NCBI RefSeq assembly: GCF_035658495.1
Contig: NZ_CP141945.1
Span: 1,368,001-1,432,000 of the forward strand
Direction: 5' to 3'
Source of the DNA: Novosphingobium sp. RL4
Lineage (GTDB): Bacteria > Pseudomonadota > Alphaproteobacteria > Sphingomonadales > Sphingomonadaceae
DNA: 64,000 nucleotides
Shown here: positions 1 to 64,000 of the stretch, piece by piece
Numbering within the stretch: the first letter of the stretch is position 1
Layout: each line of letters opens with the position of its first letter
The notes under the pieces: generated by a model
Seen by the model: only the letters and a program-made list of their open reading frames with translations
What the model was told of the DNA's origin: nothing
Database searches by the model: none
Made by a program: the position numbers and the translations under genes

Positions 1-558
1 AACATCAAAGCAGGCGAGCAACGCAAACCTGATTTCCTCGCGGTCAACCCGCTCGGCAAGGTGCCTGCGATCCTGCATCGCGGCGTGCTCGTGACGGAGC
101 AAGTCGCGATCTTTATCTACCTTGCCGATCTGTTCCCGAATGCGAAGCTGGCTCCACCCATCGACGATATTCGCCGAGGCTCCTACCTCCGGTGGCTCGT
201 CTACTATGCTGCGTGCCTTGAACCTGCAGTGACCGACAAGGCACTAGGCCGCGAGCCCGGGCCCTCAGCAATGTCACCCTATGGCGACTACGATCATGTC
301 GTAAACACGCTGGAAGAACAGTTGCGGAGCGGGCCGTATCTGCTTGGGGACGATTTCAGCGCTGCGGACATATTGTGGGGCGGCGCATTGAACTGGATGA
401 TCGCGTTCAAGCTGATACCCGGCAACGACACTTTCCGTTCCTATGCTGCGCGGATTGCCGGCCGCCCTGCGGCGATCAAGATTGCGCGTCAAGATGAGGC
501 ACTCGCCGCCACTCATCAGCGGGCTGTCGATGCAAGCAAGGCAAATGACCTGCCGTAG
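1..558 (+). CDS. glutathione S-transferase, 5' end outside window
   Basis: The frame is open from the first base to the TAG at 556-558, so the gene starts upstream and part of the thioredoxin-like domain is missing. The remainder reads as a glutathione S-transferase: the NPLGKVPA turn with the cis-proline of the glutathione site, a helix (TEQVAIFIYLADLFP), then the helical C-terminal domain with a DDFSAADIL capping box. Family members conjugate glutathione to electrophiles or use it in dehalogenation or stress responses; the substrate cannot be told from this fragment. The next gene is convergent, 7 bases away. Confidence 0.88.
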   Translation, partial: NIKAGEQRKPDFLAVNPLGKVPAILHRGVLVTEQVAIFIYLADLFPNAKLAPPIDDIRRGSYLRWLVYYAACLEPAVTDKALGREPGPSAMSPYGDYDHVVNTLEEQLRSGPYLLGDDFSAADILWGGALNWMIAFKLIPGNDTFRSYAARIAGRPAAIKIARQDEALAATHQRAVDASKANDLP

Positions 559-565
559 TTCATTG

Positions 566-955
566 CTACCTTTGGGTACCGAGGCCGAAGCCGCCAACCG
601 GCGACGTCTCGGCTACCCTCTCCATTCCCGCAATGAGGGGACGTCCTCTCATGATCGCGTCTCGCACCGAGGGAAGCGCCAAGGAAGCCGCGTGCAGGTC
701 CTTCGATTCCCAAACCTCAGTGATCCAGATGATGTCCGAATTCGTCGGATCAGCGGCGACGACGTAGCTCAAACAGCCGGGCATTCCGGCAATGCCGGCT
801 ATCAGAATCGCCGAAAGGGCGTCCCACTCACCGCGGCGTGCAGTCATCTTGCTGATCAATCCGTACATGGCGTCCCCTTTTTCTGCTGCGGCAGCTGGTC
901 CAACTGCCGAGAATGCCACCATGCCCGTGAGTACGGTGCGTCGCTCAATGTCCAT
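566..955 (-). CDS. exported antibiotic biosynthesis monooxygenase (ABM) domain protein
   Basis: 129 residues. Residues 1-23 form a signal peptide starting with a twin-arginine-like MDIERRTVLTG stretch and ending in an Ala-rich cleavage region. The rest is a single ABM fold (YGLISKMTARRGEWDALSAIL ... WITEVWESKDLHAA), the small dimeric alpha/beta barrel of quinol and haem-degrading monooxygenases. I chose the start at 955, preceded by GGTGGAGAA, because a longer open frame adds 45 residues of unlikely sequence ahead of the signal peptide. The substrate is unknown; a cofactor-free oxygenase acting on an aromatic compound is the usual guess for the fold. Confidence 0.75.
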   Translation of the reverse strand: MDIERRTVLTGMVAFSAVGPAAAAEKGDAMYGLISKMTARRGEWDALSAILIAGIAGMPGCLSYVVAADPTNSDIIWITEVWESKDLHAASLALPSVRDAIMRGRPLIAGMERVAETSPVGGFGLGTQR

Positions 956-1634
956 TTCTCCACCATAACGAAAGGTTACGCGAGAGGAAGGAACATCAGC
1001 AGCTGTAGCTACCTGCGGGACTACTGATCCGCAGCTATCCGCGTCAACCGCAGATAACTGCCGGGCGGAAGCGTCCCTAGGTCCCGCCACTGCTCCTGTC
1101 CGATCCCGACATTCGCACCTCTAATGAACGACCTAGTTTGGTCGGTACTGCTATTACCGCGAGCTGCTCGCCGAGACCATCGCGCACGCCAATGGCTCGC
1201 TCCAATCAAACCCTGCCCGAACGATCGCCTCATCCTCAAGCAGTGGACCGTATCGCCGGCGCAGGCGACTTCATACGTCCTCATGGCCGCTTGCAATCAT
1301 GGCGGCGAAAACCTGAACATGCTGATCGCCCACCAGGGCGCTGATCGTGAAGGTTTAAAGTTCCGGATCATTAAAACACCCAACGTCCGAAGCCTTTTGG
1401 CTCGGGGTTTTTCAATCTTGGATGGTTTGCTTTCCTGCGTTGGAAACCGCAAAACTGCGTAGGCCCGAGGTCCCAATGTCAGTCTTTCCGGCCGTTGCTC
1501 ACCATCCAATGAACGAATGGCGGGTTTCAGCGATACCGGACCTTCCGCACTTGGCGATCAGGATTTGCACCCTGAGTGGCCGCAAAGGGTCGATTGACCC
1601 TCGACCTTTTCATCAGGACCAGCGATATCGCCTT
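956..1634. other. gene-poor stretch between the ABM gene and the TfoX-like gene
   Basis: Short overlapping frames are open here on both strands but none shows a family, a good ribosome binding site or a signal peptide. A terminator-like hairpin sits near 1387-1412, so a plus-strand gene may once have ended here. At 1578-1592 there is a GGCCGCAA-nGGGTCG core that recurs at 13195-13209, part of a degenerate repeat family described under findings. I read this stretch as decayed DNA. Confidence 0.5.
1387..1412 (+). terminator. Rho-independent terminator-like hairpin
   Basis: CCGAAGCC and GGCTCGG pair around a TTTT loop with one bulged A, and a run of five T follows the stem. No convincing gene ends just upstream, so it may be the relic of a lost gene. 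Confidence 0.5.
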
Positions 1635-1970
1635 ATGGCGTCTGATCGTAAAACCGTCGAATTCCTTGTTGAGCAGATGGCAGGCGGGGGCACCGTTACA
1701 GCCAAGGCGATGTTTGGCGAATTCGGCATTTATTGTGATGGGAAAATGGTCGCATTGGTCTGCGACGACCACCTATTCGTAAAGTCCACGGTTGGAGGGC
1801 GGGCATTCGCTGCCGGCGCGGAAGAAGCACCTCCGTATCCCGGTGCAAAGCCCTGTCTCCTGATCGACGCGGAACAGTGGGATGACAGTGAGTGGCTTGC
1901 CGAGATCGTTCGTATCACATTCCAGGAATTGCCTGCTCCCAAGGTCAGAGCCAAGCGCAAATCCGCTTGA
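1635..1970 (+). CDS. TfoX N-terminal domain protein
   Basis: 111 residues that match the TfoX/Sxy N-terminal domain over nearly the whole length: a first helix (KTVEFLVEQMA), then KAMFGEFGIYCDGKMVALV, a VKSTVGGR strand region and a proline-rich PPYPGAKP segment, ending in a basic tail. In Gammaproteobacteria TfoX helps switch on competence genes; stand-alone domains in other bacteria have no settled role. The start at 1635 fits the family length; a longer open frame adds 71 residues with no homology. It stands alone, with degenerate DNA on both sides. Confidence 0.82.
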   Translation: MASDRKTVEFLVEQMAGGGTVTAKAMFGEFGIYCDGKMVALVCDDHLFVKSTVGGRAFAAGAEEAPPYPGAKPCLLIDAEQWDDSEWLAEIVRITFQELPAPKVRAKRKSA

Positions 1971-1997
1971 TTCAACGCCTGGCAGAAGCCGGTGTTC

Positions 1998-2017
1998 GTT
2001 AAACGACTGTCGCTTTG
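1998..2017. repeat. degenerate dispersed repeat, GTTAAACGACTGTC-type end
   Basis: GTTAAACGACTGTCGCTTTG here closely matches GTTAACGACTGTCCGCTTG at 13062-13080, allowing single-base gaps. Both follow just after the stop of a gene. It appears to be one end of a short intergenic element. Confidence 0.45.
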
Positions 2018-2229
2018 TGTCCGGTCCGGACGTACGCACCACACTTGGTGAACGGCAATATCTGGTTGACACCTGCCGGATTGCGGACCGTCGGCACCTG
2101 CCGCGCTGCAAACGGGTGCTGAGCGTCTCATAAGGGGCGAGTGCGTCAGCAAGGAGCAATGATAGCTGACATTTTCAACTCAGGCGCTCGGTCCCTTCGC
2201 CTCCTCAGCCCTGTTCCCTATCACTCGAA

Positions 2230-2664
2230 TCACGGGCATGGATCGCGCATGGGGTAAGGCAGAACAGGACCGACAGTTTCATCGGGCCTGAGATGTTCTA
2301 ATTTGGTCCCGGGGCGATGGTCGCGGAATGTGGCGGCCAGGGTACGCAGGGCCTCACGCGATTTCATGTCGGTCAGCGTGGAGAACATCACGAGCTCGGT
2401 GGACGGCAGCGGCGGCAGGCCGAAGCGTTGACTGACTTCCATCGTTCCCGGCGGTGCCAGCCGGCAGGAGAAGGCGGAAATGGCAAGTCCGGCAGAGACT
2501 GCTGCCGTCACCATCGCCGAGGTTCCGCCTAGAAACACTTCCGTCCACGATATGCAGGCGGCGGAGCCATGCCCGGCGGCCCGAAACTGTCGTTGAACCC
2601 GCCACCCGACTTTGTCCCTGATGGGGGCGATACATGGGGCGGGGGCTTCGCTGCCCGGCAGCTG
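2230..2664 (-). pseudogene. LysR-type regulator, C-terminal fragment
   Basis: The minus-strand frame is open from 2664 to the stop at 2230 and its last part reads as the end of a LysR substrate-binding domain: the GTSAMVTAAVSAGLAISAFS helix, then LAPPGTMEVSQRFGLPPLP and a STELVMFS strand. An in-frame stop at 2665-2667 cuts it off. No DNA-binding helix-turn-helix or plausible start was found upstream. At most the last 145 codons of a protein of about 300 remain, so it is a relic without regulatory function. Confidence 0.6.
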
Positions 2665-2987
2665 TCAAACTTGCTGATGGCCGGGTCGGACATGAGCTGA
2701 CATTTCAAGCACCGAATCGGGCATCGTATGTTAATCGGAAGCTACCTGATCGGACCGTCCGCACCGAAGTAAGCAAAAGCATGGTCAGAATTTCGTAAAT
2801 GGGTCGGTTCGGACAAGATAGATCGTCAGGTCGAGCGCGATTTTTGAGGTTGGCTTCGTAGTAAAAATTCGAGAGGTTGCAAAGTTTGGCCGTATTTATC
2901 CTATATAGTCTTCGAGAAATTCAAGAGCGCTTAGGACTTTGTCTGCGGCCGAGTTACGGGGGGCATATGCGAATGCCCCCATCCTCG
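2665..2987. other. intergenic stretch with no gene seen
   Basis: This stretch is richer in A and T than its surroundings, especially around 2780-2935. No supported open frame lies here. The only structure I see is the hairpin at 2959-2980 beyond the SDR stop. Confidence 0.5.
2959..2980 (-). terminator. hairpin downstream of the SDR gene
   Basis: GGGGGCAT and ATGCCCCC pair perfectly around a 6-base loop, 8 bases beyond the SDR stop codon. There is no T-run on the minus strand, so it may stabilise the mRNA end rather than terminate. Confidence 0.4.
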
Positions 2988-3719
2988 TCAGATTGTTGAG
3001 CGAACCGGCCGGACGATTAGCGTATTAACATCCACATCCGCCGGCTGCTCCACTGCATAGGCGATGGCGCGCGCGATCGCGTCCGGCGTAAGCGCGATGG
3101 AGCGGAAATCGATCATTGCCTGCGCCGCGACCGGATCGGTGATCGTGTGGGCCAGTTCAGATTCCACGACGCCCGGTGCGATAATGGTGACGCGAATGTC
3201 GTCATGCTCCATGCGCAGCGCCTCCGAGATGGCGCGCACTGCGTATTTTGTCGCGCTGTAGACGCCGCAGGTCGGCCACACGGCATAGCCGCCGATCGAA
3301 GAAATGTTGACGAACTGGCCGCTGCCCTGGCCCTTGAAGCGAGGGAGGGCGGCGGCTATGCCGTGCAGGACGCCTCGGATGTTGACGTCGATCATCCGGT
3401 CCCATTCGTCAACCTTAAGGCTGTCGAAGCGCGACAGCGGCATCAGGCCCGCATTGTTGACCAATACATCAACGCGGCCATATTCGGCCTCTGCCGCGGC
3501 GATGAACGCCTCGAAATCGCCGCGGTCGGTGACGTCGAGCGACCGGAAGGCGATCGTGCCTCCAGCTGCGTTCAGTTCCTCCGCCAGCACGGCGAGCCGG
3601 TCGGTGCGGCGAGCGCCCAGCATCAGCTTCGCGCCGCGCGCCGCTAGCAGCCGCGCCGTGCCTTCGCCGATGCCGCTGCTGGCGCCGGTAATCGCGATGA
3701 CCTTGTCCTCGATAGTCAT
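2988..3719 (-). CDS. SDR family NAD(P)-dependent oxidoreductase
   Basis: 243 residues, a classical short-chain dehydrogenase. Visible are the TGASSGIG dinucleotide-binding loop (about residues 11-18), the NNAG motif, a SS pair holding the catalytic serine, and the YSATK catalytic Tyr-x3-Lys. I start at the ATG at 3719, which has AGGAG at good spacing; a GTG three codons earlier overlaps that site. The substrate is unknown, probably a small alcohol or ketone. The gene is divergent from the AraC regulator at 3909, which likely controls it. Confidence 0.9.
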   Translation of the reverse strand: MTIEDKVIAITGASSGIGEGTARLLAARGAKLMLGARRTDRLAVLAEELNAAGGTIAFRSLDVTDRGDFEAFIAAAEAEYGRVDVLVNNAGLMPLSRFDSLKVDEWDRMIDVNIRGVLHGIAAALPRFKGQGSGQFVNISSIGGYAVWPTCGVYSATKYAVRAISEALRMEHDDIRVTIIAPGVVESELAHTITDPVAAQAMIDFRSIALTPDAIARAIAYAVEQPADVDVNTLIVRPVRSTI

Positions 3720-3908
3720 GATAGTCACTCCTGTTCAGACGGACCGAACCATCGATCCAATGCCCGTTAGATGGCGCTATCTGGTCGGAAGGAGGTAGAA
3801 CGGTCATCCGGGATGATTGCACGATATTCCAGATTTCTAGCGTCGGGCTGGATCGGTCGCTATCGACTGTGTAGGCGGATCATACCGAAGGCTCTGGGAG
3901 AAGCGCTG

Positions 3909-4805
3909 ATGGCGCATCAAGAACTGGCTCGACAGATTGCCCGATACGCCGAGTGCGAAGGCATCGTCGACACGCCCATCGCTCGGCTCACGCTGGTCCG
4001 CTCGGATCAGGGTGGCGAGCCGGTGCATATGGTGCAGCGTCCGGCGCTGTGCATCATCGCGCAGGGCGGCAAGCGCGTGCTGCTGGGCGATGCGGTGATC
4101 GACTATGGCCCTGCCAGCTACCTCGTCGCCTCACTTGACCTGCCCATCACAGGCGCTGTGACACGCGCGAGCGCCGACGCGCCTTATCTCTGCTTTTGCC
4201 TCTATCTCGACCCCGCCCTGTTGTCGGAGATCGCGCTAACCCTGCCGCCCCTGCCGGCGGGCACGGAGGAGAGCGGCGGGATGACGCTACACCCGATGAC
4301 ACCTGAACTGATTGACGCGGCGACGCGGTTGACGGCGCTGCTCGGCGATCCGGCGAACGCGCCGCTGCTCGCGCCGCTCATCGAGCGAGAATTGCTGGTG
4401 CGGATGATGACCGGGCCGGGCGCAGGCGTCCTGCGGGCGATAGCGAGCGGCGAAAGCCGCACCAGCCAGCTGGCTAAAGCGATCGCCTGGCTTAAGGCCC
4501 ATTTCCGCGAACCATTTAGCGGACCGCACCTTGCCACCCTTGCCGGCATGAGCATGTCGAGCTTCCATGATCATTTTCGCCGCGCCACCGCCATGACTCC
4601 GCTGCAATATCAAAAGCAGCTGCGGTTGCAGGAAGCGCGGGCGCTGATGCTAGCCGACCGGCTTGATGCGGCAGAGGCGGGCTTCCGTGTTGGCTATGAC
4701 AGTCCTTCCCAGTTTAGCCGAGAGTATCGTCGCCTCTTCGGCGCCCCGCCTGTCCGCGACTTGAGGCGGTTAAGGGCAACGCCGCAGATGGCTATGGCGA
4801 TTTGA
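3909..4805 (+). CDS. AraC family transcriptional regulator
   Basis: 298 residues. The N-terminal part is the AraC-N cupin-like domain found in YqhC relatives (VQRPALCIIAQGGKRVLLG, then YGPASYLVASLDLPITG). The C-terminal hundred residues hold two helix-turn-helix units, with HLATLAGMSMSSFHDHFRRA in the first and VGYDSPSQFSREYRRLFG in the second. GGGAGAAG precedes the chosen ATG; the frame runs open 46 codons further up without homology. Divergent placement next to a reductase recalls yqhC-yqhD, so control of the SDR by an aldehyde-like signal is a reasonable inference. Confidence 0.9.
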   Translation: MAHQELARQIARYAECEGIVDTPIARLTLVRSDQGGEPVHMVQRPALCIIAQGGKRVLLGDAVIDYGPASYLVASLDLPITGAVTRASADAPYLCFCLYLDPALLSEIALTLPPLPAGTEESGGMTLHPMTPELIDAATRLTALLGDPANAPLLAPLIERELLVRMMTGPGAGVLRAIASGESRTSQLAKAIAWLKAHFREPFSGPHLATLAGMSMSSFHDHFRRATAMTPLQYQKQLRLQEARALMLADRLDAAEAGFRVGYDSPSQFSREYRRLFGAPPVRDLRRLRATPQMAMAI

Positions 4806-5372
4806 GGGGGCGAGGCGTAGTTCGGTCCGATGCGGGGCGACGATAATTGCCCAGCTGTGATCGGCTTCGTTACAGGGAGCAATGGCGCGCTTGGAGAGCG
4901 CCAAAGACTGGATCGACAAACACTCGCTGATCATCGTCGCTTGCAAAATAGGGTCCGCTCCCCGAGCATTGCGAACCGTCCGCATCTCATGTCCCCCTTG
5001 GCGCGACAAATTGGGTGCGACATCGAGACAGACGACACATGTTTGGGATCATGCGCTAGAGAACAAAGCTTCTCTGCCCTAACAGCAAGCGGCACTTGCC
5101 GATGGCGCTATTGCACAAATCCGAGCGACAGCCGCGAGATATAGCTGACGGTCTGCACTTTGGAGTTTCGAAATGAAAGCCGAGTGTCTGCGTGGGGTCG
5201 ACGGCGGGAAAGCAGCAAAATGCCAACTCTAGCCTTTCAAAGATGCAACAGCCTCGCTTGTAAGCCGCCGTCCGAAATCTAAATCGATGCGTCGCGCGGG
5301 TCCGGTCAGTGCAACCGATCTGCCAATCCTCAAGATTGCCGATCATCCGTCTCGCGCAAGTCTTAGGCTGAT
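4806..5372. other. gene-free stretch with a repeat core
   Basis: Several short frames are open on both strands; none has a recognisable domain or a good ribosome binding site. The stretch includes the GGGTCGACGGCGGGAA core at 5195-5210 that recurs exactly at 10406-10421. I see no functional gene here. Confidence 0.5.
5195..5210. repeat. dispersed repeat core, copy A
   Basis: GGGTCGACGGCGGGAA, identical over 16 bases to 10406-10421 and close to AGGGTTGACGGCAG ending at 8160. All copies are intergenic and all lie in the first 13.9 kb. Confidence 0.5.
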
Positions 5373-6281
5373 CTACCGCGTGGTGTAACGGTGGATCCGT
5401 GCGCGGCGAAGGATCTTGTCCTCCAACGAATAATAGAGCCAGATTGCGTCACCAGTCACAATGCATGACGCCGCAAAGGCAATGTCGGTGGCGTCCCGGC
5501 TCTTGGCGGGCGGCGGCATGAGGATCGGTTCAAGGCCTCGCCCGGTCACGCAGCTGAAATCGGGTGCGAAGCTGATCCAGCCGATGCGCCAACGCGCGTC
5601 CACCGTCGCCCCGTTGTAAAACATGACCGGATCACAGCCTGGCTGCTGGACGATTGGTCCGGTCGACAGATGCCAATTGTCCCAGCTGTCCTCCCGGATC
5701 GTGAATGGATCATCGATTACCGTCCACGGACCTTCGGCCGTCGCCCCCTCCGCCATGCCGATCCGCGAGGCATTGCCCCTGGCATATTCGTAAAAGAGTC
5801 GGAACCGCCCGTCCGATCCCTGCGCCAGCGTCGCTTCCTTGATGTTGCCTTCGCCGTCGGGCGCCTTGAGCATGACCCGTTGTTCGCGCAGGCTGGTTAG
5901 GTCGCGCCCTTTCGCCACCAGCAGAGCGCCCTGTGACCGGGCGGCATCGACGCCAGTGTAGAAGACAAGATAGGCGCTATCCTCACCAAGCACGACGGTC
6001 GGATCCTCGCATCCGCCGGCATCGTCGGGATTAGGGCCAGGCAGGATCGCCGGTGCCTCACTCATTCGGAAAACGAGACCATCATCTGATTCCCCGGCCC
6101 AGATAACTCCGGTCGGATCGTCCGGCCTCAAAGGATTGGGAACGACGCGGACGAGCAAGCGATAGGTCTCACCCTCCATCCACACATAGGGGCTCATCAA
6201 ATCATGATGTGCCAATCGCCCGTCGGGCCCGGCGATATCGAGCGTGACGGTCTGCAATTCCTCGACAACATAGGCGGCCAT
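5373..6281 (-). CDS. GH130-like glycosidase/phosphorylase family protein
   Basis: 302 residues with no signal peptide. The repeated short beta-strand pattern and motifs such as DLMSPYVWMEGETYRLLVRV, GGCEDPTVV, DSAYLVFYTGV and DNWHLSTGPI fit a five-bladed propeller of the GH130 (formerly DUF377) type, whose members phosphorolyse or hydrolyse beta-mannosides. The exact substrate is not predictable, and a GH43-like role cannot be excluded. The ATG at 6281 has AAGGAG 10 bases upstream. It follows an SDR gene by only 5 bases, so the two are one operon, perhaps for a sugar. Confidence 0.65.
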   Translation of the reverse strand: MAAYVVEELQTVTLDIAGPDGRLAHHDLMSPYVWMEGETYRLLVRVVPNPLRPDDPTGVIWAGESDDGLVFRMSEAPAILPGPNPDDAGGCEDPTVVLGEDSAYLVFYTGVDAARSQGALLVAKGRDLTSLREQRVMLKAPDGEGNIKEATLAQGSDGRFRLFYEYARGNASRIGMAEGATAEGPWTVIDDPFTIREDSWDNWHLSTGPIVQQPGCDPVMFYNGATVDARWRIGWISFAPDFSCVTGRGLEPILMPPPAKSRDATDIAFAASCIVTGDAIWLYYSLEDKILRRARIHRYTTR

Positions 6282-6286
6282 TCCCG

Positions 6287-7078
6287 TCAGGCTCCTTGCG
6301 CAACGGTCAGCGACAGCGCGCCGTCGATCGTAACCGTGGTGCCGGTGATATAGTCTGCGGCGGATGAGAGCAGGAACAGGATCAGATCGGCCACCTCGTC
6401 CGGCGTTCCTGCGCGGCCCCAAGGTATTGCCATTTCCTTGCGCCGCAGTTCGTCGGGATGATCGAGCGCGCTCTGGTTCATCGGGGTCAGGATCATGCCA
6501 GGCGCGATCCCGTTGACCGCCACACGCTTCGGCGCGAGTTCCAGCGCGAGGGTCGCTGTAAGCTGCGCGAGACCTCCCTTGGCGGCGTCATAGTCGACCC
6601 CGCCTGCACGTGGCGCGCGCTCGTGAATCGAGGATATGTTGACGATCCGGCCGCCTCGGTTCGCACCATCCAGCGCGCGCACCATGCGCCGACATGTCAG
6701 GAACGGACCGTAGAGATCGGCGCGCATCAGGCGATCGAACTGGACCAACTCCATATCGCGCAGCATCACGCCCGTCATATTCAGCCCGGCCGAATTGACG
6801 AGAAGGTCGACCGTGCCGAAGCGCTCTTCTGCCAGATCGAAGAGTGCCTCGACGCTCTGCTCATCGCCGACATCGGTCCGTACAGCCACGGCCCTCCCAC
6901 CGCTGTCGGTGATTTCGGCGACGACTGCATTCGCTCGGCCCTGATCTGCGAAATAGGTCAGCGCGACAGGGAGGTCCGCTTTACCCAGTTTAATCGCGGC
7001 GGAGCGCCCGATTCCCGATTCCCCACCCGTCACGATCGCGACCGATGTCTGGCCGAAGGATAATGTGTGATGCGCCAT
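6287..7078 (-). CDS. SDR family oxidoreductase (glucose 1-dehydrogenase-like)
   Basis: 263 residues. The N-terminal TGGESGIG loop, the NSAG motif (LLVNSAGLN), the SSIHERAP stretch typical of glucose 1-dehydrogenase-type SDRs and the YDAAK catalytic pair are all present, and the C-terminus has the TGTTVTIDGA signature. I chose the ATG at 7078; a TTG at 7120 would add 14 residues, but its AAGGTGA site touches the codon. It is first in a two-gene operon with the GH130-like gene, so oxidation of the sugar released by that partner is a fair inference. Confidence 0.88.
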   Translation of the reverse strand: MAHHTLSFGQTSVAIVTGGESGIGRSAAIKLGKADLPVALTYFADQGRANAVVAEITDSGGRAVAVRTDVGDEQSVEALFDLAEERFGTVDLLVNSAGLNMTGVMLRDMELVQFDRLMRADLYGPFLTCRRMVRALDGANRGGRIVNISSIHERAPRAGGVDYDAAKGGLAQLTATLALELAPKRVAVNGIAPGMILTPMNQSALDHPDELRRKEMAIPWGRAGTPDEVADLILFLLSSAADYITGTTVTIDGALSLTVAQGA

Positions 7079-7346
7079 GCGCAGATAACACCCGAAGGTG
7101 TCGTAGGTGCCGTTGCTCAATCACCTTGGATTGTCTGGGCATAACATATTCAGGGGCATGGCTACTTTGGGGCCGCTTTGCGCCCTTTGTCAGTCGCTCA
7201 GTGCCCTAAGGCAGGCTCCCGAAACCGGCCGTGCCGGAAAACACCCGATTGTCGGGAGGACTTAGTGTGGTTCAACCTTCGATTGATTCAGGCGATACGC
7301 CCCGCTCAGTCGTTGCGGATCAAGCACTTCAATATATGCTAACGTC

Positions 7347-7766
7347 ATGACGTTACTTATAAAAACATCTCAAAATCCCTCCGACGCTGAATACGAAGCG
7401 ATTTTCAGGCCCCTACACACTCACAACATAATGCGTGCGGGTGATCCGTGTATTCGGCCCATCGCCGTGTTGCTAACCAATGAGATGGGTGACAATGTAG
7501 GAGGGCTTTGGGGCCAGTGCGCCTATGACTGGCTCATTATAGAAATGCTTGCCATTCCGCTAGAATATCGTGGCAAGAACTATGGCAAAGCCCTTGTGGA
7601 ACAAGCTGAAAATATCGCTCGATCCAATGATTGCATCGGGGTCTGGCTCGACACATTCGAATTTCAGGCTAGCGGATTTTATGAAAAGCTGGGCTTTGAG
7701 GTATTCGCCATAATCGACGATCATCCCATCGGCCAAAAGCGGCTTTTTCTTCGTAAGAAGCTTTGA
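7347..7766 (+). CDS. GNAT family N-acetyltransferase
   Basis: 139 residues of the GNAT fold: beta strands leading to IIEMLAIPLEYRGKNYGKALVE, where the RGKNYG segment is the acetyl-CoA pyrophosphate loop, and a C-terminal ASGFYEKLGFEVF strand-helix unit. The acceptor substrate is unknown. Codon use is clearly richer in A and T than in neighbouring genes, with many Asn, Ile and Lys codons, which suggests transfer from elsewhere. It stands alone between degenerate intergenic stretches. Confidence 0.88.
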   Translation: MTLLIKTSQNPSDAEYEAIFRPLHTHNIMRAGDPCIRPIAVLLTNEMGDNVGGLWGQCAYDWLIIEMLAIPLEYRGKNYGKALVEQAENIARSNDCIGVWLDTFEFQASGFYEKLGFEVFAIIDDHPIGQKRLFLRKKL

Positions 7767-8247
7767 TCTCAATCTTCCAGAAAAAATATGATGGAGGCCG
7801 ACGGCAGTTTACGGCAGGGATTTCCAGCCTGAGGCGTCGGAAATTGCCTGATTGTCGTGTAGCGAGACTGCATTAATGCCCGCTTATGCAAGAAGGAACT
7901 TGCAAAGGCTCGTATGTACACCGATCATCATCATACGATGAAGTCCGCTGTACGGAAAGCCCCGTCGGATTGAAAATATGTCGGAAACCCCGTTCAGAGA
8001 TGTTTTCCGTAATGCCCGATCGGCAGCCATCTCACTCGCGCCTTTCCGAACGCGACATTCCGCTAACGGCCAGTCGAAGGCATCCAAAATGGGAAAGCTG
8101 CCAGTCCGCACCTGGTAGCGCAAAATCGAGAGCCGAGCGACCGACAAGGGTTGACGGCAGAAGTAGTTGCTACGTGCCGATTCCAGGCAGCCATCCCGCT
8201 CTTTGCGTCGCGACGAATGGACGGCTCAGGCCCACGCTGTATGCGAG
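7767..8247. other. gene-poor stretch with degenerate repeat pieces
   Basis: No supported gene. Pieces such as CCGACAAGGGTTGACGGCAG (8141-8160) resemble the dispersed repeat core found at 5195 and 10406. Frames that are open here overlap one another in several phases and show no family. Confidence 0.45.
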
Positions 8248-8865
8248 CTACGACACCGGTCCCTTCCGTGCCTTGCCAGAAGCCCTTCGCTTCGGTCGTG
8301 GATCAATCGGCGCCAACGAAAAGACCAAGCTAACAAGGTGATTCTTGCCTTCGTCCTTCGGTTGGCTCGTCAATTCACTCAAGCGTTCGAGCAGAGTGTT
8401 GACCTCGGTCAGGTCGCTATCGCTGAGCCAGCCCTTGTTGCGCGAAGCCCATAATTCTCGTTTAGGACCGGAAACTACCGCATTCACTCTACCCAGCGCA
8501 TCCTGGAAATCGCGTTCAGCTATTTGCATCAATCCATGAGCGAAATTTCTCAGTTCGGCAGCATTACCATTAGGACGCAGATCGTAGGCCAGCCGAATTG
8601 GACCGCCATCGTGGCTTGCCAATCGGTATCGCCGATCGCCGTTATCGTCCGCCGGCACTTCGCAGATCAACCCAGCCGCTGCGAGCGCACGCAAGTGATA
8701 ATACAAGCCATCTGCCGGACGCCCCAGCTCTTCCGCCAACGTAGCAACGCTCGCCTCGCCCCCGATGGCAGCCAAAGTGTCCATCAGTTCCTGGCGCATT
8801 GGCGAACTCAGCAGTCGGATCATCGCCGGATCGGTGAGCGCCCCCGGATCGAATTGATGACTCAT
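8248..8865 (-). CDS. ArsR-type winged-helix transcriptional regulator
   Basis: 205 residues. The first 90 form a winged helix: LLSSPMRQELMDTLAAIG, then ASVATLAEELGRPADGLYYH (recognition helix) and a wing ending in DRRYRLA. The rest is helical, with a basic tail (KRRASGKARKG). The second ATG (8865) is better placed behind AGGAG than the first (8871). It is divergent from the S41 peptidase gene, and a perfect 9-bp inverted repeat at 8880-8906 beside its own start is a likely operator. The effector is unknown. Confidence 0.85.
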   Translation of the reverse strand: MSHQFDPGALTDPAMIRLLSSPMRQELMDTLAAIGGEASVATLAEELGRPADGLYYHLRALAAAGLICEVPADDNGDRRYRLASHDGGPIRLAYDLRPNGNAAELRNFAHGLMQIAERDFQDALGRVNAVVSGPKRELWASRNKGWLSDSDLTEVNTLLERLSELTSQPKDEGKNHLVSLVFSLAPIDPRPKRRASGKARKGPVS

Positions 8866-8879
8866 CCGCATGGACTCCT

Positions 8880-8906
8880 GTTGAAATACAGCTCATATAT
8901 TTCAAC
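8880..8906. promoter_or_regulatory. inverted repeat, probable operator of the ArsR-type regulator
   Basis: GTTGAAATA and TATTTCAAC pair perfectly across a 9-base spacer. The site lies between the divergent regulator and peptidase genes, 14 bases from the regulator's start codon, so binding would block its expression and could control both genes. Confidence 0.6.
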
Positions 8907-8963
8907 GAATCGCTCGATGGAAGTCCGTGATCCGTACGAGGCTGCAAATGAGGAAAGCCGATC

Positions 8964-10244
8964 ATGAATTGTTCAATGGTCCTTGCTGCGATCGTGGTTT
9001 CGGTATGCCTTTTGCCTAACATCGGCTTGGCAGCTGCTCCGCAATCATTTGAGCCCGCTGCTCTGCAGGCAGATCTGCGCTTCGCCATCGACACAATCGA
9101 ACGGCAACATCCGCAACTTGAACGCTCGACGACCCGAGAGCGCCTGGAAGCCGCCGCAGCGTCAATACGCGGGCAGCTGTCTCGTGCCATGACGCAGGGG
9201 GAGGCGTGGGCGGCCATGGCCCAACTTAACCCGCTGCTCGCGGACGGCCACTTGTTCATCGGCTTGCCGAATTGGCGAGAACAGAGCGCAGCGGAAGTAC
9301 GTCGAGGAACCGGATTTTTCCCTTTCGAAGTCGAACTCGACGAGCAGGGCTATCCGGTCATTACGGCAAAACTGGGCGGCGAGATGACGCCGTTCGCCGG
9401 GCGTAGGATCGTGAGAATAAGTGGTCGTGATGCCCAGGACGTAACGTACGCTTTGCTGGCTCGTATGCATGGAGATACGCCGGCATTTCGGGCAGCCTTG
9501 CTATCGCAGCGCTGGTGGCTTGGATTTGCCAAACTCTATGGCACTCCGGCAGTCTATGATCTTCAATTCGCAGGCTCTCCGATGTCGCATCGGGTCTCGG
9601 CGGGGCATGTGCTTCCGGCGATTTTGCAGCAAGAGGCTAATTTTGATCGCCTTTACTCCTGCCGCATCAACGCGGACCACACAGCGTCGCTGAAGGTTGC
9701 CTCATTCGCTTGGAGCGACAAGGCACAGTATTTCAAATTTACGCATGACTGTTTCGCACAGATGAAGGCGGCTTCTACGCAGCGTCTGGTAATCGATGTC
9801 AGCGCCAATGGCGGCGGCGATGACGACATGTGGAAAGAAGGTATCCTCCGCTACATTGCCACCAAACCTTACAAGCAGGGCTCGACCTACGTTAAACGCG
9901 AACGCGATGGCTCACTTTCATCGGGGAGCATCGAGACCGCGACCGTCCCAACCCTTGGCGAAGCGCTGCATTTCAACGGCAAGGTTGAGGTCCTGATCGG
10001 TCCATTGACGTACTCATCCGCCGTGCTGTTCGGAAATGTCGTGCGTGATTATGGCTTCGGCACTCTCAGGGGGGTCGGAAACAGCGCACGAACACAGCAA
10101 TCCGGCGGCGTGCAATCCATAACGCTCCCCAATACAGGATTGGTTCTCTCCTACCCGCGCTTTGTGCTTGAGCCACCCTTGGGGACATCTGCACCAGGGT
10201 TTCTGGAGCCGACGGTCCCCAGTGGTCGCCACACCGCTCCTTAG
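8964..10244 (+). CDS. S41 family peptidase, exported
   Basis: 426 residues. A signal peptide spans about residues 1-24 (hydrophobic core LAAIVVSVCLLPNIGLAA). The C-terminal half is an S41 tail-specific protease domain: a LVIDVSANGGGDDDMW strand-loop and the TYSSAVLFGN segment, which holds the likely catalytic serine. No clear PDZ domain is visible. It probably cleaves peptides in the periplasm; the substrate is unknown. The divergent ArsR-type gene and shared palindrome suggest repression by that regulator. A hairpin 23 bases after the stop may terminate it. Confidence 0.82.
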   Translation: MNCSMVLAAIVVSVCLLPNIGLAAAPQSFEPAALQADLRFAIDTIERQHPQLERSTTRERLEAAAASIRGQLSRAMTQGEAWAAMAQLNPLLADGHLFIGLPNWREQSAAEVRRGTGFFPFEVELDEQGYPVITAKLGGEMTPFAGRRIVRISGRDAQDVTYALLARMHGDTPAFRAALLSQRWWLGFAKLYGTPAVYDLQFAGSPMSHRVSAGHVLPAILQQEANFDRLYSCRINADHTASLKVASFAWSDKAQYFKFTHDCFAQMKAASTQRLVIDVSANGGGDDDMWKEGILRYIATKPYKQGSTYVKRERDGSLSSGSIETATVPTLGEALHFNGKVEVLIGPLTYSSAVLFGNVVRDYGFGTLRGVGNSARTQQSGGVQSITLPNTGLVLSYPRFVLEPPLGTSAPGFLEPTVPSGRHTAP

Positions 10245-10267
10245 GAAAGGACCGGCGCAAGGCAACC

Positions 10268-10301
10268 GCAAACCCGTCGGGAAGGTTCCTTGCGGGTTTG
10301 C
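10268..10301 (+). terminator. hairpin after the S41 peptidase gene
   Basis: GCAAACCCG and CGGGTTTGC pair perfectly with 16 bases between them. AACAAAATC follows instead of a T-run, so termination efficiency is uncertain. Confidence 0.45.
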
Positions 10302-10405
10302 AACAAAATCAGCCGATCTGGATCCGGCCTGTCCCGAACGTCTAGGTCGAGAAAGCGGGCTGGCCGCAACTTGGAACGGAAAGTTGGGTGCGGAATGGCT
10401 GGGAA

Positions 10406-10438
10406 GGGTCGACGGCGGGAAGGCGACAATGGGTCGGA
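10406..10438. repeat. dispersed repeat core, copy B
   Basis: The first 16 bases are identical to 5195-5210. The CAATGGGTCGG that follows also occurs at 13200-13210. It lies in the gap before the esterase gene. Confidence 0.5.
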
Positions 10439-10499
10439 TCCTCGAATTTCATAATGCAGGCATTTATGCTGAGATTGCCAATCTAAAAGGATTATCCTG

Positions 10500-11144
10500 A
10501 TGCTCGACGGCCCCCGCCTCGCTACGCTCTCCGGCACGGCCCCCACCGGACTGGTGGTCCTGCTTCATGGATACGGCTCCAATGGCGAAGATCTGATCTC
10601 GCTGGCGCGCATGATCCAGCCCACCTTGCCCGATGCGGCCTTTGTAGCGCCGAATGCCCCTTCGCAGATCCCTCACATGGCAGCCGCTTACCAGTGGTGG
10701 CCGATCGAGACCTTCTCGGCGGCGGAACATGCGGCCGGCGCGGCGGCTGCGGCGCCGGCTCTCGATGCTTTCCTTACTGCAGAACTCCAAGCGGCCGGGT
10801 TGACCGGCGACCGCCTGCTACTCGTCGGGTTCAGTCAGGGGACGATGATGGCACTCCACGTCGGGTTGCGCCGGAAAGAAACCGTCGCCGGGATCATCGG
10901 GATTTCGGGCATGCTGGTCGCACCGGATTTGCTGGAAGCGGATATCCGCAGCCGCCCTCCGGTCCTGTTGATCCACGGTACGGAAGACGAGGTCGTGCCG
11001 TTCCGTTCCATGGATCTGGCCAGCGCCGCACTCACGGCAGCCGGCGTGCCTGTCGAGATGCACGTCTCGCCAGGGCTGGGCCACAGCGTCGGGCAGGATG
11101 GCCTTGAGGCAGCTGCGGCATTCGCCCGGACCGTGATCGGTTGA
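10500..11144 (+). CDS. carboxylesterase / acyl-protein thioesterase-like alpha/beta hydrolase
   Basis: 214 residues, the usual length of the phospholipase/carboxylesterase family. An N-terminal LLHGYGSNGEDL oxyanion-hole loop, Ser112 in GFSQG, Asp163 in HGTEDEVVP and His195 in GLGHSV form a complete catalytic triad. There is no signal peptide, so it acts in the cytoplasm on a small ester or thioester. AAGGA lies 8 bases before the ATG. The next gene (aldo/keto reductase) is convergent, so this one is monocistronic. Confidence 0.9.
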   Translation: MLDGPRLATLSGTAPTGLVVLLHGYGSNGEDLISLARMIQPTLPDAAFVAPNAPSQIPHMAAAYQWWPIETFSAAEHAAGAAAAAPALDAFLTAELQAAGLTGDRLLLVGFSQGTMMALHVGLRRKETVAGIIGISGMLVAPDLLEADIRSRPPVLLIHGTEDEVVPFRSMDLASAALTAAGVPVEMHVSPGLGHSVGQDGLEAAAAFARTVIG

Positions 11145-11178
11145 ACACCGCGCGTGCACCCTCTGACGGCGGCAGATT

Positions 11179-12048
11179 TCAGGTGCCCGCCACGACGTCC
11201 ATCTCGTCGAGAACATCCTGCGACAACCGCAGGTTCGCGGCCGCCAGATTCTCGGTCAGATGCGCAACGCTCGAGGTGCCGGGGATCAGGAGCAGGTTGG
11301 GCGAACGTGCCAGCAGACAGGCCAGCGCAACCTGCAACGGGCTGGCTTCGAGCCGCGCCGCGATCCGGGAAAGCGCATCCGACTGGATCGGGCTGAACCC
11401 GCCCAGCGGGAAGAACGGGACATAGGCGATCCCCTGGCCGGCCAGGTCTTCCAACAGTGCATCATCAGCACGGTGGACGAGATTGTACTGATTCTGGACG
11501 CAGACCACGGGAGCGATCCTCTGCGCCTCGGCCACTTGCGAAGGTGTGACGTTGCTGAGGCCAAGATGCCGGATCAGGCCTTGCTCCCGCAAATGCGCAA
11601 GCGTGGAGAACTGTACTTCGAGCGATCCTTCGCTCGGTGCGTGGACATCGCCCATCAGCCTCAGGTTGACGACTTCGAGCTGCTCCAGGCCCAGATTGCG
11701 CAGGTTGTCGTGCACCGCCTGCGTCAGTTCGGCGGGGCTTTGCGCCGGCAGCCACGCGGCGTCGTCGCCACGTACGGCGCCCACCTTGGTCACGATGACC
11801 AGATCATCGGTATAGGGATGCAGCGCTTCGCGGATGATCTGGTTGGTGACGTGCGGTCCGTAGAAGTCGCTCGTGTCGATATGGTTGACCCCGGCCTCTA
11901 CTGCGGCGCGCAGGACCGCAATGGCGGCGGCGCGATCGCGCGGCGGGCCGAATACGCCAGGCCCTGCAAGCTGCATGGCGCCATAGCCCATCCGGCTGAC
12001 GGTACGGTCGCCAAGTTCAAAGGTCTTCGCGGGTACAAGATCGGTCAT
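11179..12048 (-). CDS. aldo/keto reductase
   Basis: 289 residues with a full AKR barrel: Asp and Tyr of the active site in NHIDTSDFYGPH, the conserved Lys in DLVIVTKVG, and the C-terminal IPGTSSVAHLTENLAA phosphate-binding region for NADPH. Where many AKRs have a catalytic His, this one reads VNLRLMGD. The ATG at 12048 has AGGAG at 9 bases; an earlier TTG is less likely. It is divergent from the LysR gene at 12146, a common pairing, so that regulator probably controls it. The substrate is an unspecified aldehyde or ketone. Confidence 0.9.
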   Translation of the reverse strand: MTDLVPAKTFELGDRTVSRMGYGAMQLAGPGVFGPPRDRAAAIAVLRAAVEAGVNHIDTSDFYGPHVTNQIIREALHPYTDDLVIVTKVGAVRGDDAAWLPAQSPAELTQAVHDNLRNLGLEQLEVVNLRLMGDVHAPSEGSLEVQFSTLAHLREQGLIRHLGLSNVTPSQVAEAQRIAPVVCVQNQYNLVHRADDALLEDLAGQGIAYVPFFPLGGFSPIQSDALSRIAARLEASPLQVALACLLARSPNLLLIPGTSSVAHLTENLAAANLRLSQDVLDEMDVVAGT

Positions 12049-12109
12049 GCGCAAATCTCCTGAGTTTACGACCTAGGCATATGGACCGCTTGCCAACGAT
12101 CGATAAGCC

Positions 12110-12144
12110 GTGCAGTTAAGCACAGGCTGTGCGAGAATATGCAC
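12110..12144. promoter_or_regulatory. overlapping GTGC-GCAC inverted repeats in a divergent promoter
   Basis: GTGC-N6-GCAC (12110-12123) and GTGC-N8-GCAC (12129-12144) sit side by side just before the LysR start, with GCACAG/CTGTGC pairing between them. LysR regulators usually bind such interrupted dyads. Their assignment as the operator is inference. Confidence 0.4.
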
Positions 12145-12145
12145 A

Positions 12146-13066
12146 ATGGCGACTGAACTTGACGATCTATCGGCTTTCGTGGCCGTGGCCCGCGCAGGCG
12201 GTTTTCGCGAGGCCGCCCGGGTATCGGGCGTTTCCGCATCCGGTCTCAGCGAAGCGCTTCGGCGGCTGGAGGCGCGGCTGGGCGTGCGCCTGCTGCACCG
12301 CACGACGCGCAGCATCTCGACCACCGAAGCGGGCAACCGGCTGTTCGAGCGCCTCTCCCCCGCCCTTAACGAGATCGATGCCGCACTCGACGCCGTCCAT
12401 GCCGAGACCGACCAGCCGGCCGGCACCCTGCGGCTCAACGTCCCGGCGAATGTCGCCAGAACCGTCCTTCCCGGCATCCTGCCGACATTCCTGAAAGCGC
12501 ATCCCCAGATCCGGGTGGAAGTGACCGTGGAAGACAGCTTCGTCGATATTCTCGCCTCCGGGGCCGACGCCGGCATCCGCTACGAGGAACGGCTGGAGCA
12601 GGACATGATCGCGTTACCGATCGGACCACGGTCGCAGCGGATAATCACGGCGGCGGCTCCGGCCTACCTCGATGTCCATGGCCGCCCCGCGCATCCCCGC
12701 GACCTACTTCACCACGCGTGCCTGCGCCTGCGCTTCTCCAGCGGCGCGCTGGCCATCTGGGAATTTGAGCGCGGTGACGAAGTGATCCGTATCGACCCGC
12801 CCGGTCCTCTCCTTATCCAGCCCGGTTCGGCTTGCGACCTGTTGGTCGAGGCCGGAATGGCGGGGCTCGGTGTCGTAAGGCTCTTCGAGGACTGGCTTGC
12901 CCCGGCCATGCAGTCGGGGGCCCTGGAACGGATACTCGACGAATGGGACGAGCCGTTCTCGGGGCCGATGCTGTATTATTCCGGCCGCCGCCAGCTTCCG
13001 CCTCCACTCAGGGCATTCATCGACTTCACCCGGAAGGAGCAAGCTGCGCCGCAAGCGCAAGGTTAA
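12146..13066 (+). CDS. LysR family transcriptional regulator
   Basis: 306 residues. The N-terminal helix-turn-helix reads DDLSAFVAVARAGGFREAAR followed by SASGLSEALRRLEARLGVRLLHRTTR, the classic LysR pattern. The effector domain follows from about residue 88 (GTLRLNVPANVARTVLPGIL) with the two-lobed pattern of the family. The ATG at 12146 gives the standard start; 12 further codons are open upstream. It is divergent from the aldo/keto reductase, its probable target. The inducer is unknown. Confidence 0.92.
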   Translation: MATELDDLSAFVAVARAGGFREAARVSGVSASGLSEALRRLEARLGVRLLHRTTRSISTTEAGNRLFERLSPALNEIDAALDAVHAETDQPAGTLRLNVPANVARTVLPGILPTFLKAHPQIRVEVTVEDSFVDILASGADAGIRYEERLEQDMIALPIGPRSQRIITAAAPAYLDVHGRPAHPRDLLHHACLRLRFSSGALAIWEFERGDEVIRIDPPGPLLIQPGSACDLLVEAGMAGLGVVRLFEDWLAPAMQSGALERILDEWDEPFSGPMLYYSGRRQLPPPLRAFIDFTRKEQAAPQAQG

Positions 13067-13210
13067 CGACTGTCCGCTTGCAGCAGGATTTGCAATCAGG
13101 GCCTTCGCCCGCACTGATCTGAATGTCCTCGACTCGTCGACAACTACCCGAACCGGATAGGCAGCAGCGAAGACTGAAAAATTGGCTGCTGAACGGCCGC
13201 AATGGGTCGG
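13062..13210. repeat. degenerate dispersed element of about 145 bp
   Basis: One end, GTTAACGACTGTCCGCTTG, matches 1998-2017. The other, GGCCGCAATGGGTCGG, matches 1578-1592 with one difference and shares CAATGGGTCGG with copy B. This is the most complete copy seen. No protein is evident in it. Confidence 0.45.
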
Positions 13211-13261
13211 CCTCTCTAGAAGTGTTCTACCTCTGGCCGTCAGGGCCATAGGAGATGTGTC

Positions 13262-13689
13262 ATGGGATTATCAGAGTTTGATCCCGGCGCTCGCGAGCGG
13301 GTATCTTGGAACGCCGGGCGCAAGGTTGGAGCAAAGCGAGCGCTCAAGCCCCGTCAGATATGGGCGATCCGCTTCTTTGATGCGATCTGGTGAAAATCAG
13401 GATCAGCGATATCTTTTGTGATCGGAAAATTCGAACACGGGCCACGGTCGTACAGCAAAGGACCGGCAGACGGGCCCAGTTTGAACTGATGACCGATGCT
13501 CGCGCCAGCCTGCTCAAATGGCTGGAACTGAGAGGCGGGTTGTTGGAGGATTTTGCATTTCCTAGCTGTACCGATCACGCAGCCCACATAAGCACCAGGC
13601 AATATGCTCGCCTTGTTGACGAATGGGTCACGGGGATCGGACTTCCCGGCGAAGATTATGGCACTCACTCTCTGCGCCCATCCAAGACC
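13262..13689 (+). pseudogene. tyrosine recombinase/integrase remnant
   Basis: Two frames together read as a phage-type integrase of a kind I recall from sphingomonads. From 13262 the frame gives EFDPGARERVSWNAGRKVGA and KRALKPRQIWAIRFF, then a stop. From about 13380 the frame shifts and continues DLVKIRISDIFCDRKI, ISTRQYARLVDEWVTGIGL and EDYGTHSLR. By comparison with intact relatives as I remember them, about 25 codons including the first catalytic Arg are missing at the shift. The frame loses homology after the HxxR box, so the catalytic Tyr is absent. It is not functional. Confidence 0.78.
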
Positions 13690-13690
13690 C

Positions 13691-13819
13691 TTGCTCGCGG
13701 ATGCCGGACAGATCGACGAACCTGTCAATCGATCGCAGTAGACGGCCTGCCGGCACGTGCCGTTCCAGGTTCAAGCTGTAAAACAGCGCCTCCTGCGCCA
13801 TCGTCCGCTCACCCATCAT
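13691..13819 (-). mobile_element. IS5/IS1182-type transposase, N-terminal stub
   Basis: From the ATG at 13819 the minus strand encodes MMGERTMAQEALFYSLNLER followed by HVPAGRLLRSIDRFVDLSGI, the conserved start (DUF772 region) of DDE transposases of the IS1182/IS5 group. Homology stops after about 43 residues, exactly where the integrase remnant on the other strand ends. The catalytic core and far end of the element are gone. I could not identify a terminal inverted repeat with confidence. Confidence 0.7.
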
Positions 13820-13969
13820 CAGCCTGTCTCCGTCCTGCTGGAACAGTGAATCAGACCACACAGGCTACTTCAAGCCAGAGTTTTCCAACACCATCTGCCC
13901 ATCCCGGTCATTCACGTGGGCGTCCCTGCATCGTCCCGGGGCAATGTCGGTGCGATGCAGGGATCGCTT

Positions 13970-16027
13970 TCAATACTTGTACTGGAACGACAGGAAGAAG
14001 CTGCGGCCCGGTTCGGGGAAGCCATCGGCCAGCACATAATAATCGTCGAACAGGTTGCGTGCGCCCGCGCCGATGACGATGCCTTCGCGGACCTCGTAGT
14101 TCACGGTCAGGTTGGCCTGCACGTAGCTTCCGGTGCGATAGTATTCGGTTCCGGCCGTGTTCACCGTCCAGCGGTTCGACGCGATATCGGCGTTGGGCAG
14201 GATGTGCAGGCCGCCCAGCGGCGCCCAGTCGGCCCAGACGAAGGCCTTGTGCGTGGGAACGCCGGTCGGCTGGAAGGCCGAGTTGGTCGGGTCGTCGAGG
14301 TCGCGGTGCGTGTAGGTGTAGTTGCCGCCGAGGCTCAGCGTTTCGGTCAGCCTTGCCGTCAGGGCGATCTCGCCGCCGTAGTAGTTGCCGCTGCCGAGGT
14401 TGCGGCTCTGGGTCACGGACTGGCCCTGGTAGAGGAACGGGAAGGCGACGATCACGTCGTTCAGGTGCGAGTAGAACAACGTGGCTTCGGCGTGGAGCGG
14501 GCCGAAATCGCGCGTGCCGCCGATTTCGTAATTGGTGGCGCGTTCGGCCTTGAGGTCCGGGCTGGACACCGCGCCGCCGAAGCGGGAGCTGAACCGCTCG
14601 AAGATAGTGGGGAAGCGCGCGCGTGACGAGACTCCGGCGTGAAGGCTGGTCAGCGGGTCCGGCGTCCAGACGAGCTGCGCCTGTCCGTTCAGCGCCTTAC
14701 CGTTATGCAGGGGATAGGCGATCAGGACATTGCTGGCGTAGTCCTCCGCCCGCGTGAGATTGCGCCAGTCGAAGCTGACGCCGGTGGTCAGCGCCAGGGC
14801 GGGGCTGAAGGCAAGGCGGTTTTCGGCCGCGATGCTGTAGGTCTCCTCGATGCTGGTCTGCCGGGGTTCCGTGGTGCCGGAAGGGAAGGCCTGCTGCCAT
14901 TCGACATGCTTGTCGCGCCGGTAATGGGCCGCGACGCTGAAGCGGTCAGACCCGCTGACGTTCACGTCGATCTGGGCCGAACCGCCCCAGGCAGTGTCCG
15001 CATAGTAGCTGTTGAAGGCGCGGCCTTTGGTCTGGGTGGTCTGCGTCGCATCGTCGAACGCGCGCAGCAGGTTGTCGAAGCCGTTGCGATAGGCGCGCGT
15101 CTTCAGCGTGGCCACATCGCCGAGCGCCGTGGTGGAGAGGAAGTAGATGCTGTCGATGTTCCAGTAGGGCCACGACCAGTTGCGCTGGCTGGACGGGGCA
15201 TCGGAGATGTGCAGCGGCGCGTTCTTGGAGCCTTCCTGCCGGGTATAGCTGAGCGAATATTCGTCGGTGGCGTTGGGGGTGAAGCCCAGCTTGGCGTTGA
15301 CGCGCCAGTCCTCGGTGCGCGAGAAGTCCCGGTGGCCGCCGTTTTCCGCCGAACCTGCGGCAGGTTCGTAGCCGCCGGGAAGATCCCAGTGGTCGGTGAA
15401 GCGCCGGGTGTAGCTGGCCTGCGCGTACCACTTGTCCTGCCGGGTGCCGAGCAGGGCGAAGAGATTGTAGCCTGCGTATTCGCCCTTTCGGCCCAGGTCC
15501 AGGGTTCCGCGCGCCTCTGCTTCGATCGGCTGGACGGGCTTGCGGGTGACGAGGTTGATCGCACCGCCCATCGCCCCGGGGCCGTCCAGCACCGAGGCAT
15601 AGCCCTTGGCCACCTGCACCTGCGCGATATCGCCGGTGAGGAAGCGGCCGTAATCGAGCCGCCCGTCGGCGGGCAGGTAGACGCGGATGCCGTCGATCGA
15701 GAGCGGCACCTGGTAACGGTCGAAACCGCGCACGTTGATCAGGCGTTCATTGCGAGAACCGCCGCTGTTCGAGGAGGAGACGCCGGGCATGAGATTGAAC
15801 GCATCGTCCAGGCTGGCACGCTGGAACAGCCGCATGGCGTCGGCGTCGAGCGTGGAGGAGGAGATCGTCGGCGTGGATTGCGTGGGGGCGGTGACGATGA
15901 TCTGCCCCAGCGTGAAGGCGCTGCCCTGTTCGGTCGTCGCGGCAGTTTCGGCAAGCGCGGGCGCGGCCAGAACCGGCAGCCCGAGCGCGCAGGAAAAAGT
16001 AACCGCAAGTGCTGATGCGGAACGCAT
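13970..16027 (-). CDS. TonB-dependent outer-membrane receptor
   Basis: 685 residues. A signal peptide (RSASALAVTFSCALGLPVLA) is followed by a plug domain (DAFNLMPGVSSS, LINVRGFDRYQVPLSIDGIR, QVQVAKGYASVLDGPGAMGG) and a 22-strand barrel ending in FFLSFQYKY with a C-terminal aromatic. It should move a large or scarce ligand across the outer membrane using TonB energy. I start at 16027 behind GGGGG; the frame is open for another 289 codons upstream, antisense to the next gene. It is divergent from the Pro-rich protein and peroxidase, with a ModE-type box between. The ligand is unknown; molybdate or a carrier-bound metal is my inference. Confidence 0.92.
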   Translation of the reverse strand: MRSASALAVTFSCALGLPVLAAPALAETAATTEQGSAFTLGQIIVTAPTQSTPTISSSTLDADAMRLFQRASLDDAFNLMPGVSSSNSGGSRNERLINVRGFDRYQVPLSIDGIRVYLPADGRLDYGRFLTGDIAQVQVAKGYASVLDGPGAMGGAINLVTRKPVQPIEAEARGTLDLGRKGEYAGYNLFALLGTRQDKWYAQASYTRRFTDHWDLPGGYEPAAGSAENGGHRDFSRTEDWRVNAKLGFTPNATDEYSLSYTRQEGSKNAPLHISDAPSSQRNWSWPYWNIDSIYFLSTTALGDVATLKTRAYRNGFDNLLRAFDDATQTTQTKGRAFNSYYADTAWGGSAQIDVNVSGSDRFSVAAHYRRDKHVEWQQAFPSGTTEPRQTSIEETYSIAAENRLAFSPALALTTGVSFDWRNLTRAEDYASNVLIAYPLHNGKALNGQAQLVWTPDPLTSLHAGVSSRARFPTIFERFSSRFGGAVSSPDLKAERATNYEIGGTRDFGPLHAEATLFYSHLNDVIVAFPFLYQGQSVTQSRNLGSGNYYGGEIALTARLTETLSLGGNYTYTHRDLDDPTNSAFQPTGVPTHKAFVWADWAPLGGLHILPNADIASNRWTVNTAGTEYYRTGSYVQANLTVNYEVREGIVIGAGARNLFDDYYVLADGFPEPGRSFFLSFQYKY

Positions 16028-16074
16028 GAATGAAACCCCCATATTTTTGGCCTGTCGCCATTCCGGCGATTCTC

Positions 16075-16091
16075 TATATCTGGTGGTATAT
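16075..16091. promoter_or_regulatory. ModE-type box in the divergent promoter
   Basis: TATAT-N7-TATAT, extended to CTATAT-N7-TATATAG, fits the published E. coli ModE consensus of TATAT-N7-TAYAT. It lies 47 bases before the receptor start and 63 before the start chosen for the divergent gene. The ModE-like regulator encoded at 17839-18219 is the obvious candidate to bind it. Confidence 0.65.
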
Positions 16092-16138
16092 AGTCGAGGG
16101 CGAACATGAAAGACGATTACAACAATGGGGCATCCACG

Positions 16139-16825
16139 ATGATGGGGCGTGCGCCTCCTTGGGCCGGGCTTGGAACGGCGCTGATACTTGCCGCGCTGTC
16201 GGTTTCCGGAACGGCCTGGGCCCAGGTCATCCCGATGCAGTCGCCGGTTCAGGCCCCTGCCCAAACTCCTGCTCAGGCACCGGCCGAGGCACCGGGCCCG
16301 GCGGCTTCCGGCTCCCCTGGCGGCGAATCTTCGCCTATGGCGGATCGCATGCCCAGTCCGATGGCTTGCCCGTCCGATCCGGTGGAGCTGCCGCCCGAAC
16401 TCGCCGCCTGGAACCAGCGCACGCGGCTGCTGGCGGCGCGTGACACGCGCTCGCTTTCGGGCGCCACGATCGCGATCGGCAAGGGGATCGAGGGCGGTCT
16501 GCGGCCGACCCCGGAGATGCGCTATGCCCAGCGACCGGAAAAGCCGGGCGGTTCGGTCAGTTTCGGCGGCCTTTACACGTTCGATGTCGCGGAGGCGGGC
16601 AGCTATCGCGTCGCGCTCGGTTCGGCGGCCTGGATCGATGTCATCAAGGCCGGGAAAAAGGCGGGAGACGGCACGGCCATGACCTCGACCGCGCATGGTC
16701 ACGGCCCTGATTGCTCGGGAATCCGCAAGATGGTGGACTTCACGCTCGAGCCCGGAACTTACCTGTTGCAGGTCTCGGCCAATGCCGATGACCGGCTTCC
16801 CCTGCTCGTCGCCCGGCTGCCCTGA
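16139..16825 (+). CDS. exported Pro/Ala-rich protein of the receptor-peroxidase locus
   Basis: 228 residues from the chosen ATG. Residues 1-29 form a signal peptide (AGLGTALILAALSVSGTAWA). A linker of PAQ/PAE repeats runs to about residue 65. The rest looks like a single beta-sandwich (VSFGGLYTFDVAEAGSYRVA, then VDFTLEPGTYLLQVSANADD). It holds only two Cys, so it is not an MbnP-type four-Cys partner, and a THGHGPD-like AHGHGPD stretch could bind metal. A start at 16106 is possible but would give an acidic leader. It ends 8 bases before the peroxidase gene. The function is unknown. Confidence 0.7.
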   Translation: MMGRAPPWAGLGTALILAALSVSGTAWAQVIPMQSPVQAPAQTPAQAPAEAPGPAASGSPGGESSPMADRMPSPMACPSDPVELPPELAAWNQRTRLLAARDTRSLSGATIAIGKGIEGGLRPTPEMRYAQRPEKPGGSVSFGGLYTFDVAEAGSYRVALGSAAWIDVIKAGKKAGDGTAMTSTAHGHGPDCSGIRKMVDFTLEPGTYLLQVSANADDRLPLLVARLP

Positions 16826-16833
16826 GCGGGCGG

Positions 16834-17838
16834 ATGCGATACGCCCTGCTCGGGCTGTCGCTGCTTGCCGCGACGCTCTCCGGCCTGTCGGCACGGTCCC
16901 GTCCGGGGTGGGACTGGGGCGCGGGCGTTCCGGCGCCCCGCGTTCCCGCCGACAATCCGATGAGCGCGGCGAAAGTCGAGCTGGGCCGCCGCCTGTTCTA
17001 CGACGCCGATCTCTCGGTGAACGGGACGATGTCCTGCGCGACCTGCCATGAGCAGCACCACGCCTTCGCCGACGGCAATCGCACTCACCCCGGCGCGCTG
17101 GACGATCCGGGGCGGCGCAACGTGCCGGCGCTGGTCAACCTCGCCTGGCTTTCCCCGCTGACATGGGCCGATCCGCGCCAGACGACGCTGGAGGCGCAAG
17201 TCTCGGTTCCGGTACTGGGCGACCATCCGGTAGAGATGGGGATGAAGGGGCGGGAAGCCGATATCGCGGAGCGGCTCGGACGGGATCCGTGTTACCGGAC
17301 GATGTTCCGCAAGGCGTTCCCGGGCGAGGCGGGCGGCATCGGTTACGGCAAGGTCACGAAGGCGCTGGCCGCTTTCGAGCGCACGCTCGTGTCGCGGGAC
17401 AGTGCGTGGGACAAGTTCTCGCGCGGGGAGGCCGATGCGATTTCCGCCGAGGCGAGGCAGGGCGCGACCTTTTTTGCGCGAGATTGCGCCTCATGCCATG
17501 CCGGGGCCGACTTTACAGATGCGCGCTTCCACCGGATCGCTGCACCCGGAGACATTCCGGGAGATGACGCGGGTCTGGCGGAAGTGACCGGCGTGGCGGG
17601 GGACATGGGCGGGTTTCGCACGCCGGGCTTGCGCAATGTCGGGGTGACGGCGCCCTATCTTCACGACGGGTCGATTCCCACGCTCGCCGGGGCGCTGCGT
17701 GCCCACGCGGGTTTCGAGGCGATGCCGCAGGACGAGGCGAAACCGCTGCTCGCTTTCCTCGATGCGCTTACCGATCCGGCGTTTCTGGCCGATCCCCGGC
17801 ATGCCTTGCCGCGCACCGCCTGCGGCAAGGCGCTTTGA
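16834..17838 (+). CDS. dihaem cytochrome c peroxidase, MauG/MbnH-type
   Basis: 334 residues with a signal peptide (LLGLSLLAATLSGLSA). Two haem-binding motifs are visible, CATCH at 68-72 and CASCH at 218-222, with the family spacing, plus conserved segments DLSVNGTMSC, FADGNRTHPGALD and FRTPGLRNVGVTAPYLHDGS. Such periplasmic enzymes reduce peroxide or, like MauG and MbnH, oxidise Trp or Tyr on a partner protein. The neighbouring exported protein, 8 bases upstream, is the natural candidate partner. Both are probably driven from the promoter with the ModE-type box. Confidence 0.9.
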   Translation: MRYALLGLSLLAATLSGLSARSRPGWDWGAGVPAPRVPADNPMSAAKVELGRRLFYDADLSVNGTMSCATCHEQHHAFADGNRTHPGALDDPGRRNVPALVNLAWLSPLTWADPRQTTLEAQVSVPVLGDHPVEMGMKGREADIAERLGRDPCYRTMFRKAFPGEAGGIGYGKVTKALAAFERTLVSRDSAWDKFSRGEADAISAEARQGATFFARDCASCHAGADFTDARFHRIAAPGDIPGDDAGLAEVTGVAGDMGGFRTPGLRNVGVTAPYLHDGSIPTLAGALRAHAGFEAMPQDEAKPLLAFLDALTDPAFLADPRHALPRTACGKAL

Positions 17839-18219
17839 TCACTCGCCCTTGGCGGGCAGCGGGGTACTGCGCAAGCTGGCCTCGAGCGCGGCGTATTCCG
17901 GCGAGTTCCCGAGAGCGGCCATGAGGCCCTGCAGGGACCGGAAGCGTTCCAGCACCGTTCGTCCGGTTTCCGTGAGGCGGGCGCCGCGTTCGTGGCTTCC
18001 TCCGGCTACCGTCTCGACTAGCGGCTGGTCCCAGCAGCGGTTCATGGCATCGACCAGGAGCCACGCCCGGCGATAGCTCATCCCCATCGCGCGCCCGGCG
18101 CCCGATATCGAACCCTGGCTGGCGATGGCTTCCAGCAGGTCCGCCTTGCCCGGCCCCATGGCGATTTCGTCTCCGCAATAGATGCGGGCGCGCAGCTTGA
18201 GGTGGGAGGGGTCGGTCAT
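17839..18219 (-). CDS. ModE N-terminal-type winged-helix regulator, no molybdate-binding domain
   Basis: 126 residues. It matches the DNA-binding half of ModE: KADLLEAIASQGSISGAGRA, then GMSYRRAWLLVDAMNRCWDQ and a GGSHERGARLTETGR wing. Normal ModE (about 260 residues) has two further TOBE domains that bind molybdate; they are absent, and the protein ends in a short helical tail. It is convergent with the peroxidase gene and touches its stop. With the TATAT-N7-TATAT box nearby it likely controls the receptor locus, but whether it senses molybdate itself is doubtful. Confidence 0.85.
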   Translation of the reverse strand: MTDPSHLKLRARIYCGDEIAMGPGKADLLEAIASQGSISGAGRAMGMSYRRAWLLVDAMNRCWDQPLVETVAGGSHERGARLTETGRTVLERFRSLQGLMAALGNSPEYAALEASLRSTPLPAKGE

Positions 18220-18297
18220 GGGCTCGGTCGAATGTTGGCGATAGGGACCGCGAATCTAGCCGAGTTCGGCGATGGGTGCGAGCGCCGAAAGCGGGTC

Positions 18298-18422
18298 TTC
18301 GCACCTGCGAAAGATTACATGCGCGCCGGGTTTTCGCCGCCATGCATCCTTGCGCGAAATCCCGCTGGAAAGCCGGATTGTTCCGGGACTATCACAAGGC
18401 TCGACTCGGTGTTCGCACCTGC
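18298..18422. repeat. pair of 11-base direct repeats TTCGCACCTGC
   Basis: TTCGCACCTGC occurs at 18298-18308 and 18412-18422 in the gap between the ModE-like gene and the YitT gene. They could be regulator sites for the YitT gene or chance; nothing else was seen in the gap. Confidence 0.3.
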
Positions 18423-18468
18423 ATAAATGGCTCCCAGGATTCCACACCAGACGAAGCGAATTTCGCCC

Positions 18469-19134
18469 ATGAACGCCAATACGGTCCGCCACGGCCGCAT
18501 CGAGGATATCTACGCGATCGCCGTGGGCAGCGTGCTGATCGGCCTTGGGCTGACCATTCTCCATGCGGCGGGGCTGGTGACAGGCGGCATGGCGGGGCTG
18601 GCGCTGCTGGTCGGTCATTTCGCGCCGCTGCCGCCGGGCCTGCTGTTCGCCCTGCTCAACGTTCCGTTCCTGGCGCTGGCGCTGCGGGCGATGGGTTCGC
18701 TGTTCACCCTGCGCACGATCGCGGCGAGCGGCGGCATCGCGCTGGCCTCTGTGCTGGCCGAGCACGCGCTGACGATCGAGGTCAACGATCCCTTCGCCGC
18801 AGCCGTGGGCGCAGGCACCCTGCTGGGCATGGGCACGCTGGCGGTGGTGCGGCACGGGGCCGGGGTTGGCGGGGTCGGCATCGTCACGTACTGGCTGTTC
18901 CTGAAGCGGGGCTGGAACATCGGCCGCTCGCAGATCGCGATCGACTTTGCGATCCTTGGCGCTTCGGCACTGTTCCTGCCGGCGGACAAGCTGGCATGGT
19001 CGGCGGTGAGCGCGATTTCGATGGGCCTTGTTACCGGACTGTGGTTGCGGCCGGGGCGCTATGCGGGCTTTTCCCCGCTGCGCGCCGCCCGCCGCACCGC
19101 GCAGGACGATCAGTCCAGCCCGACCAGGCGATAG
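18469..19134 (+). CDS. YitT family membrane protein
   Basis: 221 residues with five or six hydrophobic segments, starting with AVGSVLIGLGLTILHAAGLV and the TGGMAGLALLV segment that marks the YitT/YczE family, and ending in a basic cytoplasmic tail. Members are integral inner-membrane proteins without a settled function. I start at 18469; 14 more codons upstream are open but lack homology. Its last 25 bases overlap the end of kdpE on the opposite strand. Confidence 0.85.
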   Translation: MNANTVRHGRIEDIYAIAVGSVLIGLGLTILHAAGLVTGGMAGLALLVGHFAPLPPGLLFALLNVPFLALALRAMGSLFTLRTIAASGGIALASVLAEHALTIEVNDPFAAAVGAGTLLGMGTLAVVRHGAGVGGVGIVTYWLFLKRGWNIGRSQIAIDFAILGASALFLPADKLAWSAVSAISMGLVTGLWLRPGRYAGFSPLRAARRTAQDDQSSPTRR

Positions 19135-19796
19135 CCGACGCCGGGCTCGTTGCGAAGCATGGCCGGCTGAGAGGGATCGTCCTCCAGCTTGCGCCGGATG
19201 CCCCGCGCGGCCACGCGCAGGTATTCGACATCGCTTTCGTGGCCCGGCCCCCACACCGAGCGCAGGAGCTGGGCGTGGGTGATGACCCGGCCCGGACTGC
19301 GCGCAAGTTCCGAGAGAAAGCCGTACTCCTTTGGCGTGAGGTGGATTTCCGCGCCCCCCTTGCGAATGATCCGGGCGGTGAGGTCGATCTCGATATCGCC
19401 ATGCCGCACGGGCTTTTCCCCGCTTTCCACCGGCAGCCGGTGGCGCAGCGCGGTGCGGATCCGGGCGAGGACCTCTTCGCTGTCAAACGGTTTGGCGACA
19501 TAGTCGTCCGCGCCGAGGTCCAGCGCGGCCACTTTCTGTTCGGTGGCGTCGCGCGCGGAGACGACGATGATCGCCGTGCGCCCCTTGAGGATCGGGATCA
19601 GCTCCAGCCCGTCGCGGTCCGGCAGGCCGAGGTCCAGGAGGACCACTTCGGGCTTGTCGATCGTAAGCGCATTGAGCGCCTCGCGGGCGGTGCCGGCTTC
19701 CACCACCTGATAGCCCGCGCGGGAGAGCCCTGCGTGGAACAGGCGGCGGATGGCGGGCTCGTCATCGACGACGAGAATCTTGACGTTGGGGTTCAT
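19110..19796 (-). CDS. kdpE: response regulator KdpE
   Basis: 228 residues of the OmpR/KdpE family. The receiver domain shows the acidic pair in ILVVDDEPAIR, the phospho-acceptor Asp in VVLLDLGLPDRDG and the Lys in DYVAKPFDSEE. The C-terminal winged helix contains LTPKEYGFLSELARSPGRVI and ends in GVGYRLVG. The ATG overlaps the KdpD stop as ATGA; an ATG four codons earlier is open too. It should activate the kdp operon when KdpD signals low potassium. Confidence 0.96.
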   Translation of the reverse strand: MNPNVKILVVDDEPAIRRLFHAGLSRAGYQVVEAGTAREALNALTIDKPEVVLLDLGLPDRDGLELIPILKGRTAIIVVSARDATEQKVAALDLGADDYVAKPFDSEEVLARIRTALRHRLPVESGEKPVRHGDIEIDLTARIIRKGGAEIHLTPKEYGFLSELARSPGRVITHAQLLRSVWGPGHESDVEYLRVAARGIRRKLEDDPSQPAMLRNEPGVGYRLVGLD

Positions 19797-22465
19797 ATCG
19801 TGGGCCATTCCCTGAGATGGGCCGGATCGAAGCGGATCGTGAAGCAGGCGCCTCCCTTGCCGTCCGCATCGGGCGGGCGGGCCGCCGCTGAGACCGAGAG
19901 TCCCATGGCCAGCGCGAAACCCCTGACGATGGCAAGGCCGAGGCCGGTGCCGCCCTTGCGGTCCGAACCCTCGATCCGGGCGAAAGTCTCGAAGATGCGT
20001 TCTTCCTCGCCGGGCGGGATGCCGGGGCCGCGATCCGCTACGGTCAGTTCGAGGCCGGGGCCGATGCGGCGCGCGGCGATTGCGATGGGTCCGCCGGGAT
20101 CGCCGTATTTGGCGGCGTTCTCGATCAGGTTGGTGAGGCAATGGTGGAACAGGTGCGGGTCCACCATGACCATCGGCACGTCCCGCGCGATGGCGATATC
20201 CAGCCGGTGTCCGCCCAGCAGCGCGCGCAGTTGGTGCAGGGCCCCCGATACCGCTTCCTCCAGGTCCACCGGCTCCGCCTTGCCGTGCAGCGCGCCCGCC
20301 TCGATCCGGGCCATGTCGAGCAGGTTGGTGACGAAGCGGTGCAGCCGCTCCGCCTCGCCGCGCGCCGCCGCCATCTGTTCTTCCTGCTCGGGGTCGGTGG
20401 TGCGCACCGCATCGAGCGTGCCGAGGATCGTGGTCAGCGGCGTGCGCAAGTCGTGGCTGACCGAGGACAGCAGCGCATGGCGCAGCCGGTCGCGTTCGCG
20501 CACTTGCGACAGTTCGGCCATCTGCCCTTCCAGCAGGATCCGGTCCAGCGCGAGCGCGGCCTGATCGAGCAGGCTGAGCAGCAGGGGCAACTGGTCCGGC
20601 CGCACCGGCGCGCGGGCATCGCTGCGGGCCAGGCCGAAGACGCCCATCGCCGCGCCGCCCGCCGCCAGCGGATGGAACAGCCATTCCGAGGCGGTCAGCG
20701 TGTCCGACCCGCGCCCGGCTGGCGCATTGTTGTCGTAGGCCCAGGTCGCGGCGGCAAGGTCGAGGGTTTCGAGATGGGCTTCCTTCGGCCAGCTCCAGCG
20801 CTGCGAGAGGCCGTCATCGCCGGGCATCAGGAGAACCGCATTGCCGGCCAGCAGGCGGCCGATCTCGGCGCAGAGCAGGTGCCCCAGGTCGTCCACCGTC
20901 CTCACCCCGGTCAGCAGCCGCGCGAAGCCCGCCAGCGCGCCGTTCTGCGCGGCGCTGGCCTGCGCCTGCAAGGCGTGCGCCCGCACCCGCGCGGCAAGCT
21001 GGCTGCTGACCACCGCCACGCCGAGCAGGACCAGTACGGTGAGGATGTTGCGCGGGTCCTCGATGGTCAGGGTGTGGGTGGGCGGGATGAAGAAGAAGTT
21101 GTAGCCGATCGAGCAGAGCAGCCCGGTGACGACGCCGGTACGCAGGCCGTAGCGCGTGGCGGCGACCATCACCGGCAGCAGGTAGAGCAGGCCAAGGTCC
21201 GAGATATTGCCGGTGCGCAGGATCTGCGTGCCCATCAGCGTCACCGCCGCGGTGAGCGCGAAGGAGACGAGGTAGCCGGAGAGGCTGCCCCATTCGCCGC
21301 GCGGCCGGCTCAGGCGCGGCACAGGGGTTTGTGCCGCATTGTCGCCGGTGGGCAGGACATGGACCGCCAGCCCCTGCGTTTCGCGCACCAGTCGGTCGAC
21401 GATCGAGCCGTGGCGCAGTTCGAACCAGCGCGAGCGGGACGATTTCCCGACGATCAACTGGGTCGCGCGGGCTTCCGCCGCGAAGCGCTGCAGGCCTGCG
21501 AGCACGGTCTCGGCCGGCAGCGTTGCCACTTGCCCGCCAAGCTGGGTGGCAAGATGCAGCGCATCGGCGAGGGCGGCGTTCTCGCCGTCGCTGAAGCGGG
21601 CGCTGCGCGGGGTCTCGATGTGGACGGCGGTCCACGGTGCCCGCAGCGCGTCTGCCATGCGCTTGGCGGCGCGGACCAGTTCGAGCGAGCCGGGCTGTTC
21701 GCTGACGGCCACCACCAGCCGGTCGCTCGCCGCCCAGGTCCCGGCCATGGCGTGGGCGCGCACATAGTCGAGCATCTGCGCGTCCACCGCCTGCGCTGCG
21801 CGGCGGAGCGCCAGTTCGCGCAGGGCCGAAAGGTTGGACTTGGAAAAGAACGCGCCAAGCGCGCGGGTCGCTTCCTCCGGCACGTAGACCTTGCCCTGTC
21901 GCAGGCGCTCGATCAGTTCGTCGGGCGGAATGTCGACGATTTCGAGTTCGGCCTCCTCCAGCATCCGGTCCGGCAGGGTTTCGCGCACGCGGACATGCGT
22001 GAACGAGGCGACCACGTCGTTCAGGCTTTCGAGGTGCTGGATGTTGAGCGTGGAATGGACGTCGATCCCTGCCGCCAGCAGTTCCTCCACATCCTGCCAG
22101 CGCTTGTCGTGGCGGCTGCCGGGGGCGTTGGTGTGGGCCAGTTCATCCACCAGAACCAGCGCCGGGCGGCGTTCGAGGATGGCGTCCATGTCCATCTCGT
22201 CCAGCGCGTGGCCCTGATAGGCCATGCGGCGCAGCGGTACGATCTCGAGCCCGGCAAGCTGCGCCGCCGTTTCCGCCCGGCCATGGGTTTCGGCAACGCC
22301 GACCACGACATCCAGCCCCGCCCTGGCGAGAGCGGCGCCTTCTGCCAGCATCTCGTAAGTCTTGCCCACGCCAGGAGCCGCCCCAAGGAAAACCTTGAGG
22401 CGGCCTCGGTTCTCGCGCGCGGCGGCGCGAAGGAGGGCGTCGGGATCGGGCCGGGGATCGTTCAC
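19793..22465 (-). CDS. kdpD: osmosensitive potassium channel histidine kinase KdpD
   Basis: 890 residues with full KdpD architecture: N-terminal KdpD domain with a Walker-type GAAPGVGKT, a universal-stress-like domain, four membrane helices ([18 protein letters not shown] onward, about 400-500), a GAF-like region, then the kinase with [16 protein letters not shown] (phospho-His), [11 protein letters not shown] and [11 protein letters not shown] boxes. It senses potassium and turgor and phosphorylates KdpE. The GTG start overlaps the kdpC stop as GTGA, so the pair is translationally coupled. Confidence 0.97.
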
Positions 22466-23070
22466 GGCCGTGCTTGTGCGCCGCCTGCCGCCATGCTGTC
22501 GAGAGCGAGATTGAGTTCGAGCACGTTGACGCGCGGTTCGCCCAGGAAACCGAGCAGGGGGCGTTCGACATGCCGCGCCACCAGCGCATCCACCCGCGCC
22601 TTTTCAAGGCCGCGCGCCCGGGCCACGCGATCGGTCTGGAAAAGCGCCGCCTCGGGGCTGACATGGGGGTCCAGCCCCGAGGCGGAAGTTGTCACCAGGT
22701 CGGATGGAACGAGGGAACCTGGGGATTTCTGAAGCGCGGAAACGTCTGCCTTGACGCGGTCGGCAAGGGCCTGGCTGGTGGGGGCGAGGTTGGACCCGGA
22801 GGAGGCCATGGCATCGTAGCCGCCCCGTTCGGCGGCGCCCGCGGCGGAAGGGCGGCCGTGGAAGTAGCGGTCCTGCGTGAAGGCCTGGCCGATCAGGGCC
22901 GAGCCGATCACCTGTCCGTTGCGCTCGATCAGGCTGCCGTTCGCCTGCCGGGGGAACAGGGCCTGCGCGATCCCCGTGAGCGCCAGCGGATAGGCAAGGC
23001 CGAGCAGGAGCGCGAAAAGCACGGTGAGCACGAGCGCGGGGCGCGCGGCGGTGGTGAGATCCTTGAGCAT
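22462..23070 (-). CDS. kdpC: potassium-transporting ATPase subunit KdpC
   Basis: 202 residues. One N-terminal membrane helix ([20 protein letters not shown]), then the KdpC motifs [27 protein letters not shown] and the SGSNLAPTS stretch, and a conserved C-terminus ending in [11 protein letters not shown]. It stabilises the KdpA-KdpB complex and raises ATP affinity. AGGA precedes the ATG. It lies 12 bases after kdpB and overlaps kdpD. Confidence 0.97.
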
Positions 23071-23082
23071 GGATGCATTTCC

Positions 23083-25098
23083 TCAGACGAGGTGGAGCGC
23101 GGTGACCGCAAGGTCGATGAGCTTGATGCCGATGAACGGCGCGATCAGGCCGCCGAGGCCGTAGACCGCGAGGTTGCGGGCCAGCAGCGGACCGGCGGCC
23201 ATCGGCCGGTATGTCACGCCCTTCAGCGCCAGCGGCACCAGCGCGGGAATGATCAGCGCGTTGAACACGATGGCCGAGAGGATCGCGCTTTCCGGCGAGG
23301 CGAGGCGCATCACGTTGAGCACGCCGAGGCCGGGATAGAGCGCCAGGAACATGGCGGGGATGATCGCGAAGTATTTCGCCACGTCATTGGCGACCGAGAA
23401 CGTCGTCAGCGCGCCGCGTGTCATCAGGAGCTGCTTGCCTAGGCCGACGATCTCGATGAGCTTGGTGGGGTCACTGTCGAGATCGACCATGTTGCCCGCT
23501 TCGCGCGCGGCCTGGGTGCCGGTGTTCATCGCCACGCCGACATCGGCCTGGGCAAGGGCGGGGGCGTCGTTGGTGCCGTCGCCGCACATCGCCACGAGCC
23601 TGCCGCCCTGCTGTTCCTTGCGGATCAGCGCCAGCTTGTCCTCGGGCGTGGCTTCGGCGAGGAAATCGTCCACGCCTGCCTCGGCGGCGATGGCGGCGGC
23701 GGTCAGCGGGTTGTCGCCCGTGATCATCACCGTGCGGATGCCCATCCGGCGCAGTTCCATGAAACGTTCGCGCACGCCCGCCTTCACCACGTCCTTCAGC
23801 GCGATTATCCCGAGCAGGCGGCCGTCGCGGGCGACTGCGAGCGGGGTCTGGCCCGAACGGGCGATTTCCTCGGCGAGGCGGCGCAGTTCGGCGGCCTGGG
23901 GCGAGGATGCCGCGTCCGGATTGGCGCGCAGGATTGCGTCTACCGCACCCTTCTGGACCAGTCCGGCAGTGCTCTTCAGCCCGGAGATCCGGGTCTGCGC
24001 GGTGAAGGGGATGACTTCGGCGTCTTGCGGCAGCGCGCCGGGCACGAGGCCGTGGCCTTCGCGCGCCAGCACCACGATCGAGCGGCCTTCGGGCGTTTCG
24101 TCGGCAAGGCTGGCGAGCAGGGCGGCTTCGGCGAGGATGCCGGCACCGACCCCGGAAACCGGGCGGAACTCGGCGGCCTGACGGTCTCCCACGGTGATCG
24201 TGCCGGTCTTGTCGAGCAGCAGCACGTCGATATCGCCCGCCGCTTCCACCGCGCGGCCCGACTTCGCCAGCACGTTGAAGCGCACGAGGCGGTCCATCCC
24301 GGCAATGCCGATGGCGGAGAGCAGCGCGGCGATGGTGGTGGGGATCAGGGTGATGAGGAGGGCCGCGAGCACCGCTACCGGGATCGCGCCGCCGGCATAG
24401 TGCGCAAAGGCCGGGATCGTGGCGACCGCGATCAGGAACACGATCGTCAGGCCCACCAGCAGGATGGTAAGGGCGATCTCGTTGGGGGTCTTCTGCCGCT
24501 CCGCGCCTTCGACGAGGGCGATCATGCGATCGAGGAAGCCCTGGCCCGGCTCCTGCGTGACCCGCACCCGGATCTCGTCGGAAATGACGCGGGTGCCCGC
24601 GGTGACGGCGGAACGGTCTCCGCCGGCTTCCCGGATCACCGGCGCGCTTTCGCCGGTGATGGCCGCTTCGTTGACGGAGGCGACGCCTTCGATCACTTCG
24701 CCGTCGGCGGGGATGAGGTCTCCCGCCGTCACCACCACCACGGCGCCCTTCTTCAACTGGGAGGCAGGAACCGAGCGTCCATCGGGCAGGCGGGCGGTGA
24801 GGTCCGACTTGGTGGCGCGCAGCGAGGCCGCCTGCGCCCGTCCGCGCCCTTCGGCCAGCGCCTCGGCGAAGGTGCCGAACAGCACGGTCAGCCAGAGCCA
24901 GGCGATGAGCTGGATCTGGAACCCGCGCGGCAGCGGCTCGCCGCCGAGGATCAGCAGCACGGTGAGCAGGACGGCGACGACCGCCGTGGTGAAAAGCACC
25001 GGGTTCCTCACCAGTTCGCGCGGGTCCAGCTTGCGGAAGGCATCGCCGATCGCGGGCACGACCAGCCGGGCCGAGAACATCGAGTTGGGTGTCGTCAT
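23083..25098 (-). CDS. kdpB: potassium-transporting ATPase, ATP-hydrolysing subunit KdpB
   Basis: 671 residues, a P-type ATPase. The actuator TGES loop is at about 148-151 ([11 protein letters not shown]), the phosphorylated Asp at 296 in DKTGTIT, the hinge motif GDGTNDAP further on, and seven hydrophobic segments. It couples ATP hydrolysis to potassium uptake through KdpA. No strong Shine-Dalgarno is seen before the ATG at 25098, which begins 11 bases after the kdpA stop, so translation is probably coupled to kdpA. Confidence 0.97.
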
Positions 25099-25109
25099 GA
25101 CAGGAGCTT

Positions 25110-26825
25110 TCAGAACAGTTGGCCCGAGATCATCGCGAGATGATCGGCGATGGGCCCGAGCGCGAGGCTCGGCAGGAAGGTGAGGCCGCCCAGGATCAGG
25201 ATCACGGCGACCAGCAGCCCGATCCACAGCGGGCCGGTGGTCGGGAAGGAGCCGGCGGTTTCGGGGGTATGCTTCTTGGTCGCGAGGCTTCCCGCCACCG
25301 CGAGCACCGGCACGATCACGAAGAAGCGGCCGATCCACATCGCCGCCGAGAGCAGGCCGTTGTAGAACGGCGTCCCGGCGCTCAGCCCGGCAAAGGCGGA
25401 GCCGTTGTTGCCGGTGCCCGAGGCGAAGGCGTAGAGGATCTCGGTGAAGCCGTGAGGCCCCTTGTTCAGCGGCCCGGCAAGCCCTTCCGGCATGACGGCG
25501 GAAAGCGCGGTGAGGCCCAGGATGCAGAGCGGCAGGACGGCGATGGCGAGCACCGCCAGCTTGACTTCGCGCGCCTCGATCTTCTTGCCGAGGTATTCCG
25601 GGGTGCGGCCGACCATCAGGCCCGCCACGAAGACCGAGAGCAGCGCGAACAGCAAGAAGCCGTAGATTCCCGCGCCGACCCCGCCGACCACGACTTCGCC
25701 AAGCTGCATGTTGATGAGCGGGACCATCCCGCCCAGCGCGGTGAAGCTGTCATGCATGGCATTGACCGCGCCGCAGGAGGCCGCCGTGGTCACGACCGAG
25801 AACAGGGCGCTGGCGGTGATGCCGAAGCGCAGTTCCTTGCCTTCCAGGTTGCCGCCGGGCAGGCCGAGCTGATGGAGCACCGGGTTGCCCGCGGCTTCCT
25901 GCCAGTATGTCACCCCGGCGCCGACAAGGAACAGCGCCAGCATCGCCGCAAGGATCGCCCAGCCCTGGCGGGTGTCGCCCACCGCCTTGCCGAAGCACCA
26001 CGTCAGGCCGGCGCCCAGCGCGAAGATCGAGAGCATCTGCACCAGGTTGGTCAGGGCCGTGGGGTTCTCGAACGGGTGGGCGGAATTGGCATTGAAGAAG
26101 CCGCCGCCGTTGGTGCCGAGCATCTTGATCGCCTCCTGCGAGGCGACCGGGCCCAGCGCGATGGACTGGCGCAGGCCTTCCAGCGAGGTGGTGTCGACCA
26201 TGCTCGACAGCGTCTGCGGCACGCCGCTGGCGATCAGGAACAGCGCATAGGCCAGGCAGGCGGGCAGCAGCAGGTAAAGCGTGACGCGCGTGCAGTCGGC
26301 CCAGAAATTGCCGAGCGTCTTCGCCTCGCGCCGCGCAAATCCGCGGAACAGCGCAAAGGCCACCGCGATGCCGGTGGCGGCGGACAGGAAGTTATGGATG
26401 GTCAGCCCCAGCATCTGGCTGAGGTTCGACATCGCGACTTCGCCCGAATACCACTGCCAGTTGGTATTGGTGGTGAAGCTCACCGCCGTGTTCATCGCGC
26501 CGTCCGCGCCTATCGCGGCAAGGCCGCGCGGGTTCATCGGCAGCACGTCCTGAAGGCGCAGGACACAGTAGGTGAACAGCAGGAGGACGAGGTTGAACGC
26601 CAGCATGTGCAGGGCGTAACGGCGCCAGCCCTGCTCGGCATTCGGATCGATCCCGGCAAGCCGGTAGAAGCCGTTCTCGACGGGGCCGAGCACGCGGTGA
26701 AGCGGGGTTCGGCGCCCCTCGTAAAGCGCGAAGAGCCAGAGCCCCATCGGCTTGGCGAGGCCCGCGACCAGCGCGGTGAACAGGAGGATCAGGGTCCAGC
26801 CCGGCAATGTCATTCCGGTGGTCAT
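25110..26825 (-). CDS. kdpA: potassium-transporting ATPase, potassium-binding subunit KdpA
   Basis: 571 residues with about ten membrane helices. Selectivity-filter regions typical of KdpA are visible: [32 protein letters not shown] and [14 protein letters not shown]. It binds potassium with high affinity and forms the translocation path of the Kdp complex. A GTC codon follows upstream, and ATG 26825 is preceded by GGAGG at 7 bases. It sits 13 bases after kdpF. Confidence 0.97.
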
Positions 26826-26838
26826 GGCGCGGCCTCCG

Positions 26839-26928
26839 TCAGAAGCGTTCGGGGCGCAGGAGCGCGGCGAGGAGATAGATCAGCAGGCCCAGGGTGGTGA
26901 GCCCGGCAAGCAGCAGCGGCAGGTTCAT
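26839..26928 (-). CDS. kdpF: potassium-transporting ATPase small subunit KdpF
   Basis: A 29-residue single-helix membrane protein, [20 protein letters not shown] followed by AALLRPERF. The closing ALLRPERF motif is the hallmark of KdpF. In E. coli KdpF stabilises the KdpABC complex like a lipid. The stop is 13 bases from the kdpA ATG, whose GGAGG lies in the gap. It is short enough to be missed by automatic calling. Confidence 0.93.
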
Positions 26929-26938
26929 GGCGGGTCTC

Positions 26939-27022
26939 TCAGGCTTTTTCGCAGAGGCGCGCGAAGGCCAGCGTCAGGAGGAAAAGGCCGGCGAGAATGG
27001 CCAGCCAGGCGATATCGTTCAT
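26939..27022 (-). CDS. 27-residue single-helix membrane protein upstream of kdpF
   Basis: The frame gives MNDIAWLAILAGLFLLTLAF then ARLCEKA, one hydrophobic helix with a charged C-terminus. It lies 10 bases before kdpF and 4 bases after the preceding 111-codon gene, in tight operon spacing. I recall similar tiny frames ahead of kdpF in other bacteria but cannot confirm it here. A KdpF-like accessory role is plausible inference. Confidence 0.65.
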   Translation of the reverse strand: MNDIAWLAILAGLFLLTLAFARLCEKA

Positions 27023-27026
27023 CGGA

Positions 27027-27362
27027 TCAGCTCCTCGGTGGGATGGAAAAGTCGCCGCGCGCGGAGAAATGGCCGGGCAGCTCGACCTCGCGCAGGAGCC
27101 CCGGCCCGGCCATGCCGAGCGCGAGGCCGCTCACGAGAAGCGCGACCATGCCAAGGCAGGCGAGGAGGTCTGCGGCGCAGGGCGGGTGAGGCGCCGGTGT
27201 CAGCGACAGCCGGTGCTCGAGCAGGGCCAGGCGCCAGAACACCGCCAGCAGTCCCAGCGCCGCGATCCGGCTCAGGATCTCGGCCGGCCACCACCGCTGG
27301 CCGGCGCGCAGGCGCGCCAGGCGTTCTCTGGACCAGGGCTCTCCCGGCAATCGATGCGGCAT
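27027..27362 (-). CDS. small membrane protein heading the kdp operon
   Basis: 111 residues, family not recognised. It has a basic N-terminus, two hydrophobic segments (ILSRIAALGLLAVFWRLALL and ADLLACLGMVALLVSGLALG) and a hydrophilic tail. It ends 4 bases before the 27-codon ORF and so is probably the first gene of the kdp operon, divergent from kup. Location suggests a link to potassium transport, but no function can be assigned. An antisense or other-frame artefact is possible, since several frames are open in this GC-rich DNA. Confidence 0.55.
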   Translation of the reverse strand: MPHRLPGEPWSRERLARLRAGQRWWPAEILSRIAALGLLAVFWRLALLEHRLSLTPAPHPPCAADLLACLGMVALLVSGLALGMAGPGLLREVELPGHFSARGDFSIPPRS

Positions 27363-27505
27363 GGCGCAAGGCCTCCCGTCAGTGGTGGACGGAAGGCGAA
27401 GTGGGCGCGAAGGGCGTTAAGGTTCCACGGGGAATTGTGCCCGCCGCATAAAGAAAGCATAAAGGTGATGGCGCCCTCGCGCGCGTGGGACTAGGCGCCG
27501 GCATC

Positions 27506-29389
27506 ATGAGCGAGACTTCCGGGCACCATGCCCCCAATGAAAGCCTCACGGCGCTGTCGATCGGCGCGATCGGGGTCGTTTTCGGCGATATCGGCACCTC
27601 GCCGCTCTATGCCCTGAAGGAAAGCTTCATCGGCCATCACCCGCTGGTGGTGGACCGCCTGCACATGTTCGGCGTGATCTCGCTGATGTTCTGGACGATG
27701 ATGCTGATCGTCACGATCAAGTACGTCTTCATCATCCTGCGCGCGGACAACAACGGCGAGGGCGGCAGCCTTGCGCTTCTGGCGCTGATCGGGCGCAAGA
27801 TCGGCAAGAACCGCTGGAGCCCGCTGATCGCGATGCTCGGCGTTATCGCCACGGCCCTGTTCTACGGCGATGCGATCATCACGCCCGCCGTTTCGGTGCT
27901 GTCGGCGGTGGAGGGGCTGACGGTGGTGAACCGGGAATTTTCCGCGTTCGTCGTGCCGATCGCGGTGGTGATCCTGATCGGGCTGTTCTCGGTCCAGTCC
28001 CACGGCACCGCCGCCATGGGCAAGCTGTTCGGGCCGATCATGATCGTCTATTTCCTCGTGCTGGCGGCGCTGGGCATCGCCTCGATCGCGCGGGCGCCCG
28101 AGGTCGTGTCGGCCCTGAGCCCGCACCATGCGGTGGAGTTCTTCATGGTGAACCCCAAGCTCGCCTTCCTCGCGCTTGGATCGGTGGTGCTGGCGGTGAC
28201 GGGGGCCGAGGCGCTCTATGCGGACATGGGGCATTTCGGGCGCAAGGCGATCTCGATCTCCTGGCTCTACGTCGCTTTTCCCTGTCTCCTGCTCAATTAC
28301 CTGGGACAGGCCTCGCTGGTCCTGCGCAATCCCGAGGCGATCAGCAATCCGTTCTTCTTCATGGCGCCGGACTGGGCGCGGCTGCCGCTCGTCGCGCTGG
28401 CGACGATGGCAACGATCATCGCCAGCCAGGCCGTGATCTCGGGCGCCTTCTCGGTTTCGCAGCAGGCGGTGCAGCTCGGTTTCCTGCCGCGGCTGAAGAT
28501 CCTGCACACCAGCGCCAAGGCAGTGGGGCAGATCTACGTGCCGCTGGTGAACTGGGCGCTGCTGGTGATGGTGATCCTGCTGGTCCTGGGCTTCCGCAGT
28601 TCCGGCAACCTGGCGGCGGCTTACGGGATCGCGGTGACCGGGACGATGCTTATCACCGCCTGCCTGTTGGGCGTGCTGACCTTCACCGTGTGGAAATGGC
28701 ACCCGCTGGTGGCCGGCGGGGTGACGCTGGGCTTCCTCTTCATCGACGGGCTATACTTCGCTTCCAACGTCACCAAGATACCCGATGGTGGCTGGTTCCC
28801 GCTGCTGGTCGCGGCGGTGGTCTTCACCCTGCTGACCACCTGGGCGACCGGCCGCCGCCTCGTGCGCGAGAGGCTGCACGAGGATTCGATTCCGATCGAG
28901 GTCTTCCTGAAGTCGGTGGGCGAGCGGGTCAGGCGCGTGGCGGGCACTTCGGTGTTTCTTGCTTCCTCTGTCGAGGGGGTGCCGCCGGGCCTGCTGCACA
29001 ATCTCAAGCACAACCATATCCTCCATGACCGCGTGGTGATCCTTACCGTCGCCAATCGCGGGGTGCCGCACGTCGGCGCCGAGGATCGCTGCGATGTCGA
29101 GGATCTCGGGCAGGGATTCTACCGGATGGTCCTGCGCTACGGGTTCATGGACGAGGCCGACATTCCCGCCGCGCTTGCCGCCGAGCACCGCGCGGGCGGC
29201 CCGTTCAAGCCGATGGAAACCAGTTATTTCCTCTCGCGCCAGACGCTTATTCCGTCGAGCCGACCCGGCATGGCGCTGTGGCGGGAAAAGCTCTTCGCCT
29301 CGATGGTCCGCAATGCGCAGAGCGCGATGGAGTTCTTCAAGCTGCCGACCAACCGCGTGATCGAACTGGGCAGCCAGCTTGAAATCTGA
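27506..29389 (+). CDS. kup: Kup family low-affinity potassium transporter
   Basis: 627 residues. The N-terminal GAIGVVFGDIGTSPLYALKE is diagnostic of Kup/HAK transporters; about twelve membrane helices follow to residue 440, then a C-terminal cytoplasmic domain. It takes up potassium with protons. I start at the ATG 27506 (MSETSGH); a GTG seven codons earlier is less likely. It is divergent from the kdp operon across about 140 bases, so low-affinity and emergency high-affinity uptake sit together. Confidence 0.95.
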   Translation: MSETSGHHAPNESLTALSIGAIGVVFGDIGTSPLYALKESFIGHHPLVVDRLHMFGVISLMFWTMMLIVTIKYVFIILRADNNGEGGSLALLALIGRKIGKNRWSPLIAMLGVIATALFYGDAIITPAVSVLSAVEGLTVVNREFSAFVVPIAVVILIGLFSVQSHGTAAMGKLFGPIMIVYFLVLAALGIASIARAPEVVSALSPHHAVEFFMVNPKLAFLALGSVVLAVTGAEALYADMGHFGRKAISISWLYVAFPCLLLNYLGQASLVLRNPEAISNPFFFMAPDWARLPLVALATMATIIASQAVISGAFSVSQQAVQLGFLPRLKILHTSAKAVGQIYVPLVNWALLVMVILLVLGFRSSGNLAAAYGIAVTGTMLITACLLGVLTFTVWKWHPLVAGGVTLGFLFIDGLYFASNVTKIPDGGWFPLLVAAVVFTLLTTWATGRRLVRERLHEDSIPIEVFLKSVGERVRRVAGTSVFLASSVEGVPPGLLHNLKHNHILHDRVVILTVANRGVPHVGAEDRCDVEDLGQGFYRMVLRYGFMDEADIPAALAAEHRAGGPFKPMETSYFLSRQTLIPSSRPGMALWREKLFASMVRNAQSAMEFFKLPTNRVIELGSQLEI

Positions 29390-29454
29390 CGGCACAAGCC
29401 ATTGTGCTGTTGAGAATTAGTCGCAACTGCGATAGCACGGGCCCATGGTGATCC

Positions 29455-30003
29455 GTGCCGAATAGCTCTTCCACCCTGTCGCCCCCGCCTGAAACGGCCG
29501 ATCCGGCTGCCGCGGCGCCCGCTGCTTCGGGCCAGTCCGCTTCGGTCCAGTCCGCTTCGGTCCAGTCCACTTCGGTCCAGTCTCCGCAGCCGGTGTGGGC
29601 GCCCTCCGACGAGATCCTGCGGCGGGGCCGTCCGGCGCGGCTGGCGTGGATGGCGCTGGGGCTGCTGCTGGTGGGGATCGGGGTGATCGGCATCTTCGTG
29701 CCGCTGCTGCCGACCACCGACTTCATGATCCTGGCGCTGCCCTGCTTCGCGCGGTCCTCGCCCCGGCTGGAGGCGTGGCTGCTCAATCATCCCCGGTTCG
29801 GACCGGGGCTGCGGGCATGGCGGGCGGAGCGGGCGATCCCGCGCCCGGCCAAGATCGCCTCCCTTGCCGGGATGACCATCGGTTTCGTCTCGTTCTGCCT
29901 GATCGCGCGCCCCGGGCCGCTGCCGGCGCTGGGCGTGGCGGCGGTGCTGCTGGGCTGCGCGACCTGGGTGATCCGGCGCCGCGAACCGCGCGGCGAGAGC
30001 TGA
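29455..30003 (+). CDS. YbaN family (DUF454) membrane protein
   Basis: 182 residues from a GTG start. Residues 1-50 form a low-complexity Ser/Ala/Gln segment built on a 15-bp tandem repeat. Then comes the DUF454 core: LLLVGIGVIGIFVPLLPTTD, FMILALPCFARSSPRLEAWL and a FGPGLRAWRAERAIP cytoplasmic loop, followed by two more hydrophobic segments and a basic tail. Family function is unknown. The gene is convergent with tenA. Confidence 0.82.
   Translation: MPNSSSTLSPPPETADPAAAAPAASGQSASVQSASVQSTSVQSPQPVWAPSDEILRRGRPARLAWMALGLLLVGIGVIGIFVPLLPTTDFMILALPCFARSSPRLEAWLLNHPRFGPGLRAWRAERAIPRPAKIASLAGMTIGFVSFCLIARPGPLPALGVAAVLLGCATWVIRRREPRGES
29531..29582 (+). repeat. 15-bp tandem repeat inside the DUF454 gene
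   Basis: About 3.4 copies of a 15-base unit (TCCAGTCCGCTTCGG, with one G-to-A change in the third copy) encode the repeating SASVQ peptide in the N-terminal tail. The in-frame unit means copy number can change without breaking the gene. Confidence 0.85.
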
Positions 30004-30019
30004 GGCCGGACCTTAACCG

Positions 30020-30682
30020 TCAGATCGGCCAGCCCTCGCGGCGATAGGCCGAATCCCAGAACATCCATTCGAAGCGGGTGGCATTGCGGAATGCGGTGGC
30101 CATGGCGGCGCGGGTGGCGGGGGCGGCGTTGGCGGCGGCTTCGTCCACCAGGGCGCGCACGCGCGCGGTCGCCTCGCCGAACGAAGGGGCTGCGTAAGTG
30201 TCGATCCATGCCGCATAGGGATTGGGCGAGGCAGCGCGCGGCTTGATGTCGCAGCCGACTTCCCAGTAGACCCAGAAGCAGGGCAGGATGCCCGCGATCA
30301 GTTCCTCGTAACTGCGCGTGGCGGCAAGGGTGGCGAGATAGCCGGTGTAGCCGAGGCAGGCCGGCGTCGCTTCGCTGTCCTGTGCCATCTGTGCCGTTAC
30401 GCCGAACCGGGCGAAGAACGCCTGGTGCAGCGCTTCCTCGACCTGCACCGCCACTTTGGCACCGTCCGAGAATTCCAGCCGGCCCGCCGCCGTGGGCGCG
30501 CGGGCGGCCGCGATGGCCAGCACGCGTGCATATTCGGCAAGGTAGAGGCTGTCCTGCACGATGTAGTGGCGGAAGCTCTCCGCCTCCAGCGTGCCGCCCG
30601 CCAGTTCGGCAAGGAACGGATGCGCGAGGATCGACCGGCGCAGCGGGGCGACCTCGTCCCAGATGGCGTCGCAGAAGCTCAT
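30020..30682 (-). CDS. tenA: TenA family thiaminase II / aminopyrimidine aminohydrolase
   Basis: 220 residues of the TenA fold. Motifs include FLAELAGGTLEAESFRHYIV, QDSLYLAEYARVLAIAAARA, the SYEELIAGILPCFWVYWEVG segment with catalytic Glu and Cys, and a C-terminal RFEWMFWDSAYRREGWPI tail. It hydrolyses aminopyrimidine thiamin breakdown products for salvage. The ATG overlaps the stop of a 22-codon ORF as ATGA, downstream of a TPP riboswitch, which fits thiamin control. Confidence 0.95.
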   Translation of the reverse strand: MSFCDAIWDEVAPLRRSILAHPFLAELAGGTLEAESFRHYIVQDSLYLAEYARVLAIAAARAPTAAGRLEFSDGAKVAVQVEEALHQAFFARFGVTAQMAQDSEATPACLGYTGYLATLAATRSYEELIAGILPCFWVYWEVGCDIKPRAASPNPYAAWIDTYAAPSFGEATARVRALVDEAAANAAPATRAAMATAFRNATRFEWMFWDSAYRREGWPI

Positions 30683-30747
30683 GGCGTTTCGTCCTTGAAG
30701 ATGGCGCCCGGCGTGAAGGCGAAAGTCATCGAGCCGCAGCAGTGCAT
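30679..30747 (-). CDS. 22-codon ORF between the TPP riboswitch and tenA
   Basis: MHCCGSMTFAFTPGAIFKDE then TP and TGA, whose last two letters overlap the tenA ATG. Its own GGAGG lies 9 bases before the ATG and inside the 3' part of the riboswitch, so its translation should be switched directly by TPP and passed on to tenA by coupling. The adjacent Cys pair is notable. It may be a leader peptide or a small functional protein; no family was recognised. Confidence 0.55.
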   Translation of the reverse strand: MHCCGSMTFAFTPGAIFKDETP

Positions 30748-30754
30748 GTCCCTA

Positions 30755-30853
30755 TTCCTCCGCCGGTATGAGCCGGATCAGGTTCGCGGGTTTGCGGACT
30801 GGGAACGGCCCCGATCCGCCTCTCAGCCCTGACAGCGCCAGGACACCCCGTGG
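30755..30853 (-). promoter_or_regulatory. TPP (THI-box) riboswitch
   Basis: On the minus strand the conserved pieces are in order: GGGGTGTCC at the 5' side, GGGCTGAGAGG (the CUGAGA pyrimidine-sensor bulge), AACCTGATCCGG and CTCATACCGGCGGAGG at the 3' side. The GGAGG in the last piece is the ribosome binding site of the following small ORF, so control is probably at translation start. It precedes tenA. Confidence 0.93.
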
Positions 30854-30986
30854 GTTGAAGATGTCACGGCGGCCTAGGAAAAGGCGCGAGCCGCGTCAAC
30901 GGCCGGTGGACGGCGATTGACGCGGCACCGGCTCTCGGCGATGTGCGGGGAAACACGGGCACGGGTTCGATCAAATTGGGGAATCG

Positions 30987-31568
30987 ATGAGAATCGTCAT
31001 CATCGACGACAGCGGGCTGCGCGCGACGGTTCTCGAGGAGGGCCTGCGCGATGCGGGCTATGACGACATTCACATCGTTCCGCCGCGCGGCGCCTTCGTG
31101 GCCCGGCTTGAGCGGATGGCGCCCGATGTCGTCCTGATGGACCTCGGCAGCCCCAGCCGCGACACGCTGGAGGAGATGCTCACCGTCAGCCGCGCGCTCG
31201 CCCGGCCGATCGCCATGTTCGTGGATCAGTCGGACGAGGCGATGATCGGTGCGGCCATCGATGCCGGGGTTTCGGCCTATGTCGTCGACGGGCTCCGCAA
31301 GGAACGGGTCAAGCCGGTGCTCGAACTGGCGGTGCGGCGCTTCAATGCCTTCGCACGGATACAGGCTGAACTGGACGAGGCGCGCACAGCCTTGTCCGAC
31401 CGCAAGGTGATCGACCGGGCGAAGTCGATCCTGATGGCGCAGCGCAGCCTCTCCGAACAGGAAGCCTATGCGCTGCTGCGCTCGGGTGCGATGAACCAGG
31501 GCAAGAAGATCGTGGACGTGGCGCAGGCGCTCATCACCGCCAGCGACCTGCTGGGAGGCGGAATATGA
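30987..31568 (+). CDS. nasT: ANTAR-domain response regulator, nitrate antiterminator NasT
   Basis: 193 residues. A receiver-like domain (RIVIIDDSGLRATVLEEGL, VVLMDLGSPSRDTLEEML) is followed by a C-terminal ANTAR RNA-binding domain (KVIDRAKSILMAQRSLSEQE, AYALLRSGAMNQGKKIVDVA). NasT binds paired stem-loops in leader RNA and prevents termination when nitrate or nitrite releases it from NasS. It overlaps nasS by 4 bases. Its targets are probably the leaders before narK and nirB. Confidence 0.95.
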   Translation: MRIVIIDDSGLRATVLEEGLRDAGYDDIHIVPPRGAFVARLERMAPDVVLMDLGSPSRDTLEEMLTVSRALARPIAMFVDQSDEAMIGAAIDAGVSAYVVDGLRKERVKPVLELAVRRFNAFARIQAELDEARTALSDRKVIDRAKSILMAQRSLSEQEAYALLRSGAMNQGKKIVDVAQALITASDLLGGGI

Positions 31569-32779
31569 CGACGGACCTGCGCATCGCCTTCCTGCCGCTG
31601 AACGACGTGGCGGTGCTTGCCGCCGCGCGGGAACGAGGGTTTGCCGAGGAGGAAGGGCTCGCGCTGGACCTGCTGCGCACGACGAGCTGGGCAACCTTGC
31701 GGGACCGGCTGGTCTATGGGCAGGTGCAGGCCGCGCACATGCTGGCGCCGCTCGCCGTCGCGGTGACGCTGGGGCTCAGCCAGCAGCCCGCCGCGCTTGC
31801 CGCGCCCTACAAGCTGGGCGTCAATGGCAACATGCTGGTCATGGCGAAGGATTTCGCCGCCGCGCTCTATCCCGATCCGGCCAGCCGCCTCGCCGATCCG
31901 CTGGGCACGGCGCACGATTTCGCCGGGGCCATCGGCCTCTGGCGCCGCAAGCCGGTGATCGGCGTGGTCCATCGCTTCTCCAGCCATGCGCTCATGCTGC
32001 GCTACTGGCTGGCGAGCGCAGGCGTCGATCCCGACCGGGACGTGGTGCTGCGGGTGCTGCCGCCCTCGCTGATGGTGGAGGCGCTGCTGGCGGCAGAGAT
32101 CGACGGTTTCATCGCGGGCGAGCCCTGGGGCAGCGCCGCGATCGAGGCGGGCCTTGCCGAAACCGTGGCGGTGGGGGAGCGGATCTGGCGCCGCGGCGTG
32201 GAAAAGGTGCTCGCCTTCCGCCAGAACTGGCTGGAAGAGAACCCCGAAACCGTCGACCGGCTGCTGCGCGCGCTGGCGCGGGCCGCCGCGTGGTGCGATG
32301 CGCCGGAGAACCACGATGCGCTGGCGCACCTGCTGTCCGATCCCCGCTATCTCGACCAGCCGGCCGATCTCATCCAGCGCGCGCTGACCGGGCAGATCGT
32401 CGCGCGGGCGGGGGATGCGCCGATCTCCAATCCCGATTTCATGCTGTTCTCGCGCGAGGCGACGCCGTTTCCCTGGCGCAGCCAGGCGCTGTGGATCTAT
32501 TCGCAACTCGCGCGCTGGGGCATGGTCGAACATACGCCCGAGAATGCGGCGAGGGCGGGGGCGGTATTCCGTCCGGACGTGTTCCGCCGCGCTCTGGCGG
32601 GCAGCGACATGCCGATGCCGGGCGCCAGCATGAAGCTGGAAGGCGCGGTGGCGGCGCCGCTCGCCGTGGGCTCGCGTCAGGGCGACCTGACGCTGGGGCC
32701 GGACAGCTTCTTCGACGGGCGCGTGTTCGATCCCGAACGGATCGAGGACTATCTTGCGGGCTTCGCGAAGCCGGATTGA
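31565..32779 (+). CDS. nasS: cytoplasmic nitrate sensor NasS (CmpA/NrtA family)
   Basis: 404 residues of the nitrate-binding NrtA/CmpA fold, with LRIAFLPLNDVAVLAAARER at the start, a central GVVHRFSSHALMLRYWLASA segment and a conserved WGMVEH/FRPDVFR end region. There is no signal peptide or lipobox, which separates the cytoplasmic sensor NasS from periplasmic transporters. It holds NasT inactive without nitrate or nitrite. Start overlaps the nasT stop (ATGA). Confidence 0.93.
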   Translation: MTTDLRIAFLPLNDVAVLAAARERGFAEEEGLALDLLRTTSWATLRDRLVYGQVQAAHMLAPLAVAVTLGLSQQPAALAAPYKLGVNGNMLVMAKDFAAALYPDPASRLADPLGTAHDFAGAIGLWRRKPVIGVVHRFSSHALMLRYWLASAGVDPDRDVVLRVLPPSLMVEALLAAEIDGFIAGEPWGSAAIEAGLAETVAVGERIWRRGVEKVLAFRQNWLEENPETVDRLLRALARAAAWCDAPENHDALAHLLSDPRYLDQPADLIQRALTGQIVARAGDAPISNPDFMLFSREATPFPWRSQALWIYSQLARWGMVEHTPENAARAGAVFRPDVFRRALAGSDMPMPGASMKLEGAVAAPLAVGSRQGDLTLGPDSFFDGRVFDPERIEDYLAGFAKPD

Positions 32780-32927
32780 CCGGTTCGTTCCAGCGGCGGC
32801 GATTGCGCCCTTGCGGAAAATCCATCTGAATTGATGGACTTGCGCTTCTCCGGCGCCACCCTTGCGCGCATTCATGCGGCGATGATCACGGGCGGCGAAT
32901 ATTGTGCCTTGCAACATGAAGCGAATC

Positions 32928-32962
32928 GCCTGATGATACAGGCCTCACGCGATGTAGCGTGA
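32928..32962 (+). promoter_or_regulatory. paired hexaloop hairpins, probable NasT (ANTAR) target
   Basis: GCCTG-ATGATA-CAGGC (32928-32943) and TCACGC-GATGTA-GCGTGA (32945-32962) are two hairpins with six-base loops separated by one base, the architecture ANTAR proteins bind. The consensus wants A at loop position 1 and G at 4; each loop here meets one of the two. A terminator follows 57 bases later. Confidence 0.6.
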
Positions 32963-33019
32963 CCATGTTCGGATGCGCTGCTCCAAGGGCGGGGCGCCAT
33001 CCTTACCGATATTCGCAGC

Positions 33020-33072
33020 AAAGCCGCTGACCGGGCTCACCAGAGGGTGACGTCCGGCCTGCGGCTTTTTTC
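33020..33072 (+). terminator. leader terminator before narK
   Basis: AAAGCCGC pairs with GCGGCTTT and an inner TCACC-AGAG-GGTGA stem caps it; TTTTTT follows. It lies 25 bases before the narK ATG, so it stops transcription ahead of the gene unless read through. With the hairpins upstream and nasT next door it is best explained as an attenuator. Confidence 0.85.
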
Positions 33073-33096
33073 GTGTCCGTTTATGGGGGACCTACG

Positions 33097-34359
33097 ATGG
33101 CAACCGCTTACTGGAAACGTGATGGAGAGGCCGAGACGGCCGGGAATGCGCCGGTCGACGCGCCGACAACCAGCTTCTGGAAGGCCGGTCATGCACCCAC
33201 GCTGATCGCCGCCTTTCTCTATTTCGACCTCGCCTTCATGGTGTGGGTCCTGCTCGGGCCGCTGGCCCCGGAAATTTCGAAGACGCTGGCGCTGACCCCG
33301 GCGGAAAAGGGCCTGATGGTGGCCACCCCCACGCTCGCCGGGGCGCTGCTGCGGGTGGTCAACGGCCTGCTCGTCGATCGGATCGGACCCAAGCGTTCCG
33401 GCGCGATCAGCCAGATCATCGTCATCGCCGGGCTGTTTTCCGCATGGCTTGCAGGCGTGAACAGCTTTGCGGGAACGCTGGCGCTCGGCGTGATCCTCGG
33501 CTTTGCGGGCGCGAGTTTCGCGATCGCATTGCCGCTCGCCAGCCGCTGGTACCCGCCCGAGCACCAGGGCAAGGCCATGGGGCTGGCCGGCATGGGCAAT
33601 TCCGGCACCGTGCTCGCTTCGCTTTTCGCGCCCATGCTGGCCAAGATGTTCGGCTGGAATGCGGTGCTCGGCCTTGCCTGCATCCCGCTGTCGCTGGTCT
33701 TCGTCGCCTACATGGTCATGGCGAAGGATGCCCCCGACGCACCGGCTCCGCGCAAGCTGATCGACTATTTCGAACCGCTGCGGCAGGCCGATGCATGGTG
33801 GCTGATGGGCTTCTATGCCGTGACGTTCGGCGGTTTCGTGGGCCTTGCCGCCTCGCTACCGATCTACTTTACCGACCAGTTCGGCCTGACCCCGATCGTC
33901 GCGGGATACTGCACGGCGGGCTGCGTCTTTGCCGGGTCGCTGGTGCGGCCCATGGGCGGTGCGCTGGCTGACCGGATCGGCGGCGTGAAGGCGCTGATGG
34001 TGGTCTACCTCGTCGCCGCGCTGGCGCTTTCCGGGGTTGCCAATGCCACCAGCCTGCCGGGCGCGCTCGGCATGTTCGTGATGGCCATGCTGGCGCTGGG
34101 CACCGGCAACGGCGCGGTCTTCCAACTGGTGCCGCAGCGCTTCCAGGCCGAGATCGGCGTGATGACGGGCCTTGTCGGCATGGCAGGCGGGATCGGCGGG
34201 TTCTATCTCGCCAGTTCGCTGGGCCTGGCCAAGCAGATGACCGGCAGTTTCGCGCCGGGCTTCCTGATCTTCGCGGGCCTTGCGCTGGCCGCGCTCGCCT
34301 CGGTGGCGCTGGTCAAGTCTCGCTGGCGCGCGACCTGGAAGACCGCCGCCCGCATATAA
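33097..34359 (+). CDS. narK: nitrate/nitrite transporter, NarK/NasA-type MFS
   Basis: 420 residues with twelve membrane segments. Nitrate-porter signatures are visible: GFAGASFAIALPLASRWYPP, then GLAGMGNSGTVLASLFAP in the first half and LALGTGNGAVFQLVPQRF in the second. It carries nitrate or nitrite across the inner membrane. GGGGGA precedes the ATG at 33097. It is preceded by an attenuator and followed by an outer-membrane porin gene. Confidence 0.93.
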   Translation: MATAYWKRDGEAETAGNAPVDAPTTSFWKAGHAPTLIAAFLYFDLAFMVWVLLGPLAPEISKTLALTPAEKGLMVATPTLAGALLRVVNGLLVDRIGPKRSGAISQIIVIAGLFSAWLAGVNSFAGTLALGVILGFAGASFAIALPLASRWYPPEHQGKAMGLAGMGNSGTVLASLFAPMLAKMFGWNAVLGLACIPLSLVFVAYMVMAKDAPDAPAPRKLIDYFEPLRQADAWWLMGFYAVTFGGFVGLAASLPIYFTDQFGLTPIVAGYCTAGCVFAGSLVRPMGGALADRIGGVKALMVVYLVAALALSGVANATSLPGALGMFVMAMLALGTGNGAVFQLVPQRFQAEIGVMTGLVGMAGGIGGFYLASSLGLAKQMTGSFAPGFLIFAGLALAALASVALVKSRWRATWKTAARI

Positions 34360-34432
34360 TGGGAGTGCATCGCGGCGTTCGGACAGGCTGGTCTGGACGC
34401 CGCTGACCCTTGCCCCCCAGGAGATCAGTTCA

Positions 34433-35638
34433 ATGCGATACTTGTTTGGAACGGTGGCCGCGCTGGCCGCTACCGGGTCCGCCCATGCCGAGGAAGTGGA
34501 CCTGAAGCCCATCGTCGAGGCGCGGGCCCGTTATGAACATGTCGATCAGGACGACATCGACCCGGCCGCCGATGCCGTGATCCTGCGCGTTCGCGGCGGC
34601 GCCACGGCGACGACAGGGGCCTTCAGCGCCACGGTCGTCGGACAAGGCACGCTGGCGGTGGTGGACCATTACTACGACGGCCTGAACGGCGCCGCGATCC
34701 GTCCGCAGGTATCGGATCCGCAGAACATCGCGCTCTATGTCGCCCAGCTTCAGTACAAGGCGAAGGGCGTGACGCTGACCGCGGGCCGCCAGAAGATCGC
34801 GCTCGACGACGAGCGGTTCATCGGCAACGCCGGCTTTCGCGACAACGCGCAGACTTTCGATGCCGTGCGCGCCGAACTCACCCCGCTCAAGGGCCTGAAG
34901 CTCGATGTGTCCTACGCCTGGAGCGTGCGCACGATCTGGGGCATCGACGGACATGGCGCCCGCCAGCAGGCGGTGAGCGGGGACAATGTCTTCGCCAACC
35001 TGTCCTATGCGACGCCGGTCGGCACGTTCACCGGCTTTGCCTATCTGGTGGATCAGGACGAAGCGGCGGTGCAGGGGTTCCGCCTGTCCAGCCAGACCTA
35101 TGGCGGGCGTTTCGTGGGCAGCCACGGCTTCGGCAAGGCGGCGAAACTGTCCTGGCAGGCAAGTTATGCCCGCCAGTACGACTGGCACAACAATCCCAAC
35201 AGCTACCATGCCGACTACTGGCTGGCCGATGCGGTGCTGGACGTGAAGGGATGGAAGCTCAACGCCGGTTATGAAGTGCTGGGCGCTGCCGATGGTACCG
35301 CGCTGACCAGCTTCCAGGTCCCGCTCGGCACCAATTTCAAGTTCCAGGGCTGGACGGACAAGTTCCTGACGACGCCTGCGAACGGCCTGCGCGATCTCTA
35401 TTTCGGCGGCGGTTACGGCGTGAAGCAACTGGGGCCGCTCTCCGCCGTCGCCCTGCAGGGAACCTGGCACCGCTTCGACAGCGACCGCCTGGACCAGCAC
35501 TACGGCAACGAAGTGGATATTATCGCGAGTGCGAAGGTCGCCAGGACGACGATCGCGCTGCGCTATGCGCATTACGACGCCCGCCAGATGGCGGTCGATA
35601 CCGACAAGTACTGGATTCAGCTGGACTGGGCGATCTGA
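34433..35638 (+). CDS. outer-membrane porin of the alginate-export type, nitrate cluster
   Basis: 401 residues with a signal peptide (YLFGTVAALAATGSAHA) and then repeated amphipathic strands, including TLTAGRQKIALDDERFIGNA and a C-terminal KYWIQLDWAI. The fold is the alginate-export/OprD-like barrel, and homologues are often found in nitrate assimilation clusters. A passive outer-membrane path for nitrate is inference from position between narK and nirB. AGGAG lies 9 bases before the ATG. Confidence 0.8.
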   Translation: MRYLFGTVAALAATGSAHAEEVDLKPIVEARARYEHVDQDDIDPAADAVILRVRGGATATTGAFSATVVGQGTLAVVDHYYDGLNGAAIRPQVSDPQNIALYVAQLQYKAKGVTLTAGRQKIALDDERFIGNAGFRDNAQTFDAVRAELTPLKGLKLDVSYAWSVRTIWGIDGHGARQQAVSGDNVFANLSYATPVGTFTGFAYLVDQDEAAVQGFRLSSQTYGGRFVGSHGFGKAAKLSWQASYARQYDWHNNPNSYHADYWLADAVLDVKGWKLNAGYEVLGAADGTALTSFQVPLGTNFKFQGWTDKFLTTPANGLRDLYFGGGYGVKQLGPLSAVALQGTWHRFDSDRLDQHYGNEVDIIASAKVARTTIALRYAHYDARQMAVDTDKYWIQLDWAI

Positions 35639-35650
35639 TCGCCACCGTTT

Positions 35651-35686
35651 ACGGAATCGCTTGAGCGTTCGGGCGATTCCGTTTAT
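35651..35686 (+). terminator. terminator after the porin gene
   Basis: ACGGAATCGC and GCGATTCCGT pair perfectly over ten bases with a twelve-base loop, followed by TTTATT. It ends the narK-porin transcript 12 bases after the stop codon. Confidence 0.75.
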
Positions 35687-35698
35687 TGTGCAGTGCAA

Positions 35699-35714
35699 GG
35701 GACGACGTTGTCCC
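35699..35714 (+). promoter_or_regulatory. hexaloop hairpin in the nirB leader, possible NasT site
   Basis: GGGAC-GACGTT-GTCCC, a five-pair stem with a six-base loop whose position 4 is G. It resembles the second hairpin of the narK leader (loop GATGTA). I did not find a clean second hexaloop hairpin beside it. Confidence 0.45.
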
Positions 35715-35769
35715 AACCAAACATAGCCGATGCGATCCACTGAAGGGCCGCAGAAGCGCAAACGATGGC

Positions 35770-35828
35770 AAGGCCGCCATCCAGACTTTCGGTTTTCGAA
35801 CCGAGGGTCCGGATGGCGGCCTTTTTCT
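35770..35828 (+). terminator. leader terminator before nirB
   Basis: AAGGCCGCCATCC pairs with GGATGGCGGCCTT, and an inner CGGTT-TTCG-AACCG stem has a UUCG tetraloop; TTTTTCTTTTTC follows. It lies 31 bases before nirB, so it must be overcome for expression, like the narK leader. Confidence 0.85.
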
Positions 35829-35859
35829 TTTTCTCCTTCGAATTTCTGGAGACGCGGGC

Positions 35860-38364
35860 ATGGAATTTCAGGACGGGATCGAAGCTTCTGCGGACTATGA
35901 GAGCACGTTGATCGTGCCCTCCGACGATGTGCGCGAACATCTGGTGGTGGTGGGCAACGGCATGGCCGGATGCCGCGCGGTGGAGGAACTGCTGGCGCGC
36001 GATGCCGGGCGCTACCGCGTCACCATCTTCGGCGCCGAACCGCATGTGAACTACAACCGCATCATGCTGTCGCCGGTGCTGGCGGGAGAGAAGACCTTCG
36101 ACCAGATCGTCATCAATACCCGCGAATGGTATGACGGGAACGGCATCGAACTCGTCACGTCGGACCCGGTCACCGCGATCGACCGTGCGGGCAGGACCGT
36201 CACCTCGCGGTCGGGCCGCAAGGTCCATTACGACCGGCTGCTGATCGCCACCGGTTCCGATCCCTTCATCATCCCGGTTCCCGGCAAGGACCTGCCCGGC
36301 GTCATCTCCTTCCGCGACATGAACGACGTGGACCTGATGCTGGAAGCCGCGGGCAGGGGCGGCGATGCGGTGGTGATCGGCGGGGGGCTGCTCGGCCTCG
36401 AGGCCGCGCACGGCCTGACCCTGCGCGGGATGAAGGTCACCGTGATCCACCTGATGCCCACCCTGATGGAGCGCCAGCTGGACGAGGCGGCGGGCTGGCT
36501 GCTCAAGAGCGCGCTCGAAGCACGGGGCCAGACCATCCTGACCGGCGCCGATACCGCCGAAATCCTGGGCGACGGCAAAGTCGAGGGCGTGCGCCTGAAG
36601 GACGGCCGCGAAATCCCGGCCAGCCTCGTGGTCATGGCGGTGGGCATTCGTCCCTCCACGGCACTGGCGCGCGGCGCCGGGCTGGATGTGGGGCGCGGCA
36701 TCAGGGTCGACGATCACATGGTGACGAGCGACCCCGCCGTGCTCGCGGTGGGCGAATGCGTCGAGCATGACGGGAACGTCTACGGCCTTGTCGCGCCGCT
36801 CTGGGACATGTGCCGCAGTCTCGCCGATGGCCTGACCGACCGCCACAGCGGCTATCGCGGTTCGGTCACGTCGACCAAGCTCAAGGTCGCCGGGCTCGAC
36901 GTGTTCTCGGCCGGTGACTTCTCGGGCGGGGAGGGCTGCGAGGACATCGTCCTGCGCGACGCCTCGCGCGGGATCTACAAGCGCGTCGTCGTGAAGGACG
37001 GCAAGGTCGTGGGCGCGGTGCTCTACGGCGATACGGCCGACGGCAACTGGTACTTCGACCTGTTGAAGAAGGGGGAGGACGTTTCGGAAATCCGCGACTT
37101 CCTGATCCTGGGGCAGGCCTTCGCCTCGGGCGGCACGGCGGACCCGCTGGCGGCGGTGGCGGCGCTTTCCGACGATGCCGAGGTCTGCGGCTGCAACGGC
37201 GTTTCCAAGGGGCAGGTCGTCGGCTCGATCGCCGGCGGCGCCTGCAGCCTCGACGCCGTGCGCGCCACCTGCAAGGCATCGGCAAGCTGCGGTTCCTGCA
37301 CCGGTCTGGTCGAGAGCCTGCTGGCGCTGACCCTGGGCGAGGAGGTCAAGTCCGGCCCGAAGACGATGTGCAAGTGCACCAGCTTCACGCACGACGACGT
37401 GCGGCGCGAGATCGTGGCGCAGCACATGAAATCGATCCCCGAAGTGATGCAGAAGCTTCACTGGTCCACGCCCGACGGCTGCTCGTCCTGCCGCCCGGCG
37501 CTCAACTACTACCTGCTCTGCGCGCTCCCCGGCGAATACGAGGATGACCAGCAGAGCCGCTTCGTCAACGAACGCATGCACGCCAATATCCAGAAGGACG
37601 GCACTTATTCGGTGGTTCCCCGCATGTGGGGCGGCCTGACCAACCCCCGCGAACTGCGCGCGATCGCCGATGTGGTGGAGAAGTACGACGCGCCGATGGT
37701 GAAGGTCACCGGCGGGCAGCGGCTCGACATCTTCGGGATCAAGAAGGAAGACCTGCCCGCCGTCTGGGCCGATCTCAATGCCGCCGGGATGGTCTCCGGC
37801 CATGCCTACGGCAAGTCGCTGCGCACGGTGAAGACGTGCGTGGGCAGCGAATGGTGCCGCTTCGGCACGCAGGATTCCACCGGCCTTGGGGTGAAGACCG
37901 AGCGGATGACCTGGGGCTCGTGGATGCCGCACAAGTTCAAGATCGCGGTCTCCGGCTGCCCGCGCAATTGCGCCGAGGCGACGATCAAGGACTTCGGGAT
38001 CGTCTGCGTGGATTCGGGCTATGAACTCCACGTCGGCGGCAACGGCGGCATTCACGTTCGCGCCACCGACTTCCTCTGCAAGGTCGCCACGGAGCAGGAG
38101 GCGCTCGATTACTGCGCCGCCTTCACCCAGCTATACCGCGAGGAGGCGCGCTATCTCGAACGCACCGCGCCGTGGATCGAACGCGTCGGCGTCGAATATG
38201 TGAAGCAGCGCATCGTCGAGGACGACACCGGACGCGAGGCCTTGCGCAGCCGCTTCCTCTATTCGCAGAGCTTCAGCCAGGAAGACCCCTGGGCCGAACG
38301 CGCGGCCGGTCACAAGGCCGAACTGCACCAGCACCTTGAACCCCTGGCCATTGCAGCGGAGTAA
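35860..38364 (+). CDS. nirB: assimilatory nitrite reductase (NAD(P)H) large subunit NirB
   Basis: 834 residues, the family length. The N-terminal part is an FAD/NAD(P)H oxidoreductase (LVVVGNGMAG; VVIGGGLLGLEAAHGL). A BFD-type [2Fe-2S] domain follows with Cys in CGCNGV and SCGSC. The C-terminal sirohaem and [4Fe-4S] domain has TCVGSEWC and GCPRNCAEA. It reduces nitrite to ammonium in the cytoplasm. GGAG is 8 bases before the ATG at 35860. First of a nirB-nirD-cobA-moeA transcript behind an attenuator. Confidence 0.97.
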   Translation: MEFQDGIEASADYESTLIVPSDDVREHLVVVGNGMAGCRAVEELLARDAGRYRVTIFGAEPHVNYNRIMLSPVLAGEKTFDQIVINTREWYDGNGIELVTSDPVTAIDRAGRTVTSRSGRKVHYDRLLIATGSDPFIIPVPGKDLPGVISFRDMNDVDLMLEAAGRGGDAVVIGGGLLGLEAAHGLTLRGMKVTVIHLMPTLMERQLDEAAGWLLKSALEARGQTILTGADTAEILGDGKVEGVRLKDGREIPASLVVMAVGIRPSTALARGAGLDVGRGIRVDDHMVTSDPAVLAVGECVEHDGNVYGLVAPLWDMCRSLADGLTDRHSGYRGSVTSTKLKVAGLDVFSAGDFSGGEGCEDIVLRDASRGIYKRVVVKDGKVVGAVLYGDTADGNWYFDLLKKGEDVSEIRDFLILGQAFASGGTADPLAAVAALSDDAEVCGCNGVSKGQVVGSIAGGACSLDAVRATCKASASCGSCTGLVESLLALTLGEEVKSGPKTMCKCTSFTHDDVRREIVAQHMKSIPEVMQKLHWSTPDGCSSCRPALNYYLLCALPGEYEDDQQSRFVNERMHANIQKDGTYSVVPRMWGGLTNPRELRAIADVVEKYDAPMVKVTGGQRLDIFGIKKEDLPAVWADLNAAGMVSGHAYGKSLRTVKTCVGSEWCRFGTQDSTGLGVKTERMTWGSWMPHKFKIAVSGCPRNCAEATIKDFGIVCVDSGYELHVGGNGGIHVRATDFLCKVATEQEALDYCAAFTQLYREEARYLERTAPWIERVGVEYVKQRIVEDDTGREALRSRFLYSQSFSQEDPWAERAAGHKAELHQHLEPLAIAAE

Positions 38365-38369
38365 TGCAC

Positions 38370-38705
38370 ATGAACGACTGGATCGACATCGGCACCCTCT
38401 CCGACATTCCCCTGCGCGGCGCCCGGACCGTGCAGATCGAGGGCGAAAAGGAAATCGCTGTGTTCCGCGCCGGAGACGACCGGGTCTTCGCACTCGTCAA
38501 CGAATGCCCGCACAAGAAGGGCCCGCTCAGCCAGGGCATCGTCCACGGCCATTCGGTGGCCTGCCCGCTGCACAACTGGAACATCGCGCTCGCCAGCGGC
38601 GAGGCGCAGGGCGAGGACAAGGGCTGCACCCCGACGATCCCGGTGCGGATGGAGGGGGAGCGTATCCTGATCGCGCACCCGCAGAGCCTGAAGGTCGCGG
38701 CGTGA
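38370..38705 (+). CDS. nirD: nitrite reductase small subunit NirD
   Basis: 111 residues with a Rieske fold. The cluster-binding pairs CPHKKGPLSQG and CPLHNW are both intact, so it may carry a [2Fe-2S] cluster, unlike the E. coli type which lost the ligands. It partners NirB. The ATG at 38370 sits 8 bases after GGAG; an ATG at 38364 overlaps the nirB stop but is too close to that site. It overlaps cobA. Confidence 0.95.
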   Translation: MNDWIDIGTLSDIPLRGARTVQIEGEKEIAVFRAGDDRVFALVNECPHKKGPLSQGIVHGHSVACPLHNWNIALASGEAQGEDKGCTPTIPVRMEGERILIAHPQSLKVAA

Positions 38706-39487
38706 TGGCGGCAGGGGACCTCATCGCGCCGGGGCAGGTCTGGCTGGTGGGTGCGGGGCCGGGCGATCCCGACTTGCTCACCCGCAAGGCCGAAAGGCTG
38801 ATCGCGGCGGCGGACGTGGTGTTCTACGACGCGCTGGTCGGGCCGGGGGTGCTGGACCTGATCCCTGCGCCGACGGAACGGGTCAGCGTCGGCAAGCGCT
38901 CCGGCCGCCACAGCAAGGAGCAGGGTTCGATCAACGACCTGCTGCTGGAAGCGGCACGCGCGGGCAAGCGGGTGGTGCGGCTGAAGGGCGGCGACCCCTC
39001 GGTATTCGGGCGTTCGGCGGAGGAGATGGATCACCTTGCGGCGGCGGGCGTTCCGGTGCGGATCTGCCCCGGCATCACCACCGCCAGCGCGGCGGCGGCG
39101 AGCGGGCTGGCCTCGCTCACCCTGCGCGGCGTGGCGCGCGGCCTGACGCTGGTGACCGCGCATCTCAAGGCGGGCGAGCCTTTGCGGCTGGACTGGGAAA
39201 CGCTGGCCCGGCCGGGCGGCACACTCGGCGTCTACATGGGGCGCGCGGCGGCGGGCGAGATCGGCCGTTCGCTGATCGCCGCCGGACGCGATCCCGATAC
39301 GCCGGTGATGATCGCGGTCAACGTGTCCCTTCCGAGCGAGCGCCTGATCCGGGGCAAGCTTTCGGCGCTGGCCTTCCTCGTCGCCACGATCAGCGATGAC
39401 GACCCGACGCTGCTGCTGATCGGCGAAGCCGTGGAGACCCGGCGCGTGGCAGTGGACGTGCTGCGGGAACTGGCCTGCCCGGCCTGA
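38705..39487 (+). CDS. cobA: uroporphyrinogen-III C-methyltransferase CobA (SUMT)
   Basis: 260 residues, a single SUMT domain without the CysG dehydrogenase half. Motifs: WLVGAGPGDPDLLTRKAERL, VVRLKGGDPSVFGRS and a CPGITTASAAAA loop. It methylates uroporphyrinogen III twice to precorrin-2 using SAM, on the way to the sirohaem of NirB. Its ATG overlaps the nirD TGA and it overlaps moeA by one base, so it is in the same operon. Confidence 0.95.
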   Translation: MAAGDLIAPGQVWLVGAGPGDPDLLTRKAERLIAAADVVFYDALVGPGVLDLIPAPTERVSVGKRSGRHSKEQGSINDLLLEAARAGKRVVRLKGGDPSVFGRSAEEMDHLAAAGVPVRICPGITTASAAAASGLASLTLRGVARGLTLVTAHLKAGEPLRLDWETLARPGGTLGVYMGRAAAGEIGRSLIAAGRDPDTPVMIAVNVSLPSERLIRGKLSALAFLVATISDDDPTLLLIGEAVETRRVAVDVLRELACPA

Positions 39488-40701
39488 TGACGGCGCCCGC
39501 ATCCTTTGCGATAGACGATGCCCATGCCGTAGTGACCGGAATGCTGGGCGGGCCGGGCAGGACCGAAACCGTGGCGCTGGGCGCGGGTCTTGGCCGGATC
39601 GCCGCGCGCGATGTCGCCGCGACCGGGGATCAGCCCCGCTTCGCGGCGGCGGCGATGGACGGCTGGGCGATATGCCGAGGGGATGATGGCGGGCAGGAAG
39701 GTGGCGGGACGTCGTTCCGGGTCATCGGCGAAAGCCGCGCCGGCCACGCGTTCCAGGGCGAATTGCAGGCGGGCGAGGCGGTTCATGTCTCCACCGGCGC
39801 GATGATGCCCGGCGGCGCCGATGCCCTCGTGCGGCGCGAGCAGGGACGTCAGCTCGGCACCGTGCTTTCCATCGGCGAATGCGTGAGCGGGCGCGATATC
39901 CGGCCGCGCGGCTGTGATTTCCGGCAGGGCGACCGTCTGCTGGCGGCGGGCAAGCGGATCGATCATTTCGATATCGCGCGGCTGGCCGCCTCGGGTACCG
40001 CGCAAGTGGAGGTTCGCGCCCGCCCGCGTGTGGCGCTGCTCGCCACCGGGGACGAACTCGTGGTTCCCGGTGCAATGGCACATGCCGCCGCGAACTATGA
40101 TGCGCTGTCGCCCGCGCTTTGCGCAAGGCTGGGACAGGTCGGCGCGGCGGTGCTGGACCTTGGCATTGCGGGGGATGACGATGCCGCGATCGCCGCGCGC
40201 CTTCGCCGCGCCGATGCGGAGATCCTCGTCGTCATCGGCGGTGCGTCCGGTGGGCGGCATGACCGGGTGCGCGCGGCCCTTGGCGGGCTGGGACTGTCGG
40301 TCCTGGTGCCGAGCGTGCGGATGCGGCCGGGAAAGCCGTTCTGGTTCGGCCGGCTTGGGGATGACCGTTTCGTCATGGGCCTGCCCGGCAACCCCGTGGC
40401 GGCGCTGGCGGCGGCGGAGCTGTTCCTGGTTCCGGCCCTGCTCGCGCTTCAGGGGCTGGGCGCGGCCATAAGCTGGACCGATTGCCCGGAGCTGGGCGAT
40501 CCGGCAGGGGAAGCGGGCTGCGAACGCCTGCGTTTCGCGCGCCTTGCCGATAACGCGGGCGCCGGGCGGCGCATCGAACTGCTGGGCGGCAGCGATAGCG
40601 CCGCATTGGCCCCGCTGCTGGGCGCGAATGCGCTGGTGCGGCTGGGAAGCGCCGCCAATGGCGGCCTTGCGCAATTCCTGCGGCTTGCGGGCTTCGCCTG
40701 A
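39487..40701 (+). CDS. moeA: molybdopterin molybdenumtransferase MoeA
   Basis: 404 residues. Motifs include the AAAMDGWA loop, VSTGAMMPGGADALV, ALLATGDELVVPGA, the molybdopterin-site GGASGGRHD and PGKPFWFG with GLPGNPVAAL. It inserts molybdate into adenylylated molybdopterin. Its place at the end of the nitrite operon suggests supply of cofactor for a nitrate reductase, but no such enzyme is encoded in the window. Start overlaps the cobA stop. Confidence 0.93.
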   Translation: MTAPASFAIDDAHAVVTGMLGGPGRTETVALGAGLGRIAARDVAATGDQPRFAAAAMDGWAICRGDDGGQEGGGTSFRVIGESRAGHAFQGELQAGEAVHVSTGAMMPGGADALVRREQGRQLGTVLSIGECVSGRDIRPRGCDFRQGDRLLAAGKRIDHFDIARLAASGTAQVEVRARPRVALLATGDELVVPGAMAHAAANYDALSPALCARLGQVGAAVLDLGIAGDDDAAIAARLRRADAEILVVIGGASGGRHDRVRAALGGLGLSVLVPSVRMRPGKPFWFGRLGDDRFVMGLPGNPVAALAAAELFLVPALLALQGLGAAISWTDCPELGDPAGEAGCERLRFARLADNAGAGRRIELLGGSDSAALAPLLGANALVRLGSAANGGLAQFLRLAGFA

Positions 40702-40757
40702 GCGGCAAATCTTCCGGCATGGTTGACGGGAGCGCGTTCCTCTCGATAAATCGCTTC

Positions 40758-40772
40758 TGCGAATCATTATCA
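40758..40772. promoter_or_regulatory. Fur-type iron box upstream of the DUF6607 gene
   Basis: TGCGAAT-C-ATTATCA has the 7-1-7 dyad layout of Fur sites and shares its left half with boxes at 51832, 59370 and 62837. It precedes the DUF6607 gene by about 160 bases. Recognition is by pattern only. Confidence 0.5.
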
Positions 40773-40933
40773 AATCACTATCAAATATCGATGCAGGGCG
40801 TTGATCCGGTTCGCCCGCTCCGGCGATCGTGCCGGAATTGCCGCGTTCCCAAGCGTCGATGCAGTGAGGGGCCGGATCTTCGCCTGGCGGCGGGGTCTGC
40901 TGCTCGCTCGCTTGCGAAGAGGGTACGAAGAAG

Positions 40934-41938
40934 ATGAAGAGAATGATGCTCAAGTCGGCGCTGCTCGCGGCGACCCTGGCCGGCGGTCTGGCCCTTGCCG
41001 GACCTGCCATGGCGGACGGGCCGGTCGCCGGGCGTTCGGCGGAGGCGGAGGCTGCGGCGTTCGATGCGGACCGTGCTGCGATCCTTGCCATGGCGGGCAA
41101 TTACAAGGTCACCTTCGACATGCGCGAGACCACGCCATGGCGCGCCGATTACACGCCGATTCCGGGCAAGGTCTCGGGCGGGCACGAAGCGGTTCGCGTG
41201 ATCGAGGACAGCGGGCGGCGCATCGTGCTGCAGCACCTGCTCGTGGTGGACGAGGGCGACGGCAAGCAGATGGTCATCAAGCACTGGCGGCAGGACTGGA
41301 CGTACGAGCCGGAAAGCGTGCTGGTCTACGCGGGGAAGGGGCGCTGGAACGTCGAGGCCGTGCCCGCCGCCTTCCGCAAGGGGCGCTGGTCGCAGACGGT
41401 GTGGCAGACGGACGATTCCCCGCGCTATGGCGGCTGGGGGCAGTGGACCGAGGAAGGCGGGGTGCGCCGCTGGCGCAGCAACTGGACCTGGCGTCCGCTT
41501 GCCCGCCGCGATGCCGTGCGCAAGCCGCCCTATGACCGCTATCTCGCGATCAACCGCCATTCGCCGAGCCCCGCCGGGTGGATTCACTGGCAGGACAATA
41601 TCAAGGAGGGGCCTGAACCGGGTTCCGCCGATGGCAGGATCGTGCCCTTCGTGCAGGAATCGGTGCTGAACAGCTATGTGCGCGACGACAGCGTCAGCCT
41701 GGCCGCGGCCGACAGCTACTGGGCGGCGACGAAGGATTACTGGGCCGCGATCCGCACCGACTGGGACGAGGCGATCGCCCGCGACAAGGGCGTTTCCGTG
41801 GCAGAAGTGGCCGAAACCGGCTCTGCCAGCGGCGAGCGGCTGATGGGGCTCGCCGACGATATCCAGTCCGGCAAGGTCAGGCTGCCGCAGGCGGTGCAGC
41901 GCGGCAAGGCGGTGATCGCCGAAGTAACGCGCCGCTAG
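40934..41938 (+). CDS. exported DUF6607 family protein
   Basis: 334 residues with a signal peptide (LKSALLAATLAGGLALAGPA). The mature part is rich in Trp and reads GNYKVTFDMRETTPW, IKHWRQDWTYEPESVLVYAG and RWRSNWTWRPLARRDAVR, which I recognise as the DUF6607 pattern. No enzymatic motif is known to me. The Fur-type box upstream suggests it is made under iron limitation, perhaps beside a receptor elsewhere. A hairpin follows the gene. Confidence 0.75.
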   Translation: MKRMMLKSALLAATLAGGLALAGPAMADGPVAGRSAEAEAAAFDADRAAILAMAGNYKVTFDMRETTPWRADYTPIPGKVSGGHEAVRVIEDSGRRIVLQHLLVVDEGDGKQMVIKHWRQDWTYEPESVLVYAGKGRWNVEAVPAAFRKGRWSQTVWQTDDSPRYGGWGQWTEEGGVRRWRSNWTWRPLARRDAVRKPPYDRYLAINRHSPSPAGWIHWQDNIKEGPEPGSADGRIVPFVQESVLNSYVRDDSVSLAAADSYWAATKDYWAAIRTDWDEAIARDKGVSVAEVAETGSASGERLMGLADDIQSGKVRLPQAVQRGKAVIAEVTRR

Positions 41939-41969
41939 GCCGGAGCGGAGCAACAGAAGGTCCCAACCA

Positions 41970-42006
41970 GAACCCCTGTTCCCTTCTCCAGTGGGGGCAG
42001 GGGTTC
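41970..42006 (+). terminator. hairpin after the DUF6607 gene
   Basis: GAACCCCTG and CAGGGGTTC pair perfectly around a 19-base loop; no T-run follows. It separates the DUF6607 gene from the repair operon. Confidence 0.5.
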
Positions 42007-42073
42007 CTGGCATCCGGTTTGATCGCAAGCTTCGGAGTGACAGGCGGCGGATCGGCGCGCTAGGTCCGCTGCG

Positions 42074-42772
42074 ATGAGGCAGACCGATAGCATTGACTGG
42101 CAGGCCATTGCCGCCGATCTGGATAATGAGGGCTGGGCCGTGCTGCCCGGCCTGCTGGACGAGGCGGAATGCGATGCCGTGGCCGGGCTCTATGGCCCTT
42201 CCGACCGGTTCCGCAGCCATGTCCACATGGCGCGTCACGGCTTCGGCTTGGGGGAATACCGCTACTTCGCCTATCCGCTCCCGCCGCTGGTGCAGGATTT
42301 GCGGGCCGCGCTCTACCCCGCCCTCGCGCCGGTGGCCAACCGCTGGCACGAGCGCATGGGGATCGACACCCGTTTTCCCGAAGATCATGCCGCATTCCTG
42401 GCGCGCTGCCATGCGGCGGGCCAGCGCCGACCCACGCCGCTGCTGCTGCAATACGGCCCGGGCGATTACAACTGCCTTCACCAGGACCTTTACGGCGAAC
42501 ATGTCTTCCCCTTGCAGGTGGCGGTGCTGCTGTCCTCTCCGGGGCGGGATTTCACCGGCGGGGAACTGGTCCTGACCGAGCAGCGCCCGCGAATGCAGTC
42601 GCGTCCGGTCGTGGTGCCGCTGGGCAAGGGGGACGGGGTGGTCTTCGCGGTGAACCAGCGCCCGCAGAAGGGATCGCGCGGGGATTACCGCGTGGTGATG
42701 CGGCATGGCGTCTCGAAACTGCGCACAGGGAGGCGCCATACGCTGGGGATCATTTTCCACGATGCAGCCTGA
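42074..42772 (+). CDS. 2OG-Fe(II) oxygenase heading the alkylation repair operon
   Basis: 232 residues of the prolyl-hydroxylase-like 2-oxoglutarate oxygenase family. The iron ligands are visible as HQD in YNCLHQDLYGEH and a distal His in VVMRHGVSKL, with the fold's GGELVLTEQ strand between. The substrate is unknown. It overlaps alkB by 11 bases and shares its operon with tag, so a part in alkylation damage repair or its regulation is likely; relatives cluster with Ada and AlkB. Confidence 0.82.
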   Translation: MRQTDSIDWQAIAADLDNEGWAVLPGLLDEAECDAVAGLYGPSDRFRSHVHMARHGFGLGEYRYFAYPLPPLVQDLRAALYPALAPVANRWHERMGIDTRFPEDHAAFLARCHAAGQRRPTPLLLQYGPGDYNCLHQDLYGEHVFPLQVAVLLSSPGRDFTGGELVLTEQRPRMQSRPVVVPLGKGDGVVFAVNQRPQKGSRGDYRVVMRHGVSKLRTGRRHTLGIIFHDAA

Positions 42773-43403
42773 CCTCGTCGCCGACACGCGCAGCCGCATC
42801 GATCTCGGCCCGGGCGCGGTGCTGCTCGGCGGTTTCGCGCTGGCCGAAGCGGAAGCGCTGATCGGCGAAATTCCGGCCCTCGCCGCCGTTTCGGGATTTC
42901 GCCACATGGAGACCCGCAGCGGCGGAAGGCTCTCGGTCGCCATGTTCAACTGCGGGGAGACCGGCTGGGTGAGCGACCGGCGCGGCTATCGCTATCAGGC
43001 CATCGATCCGCGGACCGACCGGCCCTGGCCGGCGATCCCGCCCCGGTTCCTGGCGCTGGCCGCGGGCGCGGCGGCGCAGGCGGGTTATCCCGGCTTCGTG
43101 CCCGACGCCTGCCTCGTCAATCGCTACGACGCCGAGACGAAGCTCTCGCTCCACCAGGACATGGACGAGCGCGACCATTCGGCGCCGATCGTCTCGGTCT
43201 CGCTGGGACAGGCCGCCACGTTTCTGTGGGGCGGCCTGTCCCGCAGCGATCGCCCGCGCCGCCACCGGGTGCTGCATGGCGACGTGGTAGTCTGGGGCGG
43301 GCCTTCGCGCATGGTGTTCCACGGGGTGGACAGCGTGGAGCGGGGCACGCATCCTCTCACCGGCCCGTGCCGCTACAACCTCACATTCCGGAAAGCCCGA
43401 TGA
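42762..43403 (+). CDS. alkB: DNA oxidative demethylase AlkB
   Basis: 213 residues. The AlkB iron and 2OG ligands are all there: HQD in SLHQDMDERD, the distal His in RMVFHGVDSV and the RYNLTFR box with both Arg. SVSLGQAATFLWGG is the typical strand before. It oxidatively removes methyl groups from 1-methyladenine and 3-methylcytosine. It overlaps the oxygenase gene upstream by 11 bases and tag by 4 (ATGA). Confidence 0.93.
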   Translation: MQPDLVADTRSRIDLGPGAVLLGGFALAEAEALIGEIPALAAVSGFRHMETRSGGRLSVAMFNCGETGWVSDRRGYRYQAIDPRTDRPWPAIPPRFLALAAGAAAQAGYPGFVPDACLVNRYDAETKLSLHQDMDERDHSAPIVSVSLGQAATFLWGGLSRSDRPRRHRVLHGDVVVWGGPSRMVFHGVDSVERGTHPLTGPCRYNLTFRKAR

Positions 43404-43951
43404 CCGATACGATCCACCGCTGCCGCTGGGCCCAGGGCGATGCCCGCATGCAGGCCTATCACGACGAGGAATGGGGCGTGCCGATCCGCGATTCCCGCGC
43501 GCTCTGGGAGAAGATGGTGCTCGACACCTTCCAGGCGGGCCTGTCCTGGCGCACGATCCTCAACAAGCGCGAGGCCTTCCGCGCCGCTTTCGAGGATTTC
43601 GAGCCGGAACGCATCGCCGCCTATGGCCCTGCCGAGATCGCGCGCCTGATGGGCGATGCCGGTATCGTGCGCGCCCGCGCCAAGATCGAGGCGACCATCC
43701 GCAACGCGCGTGCCTTCCTGGCCATGCAGGAGCAGGGCGAGGACTTCTCGCGGTTCGTCTGGTCGTTCGTGGGCGATGCGCCGCAGAAGGGCGACGGCAC
43801 CGGCAGCGCCGCCCGGTCCGCCGCCGGAGACGCGCTTTCGGCCGCGCTGAAGAAGCGCGGTTTCTCGTTCGTGGGGCCGGTGGTGGTCCATGCCTGGCTT
43901 CAGGCAACGGGGGTGATAAACGATCACGAGGCGACCTGCTTCCGCCGTTGA
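43400..43951 (+). CDS. tag: DNA-3-methyladenine glycosylase I (Tag)
   Basis: 183 residues, the normal Tag length. The N-terminal zinc Cys-His (HRCRWAQGD), YHDEEWGVPIRDSRALWEKM, FQAGLSWRTILNKREAFR and the C-terminal zinc-binding VINDHEATCFRR are all present. It excises 3-methyladenine. Its ATG overlaps the alkB stop, completing a three-gene repair operon. Confidence 0.96.
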   Translation: MTDTIHRCRWAQGDARMQAYHDEEWGVPIRDSRALWEKMVLDTFQAGLSWRTILNKREAFRAAFEDFEPERIAAYGPAEIARLMGDAGIVRARAKIEATIRNARAFLAMQEQGEDFSRFVWSFVGDAPQKGDGTGSAARSAAGDALSAALKKRGFSFVGPVVVHAWLQATGVINDHEATCFRR

Positions 43952-44018
43952 TATCGCGCCTTTCCAAGATCGCATCGGCCCGATAGCATCCGGCTTCCAG
44001 TTGCAGGGGGTATGGGCG

Positions 44019-46151
44019 ATGCGGTCGAAGTTCCTTTCGGGCCTGACGGTCATGAGCGCGGCTCTGGCGGCCATGCCCGCCTTTGCGCAAAGCGTGCCGA
44101 CAGCGCCGCCGGTTGCGGAGAAGAAGCCCTATCAGGTGCCTTCTCCCGGCGGCCCGCGCGAGGATGACTATTACTGGCTGCGCGACGATACCCGCAAGAA
44201 CGCCGAGATGCTCTCCTACCTCGCCGCCGAAAACGCCTGGACCGATGCGCAGATGGCGCGGCTCAAGCCGTTGGCGCAGAAGCTTTACGAAGAGACCGTC
44301 TCGCATATCAAGCAGGACGACAGCTCCGTTCCCTATGACGACAACGGCTGGTCCTATGCGCGCCGTTTCGCCGCGGGCGCGGACTATCCGGTGAACGAAC
44401 GCCGCAAGGCGGGGACCACCGGCGCCTGGCAGGTGCTGTTCGATCAGCCCGCCATGGCGAAGGGGCACAGCTTCTTCTCGCTCGGCGACTTCGCGGTGAG
44501 CGACGACAATACCAAAGTCGCCTGGGCGGAGGATACCGTCGGTCGGCGGCAGTATGTCCTGCGGGTCAAGGACATCGCGACCGGCAAGGTCATGAGCGAC
44601 ACCGTCGGCAATGTGGAGCCGAATCTCGTATGGAGCGGGGACGGGCGCACCGTGCTCTATATCGCCAAGGACCCGGTGACCCTGCGCGGCTATCAGGTGA
44701 AGGCCCATGTGCTCGGCACTGACCCGGCGAGCGACCGGCTGCTCTACGAGGAGAAGGACGACACCTTCCAGATGGGCATCCTGCGCACGCGGGACAGCAA
44801 ATACGTCTGCGTGGTGGTGCAGAGCACCGTCAGCGACGAGCAGCGCTGCGCGCCTGCGGCCTCGCCCGCCCCGGCCGCCTTCACCACCATCGCCCCGCGC
44901 GAGAAGGAGTTCCGCTACTATGCCGAACACCTCGGCGATCGCTGGGTGATCCGCACCAATCGCGGCGCGAAGAACTACAAGCTGGTGACCCTTGCAGATG
45001 CCGGGGCGGCGAAGGGCGAGGCTGCTTGGAAGGATATCGCTCCCGCCAGCGACACCGTCTTCATCGAGGATTTCGCGCCGTTCGAGGGCTTCGTCGCCAT
45101 CGACCAGCGCGAAGGCGGCAACCGCATGATCCGCCTGCTGACCGATGCCGGAAAATCGATCCCGGTCGAGGCCGGCGAGCCTGCCTACCGGATGGCGCTA
45201 GACGTCAACAGGGTGCCGTCCTCGCGCTGGGTCCGCTATACTTACGGTTCTCTCGTCACGCCGACGACGACGATCGAGATCAATGCCGGAACCGGCGAGA
45301 AACGCGTGCTCAAGGTCACGCCGGTGCCGGGCTACGATCCCTCGAAATACGTGACCGAGCGGGTCTGGGCTACCGCGCGGGACGGAACCCGGGTGCCGGT
45401 GTCGCTGGTCCATGCCAGGGGCGTGAAGCGAGACGGCACTGCCCCGCTGTTCCAGTATGCCTACGGCAGCTACGGCTATTCGACCGATCCGGCGGTCGAT
45501 CCTTCGCGGATCGGGATGCTGGACCGGGGCGTGGTCTATGCCATCGCCCATATTCGCGGCGGGCAGGAAATGGGGCGCGGCTGGTACGACGACGGGCACC
45601 TGCTGAACAAGAAGAACACCTTCACCGACTTCATCGACGTGACCCGCTATCTCGTGGCGCAGGGCTACGGGGCGAAGGGCCGGGTGGCCGCGATGGGCGG
45701 CAGCGCGGGCGGGCTGCTGATGGGCGCCGTCGCCAACATGGCGCCGCAGGACTACAAGGCGATCGTCGCGCAAGTGCCGTTCGTGGACGTGGTGACGACG
45801 ATGCTCGACGCTTCGATCCCGCTCACCACTTTCGAATACGACGAATGGGGCAATCCCGCGGTCCAGCCCTATTACGACTACATGCTGAGCTATTCGCCCT
45901 ACGACAACGTGACCGCGAAAGCCTATCCCTCGCTGTTCGTATCGACCGGGCTGTGGGACAGCCAGGTCCAGTACTACGAACCGGCCAAGTGGGTCGCGAA
46001 GCTGCGCGCCACCAAGACCGATGCCAACCCGCTGCTGTTCCGCATCAACATGGAGGCCGGGCACGGCGGCAAGTCGGGCCGGTTCGAACGCTACCGCGAT
46101 TCGGCGGAATGGACGGCTTTCGTGCTGGACCAGCTCGGCGTTCCCCAATGA
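44019..46151 (+). CDS. S9 family oligopeptidase (protease II type), exported
   Basis: 710 residues. After a signal peptide ([19 protein letters not shown]) comes an oligopeptidase N-terminus ([20 protein letters not shown]), a seven-bladed propeller and an alpha/beta hydrolase domain. The catalytic Ser is in [11 protein letters not shown], Asp in [10 protein letters not shown] and His in [11 protein letters not shown]. It cleaves short peptides, probably after basic residues as in PtrB, here in the periplasm. GGGGG precedes the ATG 44019. Confidence 0.92.
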
Positions 46152-46236
46152 GCAGCGCGCGCTTTCCTTGACTCCTTGCGGGCGTTCGCTTAGGGGCCAT
46201 CGTTTACCGATCCACCAGATTTCATACGGAGTGCCC

Positions 46237-46581
46237 ATGGCGCGCGTTACCGTCGAAGATTGCGTCGACAAGATCCCCAACCGCTTCGATCTGGTCCTGC
46301 TGGCCGCACAGCGTGCGCGCGAGATTTCGGGCGGTGCCGAACTCACCATCGAACGCGACCGTGACAAGAACCCGGTCGTCGCCCTGCGCGAAATCGCGGA
46401 GCAGACCGTGACCCCGGCGGTCCTCAAGGAAACGCTGGTCACCTCGATGCAGCGCGTTCTGCCCGACGACGACGACGAGATGGACGAAATCGGTTCGCTC
46501 AGCCAGTCGGCCGAAGCCCTGCGCATCACCGCGTCGGCTCCGACCCGCAATACCTCGCTGGGCGGCGATTACGACGGTTGA
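46237..46581 (+). CDS. rpoZ: RNA polymerase omega subunit
   Basis: 114 residues starting [20 protein letters not shown] followed by [15 protein letters not shown], the invariant omega N-terminus, then [12 protein letters not shown] and an acidic DDDDEMDE segment. It stabilises the beta-prime subunit and helps ppGpp binding. It appears monocistronic, with a short upstream gap after the peptidase gene. Confidence 0.97.
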
Positions 46582-46633
46582 TCTTGCGCGTTCCCGGTTG
46601 ACGGATCGCCGCTGACCGGCAACCATCGTTCAG

Positions 46634-47476
46634 GTGGTTGGCAAGAAACACAAGTTGCCCCGGATTGCCGGGGCTGCCGGCGGGCCGGCCCCGAAAGGGG
46701 CGCGGCCCGTTGTTGCGAGTTCGCGGCACGAACGCGCGCCCGGCGCCACGATCGCCATCTACAGCGTCAAGGGCGGGGTCGGGAAGACGACTTTCGCGGC
46801 CAATCTCTCCTGGTGTGCGGCGCAGACCGGGCGGCGCACGCTGCTGTGGGATCTCGATGCGGCGGGAGGCTCCGGCTTCCTCTACGGGCTGGAGCCGGGA
46901 CGCTCGGGTCTCGCCGAAGAGGTATTTTCGCGCGATCGCCCGGCATCGCGGCTGATCCAGCATACCGCGTGGGAGAACATAGACGTCCTCCCCGCCGATG
47001 AAAGCATTCGCGCGCTCGATGCCCAGCTCATGCGGATCGGCAAGCGCAAGCGGCTGGCGAAACTCGCCGGGGAGCTTTCGGAAAACTATGAGCGCATCGT
47101 GCTCGATTGTCCTCCGGTCATGAACGAACTTTCGGCCCAGGTCGTGCGCGCGGCCGACCTGGTGATCGTGCCGCTGCCGCCATCGCCGCTTTCGGCGCGG
47201 GCCTTCGAGCTGGTAGTGCGCGAGATCGCGGGCAATACCCGCCGCCATCCGCCGATCCTGCCAGTGCTCTCGATGCTCGACTTGCGCCGCGCGCTGCACA
47301 AGCAGGCGCGCGAGGCGAACCCGAACTGGCCCTCCATCCCCTATGCCAGCGCGGTCGAACAATGCGCCGTGCAGCGCCAGCCGGTGGGCGTCCATGCACC
47401 GCAAAGCCCCGCCGCGCAGCAGTTCTCCCGCCTGTGGGGCGCGATCGAGGCGAAGCTGGCCGAACGCGCGGGCTGA
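46634..47476 (+). CDS. ParA family ATPase (no ParB beside it)
   Basis: 280 residues from a GTG start. A basic 35-residue tail leads to a deviant Walker A, YSVKGGVGKTTFAANLSWCA, then LLWDLDAAGGSGFLYGLEPG, the DCPPVMNEL Walker B-like segment and DLVIVPLPPSPLS. It belongs to the ParA/MinD/BcsQ group that places DNA or protein cargoes in the cell. No parB, chromosome site or cellulose genes lie nearby, so the cargo is unknown. Confidence 0.88.
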   Translation: MVGKKHKLPRIAGAAGGPAPKGARPVVASSRHERAPGATIAIYSVKGGVGKTTFAANLSWCAAQTGRRTLLWDLDAAGGSGFLYGLEPGRSGLAEEVFSRDRPASRLIQHTAWENIDVLPADESIRALDAQLMRIGKRKRLAKLAGELSENYERIVLDCPPVMNELSAQVVRAADLVIVPLPPSPLSARAFELVVREIAGNTRRHPPILPVLSMLDLRRALHKQAREANPNWPSIPYASAVEQCAVQRQPVGVHAPQSPAAQQFSRLWGAIEAKLAERAG

Positions 47477-47545
47477 GGGTTCTTGCGGAACCGCTGTTCA
47501 GCGGCGGCGCAAAAGGGTAGATTTCCCGCGCTTCAGGGGGAATGC

Positions 47546-48589
47546 ATGAACGAGATCAGCGAAAGTCTGGCCGAAATCGGGCAGGGCGGCCTCATCGCGA
47601 ACGCGGCCGAGCCGCACCGGGACGCGGGCGACACCGGCCATACGCATGAAACCGCGTGCCTCAATTGCGGCACGGCGCTGATCGGTTCGCACTGCCATGC
47701 CTGCGGACAGGCCGCCCACGTCCACCGCAGCCTCGGCGCGTTCTTCCACGACCTGCTGCACGGCGTGTTCCATTTCGAGGGGCGGATCTGGCGGACCCTG
47801 CCGATGCTGCTGCGCCGTCCGGGCCGGCTGACGCGCGAATATATCGACGGCCGCCGAGCAAGCTATGTCTCGCCGATCGCGCTGTTCCTGTTCAGCGTGT
47901 TCCTGATGTTCGCGGTGTTCCACGCGGTGGAGGATCACGAGACCATCGCCGCCGCACCTGTCGAGAGCGGAGACTTCGAGACGGCGGTGACGGCCGGCCA
48001 GCAGAAGCTGGACGGGCTGAAGGCACAGCGCCGGACGCTGCGCGCGCAAGGCAGCGATACCGCCGAGGTCGAGCGGCGGATCGACGAGCAGCACCAGGCG
48101 CTCGAAGTGCTGAAGGAGACGCGGGCGGCGGTAGCGGGGAATGGCGGCGAACAGCATTTCAGCGATATTCGCCCGCTCGACAAGGCTATCGGCAAGTTCC
48201 GCAAGAACCCCGAACTCGCGGCCTACAAGCTCCAGACTTACGCCTACAAGTACAGCTGGGCGCTGATCCCGATCTCGGTTCCGTTCCTGTGGCTGCTGTT
48301 CCCCTTCAGCCGCCGGTTCCATCTCTACGATCACACGGTCTTCGTGACTTATTCGCTCTGCTTCATGACCCTGCTGGTGATCCTGGGCATGGCGCTTCAG
48401 GCAGCCGGGGCGGGCTTCGTGGCAGGCTTGCTGTTCTTCGTGCCGCCGTTCCATATGTATGCACAACTGCGCGGCGCCTATGGGGTGGGCCGCTTCGGCG
48501 CGATTTGGCGCACGGTGCTGCTGGGCTGGTTCGCCTCCACCGCGCTACTGCTGTTCTTCATCATGATCATGGCGCAGATCAGCCTCTGA
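47546..48589 (+). CDS. DUF3667 family membrane protein with N-terminal zinc-ribbon-like Cys
   Basis: 347 residues. Residues 37-56 hold two CxxC pairs (CLNCG, CHACG), likely a small zinc ribbon, followed by the DUF3667 signature HGVFHFEGRIWRTLPMLLRR with PGRLTREYIDGRRASYVSPI. Then come one membrane helix, a coiled-coil-like charged stretch (about 140-205) and three C-terminal helices. Function is unknown. GGGGG precedes the ATG at 47546. Confidence 0.85.
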   Translation: MNEISESLAEIGQGGLIANAAEPHRDAGDTGHTHETACLNCGTALIGSHCHACGQAAHVHRSLGAFFHDLLHGVFHFEGRIWRTLPMLLRRPGRLTREYIDGRRASYVSPIALFLFSVFLMFAVFHAVEDHETIAAAPVESGDFETAVTAGQQKLDGLKAQRRTLRAQGSDTAEVERRIDEQHQALEVLKETRAAVAGNGGEQHFSDIRPLDKAIGKFRKNPELAAYKLQTYAYKYSWALIPISVPFLWLLFPFSRRFHLYDHTVFVTYSLCFMTLLVILGMALQAAGAGFVAGLLFFVPPFHMYAQLRGAYGVGRFGAIWRTVLLGWFASTALLLFFIMIMAQISL

Positions 48590-48635
48590 TACCCGCCTCG
48601 CCCTGCGGGCAGCGGCCTGCTAAGGCGCGGGGGTG

Positions 48636-49496
48636 ATGACCAGCCAGCCGAATCCCGCCGCCAGCCCCGAGACCGAGACCGAACCCGATTTCGTCGTCGT
48701 CGACGTGGAGACCGCCTGTTCGCGGGTCAGCAGTATCTGCCAGATCGGCATCGTGGGCTTTCGAAACGGGCGGGAGACTTTCGCCTACGAAACGCTGGTC
48801 GACCCGCGCGACGAATTCTCGCCGTTCAACGTGGGCATCCATGGCATCAGGCCCGAGCAGGTCGTGGGCCATCCCTGCTTCGGCGATATTCACGCCGCCG
48901 TCACCGGGCATCTGGCCGGGCGGATCACCGTTGCCCATTCCCACTTCGACAAGGGCGCGCTTGCCGCAGCCTGCCGGATCGGCGAACTGCCGGAGATCGA
49001 GACGCGCTGGCTCGACAGCGTGCGCGTGGCCAAGCGGGCCTGGCCCGAGCTTCCCAGCCACCGGCTCAATATCCTGACCTCTTTCCTCGGTATCGAGCAC
49101 CGCCATCACGACGCGCTGAGCGATGCGCGCGCGGCCGGCATGGTGATCGTCCGTGCCATCGAACATACCGGTCTCGGGCTCGACGGGTGGATGACCGCCC
49201 CGGCCAGGAAGAAGATCGAGGTGCCTCAGCCCGCCACAGACGGTCCGCTCTCGGGCGAACGTGTCGCCATTCTGGGAGAGCCGCGCGATGGCCCGCTGGC
49301 ACAGTTCGTGGCGCGGGCGGGCGGGCGCGTGGTGGCTTCGGTGGGGATGACCACGACGATGCTGGTCGTCAGCACGAAGAACCCCTACGGCCGCTGGGTC
49401 AGCGCCGCGCCCCAGCACCGCAAGGCGCAGGAACTGCGCGATGCAGGCCGGCCGATCGCCATCCTGACCGAGGGCGATTTGCGCAGCAGGTTCTGA
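48636..49496 (+). CDS. DnaQ-like 3'-5' exonuclease with C-terminal BRCT domain
   Basis: 286 residues. The DEDD exonuclease residues can be seen in FVVVDVETACS (Asp and Glu), AHSHFDKGAL and the closing HHDALSDARAAG with a preceding His, matching DnaQ-type nucleases. Residues from about 205 on form a BRCT fold (GERVAILGEPRDGPLAQFVA, VVASVGMTTTMLVVSTKN). It may act in DNA repair or proofreading; the closest known relatives are polymerase epsilon-like and ligase-BRCT mixes. A GTG one codon earlier is an alternative start. Confidence 0.85.
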   Translation: MTSQPNPAASPETETEPDFVVVDVETACSRVSSICQIGIVGFRNGRETFAYETLVDPRDEFSPFNVGIHGIRPEQVVGHPCFGDIHAAVTGHLAGRITVAHSHFDKGALAAACRIGELPEIETRWLDSVRVAKRAWPELPSHRLNILTSFLGIEHRHHDALSDARAAGMVIVRAIEHTGLGLDGWMTAPARKKIEVPQPATDGPLSGERVAILGEPRDGPLAQFVARAGGRVVASVGMTTTMLVVSTKNPYGRWVSAAPQHRKAQELRDAGRPIAILTEGDLRSRF

Positions 49497-49539
49497 TCGG
49501 GCGGCCCCGGCAAGGAGCGGGGCGGACGCCCTTTCCCGG

Positions 49540-50334
49540 TCAGGCGGCTTCGCGTTGCAGCCAGCCGCGCAGCAGGAAATTGGTCTGCTCGGGATGCTCC
49601 AGCGCGGCCATGTGCCCGCAAGAGCCGATCTCGTGATAGCTGGACGTGGCGATCCGCTCGTGGATTTCGCGGGCGTGATCGGGCGGGGTTATGCGGTCGC
49701 CGTCACCGACGACGATCATCGTCGGCACCTTGATCCGGCTCAGGCCCTCGAGCGAATCGGGACGGGTCATGATCGCGTGCTGCTGGCGGATGAACGCCTC
49801 GCCGCCGACGCGTGACGCCATGGCGCGCATCTCGTCCGCGACATGGCCTTCGGTGTGATCGGGATGGACCAGATCGCCGAGCAGTTTGCGGGTGACGCCA
49901 AGGAACTTGCCGCGCTGGAGCGAGGCGATGCCCGCCTTGCGTTGCAGGGTGCGTTCCGGCGTGTCGCTGCGGGCGCTGGAGTTGATGAGCGCGAGGCGGC
50001 TCACGCGTTCCGGCGCGCGGCGCATGATTTCCAGCGCGACATAGCCGCCCATCGACAGGCTCACCAGCGAGAAGCGGCGCGGCGCGGCGGCCAGCGTGCG
50101 TTCGGCCATGGCGCCGATCGTGTCGTCCAGCGTGAGGTCGGCGACCATCGGCGCGGCGACATCGGCAAGGCTGCGGATCTGGCGGCTCCAGAGGGACTGG
50201 TCGCACAGCAGGCCGGGCAGGAACACCACGGGTTCCAGCGCAGGCGCGGCGCGGGTTTCCACCTGCCGCTCGTCAGTCATGAACCAGTCGGCACGGGCCT
50301 GCGTGCCGGTTTCCTCAATTGCCAGAGTCGCCAT
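49540..50334 (-). CDS. alpha/beta hydrolase
   Basis: 264 residues with no signal peptide. Motifs: VVFLPGLLCDQSLWSRQIRS, the nucleophile elbow SLSMGGYVALE (Ser), an Asp in VVGDGDRITPPD and the His in GSCGHMAALEHPEQT. It most resembles small esterases or C-C hydrolases; the substrate is unknown. AGGAG lies before the ATG. It is divergent from the LysR gene at 50422, likely its regulator. Confidence 0.9.
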   Translation of the reverse strand: MATLAIEETGTQARADWFMTDERQVETRAAPALEPVVFLPGLLCDQSLWSRQIRSLADVAAPMVADLTLDDTIGAMAERTLAAAPRRFSLVSLSMGGYVALEIMRRAPERVSRLALINSSARSDTPERTLQRKAGIASLQRGKFLGVTRKLLGDLVHPDHTEGHVADEMRAMASRVGGEAFIRQQHAIMTRPDSLEGLSRIKVPTMIVVGDGDRITPPDHAREIHERIATSSYHEIGSCGHMAALEHPEQTNFLLRGWLQREAA

Positions 50335-50421
50335 ATCAAATCTCCTGGGCCCGAATTGGGCTTGTGATCGTCATCTGTCCAATTCATGATGATGGCGATC
50401 TTGATATGTTTTAGGTATGAT

Positions 50422-51318
50422 GTGGAACTCCGGCATATTCGCTACTTCCTCGCCGTGGCCGAGGAGCGCCATTTTACCCGCGCCGCGCAGCGCCTGGGCA
50501 TCGGGCAGCCGCCGCTCAGCCACCAGATCAAGGATCTGGAGCGTGAAGTGGGCACTCCGCTGTTCCACCGCATTCCGCAAGGCGCCGAACTGACCGAGGC
50601 CGGGCGGGCCTTCGAGGAGCGGGTTCGCGCGATTCCCGGCATCGTTGCCGAAGCGGTGAGCGCCGCGCAGCGGGCCGCGGCAGGGGAAACGGGGCGGATT
50701 CGCGTGGGCTTCACCGGATCGGCGGCGTTCAACCCGCTCGTGCCGCAGGCGATCCGCATCTATCGGCGGCGCTTTCCCGAGGTGGAGCTGAGCCTGACCG
50801 AGCACAATTCCAACGGTCTGGTGGAAGGGCTCGGGGACGGTTCGCTGGACGTGGCGTTCCTGCGCCCCGATGCCGTGGACAAGACCGGCCTGCGCCTGTT
50901 CCATCTGGCCGACGAACCCCTGATCGCGGCGCTGGCCTCTTCGCGAATGCCGCATGGCGATCCGATCCGGCTGGAGCAGCTTGCGCTCGATCCGTTCATC
51001 CTCACGCCGCGCGCGCTTGGTCCCACGCTGTTCGATGCCACGCTGGAGGCCTGCCGAAGGGCCGGGTTCGATCCGGTGATCGGCCAGTCCGCGCCGCAGG
51101 TGGCGTCCGTGCTGGCACTGGTGGCGGCGGAACTCGGAGTGGCGCTGGTGCCGCATTCCATGCGCGACGCCTCGTTCAGGGGCGTGACCTATCACGACCT
51201 CGAAGGCGACATGCCGACCGCGACGCTGGCGCTGGCGATCCGCAGCGACGAGCGCGCCGCGACGGTCAGCGCCTTCGTGGCGGAAGCCCGCTTTCCCAGC
51301 GAGCCGGACGGAGGCTGA
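50422..51318 (+). CDS. LysR family regulator, CatM/BenM-like
   Basis: 298 residues from a GTG: the first residues VELRHIRYFLAVAEERHFTR and the helix PLSHQIKDLEREVGTPLFHR make a standard LysR DNA-binding domain, and the second half has a typical effector fold. GTG at 50422 matches the usual ELRHxRYF start; twelve more codons are open upstream but would be odd. It is divergent from the alpha/beta hydrolase and resembles aromatic-pathway regulators, but the inducer is unknown. Confidence 0.9.
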   Translation: MELRHIRYFLAVAEERHFTRAAQRLGIGQPPLSHQIKDLEREVGTPLFHRIPQGAELTEAGRAFEERVRAIPGIVAEAVSAAQRAAAGETGRIRVGFTGSAAFNPLVPQAIRIYRRRFPEVELSLTEHNSNGLVEGLGDGSLDVAFLRPDAVDKTGLRLFHLADEPLIAALASSRMPHGDPIRLEQLALDPFILTPRALGPTLFDATLEACRRAGFDPVIGQSAPQVASVLALVAAELGVALVPHSMRDASFRGVTYHDLEGDMPTATLALAIRSDERAATVSAFVAEARFPSEPDGG

Positions 51319-51321
51319 GGA

Positions 51322-51798
51322 TCAGCGCACGCGCACCTTGCGCGCCTGCATGAGCGTGAGCGCGATCATCAGCCGCGTGGAATGGATCGCGCCATCCAGC
51401 AGGGTGCCGCGCGGCTCCGCGCAGGCGAGCGTGACGGGGCGAAGTTCAGGCCCTTCGAGCAGGCTGACCATCAGCCGTTCGTCGGATGAGAGGCGGTGCG
51501 CAAGGCCCAGCCGCATCGGGCGGCCCAGCGCGGCTTCGAAGAGCAGGCAGAAACTGTCGATCACCGGCGCGAGCATGGCGCAGTCGAACAGATCGAGCCG
51601 GGCGGCGAGGCTGGGCTGGGCATGTTCGCCATCCTCGCGCGCACTGCGCCAGCACCGGGCGATGTCGACCAGCACGCTGGCGGGAAGGGTGCGGCGGGCA
51701 AAGGCGGGCTTGAAATCCTGCAGGGGCTCGGGATCGCCCGGAACGGAACTGCCGGAGCAGGACGCGCAAGGCACGGGAACGGGAAAATGAAAGGACAT
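51322..51798 (-). CDS. hypothetical protein behind an iron-type box
   Basis: 158 residues, family not recognised. It begins with a CASC pair, has no signal peptide or membrane helix, and is mostly helical with segments such as SLAARLDLFDCAMLAPVIDS and TRLMIALTLMQARKVRVR. TGGAG lies 9 bases before the ATG. A Fur-type 7-1-7 dyad 34 bases upstream suggests iron-limited expression. It lies between the LysR gene and the TonB receptor, and could be an adaptor or regulator of metal uptake; that is inference. Confidence 0.6.
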   Translation of the reverse strand: MSFHFPVPVPCASCSGSSVPGDPEPLQDFKPAFARRTLPASVLVDIARCWRSAREDGEHAQPSLAARLDLFDCAMLAPVIDSFCLLFEAALGRPMRLGLAHRLSSDERLMVSLLEGPELRPVTLACAEPRGTLLDGAIHSTRLMIALTLMQARKVRVR

Positions 51799-51831
51799 AA
51801 CGGGGCACTCCAGGTCGCACCATTATGCTAA

Positions 51832-51846
51832 TGCAAATCATTCGCA
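51832..51846. promoter_or_regulatory. Fur-type iron box
   Basis: TGCAAAT-C-ATTCGCA, a near-perfect 7-1-7 dyad (one mismatch between halves). It sits 34 bases upstream of the hypothetical gene at 51322-51798. Confidence 0.55.
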
Positions 51847-51940
51847 AATAAAAGCCCCGAAGCCGTCGTCCCGGCGCTGGGCGCGCACGGGCCGGCTTGC
51901 CGGGCTGAGCCCGCGCCTGATCGGCCCGCACTGACCGGCC

Positions 51941-51974
51941 CGGGTAACGGCAGGCACATCCCCGCCGTTACCCG
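51941..51974. terminator. strong hairpin between two minus-strand genes
   Basis: CGGGTAACGGC and GCCGTTACCCG pair perfectly over eleven bases with a twelve-base loop. It lies after the stop of the large TonB receptor gene and before the iron-boxed gene. No T-run was seen, so its role as terminator is uncertain. Confidence 0.5.
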
Positions 51975-52028
51975 CGGCCCCGGTCCTGCTATCGGCCCAA
52001 CCCCGCGATCCTGCCGGGCCGGGCGCGC

Positions 52029-54788
52029 TCAGGGGCGGAAGCCGCCCGAAGGCCGTTGGCCGCCCGGAGGCGCGGTGAAGAACAGCTTGCGGAACGTGAG
52101 CTGGAACGCCCGGCCCACCGGGTCGAGGTAATAGGGCGAATAGGCGTAGGGCGTGTCGCCGTTGCCGTCGCGCACCTTCTGGCGGGAGTCGAGCAGGTTG
52201 GAGACCGAGAACGTCACGCGCGCGCCGCGCAGGAACGGGATCTTGTCCACCAGCTTGGGTTGCTGGCCGAGATCGGCGAAGAGCCGCAAGTCGAACTTGG
52301 CGAAATCGTCGAAGCGCAGCTTGGTCGCCGCATAGCCGTCCACGCCGTCCACCGTGGTGCCGCTTTGCCAGCTTCCGGTCAGGCGCATTCCGAGGCCGCT
52401 CTGCGAATAGCCGGTCTGGAGTTCCAGCTTGTGGCGGGGCGTGCCGCCGCTGCTGGCGCCGATGGTGCCGCCGTTGAGGAGATCGATCTCCGGCTGCCCA
52501 TCGCGCAGCACGACGCGGTCGGAGAAGACCCAGGTGTGGTAGAGCGAGAACGTCATGCGTCCGCCGCGCCCGCCGCCGGGCCCGCCGAAGCCGCGCGGAC
52601 CGCCGCCTCCGCCCGGACCGCCGAAGCCGCCGCCGGGGCGACCGCCGCCTTCACCGCCGCCGCCGCCCTCGCCGCTGCCGCCGCTGCCGCCCCCGGTGCT
52701 GCCAGGTCCGCGCGTGCCGGCATCAGTGCCGGTGGCGGCGCCGCCCTGCTGGGCCGCGGCGTTCTCGCCTTCGCCCTGCGGCGGCGGGCCGCCTTCGCCG
52801 CCTTCCCGGCCAGCCCCGTCCCTGCCCATTCCGTCCCTGCCGGGGAACCCGTTCGGGAAGCGGCGTTGGAAGCTCTCGCGCATGGCGTCGATCTGGGATT
52901 GCGGGGTCTTGAGCGTCTTGGTGAAAGTGATCCCCATGCGCAGCTGCGACTTGTCCTCGCTGGCGATGTTGATCGGGCGCAGGTCCATCGAGACGAGATT
53001 GCCATCGGCATCGCGGGTGAAGCGCTCGGGGAAGGCCGCGACCACGCCGGGCGTCGCGCCGGGCAGGGCGACGACCTGGTTACGCTGCCAGGTGCGGTTG
53101 TAATCGAGGTTGAGGGTGATGTTCGGGTCGTTCAGCCGGAACGTGCCGCCAAGCCGCAAGTTGCGCAGGCGCGAGCCTTCGAGGTCGGGGTTGCCGCCGG
53201 TCAGCGCGGTGACGCGGACCGACTGGCCGGTCGTATAGTCGAACAGGTCGAAGTTGGCGGTGGAGATCACCGCGTCGCCCAGCTGTGCGGCGCTGGGCGC
53301 GCTCTGGTCGTCGCGGTAGGCGGCGATCAGGCTGAAGCGGTTGGTCGGGCTCCAGTTGAAGCCGCCCCCCAGCGTGCGCAGGGTGCCGAAGTCGCCGATC
53401 TGGCGCACCGCCGCGTTGGCGTTGATCGACATGCGCCCGGCGCCGGGGAACAGCGGCACGCCCCGGCTGCTGAGCGGGATGTCGATATTGACCGACGCCT
53501 CGCCCTGATCGCGGTCGACGCCGGTGTCGCGGTCGATGCCGAGCCGGGTCACGGTGCTGTCGGACCGGTCGAAAGTGCCGCCGAGCTTGAAGGTCGTGGT
53601 GATCCCGCCGGCGGGCATCTGCAGCGGCGTGGTCGTTGCCACGAAGTTCAGGTCGACGCTGTCGGTACTGTTGCGGGTCTGGTTGGGAGCCTGGAAATCG
53701 AGGAATTCGCTCGCGATCGACAGGGAGGGATCGGCGAGCGGATCGCCGGCGGCCACGGCGGCGGCATAGTCGGCCAGGTTGAGCGGGCGCTGCTGGATCG
53801 AACGGGTGTCGGTGCGGTCGTAATTGCCGGTGACCGTCCACTGCCACTTCTGCGTGGTGCCGTTGAGCGTCAGCCCGAGGTGGCCGGTCTGCTTGCTGTT
53901 GGTGTTGGTCAGCGGCGAGAGGCCGTCCACGGTGGGCAGGAACGTCTCGTCCTCGGCCCCGCTGGCGTAAGGCGTGCCGCCCGGGATCGTCACCGAGGAC
54001 AGGGCGCTGCCGCGCAGGGCGCGGCTGTCGGTCGTGGTCAGCTCGCCGTTCACCGTGGCCAGCCAGACGTGGGAGAGCGGCTTGGCCCAGGTGCCGGTGA
54101 GCGTGAAGGCCTGCGTTTCCGGGCGCAGCGTGCGATTGCGGCCGTCGCCGCCGCTGGTGGCAAGGCCGCGCTGGGCCTCGGTGATGGAATTGGCCTGCGA
54201 GTAGTTCACGTCGAGGTTGAGCCGCTCGCCCCGGCGGATCGCGAGGAAGTCCGCCTTGGGATTGACGCTCAGCCCGTCCCCCTGGGTGCCGAGCTTGGCG
54301 CCGCCTTCGAGGGTATAGGCGCGGAACCGCTGGCGCAGCACGATGTTGACGACCTTTTGCGTGGCGGCATAGCCATACTTGAGGGCGACTTCCTCGGGCA
54401 GGATCTCGACCCGCTGGATCGCTTCGGTGGGGATCGTGCCGACTTCACGGAAGCTGGCGATGCGGCGTCCTTCGAGCAGGACGACGGGCGAACCGCCGCC
54501 CGCGCTTTCGGTTTGCGGGGCGAGTTCCTCAAGCAGTTCGGTGACGCTGGAAACGCCAAGGGCGCGCACGTCGCCGGCATCGAAGGTCACTTCGGGGGCG
54601 ATGTCGCCGATTACCGAGCCGCGCGGCTTCTGGCCCGAGACGACGATCTCGTTCTCCTCGCCGGGTTCCTCGGGCGTGGATTGCGTGGACGTGGTGGCCC
54701 CGGTGGAGCCTGACTGGGCATAAGCGGAAGCACCGGGCCACGCGAACAGGGCAGCCGACGCCATCAGGCCGAAACGAAATCGCACCAC
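52029..54788 (-). CDS. TonB-dependent receptor with a Gly-rich insertion
   Basis: 919 residues from a GTG with AGGGA nearby. A signal peptide (LMASAALFAWPGASAYAQ) and a plug (VTELLEELAPQTES, VVLLEGRRIASFREVGTIPT, VEILPEEVALKYGYAATQKV) are followed by a large barrel. Between about residues 646 and 744 the barrel carries a Gly/Pro-rich low-complexity stretch, probably an extracellular loop. It belongs to a sphingomonad receptor type whose plug and barrel I recognise but whose ligand I do not. It stands in the iron-related region, yet shows no iron box. Confidence 0.88.
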   Translation of the reverse strand: MVRFRFGLMASAALFAWPGASAYAQSGSTGATTSTQSTPEEPGEENEIVVSGQKPRGSVIGDIAPEVTFDAGDVRALGVSSVTELLEELAPQTESAGGGSPVVLLEGRRIASFREVGTIPTEAIQRVEILPEEVALKYGYAATQKVVNIVLRQRFRAYTLEGGAKLGTQGDGLSVNPKADFLAIRRGERLNLDVNYSQANSITEAQRGLATSGGDGRNRTLRPETQAFTLTGTWAKPLSHVWLATVNGELTTTDSRALRGSALSSVTIPGGTPYASGAEDETFLPTVDGLSPLTNTNSKQTGHLGLTLNGTTQKWQWTVTGNYDRTDTRSIQQRPLNLADYAAAVAAGDPLADPSLSIASEFLDFQAPNQTRNSTDSVDLNFVATTTPLQMPAGGITTTFKLGGTFDRSDSTVTRLGIDRDTGVDRDQGEASVNIDIPLSSRGVPLFPGAGRMSINANAAVRQIGDFGTLRTLGGGFNWSPTNRFSLIAAYRDDQSAPSAAQLGDAVISTANFDLFDYTTGQSVRVTALTGGNPDLEGSRLRNLRLGGTFRLNDPNITLNLDYNRTWQRNQVVALPGATPGVVAAFPERFTRDADGNLVSMDLRPINIASEDKSQLRMGITFTKTLKTPQSQIDAMRESFQRRFPNGFPGRDGMGRDGAGREGGEGGPPPQGEGENAAAQQGGAATGTDAGTRGPGSTGGGSGGSGEGGGGGEGGGRPGGGFGGPGGGGGPRGFGGPGGGRGGRMTFSLYHTWVFSDRVVLRDGQPEIDLLNGGTIGASSGGTPRHKLELQTGYSQSGLGMRLTGSWQSGTTVDGVDGYAATKLRFDDFAKFDLRLFADLGQQPKLVDKIPFLRGARVTFSVSNLLDSRQKVRDGNGDTPYAYSPYYLDPVGRAFQLTFRKLFFTAPPGGQRPSGGFRP
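52557..52850 (-). repeat. Gly-rich low-complexity coding segment
   Basis: The segment encodes runs such as GGEGGGRPGGGFGGPGGGGG and GRDGMGRDGAGREGG inside the TonB receptor. Codons are nearly all GGN, giving a GC-saturated stretch prone to slippage. Confidence 0.8.
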
Positions 54789-54969
54789 TTCGAAATTCCC
54801 TCATCTTGTTTTGCCATCGCCATGACAAACTTCGCGCTTTTTGGGGCGTCGCAATTTGTATTAATTGGTGACAGCTTCGCACCATTGTCGCGCCGAAGAA
54901 CCGGGCGGCGCGCCGGCGATGCAATTCCAGAGATTTACAGAAGATGAGCAGTTGGCCCGCCTGCATGCC

Positions 54970-56091
54970 CTAGCGCGTGCCGGTCACCCGTTCGCGCGTC
55001 ACTTCGGCCACTGTGGCGCAGCCGAGCTGGGCCATCGCCGCTTCGAGTTCGGTGCGCAGCAGGTGAATCGCATGGGCGACGCCCGGCATCCCCGCCACGG
55101 CGAGGGCATGAAGCTGCGGGCGGCCGAGCAGCACCGCGCGTGCACCCAGCGCCAGCGCCTTGACCATGTCGGTGCCGGAGCGGAAGCCGCCGTCCGCCAG
55201 CAGGGGCACGCGGCCCCCGGTTGCCCCTGCCACATCCTCGATCACGTCGAGCACGCTGGGCAGCCCGTCAAGCACGCGGCCGCCATGGTTGGAGACGATG
55301 AGCCCGTCTGCGCCCATGTCCACCGCGCGGGCGGCGTCCTCTCCCAGCACCATGCCCTTGACCAGCACGGGAAGCGAGGTGGCCTCCCGCAGCCAGGCGA
55401 GGTCTTCCCAGCGCGGCGCGGTATCGGCGAGCGGGGTGCCGAACAGGATGCGCCCGCCCAGCGTTGCGGTCTGCCGTGGCAGCGGCATCCCTGCGAGGTT
55501 CGCCGCCGAGACGCCGGGCGGCAGGGTCATCCCCGAAAGCTTGATGGCGGCATCGATGGTGAGCACGATCGCCTCGTATCCCGCCGCCTCGGCGCGGCGG
55601 ACGAGGGCGAGGCTGTGTTCGCGGTCCGGCTGGAGATAGAGCTGGAACCAGAGCGGCGCGGCTTGCCGGCCCAGTTCGCGGGCAAAGGAGCGGGCGGCTT
55701 CGGCGATCTCCTCCAGCGGCACGCTGGACAGGGTGCTGACGATCGTGCCGGTATCTAGCGCGGTGGCGGCGCGCACCACCGCGAGTTCGCCGTCGGGATG
55801 GGCAAGGCGCTGGTAGGCCACCGGGGCCATCATCAGCGGCGCTGCGTGGTTGCGGCCGAACAGGTCGATGGCGGTGCCGCCGCCGCGCAGGTCGGCCATG
55901 GCGCGCGGAAGCAGGGCCCGGCGCGAGAAGGCCTCGCGGTTGGCGCGCAGGGTCTGTCCGGTGCCCGAACCTTCCTCGATATGATGCCACGCCTCGGCGG
56001 AAAGATGGGCGGGGGCGCGGCGTTCGTAATCGGCAAGGCTGCGCAGGTCGGGCGGGATCTGCGTCAGCGCGGGAAGCGGCGCGTCGCTCAC
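54970..56091 (-). CDS. FMN-dependent alpha-hydroxy-acid dehydrogenase/oxidase
   Basis: 373 residues of the LldD / lactate oxidase family. The FMN-barrel motifs are clear: PLMMAPVAYQRLAHPDGELA, the WFQLYLQPDRE strand, LPVLVKGMVLGEDA, catalytic His-Gly-Gly in SNHGGRVLDG and LADGGFRSGTDMVKALALGA. It oxidises a 2-hydroxy acid such as lactate. The GTG start overlaps the piuC-like stop (GTGA), so the two are coupled, which ties it to iron rather than to lactate catabolism alone. Confidence 0.9.
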   Translation of the reverse strand: MSDAPLPALTQIPPDLRSLADYERRAPAHLSAEAWHHIEEGSGTGQTLRANREAFSRRALLPRAMADLRGGGTAIDLFGRNHAAPLMMAPVAYQRLAHPDGELAVVRAATALDTGTIVSTLSSVPLEEIAEAARSFARELGRQAAPLWFQLYLQPDREHSLALVRRAEAAGYEAIVLTIDAAIKLSGMTLPPGVSAANLAGMPLPRQTATLGGRILFGTPLADTAPRWEDLAWLREATSLPVLVKGMVLGEDAARAVDMGADGLIVSNHGGRVLDGLPSVLDVIEDVAGATGGRVPLLADGGFRSGTDMVKALALGARAVLLGRPQLHALAVAGMPGVAHAIHLLRTELEAAMAQLGCATVAEVTRERVTGTR

Positions 56092-56768
56092 GTCACCGAC
56101 CACTGGCGCAGCAGGTTGTGGTAGACCTGCGTGAGCGTGTCGATCGAGCCATGTTCGGGATGGTCGCCCGCGATGCCCTGTATCGCGCCGTCGAGTTCGA
56201 GCAGCAGGCGGCGGCGTTCGGGCGCGGCGACGAAGCTCTGGGTCCAGAAGAACGAGACGAAGCGCGTGCCGCGTGTCACCGGCTCCACGCGGTGGAGGCT
56301 GCTGCCGGGATAGACCACCAGATGCCCGGCGGGAAGCTTGACGGTGTGGCTGCCGAACATGTCCTCGATCACCAGTTCGCCGCCGTCGTATTCGTCGGGA
56401 TCGCTGAGGAACAGGGTGCTGGAGATGTCGCTGCGCAAGTGTTCGCCGGTGCCGGGGATCGGGAAGATCGCGTTGTCGACGTGGTTGCCGTAGTGGCCGC
56501 GCCCGTCGTAGCGGCTGAAGCGGGGCTGGAGCACGCGGCTCGGCAGGGCGGCGGCGATGAACAGCGGCGTCTGCATGAGGCGGGCCAGCACGCGGTCCGC
56601 AAGCTGCTGCGCCAGCGGATGGCCCAGCGGAAGCTGCTCGTTGTCCTTGACCTGCGCGGCGCGATGACCGGCGGTGGCGCGGCCGTCCGCCCAGTCGGCG
56701 CCTTCCAGCGCCTCTCGGAATGCGCGCACTTCGTCGGCGGAGAAAAGTTCGGGAATTTCGATGACCAT
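56088..56768 (-). CDS. piuC: Fe2+-dependent PKHD-type hydroxylase (PiuC/YbiX)
   Basis: 226 residues, the PiuC length. The 2OG oxygenase ligands are HVD in GHYGNHVDNAIF and a His in GSSLHRVEPV, with RGTRFVSFFWTQSF closing the fold. PiuC-type genes accompany TonB siderophore receptors such as PiuA and Fiu, as here, and are iron-regulated. The true substrate is unsettled. I chose the ATG at 56768 (MVIEIPEL); twelve more codons are open upstream. Coupled to the FMN dehydrogenase. Confidence 0.88.
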   Translation of the reverse strand: MVIEIPELFSADEVRAFREALEGADWADGRATAGHRAAQVKDNEQLPLGHPLAQQLADRVLARLMQTPLFIAAALPSRVLQPRFSRYDGRGHYGNHVDNAIFPIPGTGEHLRSDISSTLFLSDPDEYDGGELVIEDMFGSHTVKLPAGHLVVYPGSSLHRVEPVTRGTRFVSFFWTQSFVAAPERRRLLLELDGAIQGIAGDHPEHGSIDTLTQVYHNLLRQWSVT

Positions 56769-56810
56769 GGGCGCTCTTCTTGCCGAGGACGGCGCTCCTG
56801 ACAATGACTC

Positions 56811-56880
56811 GCATCAAAAAGAGAAACCGGGACGCGCATCAAAAAGAGAAACCGGGACGCGCATCAAAAAGAGAAACCGG
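56811..56880. repeat. 25-bp tandem repeat, three copies
   Basis: GCATCAAAAAGAGAAACCGGGACGC occurs at 56811-56835 and 56836-56860, and a third copy runs from 56861 to 56880 before diverging. On the minus strand each unit is CCGGTTTCTCTTTTTGATGC, the tail of the receptor's terminator. It lies between the siderophore receptor and piuC. Confidence 0.9.
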
Positions 56881-56906
56881 CGGGCGCCCTGATGCGCGCC
56901 CGCCGG
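56866..56906 (-). terminator. terminator of the siderophore receptor gene
   Basis: On the minus strand CCGGCGGGCGC pairs with GCGCCCGCCGG over eleven bases and TTTCTCTTTTT follows. It begins 23 bases after the receptor stop and shares its T-rich tail with the tandem repeat. Confidence 0.85.
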
Positions 56907-56928
56907 CCGTTGGGAGAGGTTTTCCCGC

Positions 56929-59328
56929 TTACATCTTCGCGGTGAGGGTCAGGACCGCCGAGCGGGCATCGCCCGGTGTGGCCCAGCCGTTGTTGCGGAT
57001 GCGCTGGTAGTAGAGCTTGTTGCCGATGTTCTTGACGTTGAGCTGCGCCGAGAGGTTGGGGCTGAAGTCATAGGACAGGAAGCCCTGGTGGATCAGGTAG
57101 TCGTCCGAGGAGATCGCCTTGACGGCGGCTGCTGTCGCGGTGGCGGGAACGGCGGCGGAAAGCAGGAACTTGCCCTGATAGGTGAAGCCGTAGCCCAGCG
57201 TCAGGCCGAACGGCAGGCGGTAGGTCGTGAACAGGCTGGCCGAATGCTTCGGGGTCTGGGTCAGGTACTGGCCGGCACCCGGATTGGGGTTGGTGGGAGT
57301 GTTGGTGCAGGTGCGCGTGCCGGTGACGGCGCCGGGGTTGGCAAGGCAGTAGTCCGACACCGACTGGAGCAGCTTGCTCTTGAGGTAGGTGTAATTGGTC
57401 GTGATCGACCAGTCGGGCGTGATCTTGCCGCTGGCCCCCAGCGCGATGCCGTCCACCCGCGACTTGCCGTCGAGCTGCTGGTTGGGAACGGCGGGATCGC
57501 CCGAGATCACGGCGTACTTGTCGCGCTCGTTGCGGAATGCCGCCGCCGTCAGCAGCAGGCCGCCGTCGAACAGTTCGGCCTTGGCGCCGATCTCGTAGTT
57601 CTGGGCGCTTTCCGGGTTCACGTTGCAGGTCGAGGTGGTGGCGCCGTTCTCGCCCGCCGTGGTGCAGGAACCGTTGACCGAATTCTTGGAGGGCGTGCGC
57701 GAATTGCCATAGGCCGCATAGAGGCTGACCGCCTCGACCGGCTTGTAGTTCAGGCCGACGCGGTAGGAGAACAGCGTGTCGGCACTGCGCGTCTCGGTGC
57801 CCGGCGTGACCTGGCCCTGCGTCACGGTGGACGTGGTGGAGGCGGCGATGGTGTCGGCGCGGGTCGTGCCGACGTTGCGCTCGATACGGGCGCCGGCGCT
57901 GAGTTCCAGCTTGCCCAGCTTCATCGTGTCGAACAGGTAGGCGGCCACGTTGGTCTGCTCGCCCAGCGTGTGGCCGGTGCGGATGAAGTTGACCGGGCCG
58001 GTGTAGAGGTTGCTGCCGTACGTGAACCCGGTCGGACCGGTCACGACATCGTTCGGGTTGTCGATGTTGATGAGCGGAAGCGTGACCGAAGTGCCATCGG
58101 CATTGCGCAGCGAGTTGCCGTTGTTCAGGTCATACTTTTCCCAGGTGGCCGAGCCGCCCAGATCGATGGTGTGCTCGATCGCGCCGGTGTTGAACACGGC
58201 CTTGATGTCGAACTGGTCGAACAGCAGCTGGTTGCGGATGTCGCGCGTGGTGCCGCGGGGGCCTGAAGGCTGATAGTAACCGGCCGGCACAGTGCCGCAG
58301 CTGCCGCCGGTTGGCGTCACGCCGGTGGTCAGGCAGTAGGTCCCCTGCGGCGGATTGACCACGGTAAGCTGGCGCGAATCCTGCCAGCGGGCGAGATTGC
58401 GGATCGAGACCGTGTCGCTGAACGCATGATCGAAGATCGCGGTCATCTGGTCGATGTTGATGCGTTGCTTGTCGACGTTGCGATAGCCGAAGTAGTCGCT
58501 GCGGTGAACGCCGGGCACGGTGCCGCTGTAATAGGGCACGCCGTACTGCGGGACGTTGTCGTCCTCCTGGTGGAAGTACTGGAGCGTCAGGCTGGTCGGG
58601 CTGTCGATGCCGATGGTGACGGAGGGCGCCACGCCCCAGCGCTTGTAGTCTTCCACGTCGCGGCCGGGCACGTCGTTGCGGTGCCACATGCCGTTGAGGC
58701 GGAAGGCGACGAGGTCGTTCACGCGCTTGTTGAGATCAACGGTGGCGCGGTAATAATTGTCGGTGCCGACGCCGGCCGTGGCGACATAGGCATCATCGGC
58801 CTTGGGGCGCTTGCTGACGATGTTGATGTTGCCGCCGGTCGAACCGGCGCCGGAAACCACCGAGTTCGCGCCGTTGGTGACTTCGATCTGCTCAAGGTTG
58901 AACGGATCGGTGCGCGTCACTTGCGCGCTGTCGCGCACGCCGTCGATGGTGATGTCGTTCGCGGCGCTGTAGCCGCGGAAGGTGATGTTGTCGCCGGGGC
59001 CGGTGCCCGCTTCGCCCGCGCCGAAAGTGATGCCGGGGACGGTGGAGAGCACGTCGCGCAGGGTCAGCAGGTTCTGCTGCTCGATCACTTCGCTGGAAAG
59101 CACGGTGATGGTCTGCGGCGTATCGAGCACGGGGCGGGTGCGCTTGGGGGATTCGAGCTTGCGGCCGGGCTGCTCGTCAATCGCGGAATCGCTGACGGTG
59201 ACGCCGCCGAGCACGCGCTGGCCGTCGGACTGCTGGGCATGGGCGGGGGCAACGCTGAACACGGGCGCGATGCAGGAAAGCGCAAGGAACGTGCGGCGCG
59301 CAGCCGAGGACGAAGGCTTGGAAGACAT
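56929..59328 (-). CDS. TonB-dependent siderophore receptor, catecholate (Fiu/PiuA) type
   Basis: 799 residues. A signal peptide with an RRTFLALSCIAPVFSVAPAHA pattern, a TonB-box-like VTVSD, and a plug (LLTLRDVLSTVPGITFGAGE, NITFRGYSAANDITIDGVRD, VTNGANSVVSGAGSTGGNIN) precede a 22-strand barrel. The plug is of the type seen in catecholate receptors such as Fiu and PiuA. AGGGGAATT lies before the ATG. A Fur-type box lies 42 bases upstream, and piuC follows. Confidence 0.93.
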   Translation of the reverse strand: MSSKPSSSAARRTFLALSCIAPVFSVAPAHAQQSDGQRVLGGVTVSDSAIDEQPGRKLESPKRTRPVLDTPQTITVLSSEVIEQQNLLTLRDVLSTVPGITFGAGEAGTGPGDNITFRGYSAANDITIDGVRDSAQVTRTDPFNLEQIEVTNGANSVVSGAGSTGGNINIVSKRPKADDAYVATAGVGTDNYYRATVDLNKRVNDLVAFRLNGMWHRNDVPGRDVEDYKRWGVAPSVTIGIDSPTSLTLQYFHQEDDNVPQYGVPYYSGTVPGVHRSDYFGYRNVDKQRINIDQMTAIFDHAFSDTVSIRNLARWQDSRQLTVVNPPQGTYCLTTGVTPTGGSCGTVPAGYYQPSGPRGTTRDIRNQLLFDQFDIKAVFNTGAIEHTIDLGGSATWEKYDLNNGNSLRNADGTSVTLPLINIDNPNDVVTGPTGFTYGSNLYTGPVNFIRTGHTLGEQTNVAAYLFDTMKLGKLELSAGARIERNVGTTRADTIAASTTSTVTQGQVTPGTETRSADTLFSYRVGLNYKPVEAVSLYAAYGNSRTPSKNSVNGSCTTAGENGATTSTCNVNPESAQNYEIGAKAELFDGGLLLTAAAFRNERDKYAVISGDPAVPNQQLDGKSRVDGIALGASGKITPDWSITTNYTYLKSKLLQSVSDYCLANPGAVTGTRTCTNTPTNPNPGAGQYLTQTPKHSASLFTTYRLPFGLTLGYGFTYQGKFLLSAAVPATATAAAVKAISSDDYLIHQGFLSYDFSPNLSAQLNVKNIGNKLYYQRIRNNGWATPGDARSAVLTLTAKM

Positions 59329-59369
59329 AATTCCCCTCATGTTTGGAATTCCCTTGGCGGCTCCGATAA

Positions 59370-59384
59370 TGAGAGTCATTCGCA
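59370..59384. promoter_or_regulatory. Fur-type iron box upstream of the siderophore receptor
   Basis: TGAGAGT-C-ATTCGCA in a longer GATAATGAGAGTCATTCGCA context. It has the 7-1-7 layout and lies 42 bases before the receptor start, where a repressor would block the promoter. Confidence 0.6.
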
Positions 59385-59468
59385 TTCGCAATATACTTTG
59401 TTACAAGTGTAACGCTTATGTTGCAAAATCGTCGGGGCGGGGGTTCTCGAAGGGGCGGGTAAGGCCGG

Positions 59469-60464
59469 TCAGGGCGCGACGAGGAGGGCCGCAAGGGCGG
59501 GGCTGATCCACTCCTCGATCCGGCCCTCGCCTTGGTCTCCCGCGCGGCACAGCGCCCGAACCGCCAGATTCTCGCGGGTGGCCCGTTCGCGCATGGCCTC
59601 GGGCGGCTCGACACAGAGCGCAGTGGCCCAGGCATCGGCCAGCATGGCGCTGCGATGGACCACGCTGACGGCCATGGCATGTTCCACGGGCAGGGCGCTG
59701 CGCGGGTCGATGGTGTGGCGGCCGCGCACATAGTCTCCCGAGGTCGCCACGGCGAGCTGGTGCAGGGCGATGCGTAAGGGCGGAATATCGCAGGTCGGCG
59801 TTTCGAGATCGACCCACCAGGGATCGCCGTCCGGCTTCATCCCCGAACCGACGAGCTCACCGCCGATCTCGACAAGGAAATGGTTGCAGCCCCTTTCGCG
59901 CAGCAGCGCGGCAAGGGCATCGACGGCATGGCCCTTGGCGATGCCGGAAAGGTCCAGCCGCAGGCCGCCGGGCTGGAGCAGGCGGTGGCTGTCGGCATCG
60001 AAGGTCAGCTTCCGCCAGCCGGAAACCGCACGGGCCCCGGCAAGCGCGTCCGCACTCGGCGGTGCCGCGACCGGGACGGGGCCGTAACCCCAAAGATCGA
60101 CGATGGCACCGATCGCGGGATCGAAGGCGGCATCGGTCACTTCGGCGATGGCAAACCCCGCGGTCATGACACCGGCAAAGGCGGGCGGCAGCGAGATCCA
60201 CGTTCCCGCCGCAGCGCGATTGAACCGGCCGAGCACCGAGTCCGCCCGCCAGTGACTCATCTGGGCAAGAATATCCTCGAGCCGGGCCTCGATCGCCTCG
60301 ACGATCGCGGTCCGGTCGAAGTTTTCGGGCGCCGCCAGGCGGAGGCGCCAGGTTGTTCCCATGGTCTCCCCGCCGAGGTCGATGACCGGGGCGTCCTGTC
60401 GCCAGTCGGCAAGGACGCCCGGATCGATGTCGAGCGGCACGGCCAGTCGCAAGGGGGAGGCCAA
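59469..60464 (-). CDS. apbE: FAD:protein FMN transferase ApbE
   Basis: 331 residues. All main ApbE signatures appear: GGETMGTTWRL, DPAIGAIVDLWGYGP, LDLSGIAKGHAVDALAALL, GGELVGSGMKPDG, ATSGDYVRGRHTIDP and MLADAWATAL. It moves FMN from FAD onto a Thr or Ser of exported proteins, with magnesium. The TTG start is uncertain; no signal peptide is seen at it, and GTG 60440 is an alternative. It lies downstream of the DUF4198 gene in an operon with the DUF2271 protein, its likely substrate. Confidence 0.93.
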   Translation of the reverse strand: MASPLRLAVPLDIDPGVLADWRQDAPVIDLGGETMGTTWRLRLAAPENFDRTAIVEAIEARLEDILAQMSHWRADSVLGRFNRAAAGTWISLPPAFAGVMTAGFAIAEVTDAAFDPAIGAIVDLWGYGPVPVAAPPSADALAGARAVSGWRKLTFDADSHRLLQPGGLRLDLSGIAKGHAVDALAALLRERGCNHFLVEIGGELVGSGMKPDGDPWWVDLETPTCDIPPLRIALHQLAVATSGDYVRGRHTIDPRSALPVEHAMAVSVVHRSAMLADAWATALCVEPPEAMRERATRENLAVRALCRAGDQGEGRIEEWISPALAALLVAP

Positions 60465-60502
60465 GGGAGGCTTGGTGTCGTTCAGGTCGCTTTAGGTGCC
60501 GT

Positions 60503-61438
60503 TCAGGGCGCGACCACTTCGACGGTGGCGGTGTAGCTCATGCGGCGCTCGGTGGCGCGCTTTTCGCTGGGCTTGTTGTCGCTGGCGCTGGCGTTGATCC
60601 AGTACATTCCGGCGACCGGCCACTTGACGTGGAGCACGCCGTCGGCGCCGGTCGTCAGTTCCTGGGCCTGTTCGGCCTCGCGGTACTTCTTGCTGCCGGG
60701 GACCACGGTAACCTTGACGCCGGCGGCGGGCTTGCCGTCGATCAGGAAGCGGAACTGCCCCTCTTCGTTGGACACCAGCTCGTCCGGGTGCGTGATCGGA
60801 TCGATTTCCAGGCCCTTGCCGGTGGGCGTGAAGACGGTCTTCGTCGGCGCATCGGCGGTCACGTAGATGTAGTTGCCGGAAATCGATTCGGTCAGCTTCA
60901 CGTCGGTGGCATTGGCCGGAATGTCCGCCACGGTTGCGACACTGCGCACCGGCGCGCCGCCGGCGCCGGGCGCCCCTCCGGGACCACCCGCACCGGGACC
61001 ACCCGCACCGGGACCACCCGCACCGGGGCCGCCTGCACCGGGACCGCCGGCGCCCATCGGGCGGCCGCGTCCGCCCAGGCGCCAGTCTTCGCCGTTCACC
61101 TTGAAGCTGCCCATGATCGCCGAGCGCTGGGTGCCGATCTTCCAGGTGCCGGGCTTGTCGATCTTGACGTCGAACGTCGCGCGGTAACGGCCGGTGGCCG
61201 GGTTCTCGATCTTGCCTTCGCTGCCGTCAGGAGCCCAGACGGTGACCTGTTCGGGGCTCATCGGGAAATGGTCGGGATAGAACAGATCGTTCGATACCGC
61301 CGCATCGACGGTCACGTATTCGCTGGTGCCGGCGAGTGTGGTGGTGGACGGCAGGAGCCACTGGCGGTGCGCCGAAGCGGGCGAGGCAAGAGCGGCGGCC
61401 ACGGCGGCCGAGGCGATCAGGATATGGCTGTAGCGCAT
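60503..61438 (-). CDS. exported DUF4198 family protein
   Basis: 311 residues with a signal peptide (ILIASAAVAAALASPASA) ending in AHRQWLLPST, the DUF4198 N-terminal pattern that begins with a mature His. Two beta-sandwich parts are joined by a five-fold GAGGP repeat. DUF4198 proteins are periplasmic, linked to metal uptake and flavinylated redox operons; the exact role is unknown. It sits between DUF2271 and apbE. Confidence 0.85.
   Translation of the reverse strand: MRYSHILIASAAVAAALASPASAHRQWLLPSTTTLAGTSEYVTVDAAVSNDLFYPDHFPMSPEQVTVWAPDGSEGKIENPATGRYRATFDVKIDKPGTWKIGTQRSAIMGSFKVNGEDWRLGGRGRPMGAGGPGAGGPGAGGPGAGGPGAGGPGGAPGAGGAPVRSVATVADIPANATDVKLTESISGNYIYVTADAPTKTVFTPTGKGLEIDPITHPDELVSNEEGQFRFLIDGKPAAGVKVTVVPGSKKYREAEQAQELTTGADGVLHVKWPVAGMYWINASASDNKPSEKRATERRMSYTATVEVVAP
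60980..61054 (-). repeat. 15-bp tandem repeat coding for GAGGP
   Basis: Five GAGGP units (residues 129-153 of the DUF4198 protein) are encoded by near-identical 15-base copies. The repeat forms a flexible linker. Confidence 0.9.
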
Positions 61439-61479
61439 GTCATGTCCTTGAAAAATCGTGAATGTTCGAGAATTCGAGA

Positions 61480-61983
61480 TCAGCGGATGGTGATCGCACC
61501 CAGTTCGGAACTGCCCGATGCCGAGCCGGCCTTCTTGACGGGAACGGTGACCGGAACCGAGACGAGTTCGCGCCCGCCGGTTTCACGCGCGGCTTCCACT
61601 TTGAAGACATACTGTCCCGCCGGAAGATTGGCGGGCAGGGGGATCTGGTAGGTGCCGGGCGCGCGGGTGGCGCCGCTCAGGCCGTCTGCGGGCAGGTTGA
61701 GCGAACGGCCGCCCTTGCGCCACCATGTGCGCAGGTCCGCCAGCCACTTCGTGCCGGGCTCGCGGCCGGCCTTCTTGACGTCGTACCACACGAAAACGGT
61801 GCGGGCCGGGCCGCCGGCGGCTGGTTCGAGCCAGCCGACGACGTAGGGACGATGGTATTCCGCGACGTTGATGCGCGGGATCGTCACGCTCACGGTCGCC
61901 GCGGCAGCCGGGGTGGCGATGGTCCCGGCGACGAGCGCCGGGGCCAGAAGTGGAAGCGCTGGCAGTACCTTCGATGTCGTCAT
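61480..61983 (-). CDS. DUF2271 protein with a flavinylation motif
   Basis: 167 residues with a signal peptide (LPLLAPALVAGTIATPAAAA). It is the DUF2271 fold: VAEYHRPYVVGWLEPAAG, VFVWYDVKKAGREPGTKWLA, DLRTWWRKGGRSL. At 100-106 it reads DGLSGAT, which fits the D-x-x-S/T-G-A-S/T motif modified by ApbE, so FMN is probably attached to Thr106. It likely carries electrons in the periplasm, between the PepSY membrane protein and an iron substrate. Operon with DUF4198 and apbE. Confidence 0.85.
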   Translation of the reverse strand: MTTSKVLPALPLLAPALVAGTIATPAAAATVSVTIPRINVAEYHRPYVVGWLEPAAGGPARTVFVWYDVKKAGREPGTKWLADLRTWWRKGGRSLNLPADGLSGATRAPGTYQIPLPANLPAGQYVFKVEAARETGGRELVSVPVTVPVKKAGSASGSSELGAITIR

Positions 61984-61998
61984 CGGTGCCTTCTTGTC

Positions 61999-62784
61999 TC
62001 AGTGGATGAATATCAGGGCGATCGCGAGCGGGATCAGCAGGCTCAGCCCGACCAGCGGCCAGGTCGAGGGCCGATGTCTGGCGTGAAGCTGGAGGAGGAA
62101 CAGGCCGGTCACCGTGAACACGACGCAGGCCGCCGCGAAGAGATCGATGAACCAGAACCACACCGAGCCGGTGTTGCGGCCCTTGTGCAGGTCGTTGAGG
62201 TAGGAAACCGTGCCGCGATTGGTCACTTCGGCGGAAATCGCGCCGTTGGAACGGTCGATGCTGACCCATGCGTCGCGGCCCGGGCCGGGCATGGCGACAT
62301 AGACCTCGTCCTCGGCGGACCAGTCCGCCGGGAAACCGGCGGGATCGAGGGGAACGGCGGCGGCCACTGCCCTGGCGACATTGGCGGGAAGCGGCGCGGT
62401 GCCGTCTCCGGCGGGGGGCAGGCTACGCAGGAGGCCGGGCGCGATCTTGCCTTCGCTCTGTACCACCTTGGGTTCCGCGCTGATCGATGCCGCATGGTTG
62501 AGCGTGATGCCGGTGATGGCGAACAGGAACATTCCCGCAAGCGAAACCGCGGCGCTCACCCAGTGCCAGGTGTGAAGCTGCTTGAGCCAGAAGGCGCGGG
62601 CCTTCTTGTTCTTCTTCTTCGCGGGAGCGCGGCGGGCGGCGGCAGGACGCACGGTTTGCCCGGGATCTGCAGGCGGTTCTGTCCGCGCAGCAGGCGGTGC
62701 ACGGTCCGCCCCATCAAGCACATCGAGACTTTCGCCGTTACCGCCCAACTTGCACGTTTCCCTTGGTCTACGGGAGTCGCGCAA
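61999..62784 (-). CDS. PepSY-associated TM helix protein (ferric reductase-like)
   Basis: About 261 residues from TTG 62784; the start is uncertain because no ATG is available and TTG 62748 is also possible. A long basic, Pro/Ala-rich N-terminus (to about 65) precedes a helix with paired His, LHTWHWVSAAVSLAGMFLFA, ending ITLNH; a PepSY-like periplasmic domain; a TM helix with LHKGRNTGSVWFWFIDLFAA, and a last helix. Such proteins pass electrons across the inner membrane. First gene of the apbE operon. Confidence 0.8.
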   Translation of the reverse strand: MRDSRRPRETCKLGGNGESLDVLDGADRAPPAARTEPPADPGQTVRPAAARRAPAKKKNKKARAFWLKQLHTWHWVSAAVSLAGMFLFAITGITLNHAASISAEPKVVQSEGKIAPGLLRSLPPAGDGTAPLPANVARAVAAAVPLDPAGFPADWSAEDEVYVAMPGPGRDAWVSIDRSNGAISAEVTNRGTVSYLNDLHKGRNTGSVWFWFIDLFAAACVVFTVTGLFLLQLHARHRPSTWPLVGLSLLIPLAIALIFIH

Positions 62785-62836
62785 AAGCGATGCGGAATCG
62801 AGTCCCGGCCCCCTGTGCCGCTGCCATTATCGCAAG

Positions 62837-62851
62837 TGCGAATGCCTCGCA
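62837..62851. promoter_or_regulatory. Fur-type iron box upstream of the PepSY operon
   Basis: TGCGAAT-G-CCTCGCA, with five of seven half-site positions matching, in a TTATTGCGAGGC context on the minus strand. It lies about 55 bases before the PepSY start. Confidence 0.45.
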
Positions 62852-62986
62852 ATAACAAAGCGCAAATCGAGGTGAAGGGATCGTGCAAGCGGCGAATGCC
62901 GCCGGATGCCGAACCGGCTTCCGGCGGCAGGTCTGCCGACAAGCGCCCAGGGTGGGACTTTGCGCGTGCCGGCAGGATGTCGGGGA

Positions 62987-64000
62987 TCAGCCCCCGACGG
63001 TGAGCATCACCGCACCGCGAGCGGGGACCGTGTAGCTTGCGGGCAGTTTCGCGGCCTTGACCCCGGTCCACAGGTCTTCGACCTGCGAGATTGCGGCCAG
63101 ACCGGCATCGGCAGGTGTCAGCGAGAGCGAGGCCGCGGTCTCGCCGCGGTTGAACAGGGCCAGGGCAACGCGGCCGTCTGCCAGCGGCTTGGCCCAGACT
63201 TCCATCGAGCCCGCCTTGCGCACGGCCTTGCCCTGGACGCCCCTGGCATCCTGATCTACGGCGATGACGCGCCTGTTGGTCAGCATCGCCAGCGTTTCGG
63301 CACTGGTTTCGCGCAAGTCATGGCCCATCATCAGCGGCGCGGCGGACATGGCCCAGAGCGTCATGTGCGTGCGGTATTCGTCCGCGCTCATCCCGCCGTT
63401 GCCGACTTCGAGCATGTCCGGATCGTTCCAGCCATGCGGCCCGGCCCAATCGGGTTTGCCGTTTTTGTCGAAGCCGATTTTGGCCATTGTCGGATAGTCG
63501 TCGGTGATGTCGCCGGTCGTGCGCCACAGCTGGCCGCCGACGTCGCGGCCCCAGCTTCCCACGTCGAAGCGGCCATATTCGCAGAGCGAGAAGATGAACT
63601 CGCGCCCCGTCGCCTGAAGGGCGGCGCCCATTTCGTAGTAGCTGCGCTTCACGGTATCGGCATCGGCATAGAACCACTCGCCCGAGCACAGGTCGTACTT
63701 CAGGTAGTCGAAGCCCCATTCGGCATAAGTCTTCGCATCCTGCGCGACGTGGCCGTAGCTGCCTTCGTAGCCGGCGCAAGTGCGCGGCCCCTGCGAGGAG
63801 TAGATGCCGATCTTCAGCCCCCTGGAATGGACATAGTCGGTCAGCGCCTTCATGTCCGGAAACTTCTCGTTGGGCTGTAGCACGCCATTGGCGTCGCGCT
63901 TGCCCTGCCAGCCATCGTCGATGTTGATGTAGAGGTAGCCGGCATCGCGAAGGCCGGTAGAGACCATGGCATCGGCCTGCGCGCGCACGGTCTTGTCATC
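62987..64000 (-). CDS. GH27 alpha-galactosidase, 5' end outside window
   Basis: The frame is open to the last base of the window, so the N-terminus with signal peptide and first barrel strands is missing. It reads as a GH27 alpha-galactosidase: NIDDGWQGKRD, HSRGLKIGIYSSQGPRTCAG, nucleophile Asp in YLKYDLCSGEWFY, acid/base Asp in GWNDPDMLEVGNGG, then a C-terminal beta domain to VMLTVGG. It removes terminal alpha-galactose from oligo- and polysaccharides. A terminal gene, convergent with nothing nearby. Confidence 0.93.
   Translation of the reverse strand, partial: DDKTVRAQADAMVSTGLRDAGYLYINIDDGWQGKRDANGVLQPNEKFPDMKALTDYVHSRGLKIGIYSSQGPRTCAGYEGSYGHVAQDAKTYAEWGFDYLKYDLCSGEWFYADADTVKRSYYEMGAALQATGREFIFSLCEYGRFDVGSWGRDVGGQLWRTTGDITDDYPTMAKIGFDKNGKPDWAGPHGWNDPDMLEVGNGGMSADEYRTHMTLWAMSAAPLMMGHDLRETSAETLAMLTNRRVIAVDQDARGVQGKAVRKAGSMEVWAKPLADGRVALALFNRGETAASLSLTPADAGLAAISQVEDLWTGVKAAKLPASYTVPARGAVMLTVGG

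Follow-up and report, generated by a model that had tools for sequence, protein, structure and literature searches.

How does a bacterium bring molybdenum across its outer membrane, a barrier that molybdate is usually taken to cross passively? The question is raised by a locus in the window (the whole 64,000-nucleotide stretch of Novosphingobium sp. RL4 DNA that was analysed), where a TonB-dependent receptor gene lies close to the gene of a ModE-type regulator. The receptor, a small exported protein and a two-haem enzyme of this Novosphingobium-type bacterium appear to be members of a molybdenum regulon, and the locus suggests that molybdenum or tungsten has a route of its own through the outer membrane. 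Its features, in window coordinates, are the following:

13970..16027, minus strand: TonB-dependent outer-membrane receptor, regulon type 1, 685 aa (PF07715, PF00593)
16074..16093, no strand: palindromic box of ModE type, CTATAT-N8-ATATAG, flanked by the divergent starts (motif scan, conservation)
16139..16825 (alternative start 16106), plus strand: exported partner protein (sequence, alignment, AlphaFold model)
16834..17838, plus strand: di-haem c-type enzyme, MbnH/MauG-like (profiles, alignment)
17035..17049, plus strand: first haem motif CATCH, residues 68-72 (sequence, alignment)
17485..17499, plus strand: second haem motif CASCH, residues 218-222 (sequence, alignment)
17704..17706, plus strand: codon of His291, where MauG/MbnH-like enzymes have Tyr (alignment)
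17839..18219, minus strand: single-domain ModE-type regulator, 126 aa, without a molybdate-binding domain (profiles)

This gene layout, described in an earlier note on the same DNA, was confirmed by profiles and sequence. The receptor matches both the Plug (PF07715, 66 bits) and the barrel (PF00593, 123 bits) models above their cut-offs, and its nearest NCBIfam model is a siderophore-receptor subfamily (146 bits, below the cut-off of 223.5). The regulator is, as had been claimed, of ModE type with the DNA-binding domain only: over its 126 residues only the ModE helix-turn-helix was matched (TIGR00637, 70.8 bits, E 8e-20, below the cut-off of 98.5; PDB 2ijl, E 3e-21; E. coli ModE, E 2e-8), and it is the only match of its kind in its own genome at E <= 0.001. 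It carries no C-terminal Mop or TOBE domain, and a search of the whole genome for such domains, which detected 12 of 14 controls, returned no match, raising the question of how molybdenum is sensed.

The earlier note had placed a TATAT-N7-TATAT box at 16075-16091. The box is real, lies between the divergent starts and occurs nowhere else in the window, where this one place was listed on both strands and chance would give 0.07 matches when one mismatch is tolerated, but it had been framed slightly off-centre, the better framing being the palindrome CTATAT-N8-ATATAG at 16074-16093. Across the 5.4-Mb genome this palindrome is found exactly once, whereas base composition predicts 0.012 copies; the reversed pattern also has one match there. 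From the box it is 46 bp to the ATG of the receptor and 45 bp to the likely ATG of the partner. A sigma-70 scan found no promoter (0 found, 0.2 expected), leaving repression by promoter overlap without support here. A box with one mismatch at G000:C2:1434881, flanked by ORFs that by eye resemble a GntR-type regulator and an oxidoreductase, was set aside as a probable chance occurrence.

We then compared the box region across relatives, a check that the earlier note had proposed. Of the 80 partner loci compared, which are the best of 193 confirmed relatives, 54 have a divergent receptor homologue, and all 54 gaps between receptor and partner carry the box at 11 or more of its 12 positions, compared with 3 of 1600 random segments. 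Receptor, box, partner and enzyme occur together, for example, in Novosphingobium naphthalenivorans NBRC 102051 (L079). In a family survey of 298 genomes, ModE was found in 39 of the 50 genomes with exact boxes and in 62 of the 248 others (p = 2.4e-12; reversed-pattern control, 1/10), and likewise in 52 of the 72 genomes with the partner and in 49 of the 226 without it (p = 1.3e-14), while an exact box stood at the partner in 19 of the 52 partner genomes with ModE and in none of the 20 without (p = 0.0008), all three tests assuming an independence of the genomes that does not hold. The proposed ModE-type control is thus supported by the 54 boxed gaps and by the tracking of exact boxes with ModE-bearing genomes.

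Within the ModE-bearing genomes, 41 of 46 exact boxes precede the receptor/partner pair, a second TonB-receptor family, modA (9 boxes) or molybdenum-hydroxylase subunits (2 boxes). Furthermore, where modA occurs in ModE loci not selected by box, a box of at least 10/12 lies upstream in 10 of 17 cases, the background being 13 of 1600 segments; the window's own genome encodes modABC, and a 10/12 box lies ahead of its modA. The ModE regions studied were 40 of 106 places. By queries, 13 of these 40 loci lacked modA/modB, receptor types 1 and 2 and the partner, and 4 of the 13 have a box of at least 11/12 within 4 kb of ModE. One of the four, in relative G134, holds in a row ModE, a box (11/12), a TonB receptor and a binding protein of ModA type (TIGR01256, 63.6 bits, cut-off 62.5). 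This pairing of receptor and ModA-type protein has a narrow distribution, being seen in 1 genome out of 12 at E 1e-100 and in 1 out of 298 at E 1e-60. An apparent modC in 10 of the 80 partner loci (best 80 of 193) was rejected, its ORF cluster being taken to include general ABC ATPases, and queries with ModA and ModB found only L090 and L137, plus a ModB at the edge of L141.

Judged from sequence, membership of the locus in a molybdenum regulon is strongly supported, because all 54 gaps are boxed, boxes track ModE, the same box precedes modA and hydroxylase subunits in relatives, and G134 presents its row of genes; the molybdenum link drawn in the earlier note is therefore supported. That the receptor imports molybdate, tungstate or a carrier-bound form is a reasonable reading, and we infer its cargo to be molybdate, tungstate or a chelate.

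The partner ORF spans 16106-16825 on the plus strand; by eye, ATG 16139 is its likely start, because a GGGG motif precedes it and the N-terminus then resembles a signal peptide. A Pro/Ala-rich N-terminal linker is followed by a β-sandwich domain; the AlphaFold model has a pLDDT of 92, and the partner shows a weak likeness in fold to CorA. The homologue lists used were the best 120 of 680 (partner) and the best 120 of 4086. Alignment of 79 of the 120 listed partner homologues with the window protein revealed conserved C88, W102, W176, H197, C203 and K208 (numbered from 16106). No NCBIfam family matched at E <= 0.1, MbnP (TIGR04052) included, and the identification as MbnP was rejected for want of profile support in NCBIfam; MbnP was not among the structural matches listed for the partner either, which excludes nothing. 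The database name of many homologues, homogentisate 1,2-dioxygenase, is probably a misannotation, since the window protein has neither Pfam nor NCBIfam support for it.

The enzyme contains two CXXCH motifs, both kept in an alignment of 121 sequences except for C68 in one sequence and C221 in one. It scores 298.1 bits against the NCBIfam "MbnH family" (TIGR04039), below the curated cut-off of 362.85, and its best PDB sequence match is 6e1c (E 1e-64). In MbnH and MauG, a Tyr is the sixth ligand of the low-spin haem. The presumed equivalent position, His291, is His in 121 of the 121 nearest sequences, whereas Tyr is found in 16 of 16 compared MauG/MbnH-like homologues; an extra Cys pair, C153/C330, is also present. 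The window enzyme thus presumably represents a branch with a natural, clade-wide His in place of this Tyr, and such a branch lends itself to testing which features MauG-type chemistry depends on. According to the accessible text of PMC6405878, the Tyr-to-His change removes the bis-Fe(IV) signature from MauG (Y294H) and BthA (Y463H), and BthA so changed keeps peroxide reduction. For the window enzyme, a low-spin haem with two His ligands and no bis-Fe(IV) band is predicted.

In our view the locus serves, with a probability of about 0.7, as the outer-membrane part of a regulon for acquiring molybdenum (or tungsten). The single-domain ModE would bind the box and repress both divergent promoters when molybdenum is sufficient. 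Under starvation the receptor would be made, and TonB energy would draw in through the outer membrane some scarce form of molybdenum or tungsten, with a chelate more probable than the free oxyanion. The exported β-sandwich protein may receive or buffer this cargo in the periplasm, and the di-haem enzyme, where present, may act on the partner or the chelate through peroxidase-type redox chemistry, these two roles being the least certain steps. Finally, ModABC would carry molybdate inward.

A different role for the enzyme, which competes with the peroxidase-type role and not with the molybdenum link, is that it modifies the partner in the MauG/MbnH manner (for instance Trp to kynurenine) and so makes its metal site. 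The two genes adjoin in 56 of the 80 loci (best 80 of 193), W102 and W176 are conserved, and a partner loop, G149-V151, shows no variation in loci with an adjacent enzyme but does vary elsewhere. The ligand Tyr, however, is His in every nearest sequence, and both Trp are kept equally in the 24 loci where no enzyme was found beside the partner, a count in which contig ends are uncorrected. The earlier claim that a MauG-type enzyme modifies the partner is hence weakened and, in our view, doubtful.

It is improbable that receptor and partner handle copper or another metal, in the way of MbnT/MbnP/MbnH and CorA/CorB, and come under the molybdenum regulator only through cross-regulation: the box links the locus to modA and molybdenum-hydroxylase genes, the MbnP profile does not match the partner, and the MbnH Tyr is replaced. 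We regard as slightly less probable still the import of an organic hydroxylase substrate, such as an aromatic or N-heterocyclic compound, co-regulated with molybdenum supply. The boxes before hydroxylase subunits and the several molybdenum hydroxylases encoded in the window's genome would suit it, but some boxed receptors adjoin ModE alone, the one in G134 stands with a ModA-type protein, and the cluster count gave no catabolic gene as a constant neighbour. Lastly, the absence of ModE within 4 kb in 48 of the 80 loci (best 80 of 193) would suit a reading in which the box arose by chance and the ModE-like gene lies nearby without any relation to it; its probability is negligible given the conservation in 54 of 54 gaps and the genome-wide association with ModE.

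Taking the acquisition regulon as the preferred reading, we give about even odds to a broader proposal: that sphingomonads and some other alphaproteobacteria have built a TonB-energised molybdenum or tungsten route more than once, with one ModE-type box governing at least three families of receptor, of which one comes with the partner and usually a natural His/His di-haem enzyme, and another, a single case, lies in an operon with a ModA-type protein. The enzyme would carry out a novel redox step, acting on either a metal carrier or a chelate, and sensing would proceed without a known molybdate-binding domain. If true, some bacteria pay for active molybdenum uptake at the outer membrane, and the receptor locus provides candidate genes. 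Among titles in the open-licence literature, none was found that concerns molybdate uptake by a ModE-controlled TonB receptor, which is no proof of absence.

The closest parallels in layout are the methanobactin and copper systems (MbnT, MbnP/MbnH; CorA/CorB), in which a TonB receptor lies near genes for an exported partner, with weak fold likeness in the case of CorA, and an MbnH-like di-haem enzyme (PMC3621798, in its accessible part; PDB 6e1c, 4bz4). These are under copper or sigma/anti-sigma control, in contrast to the ModE-type box here; by profile the window partner does not match MbnP, and the MbnH Tyr gives way to His with an added Cys pair. Known ModE regulons (E. coli; single-domain ModE of delta-proteobacteria) share the TATAT-rich palindrome, with the geometry of ATCGNTATATA-N6-TATATANCGAT, and include modABC (PMC545781, accessible part). 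They differ in that TonB receptors are targets here and that the regulator lacks molybdate-binding domains, in a genome with no detected TOBE/Mop. Handling of molybdenum by a carrier outside the cell is described for the T6SS-secreted ModA with IcmP of P. aeruginosa (PMC8602904), where IcmP is called an outer-membrane metalloproteinase and not a TonB receptor, and for azotochelin, a molybdenum-binding catecholate siderophore of Azotobacter (PMC9694258); the accessible parts of these two papers do not describe a ModE-boxed TonB receptor. Finally, the engineered MauG Y294H and BthA Y463H (PMC6405878, accessible part) place His at the same ligand position as the window enzyme, where the residue, judged by alignment alone, would be natural and clade-wide.

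The four genes proposed in the earlier note, those of a receptor, an exported partner protein, a di-haem enzyme and a ModE-type regulator, were confirmed and are arranged as follows.

13970-16027, minus strand: TonB-dependent receptor, divergent from the partner gene
16139 (likelier ATG) or 16106 (ATG) to 16825, plus strand: exported partner
16834-17838, plus strand: di-haem enzyme, downstream of the partner gene
17839-18219, minus strand: ModE-type regulator of 126 aa with the ModE winged helix only, convergent with the enzyme gene

The site previously described as a TATAT-N7-TATAT box holds, and its better form is the palindrome CTATAT-N8-ATATAG at 16074-16093, with 46 bp between it and the receptor ATG and 45 bp between it and the likely partner ATG. 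This palindrome occurs as one exact copy in the 5.4-Mb genome, against 0.012 expected from base composition. By eye, an open reading frame past the 3' end of the receptor gene (13390-14076) has a start resembling a tyrosine-recombinase remnant, and the translations of 19110-25338 contain kdpE-, kdpD-, kdpC- and kdpB-like genes (potassium uptake and its sensor).

A profile search of named genomes with the partner gave 193 relatives, and we read the best 80 loci with up to 9 kb per side. They belong mostly to sphingomonads, and a small number to Methylorubrum, Nitrobacter, Caulobacteraceae and Hyphomonadaceae; among the named relatives found, Novosphingobium sp. ST904 came closest, with a 97% identical partner, although records of the window's own genome were possibly excluded. 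With loci at contig ends counted as they stand, a receptor diverges from the partner in 54 of these best 80, a di-haem enzyme adjoins it in 56, and ModE lies no more than 4 kb away in 32. All 54 divergent receptor-partner gaps contain a box matching at least 11 of the 12 half-site bases with a spacing of 8 (or 6), compared with 3 of 1600 random segments from the same loci. Perfect boxes are similarly frequent in gaps without ModE within 4 kb (17/32) and in gaps with it (12/22). Among the 26 partner loci without a divergent receptor, a box of at least 11/12 is present in 9 and absent in 17. Beside the partner in four close Novosphingobium relatives (L074-L077; L077 near a contig end), no receptor or enzyme was found; their best upstream matches reach 8-10/12, and the box looks decayed. 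ModE is kept alongside the partner in L074, L075 and L077. In the database, several listed partner homologues (P0004, P0008, P0013 and others) are called 'homogentisate 1,2-dioxygenase', a label unsupported by any profile match of the window partner and probably a propagated misannotation.

Among 298 family genomes, single-domain ModE was found in 101, the partner in 72 and an exact box in 50. ModE is present in 39/50 exact-box genomes versus 62/248 others (p = 2.4e-12) and in 52/72 partner genomes versus 49/226 others (p = 1.3e-14), both by a test that ignores relatedness; in 20 of the partner genomes ModE was not matched. The reversed pattern, used as a control, showed no association (ModE in 1/10 genomes). 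There are 57 exact boxes, 11 of them in genomes without ModE; the 46 in ModE genomes were assigned to genes as follows.

Exact boxes in ModE genomes by downstream gene
Partner: 20 (19 loci)
Type-1 receptor (that of the window locus) without adjoining partner: 3 (one, L229, near a contig edge)
Second receptor family: 7 (6 loci)
modA: 9
Xanthine-oxidase-type iron-sulphur subunits: 2
Unexplained: 5 (one near a contig end)

One boxed iron-sulphur subunit scores 377.5 bits against a PaoA cut-off of 322, and the other falls below every curated cut-off. Where modA lies near ModE, in loci not selected by box, a match of at least 10/12 stands upstream in 10/17, against a background of 13/1600 segments. 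The box most probably marks a regulon rather than one isolated site.

Members of the second TonB-receptor family with upstream ModE-type boxes were found at L226, L231, L233, L242, L243 and L244, and also at L129, L132, L143 and L145; L231, from the window's genus, has two exact boxes in tandem. In loci not selected by box, close members (>850 bits) carry at least 10/12 in 5/5 cases and remote members (<600 bits) at most 8/12 in 4/4, which argues that the box accompanies this family and not any TonB receptor. In a single genome of 298 (G134, L072:7923-11349; E 1e-60), four elements stand in a row: ModE, a box (11/12), a third TonB receptor, of siderophore type, and a binding protein of ModA type; the stop of the receptor gene overlaps the start of the binding-protein gene. 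Beyond the latter gene, resolvase-like and Tn3-type transposase-like frames were seen by eye; L072 is possibly a mobile molybdenum-uptake cassette.

We consider it highly probable (about 0.9) that the receptor locus belongs to a molybdenum regulon, and it probably transports molybdenum or tungsten in some form, as the earlier note proposed.

The modABC genes of the window's genome lie on its other contig (G000:C1, about 2582021-2584180, L155), with a weaker box (10/12) about 23 bp upstream of the likely modA ATG. The xanthine-oxidase-family molybdenum-cofactor domain was matched in five open frames of this genome, three at full length and two in two pieces. ModB exceeds its cut-off in 8/10 partner-bearing genomes; G150 is below it and G286 gave weak matches only. 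No second ModE-like gene was found in the window's genome at E <= 0.001. A TOBE/Mop domain was found in 12/14 control genomes and none in the window's genome, where the ModC profile match (positions 3-206 of 353) stops before the TOBE domain, so that this ModC lacks it; it is therefore unlikely that the window's ModE senses molybdate as in E. coli. Its signal might instead be the molybdenum cofactor, some interacting protein or another cue.

The enzyme is MbnH-like by profile score, yet under the cut-off. Its residue 291 aligns with the Met of bacterial peroxidases and with MauG residue 294, which we take to be the sixth haem ligand. The structure 3orv, presumably the Y294H mutant of MauG, outscores wild-type MauG as a match. 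Residue 291 is His in 121/121 sequences (the window enzyme plus the 120 closest homologues among the matches listed) and in 54/57 enzymes of partner loci, the other three being incomplete there. In 190 class genomes, the further TIGR04039 matches have Tyr at this position in 16/16 cases, and 6 of these exceed the MbnH cut-off. The cysteine pair C153/C330 likewise separates the same 121 (121/121) from these 16 (0/16). Judging from sequence, haem ligation may be bis-His. According to PMC6405878, replacing Tyr by His in BthA abolishes the bis-Fe(IV) signal in the near infrared, an effect also reported for MauG, and leaves peroxide reduction in place. With a natural His, the MauG-type radical modification of the partner suggested earlier is therefore less probable; redox chemistry of the peroxidase type would be the simpler prediction for the enzyme.

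The combination of a TonB receptor and a ModE regulon with such a partner and enzyme branch was not found in the literature searched; TonB receptors and ModE regulons are themselves already known. The E. coli ModE consensus is given in PMC545781 as ATCGNTATATA-N6-TATATANCGAT, and the bases preceding the relatives' boxes, which tend to TCG (50 boxes of spacing 8; TCT in the window), add to the resemblance.
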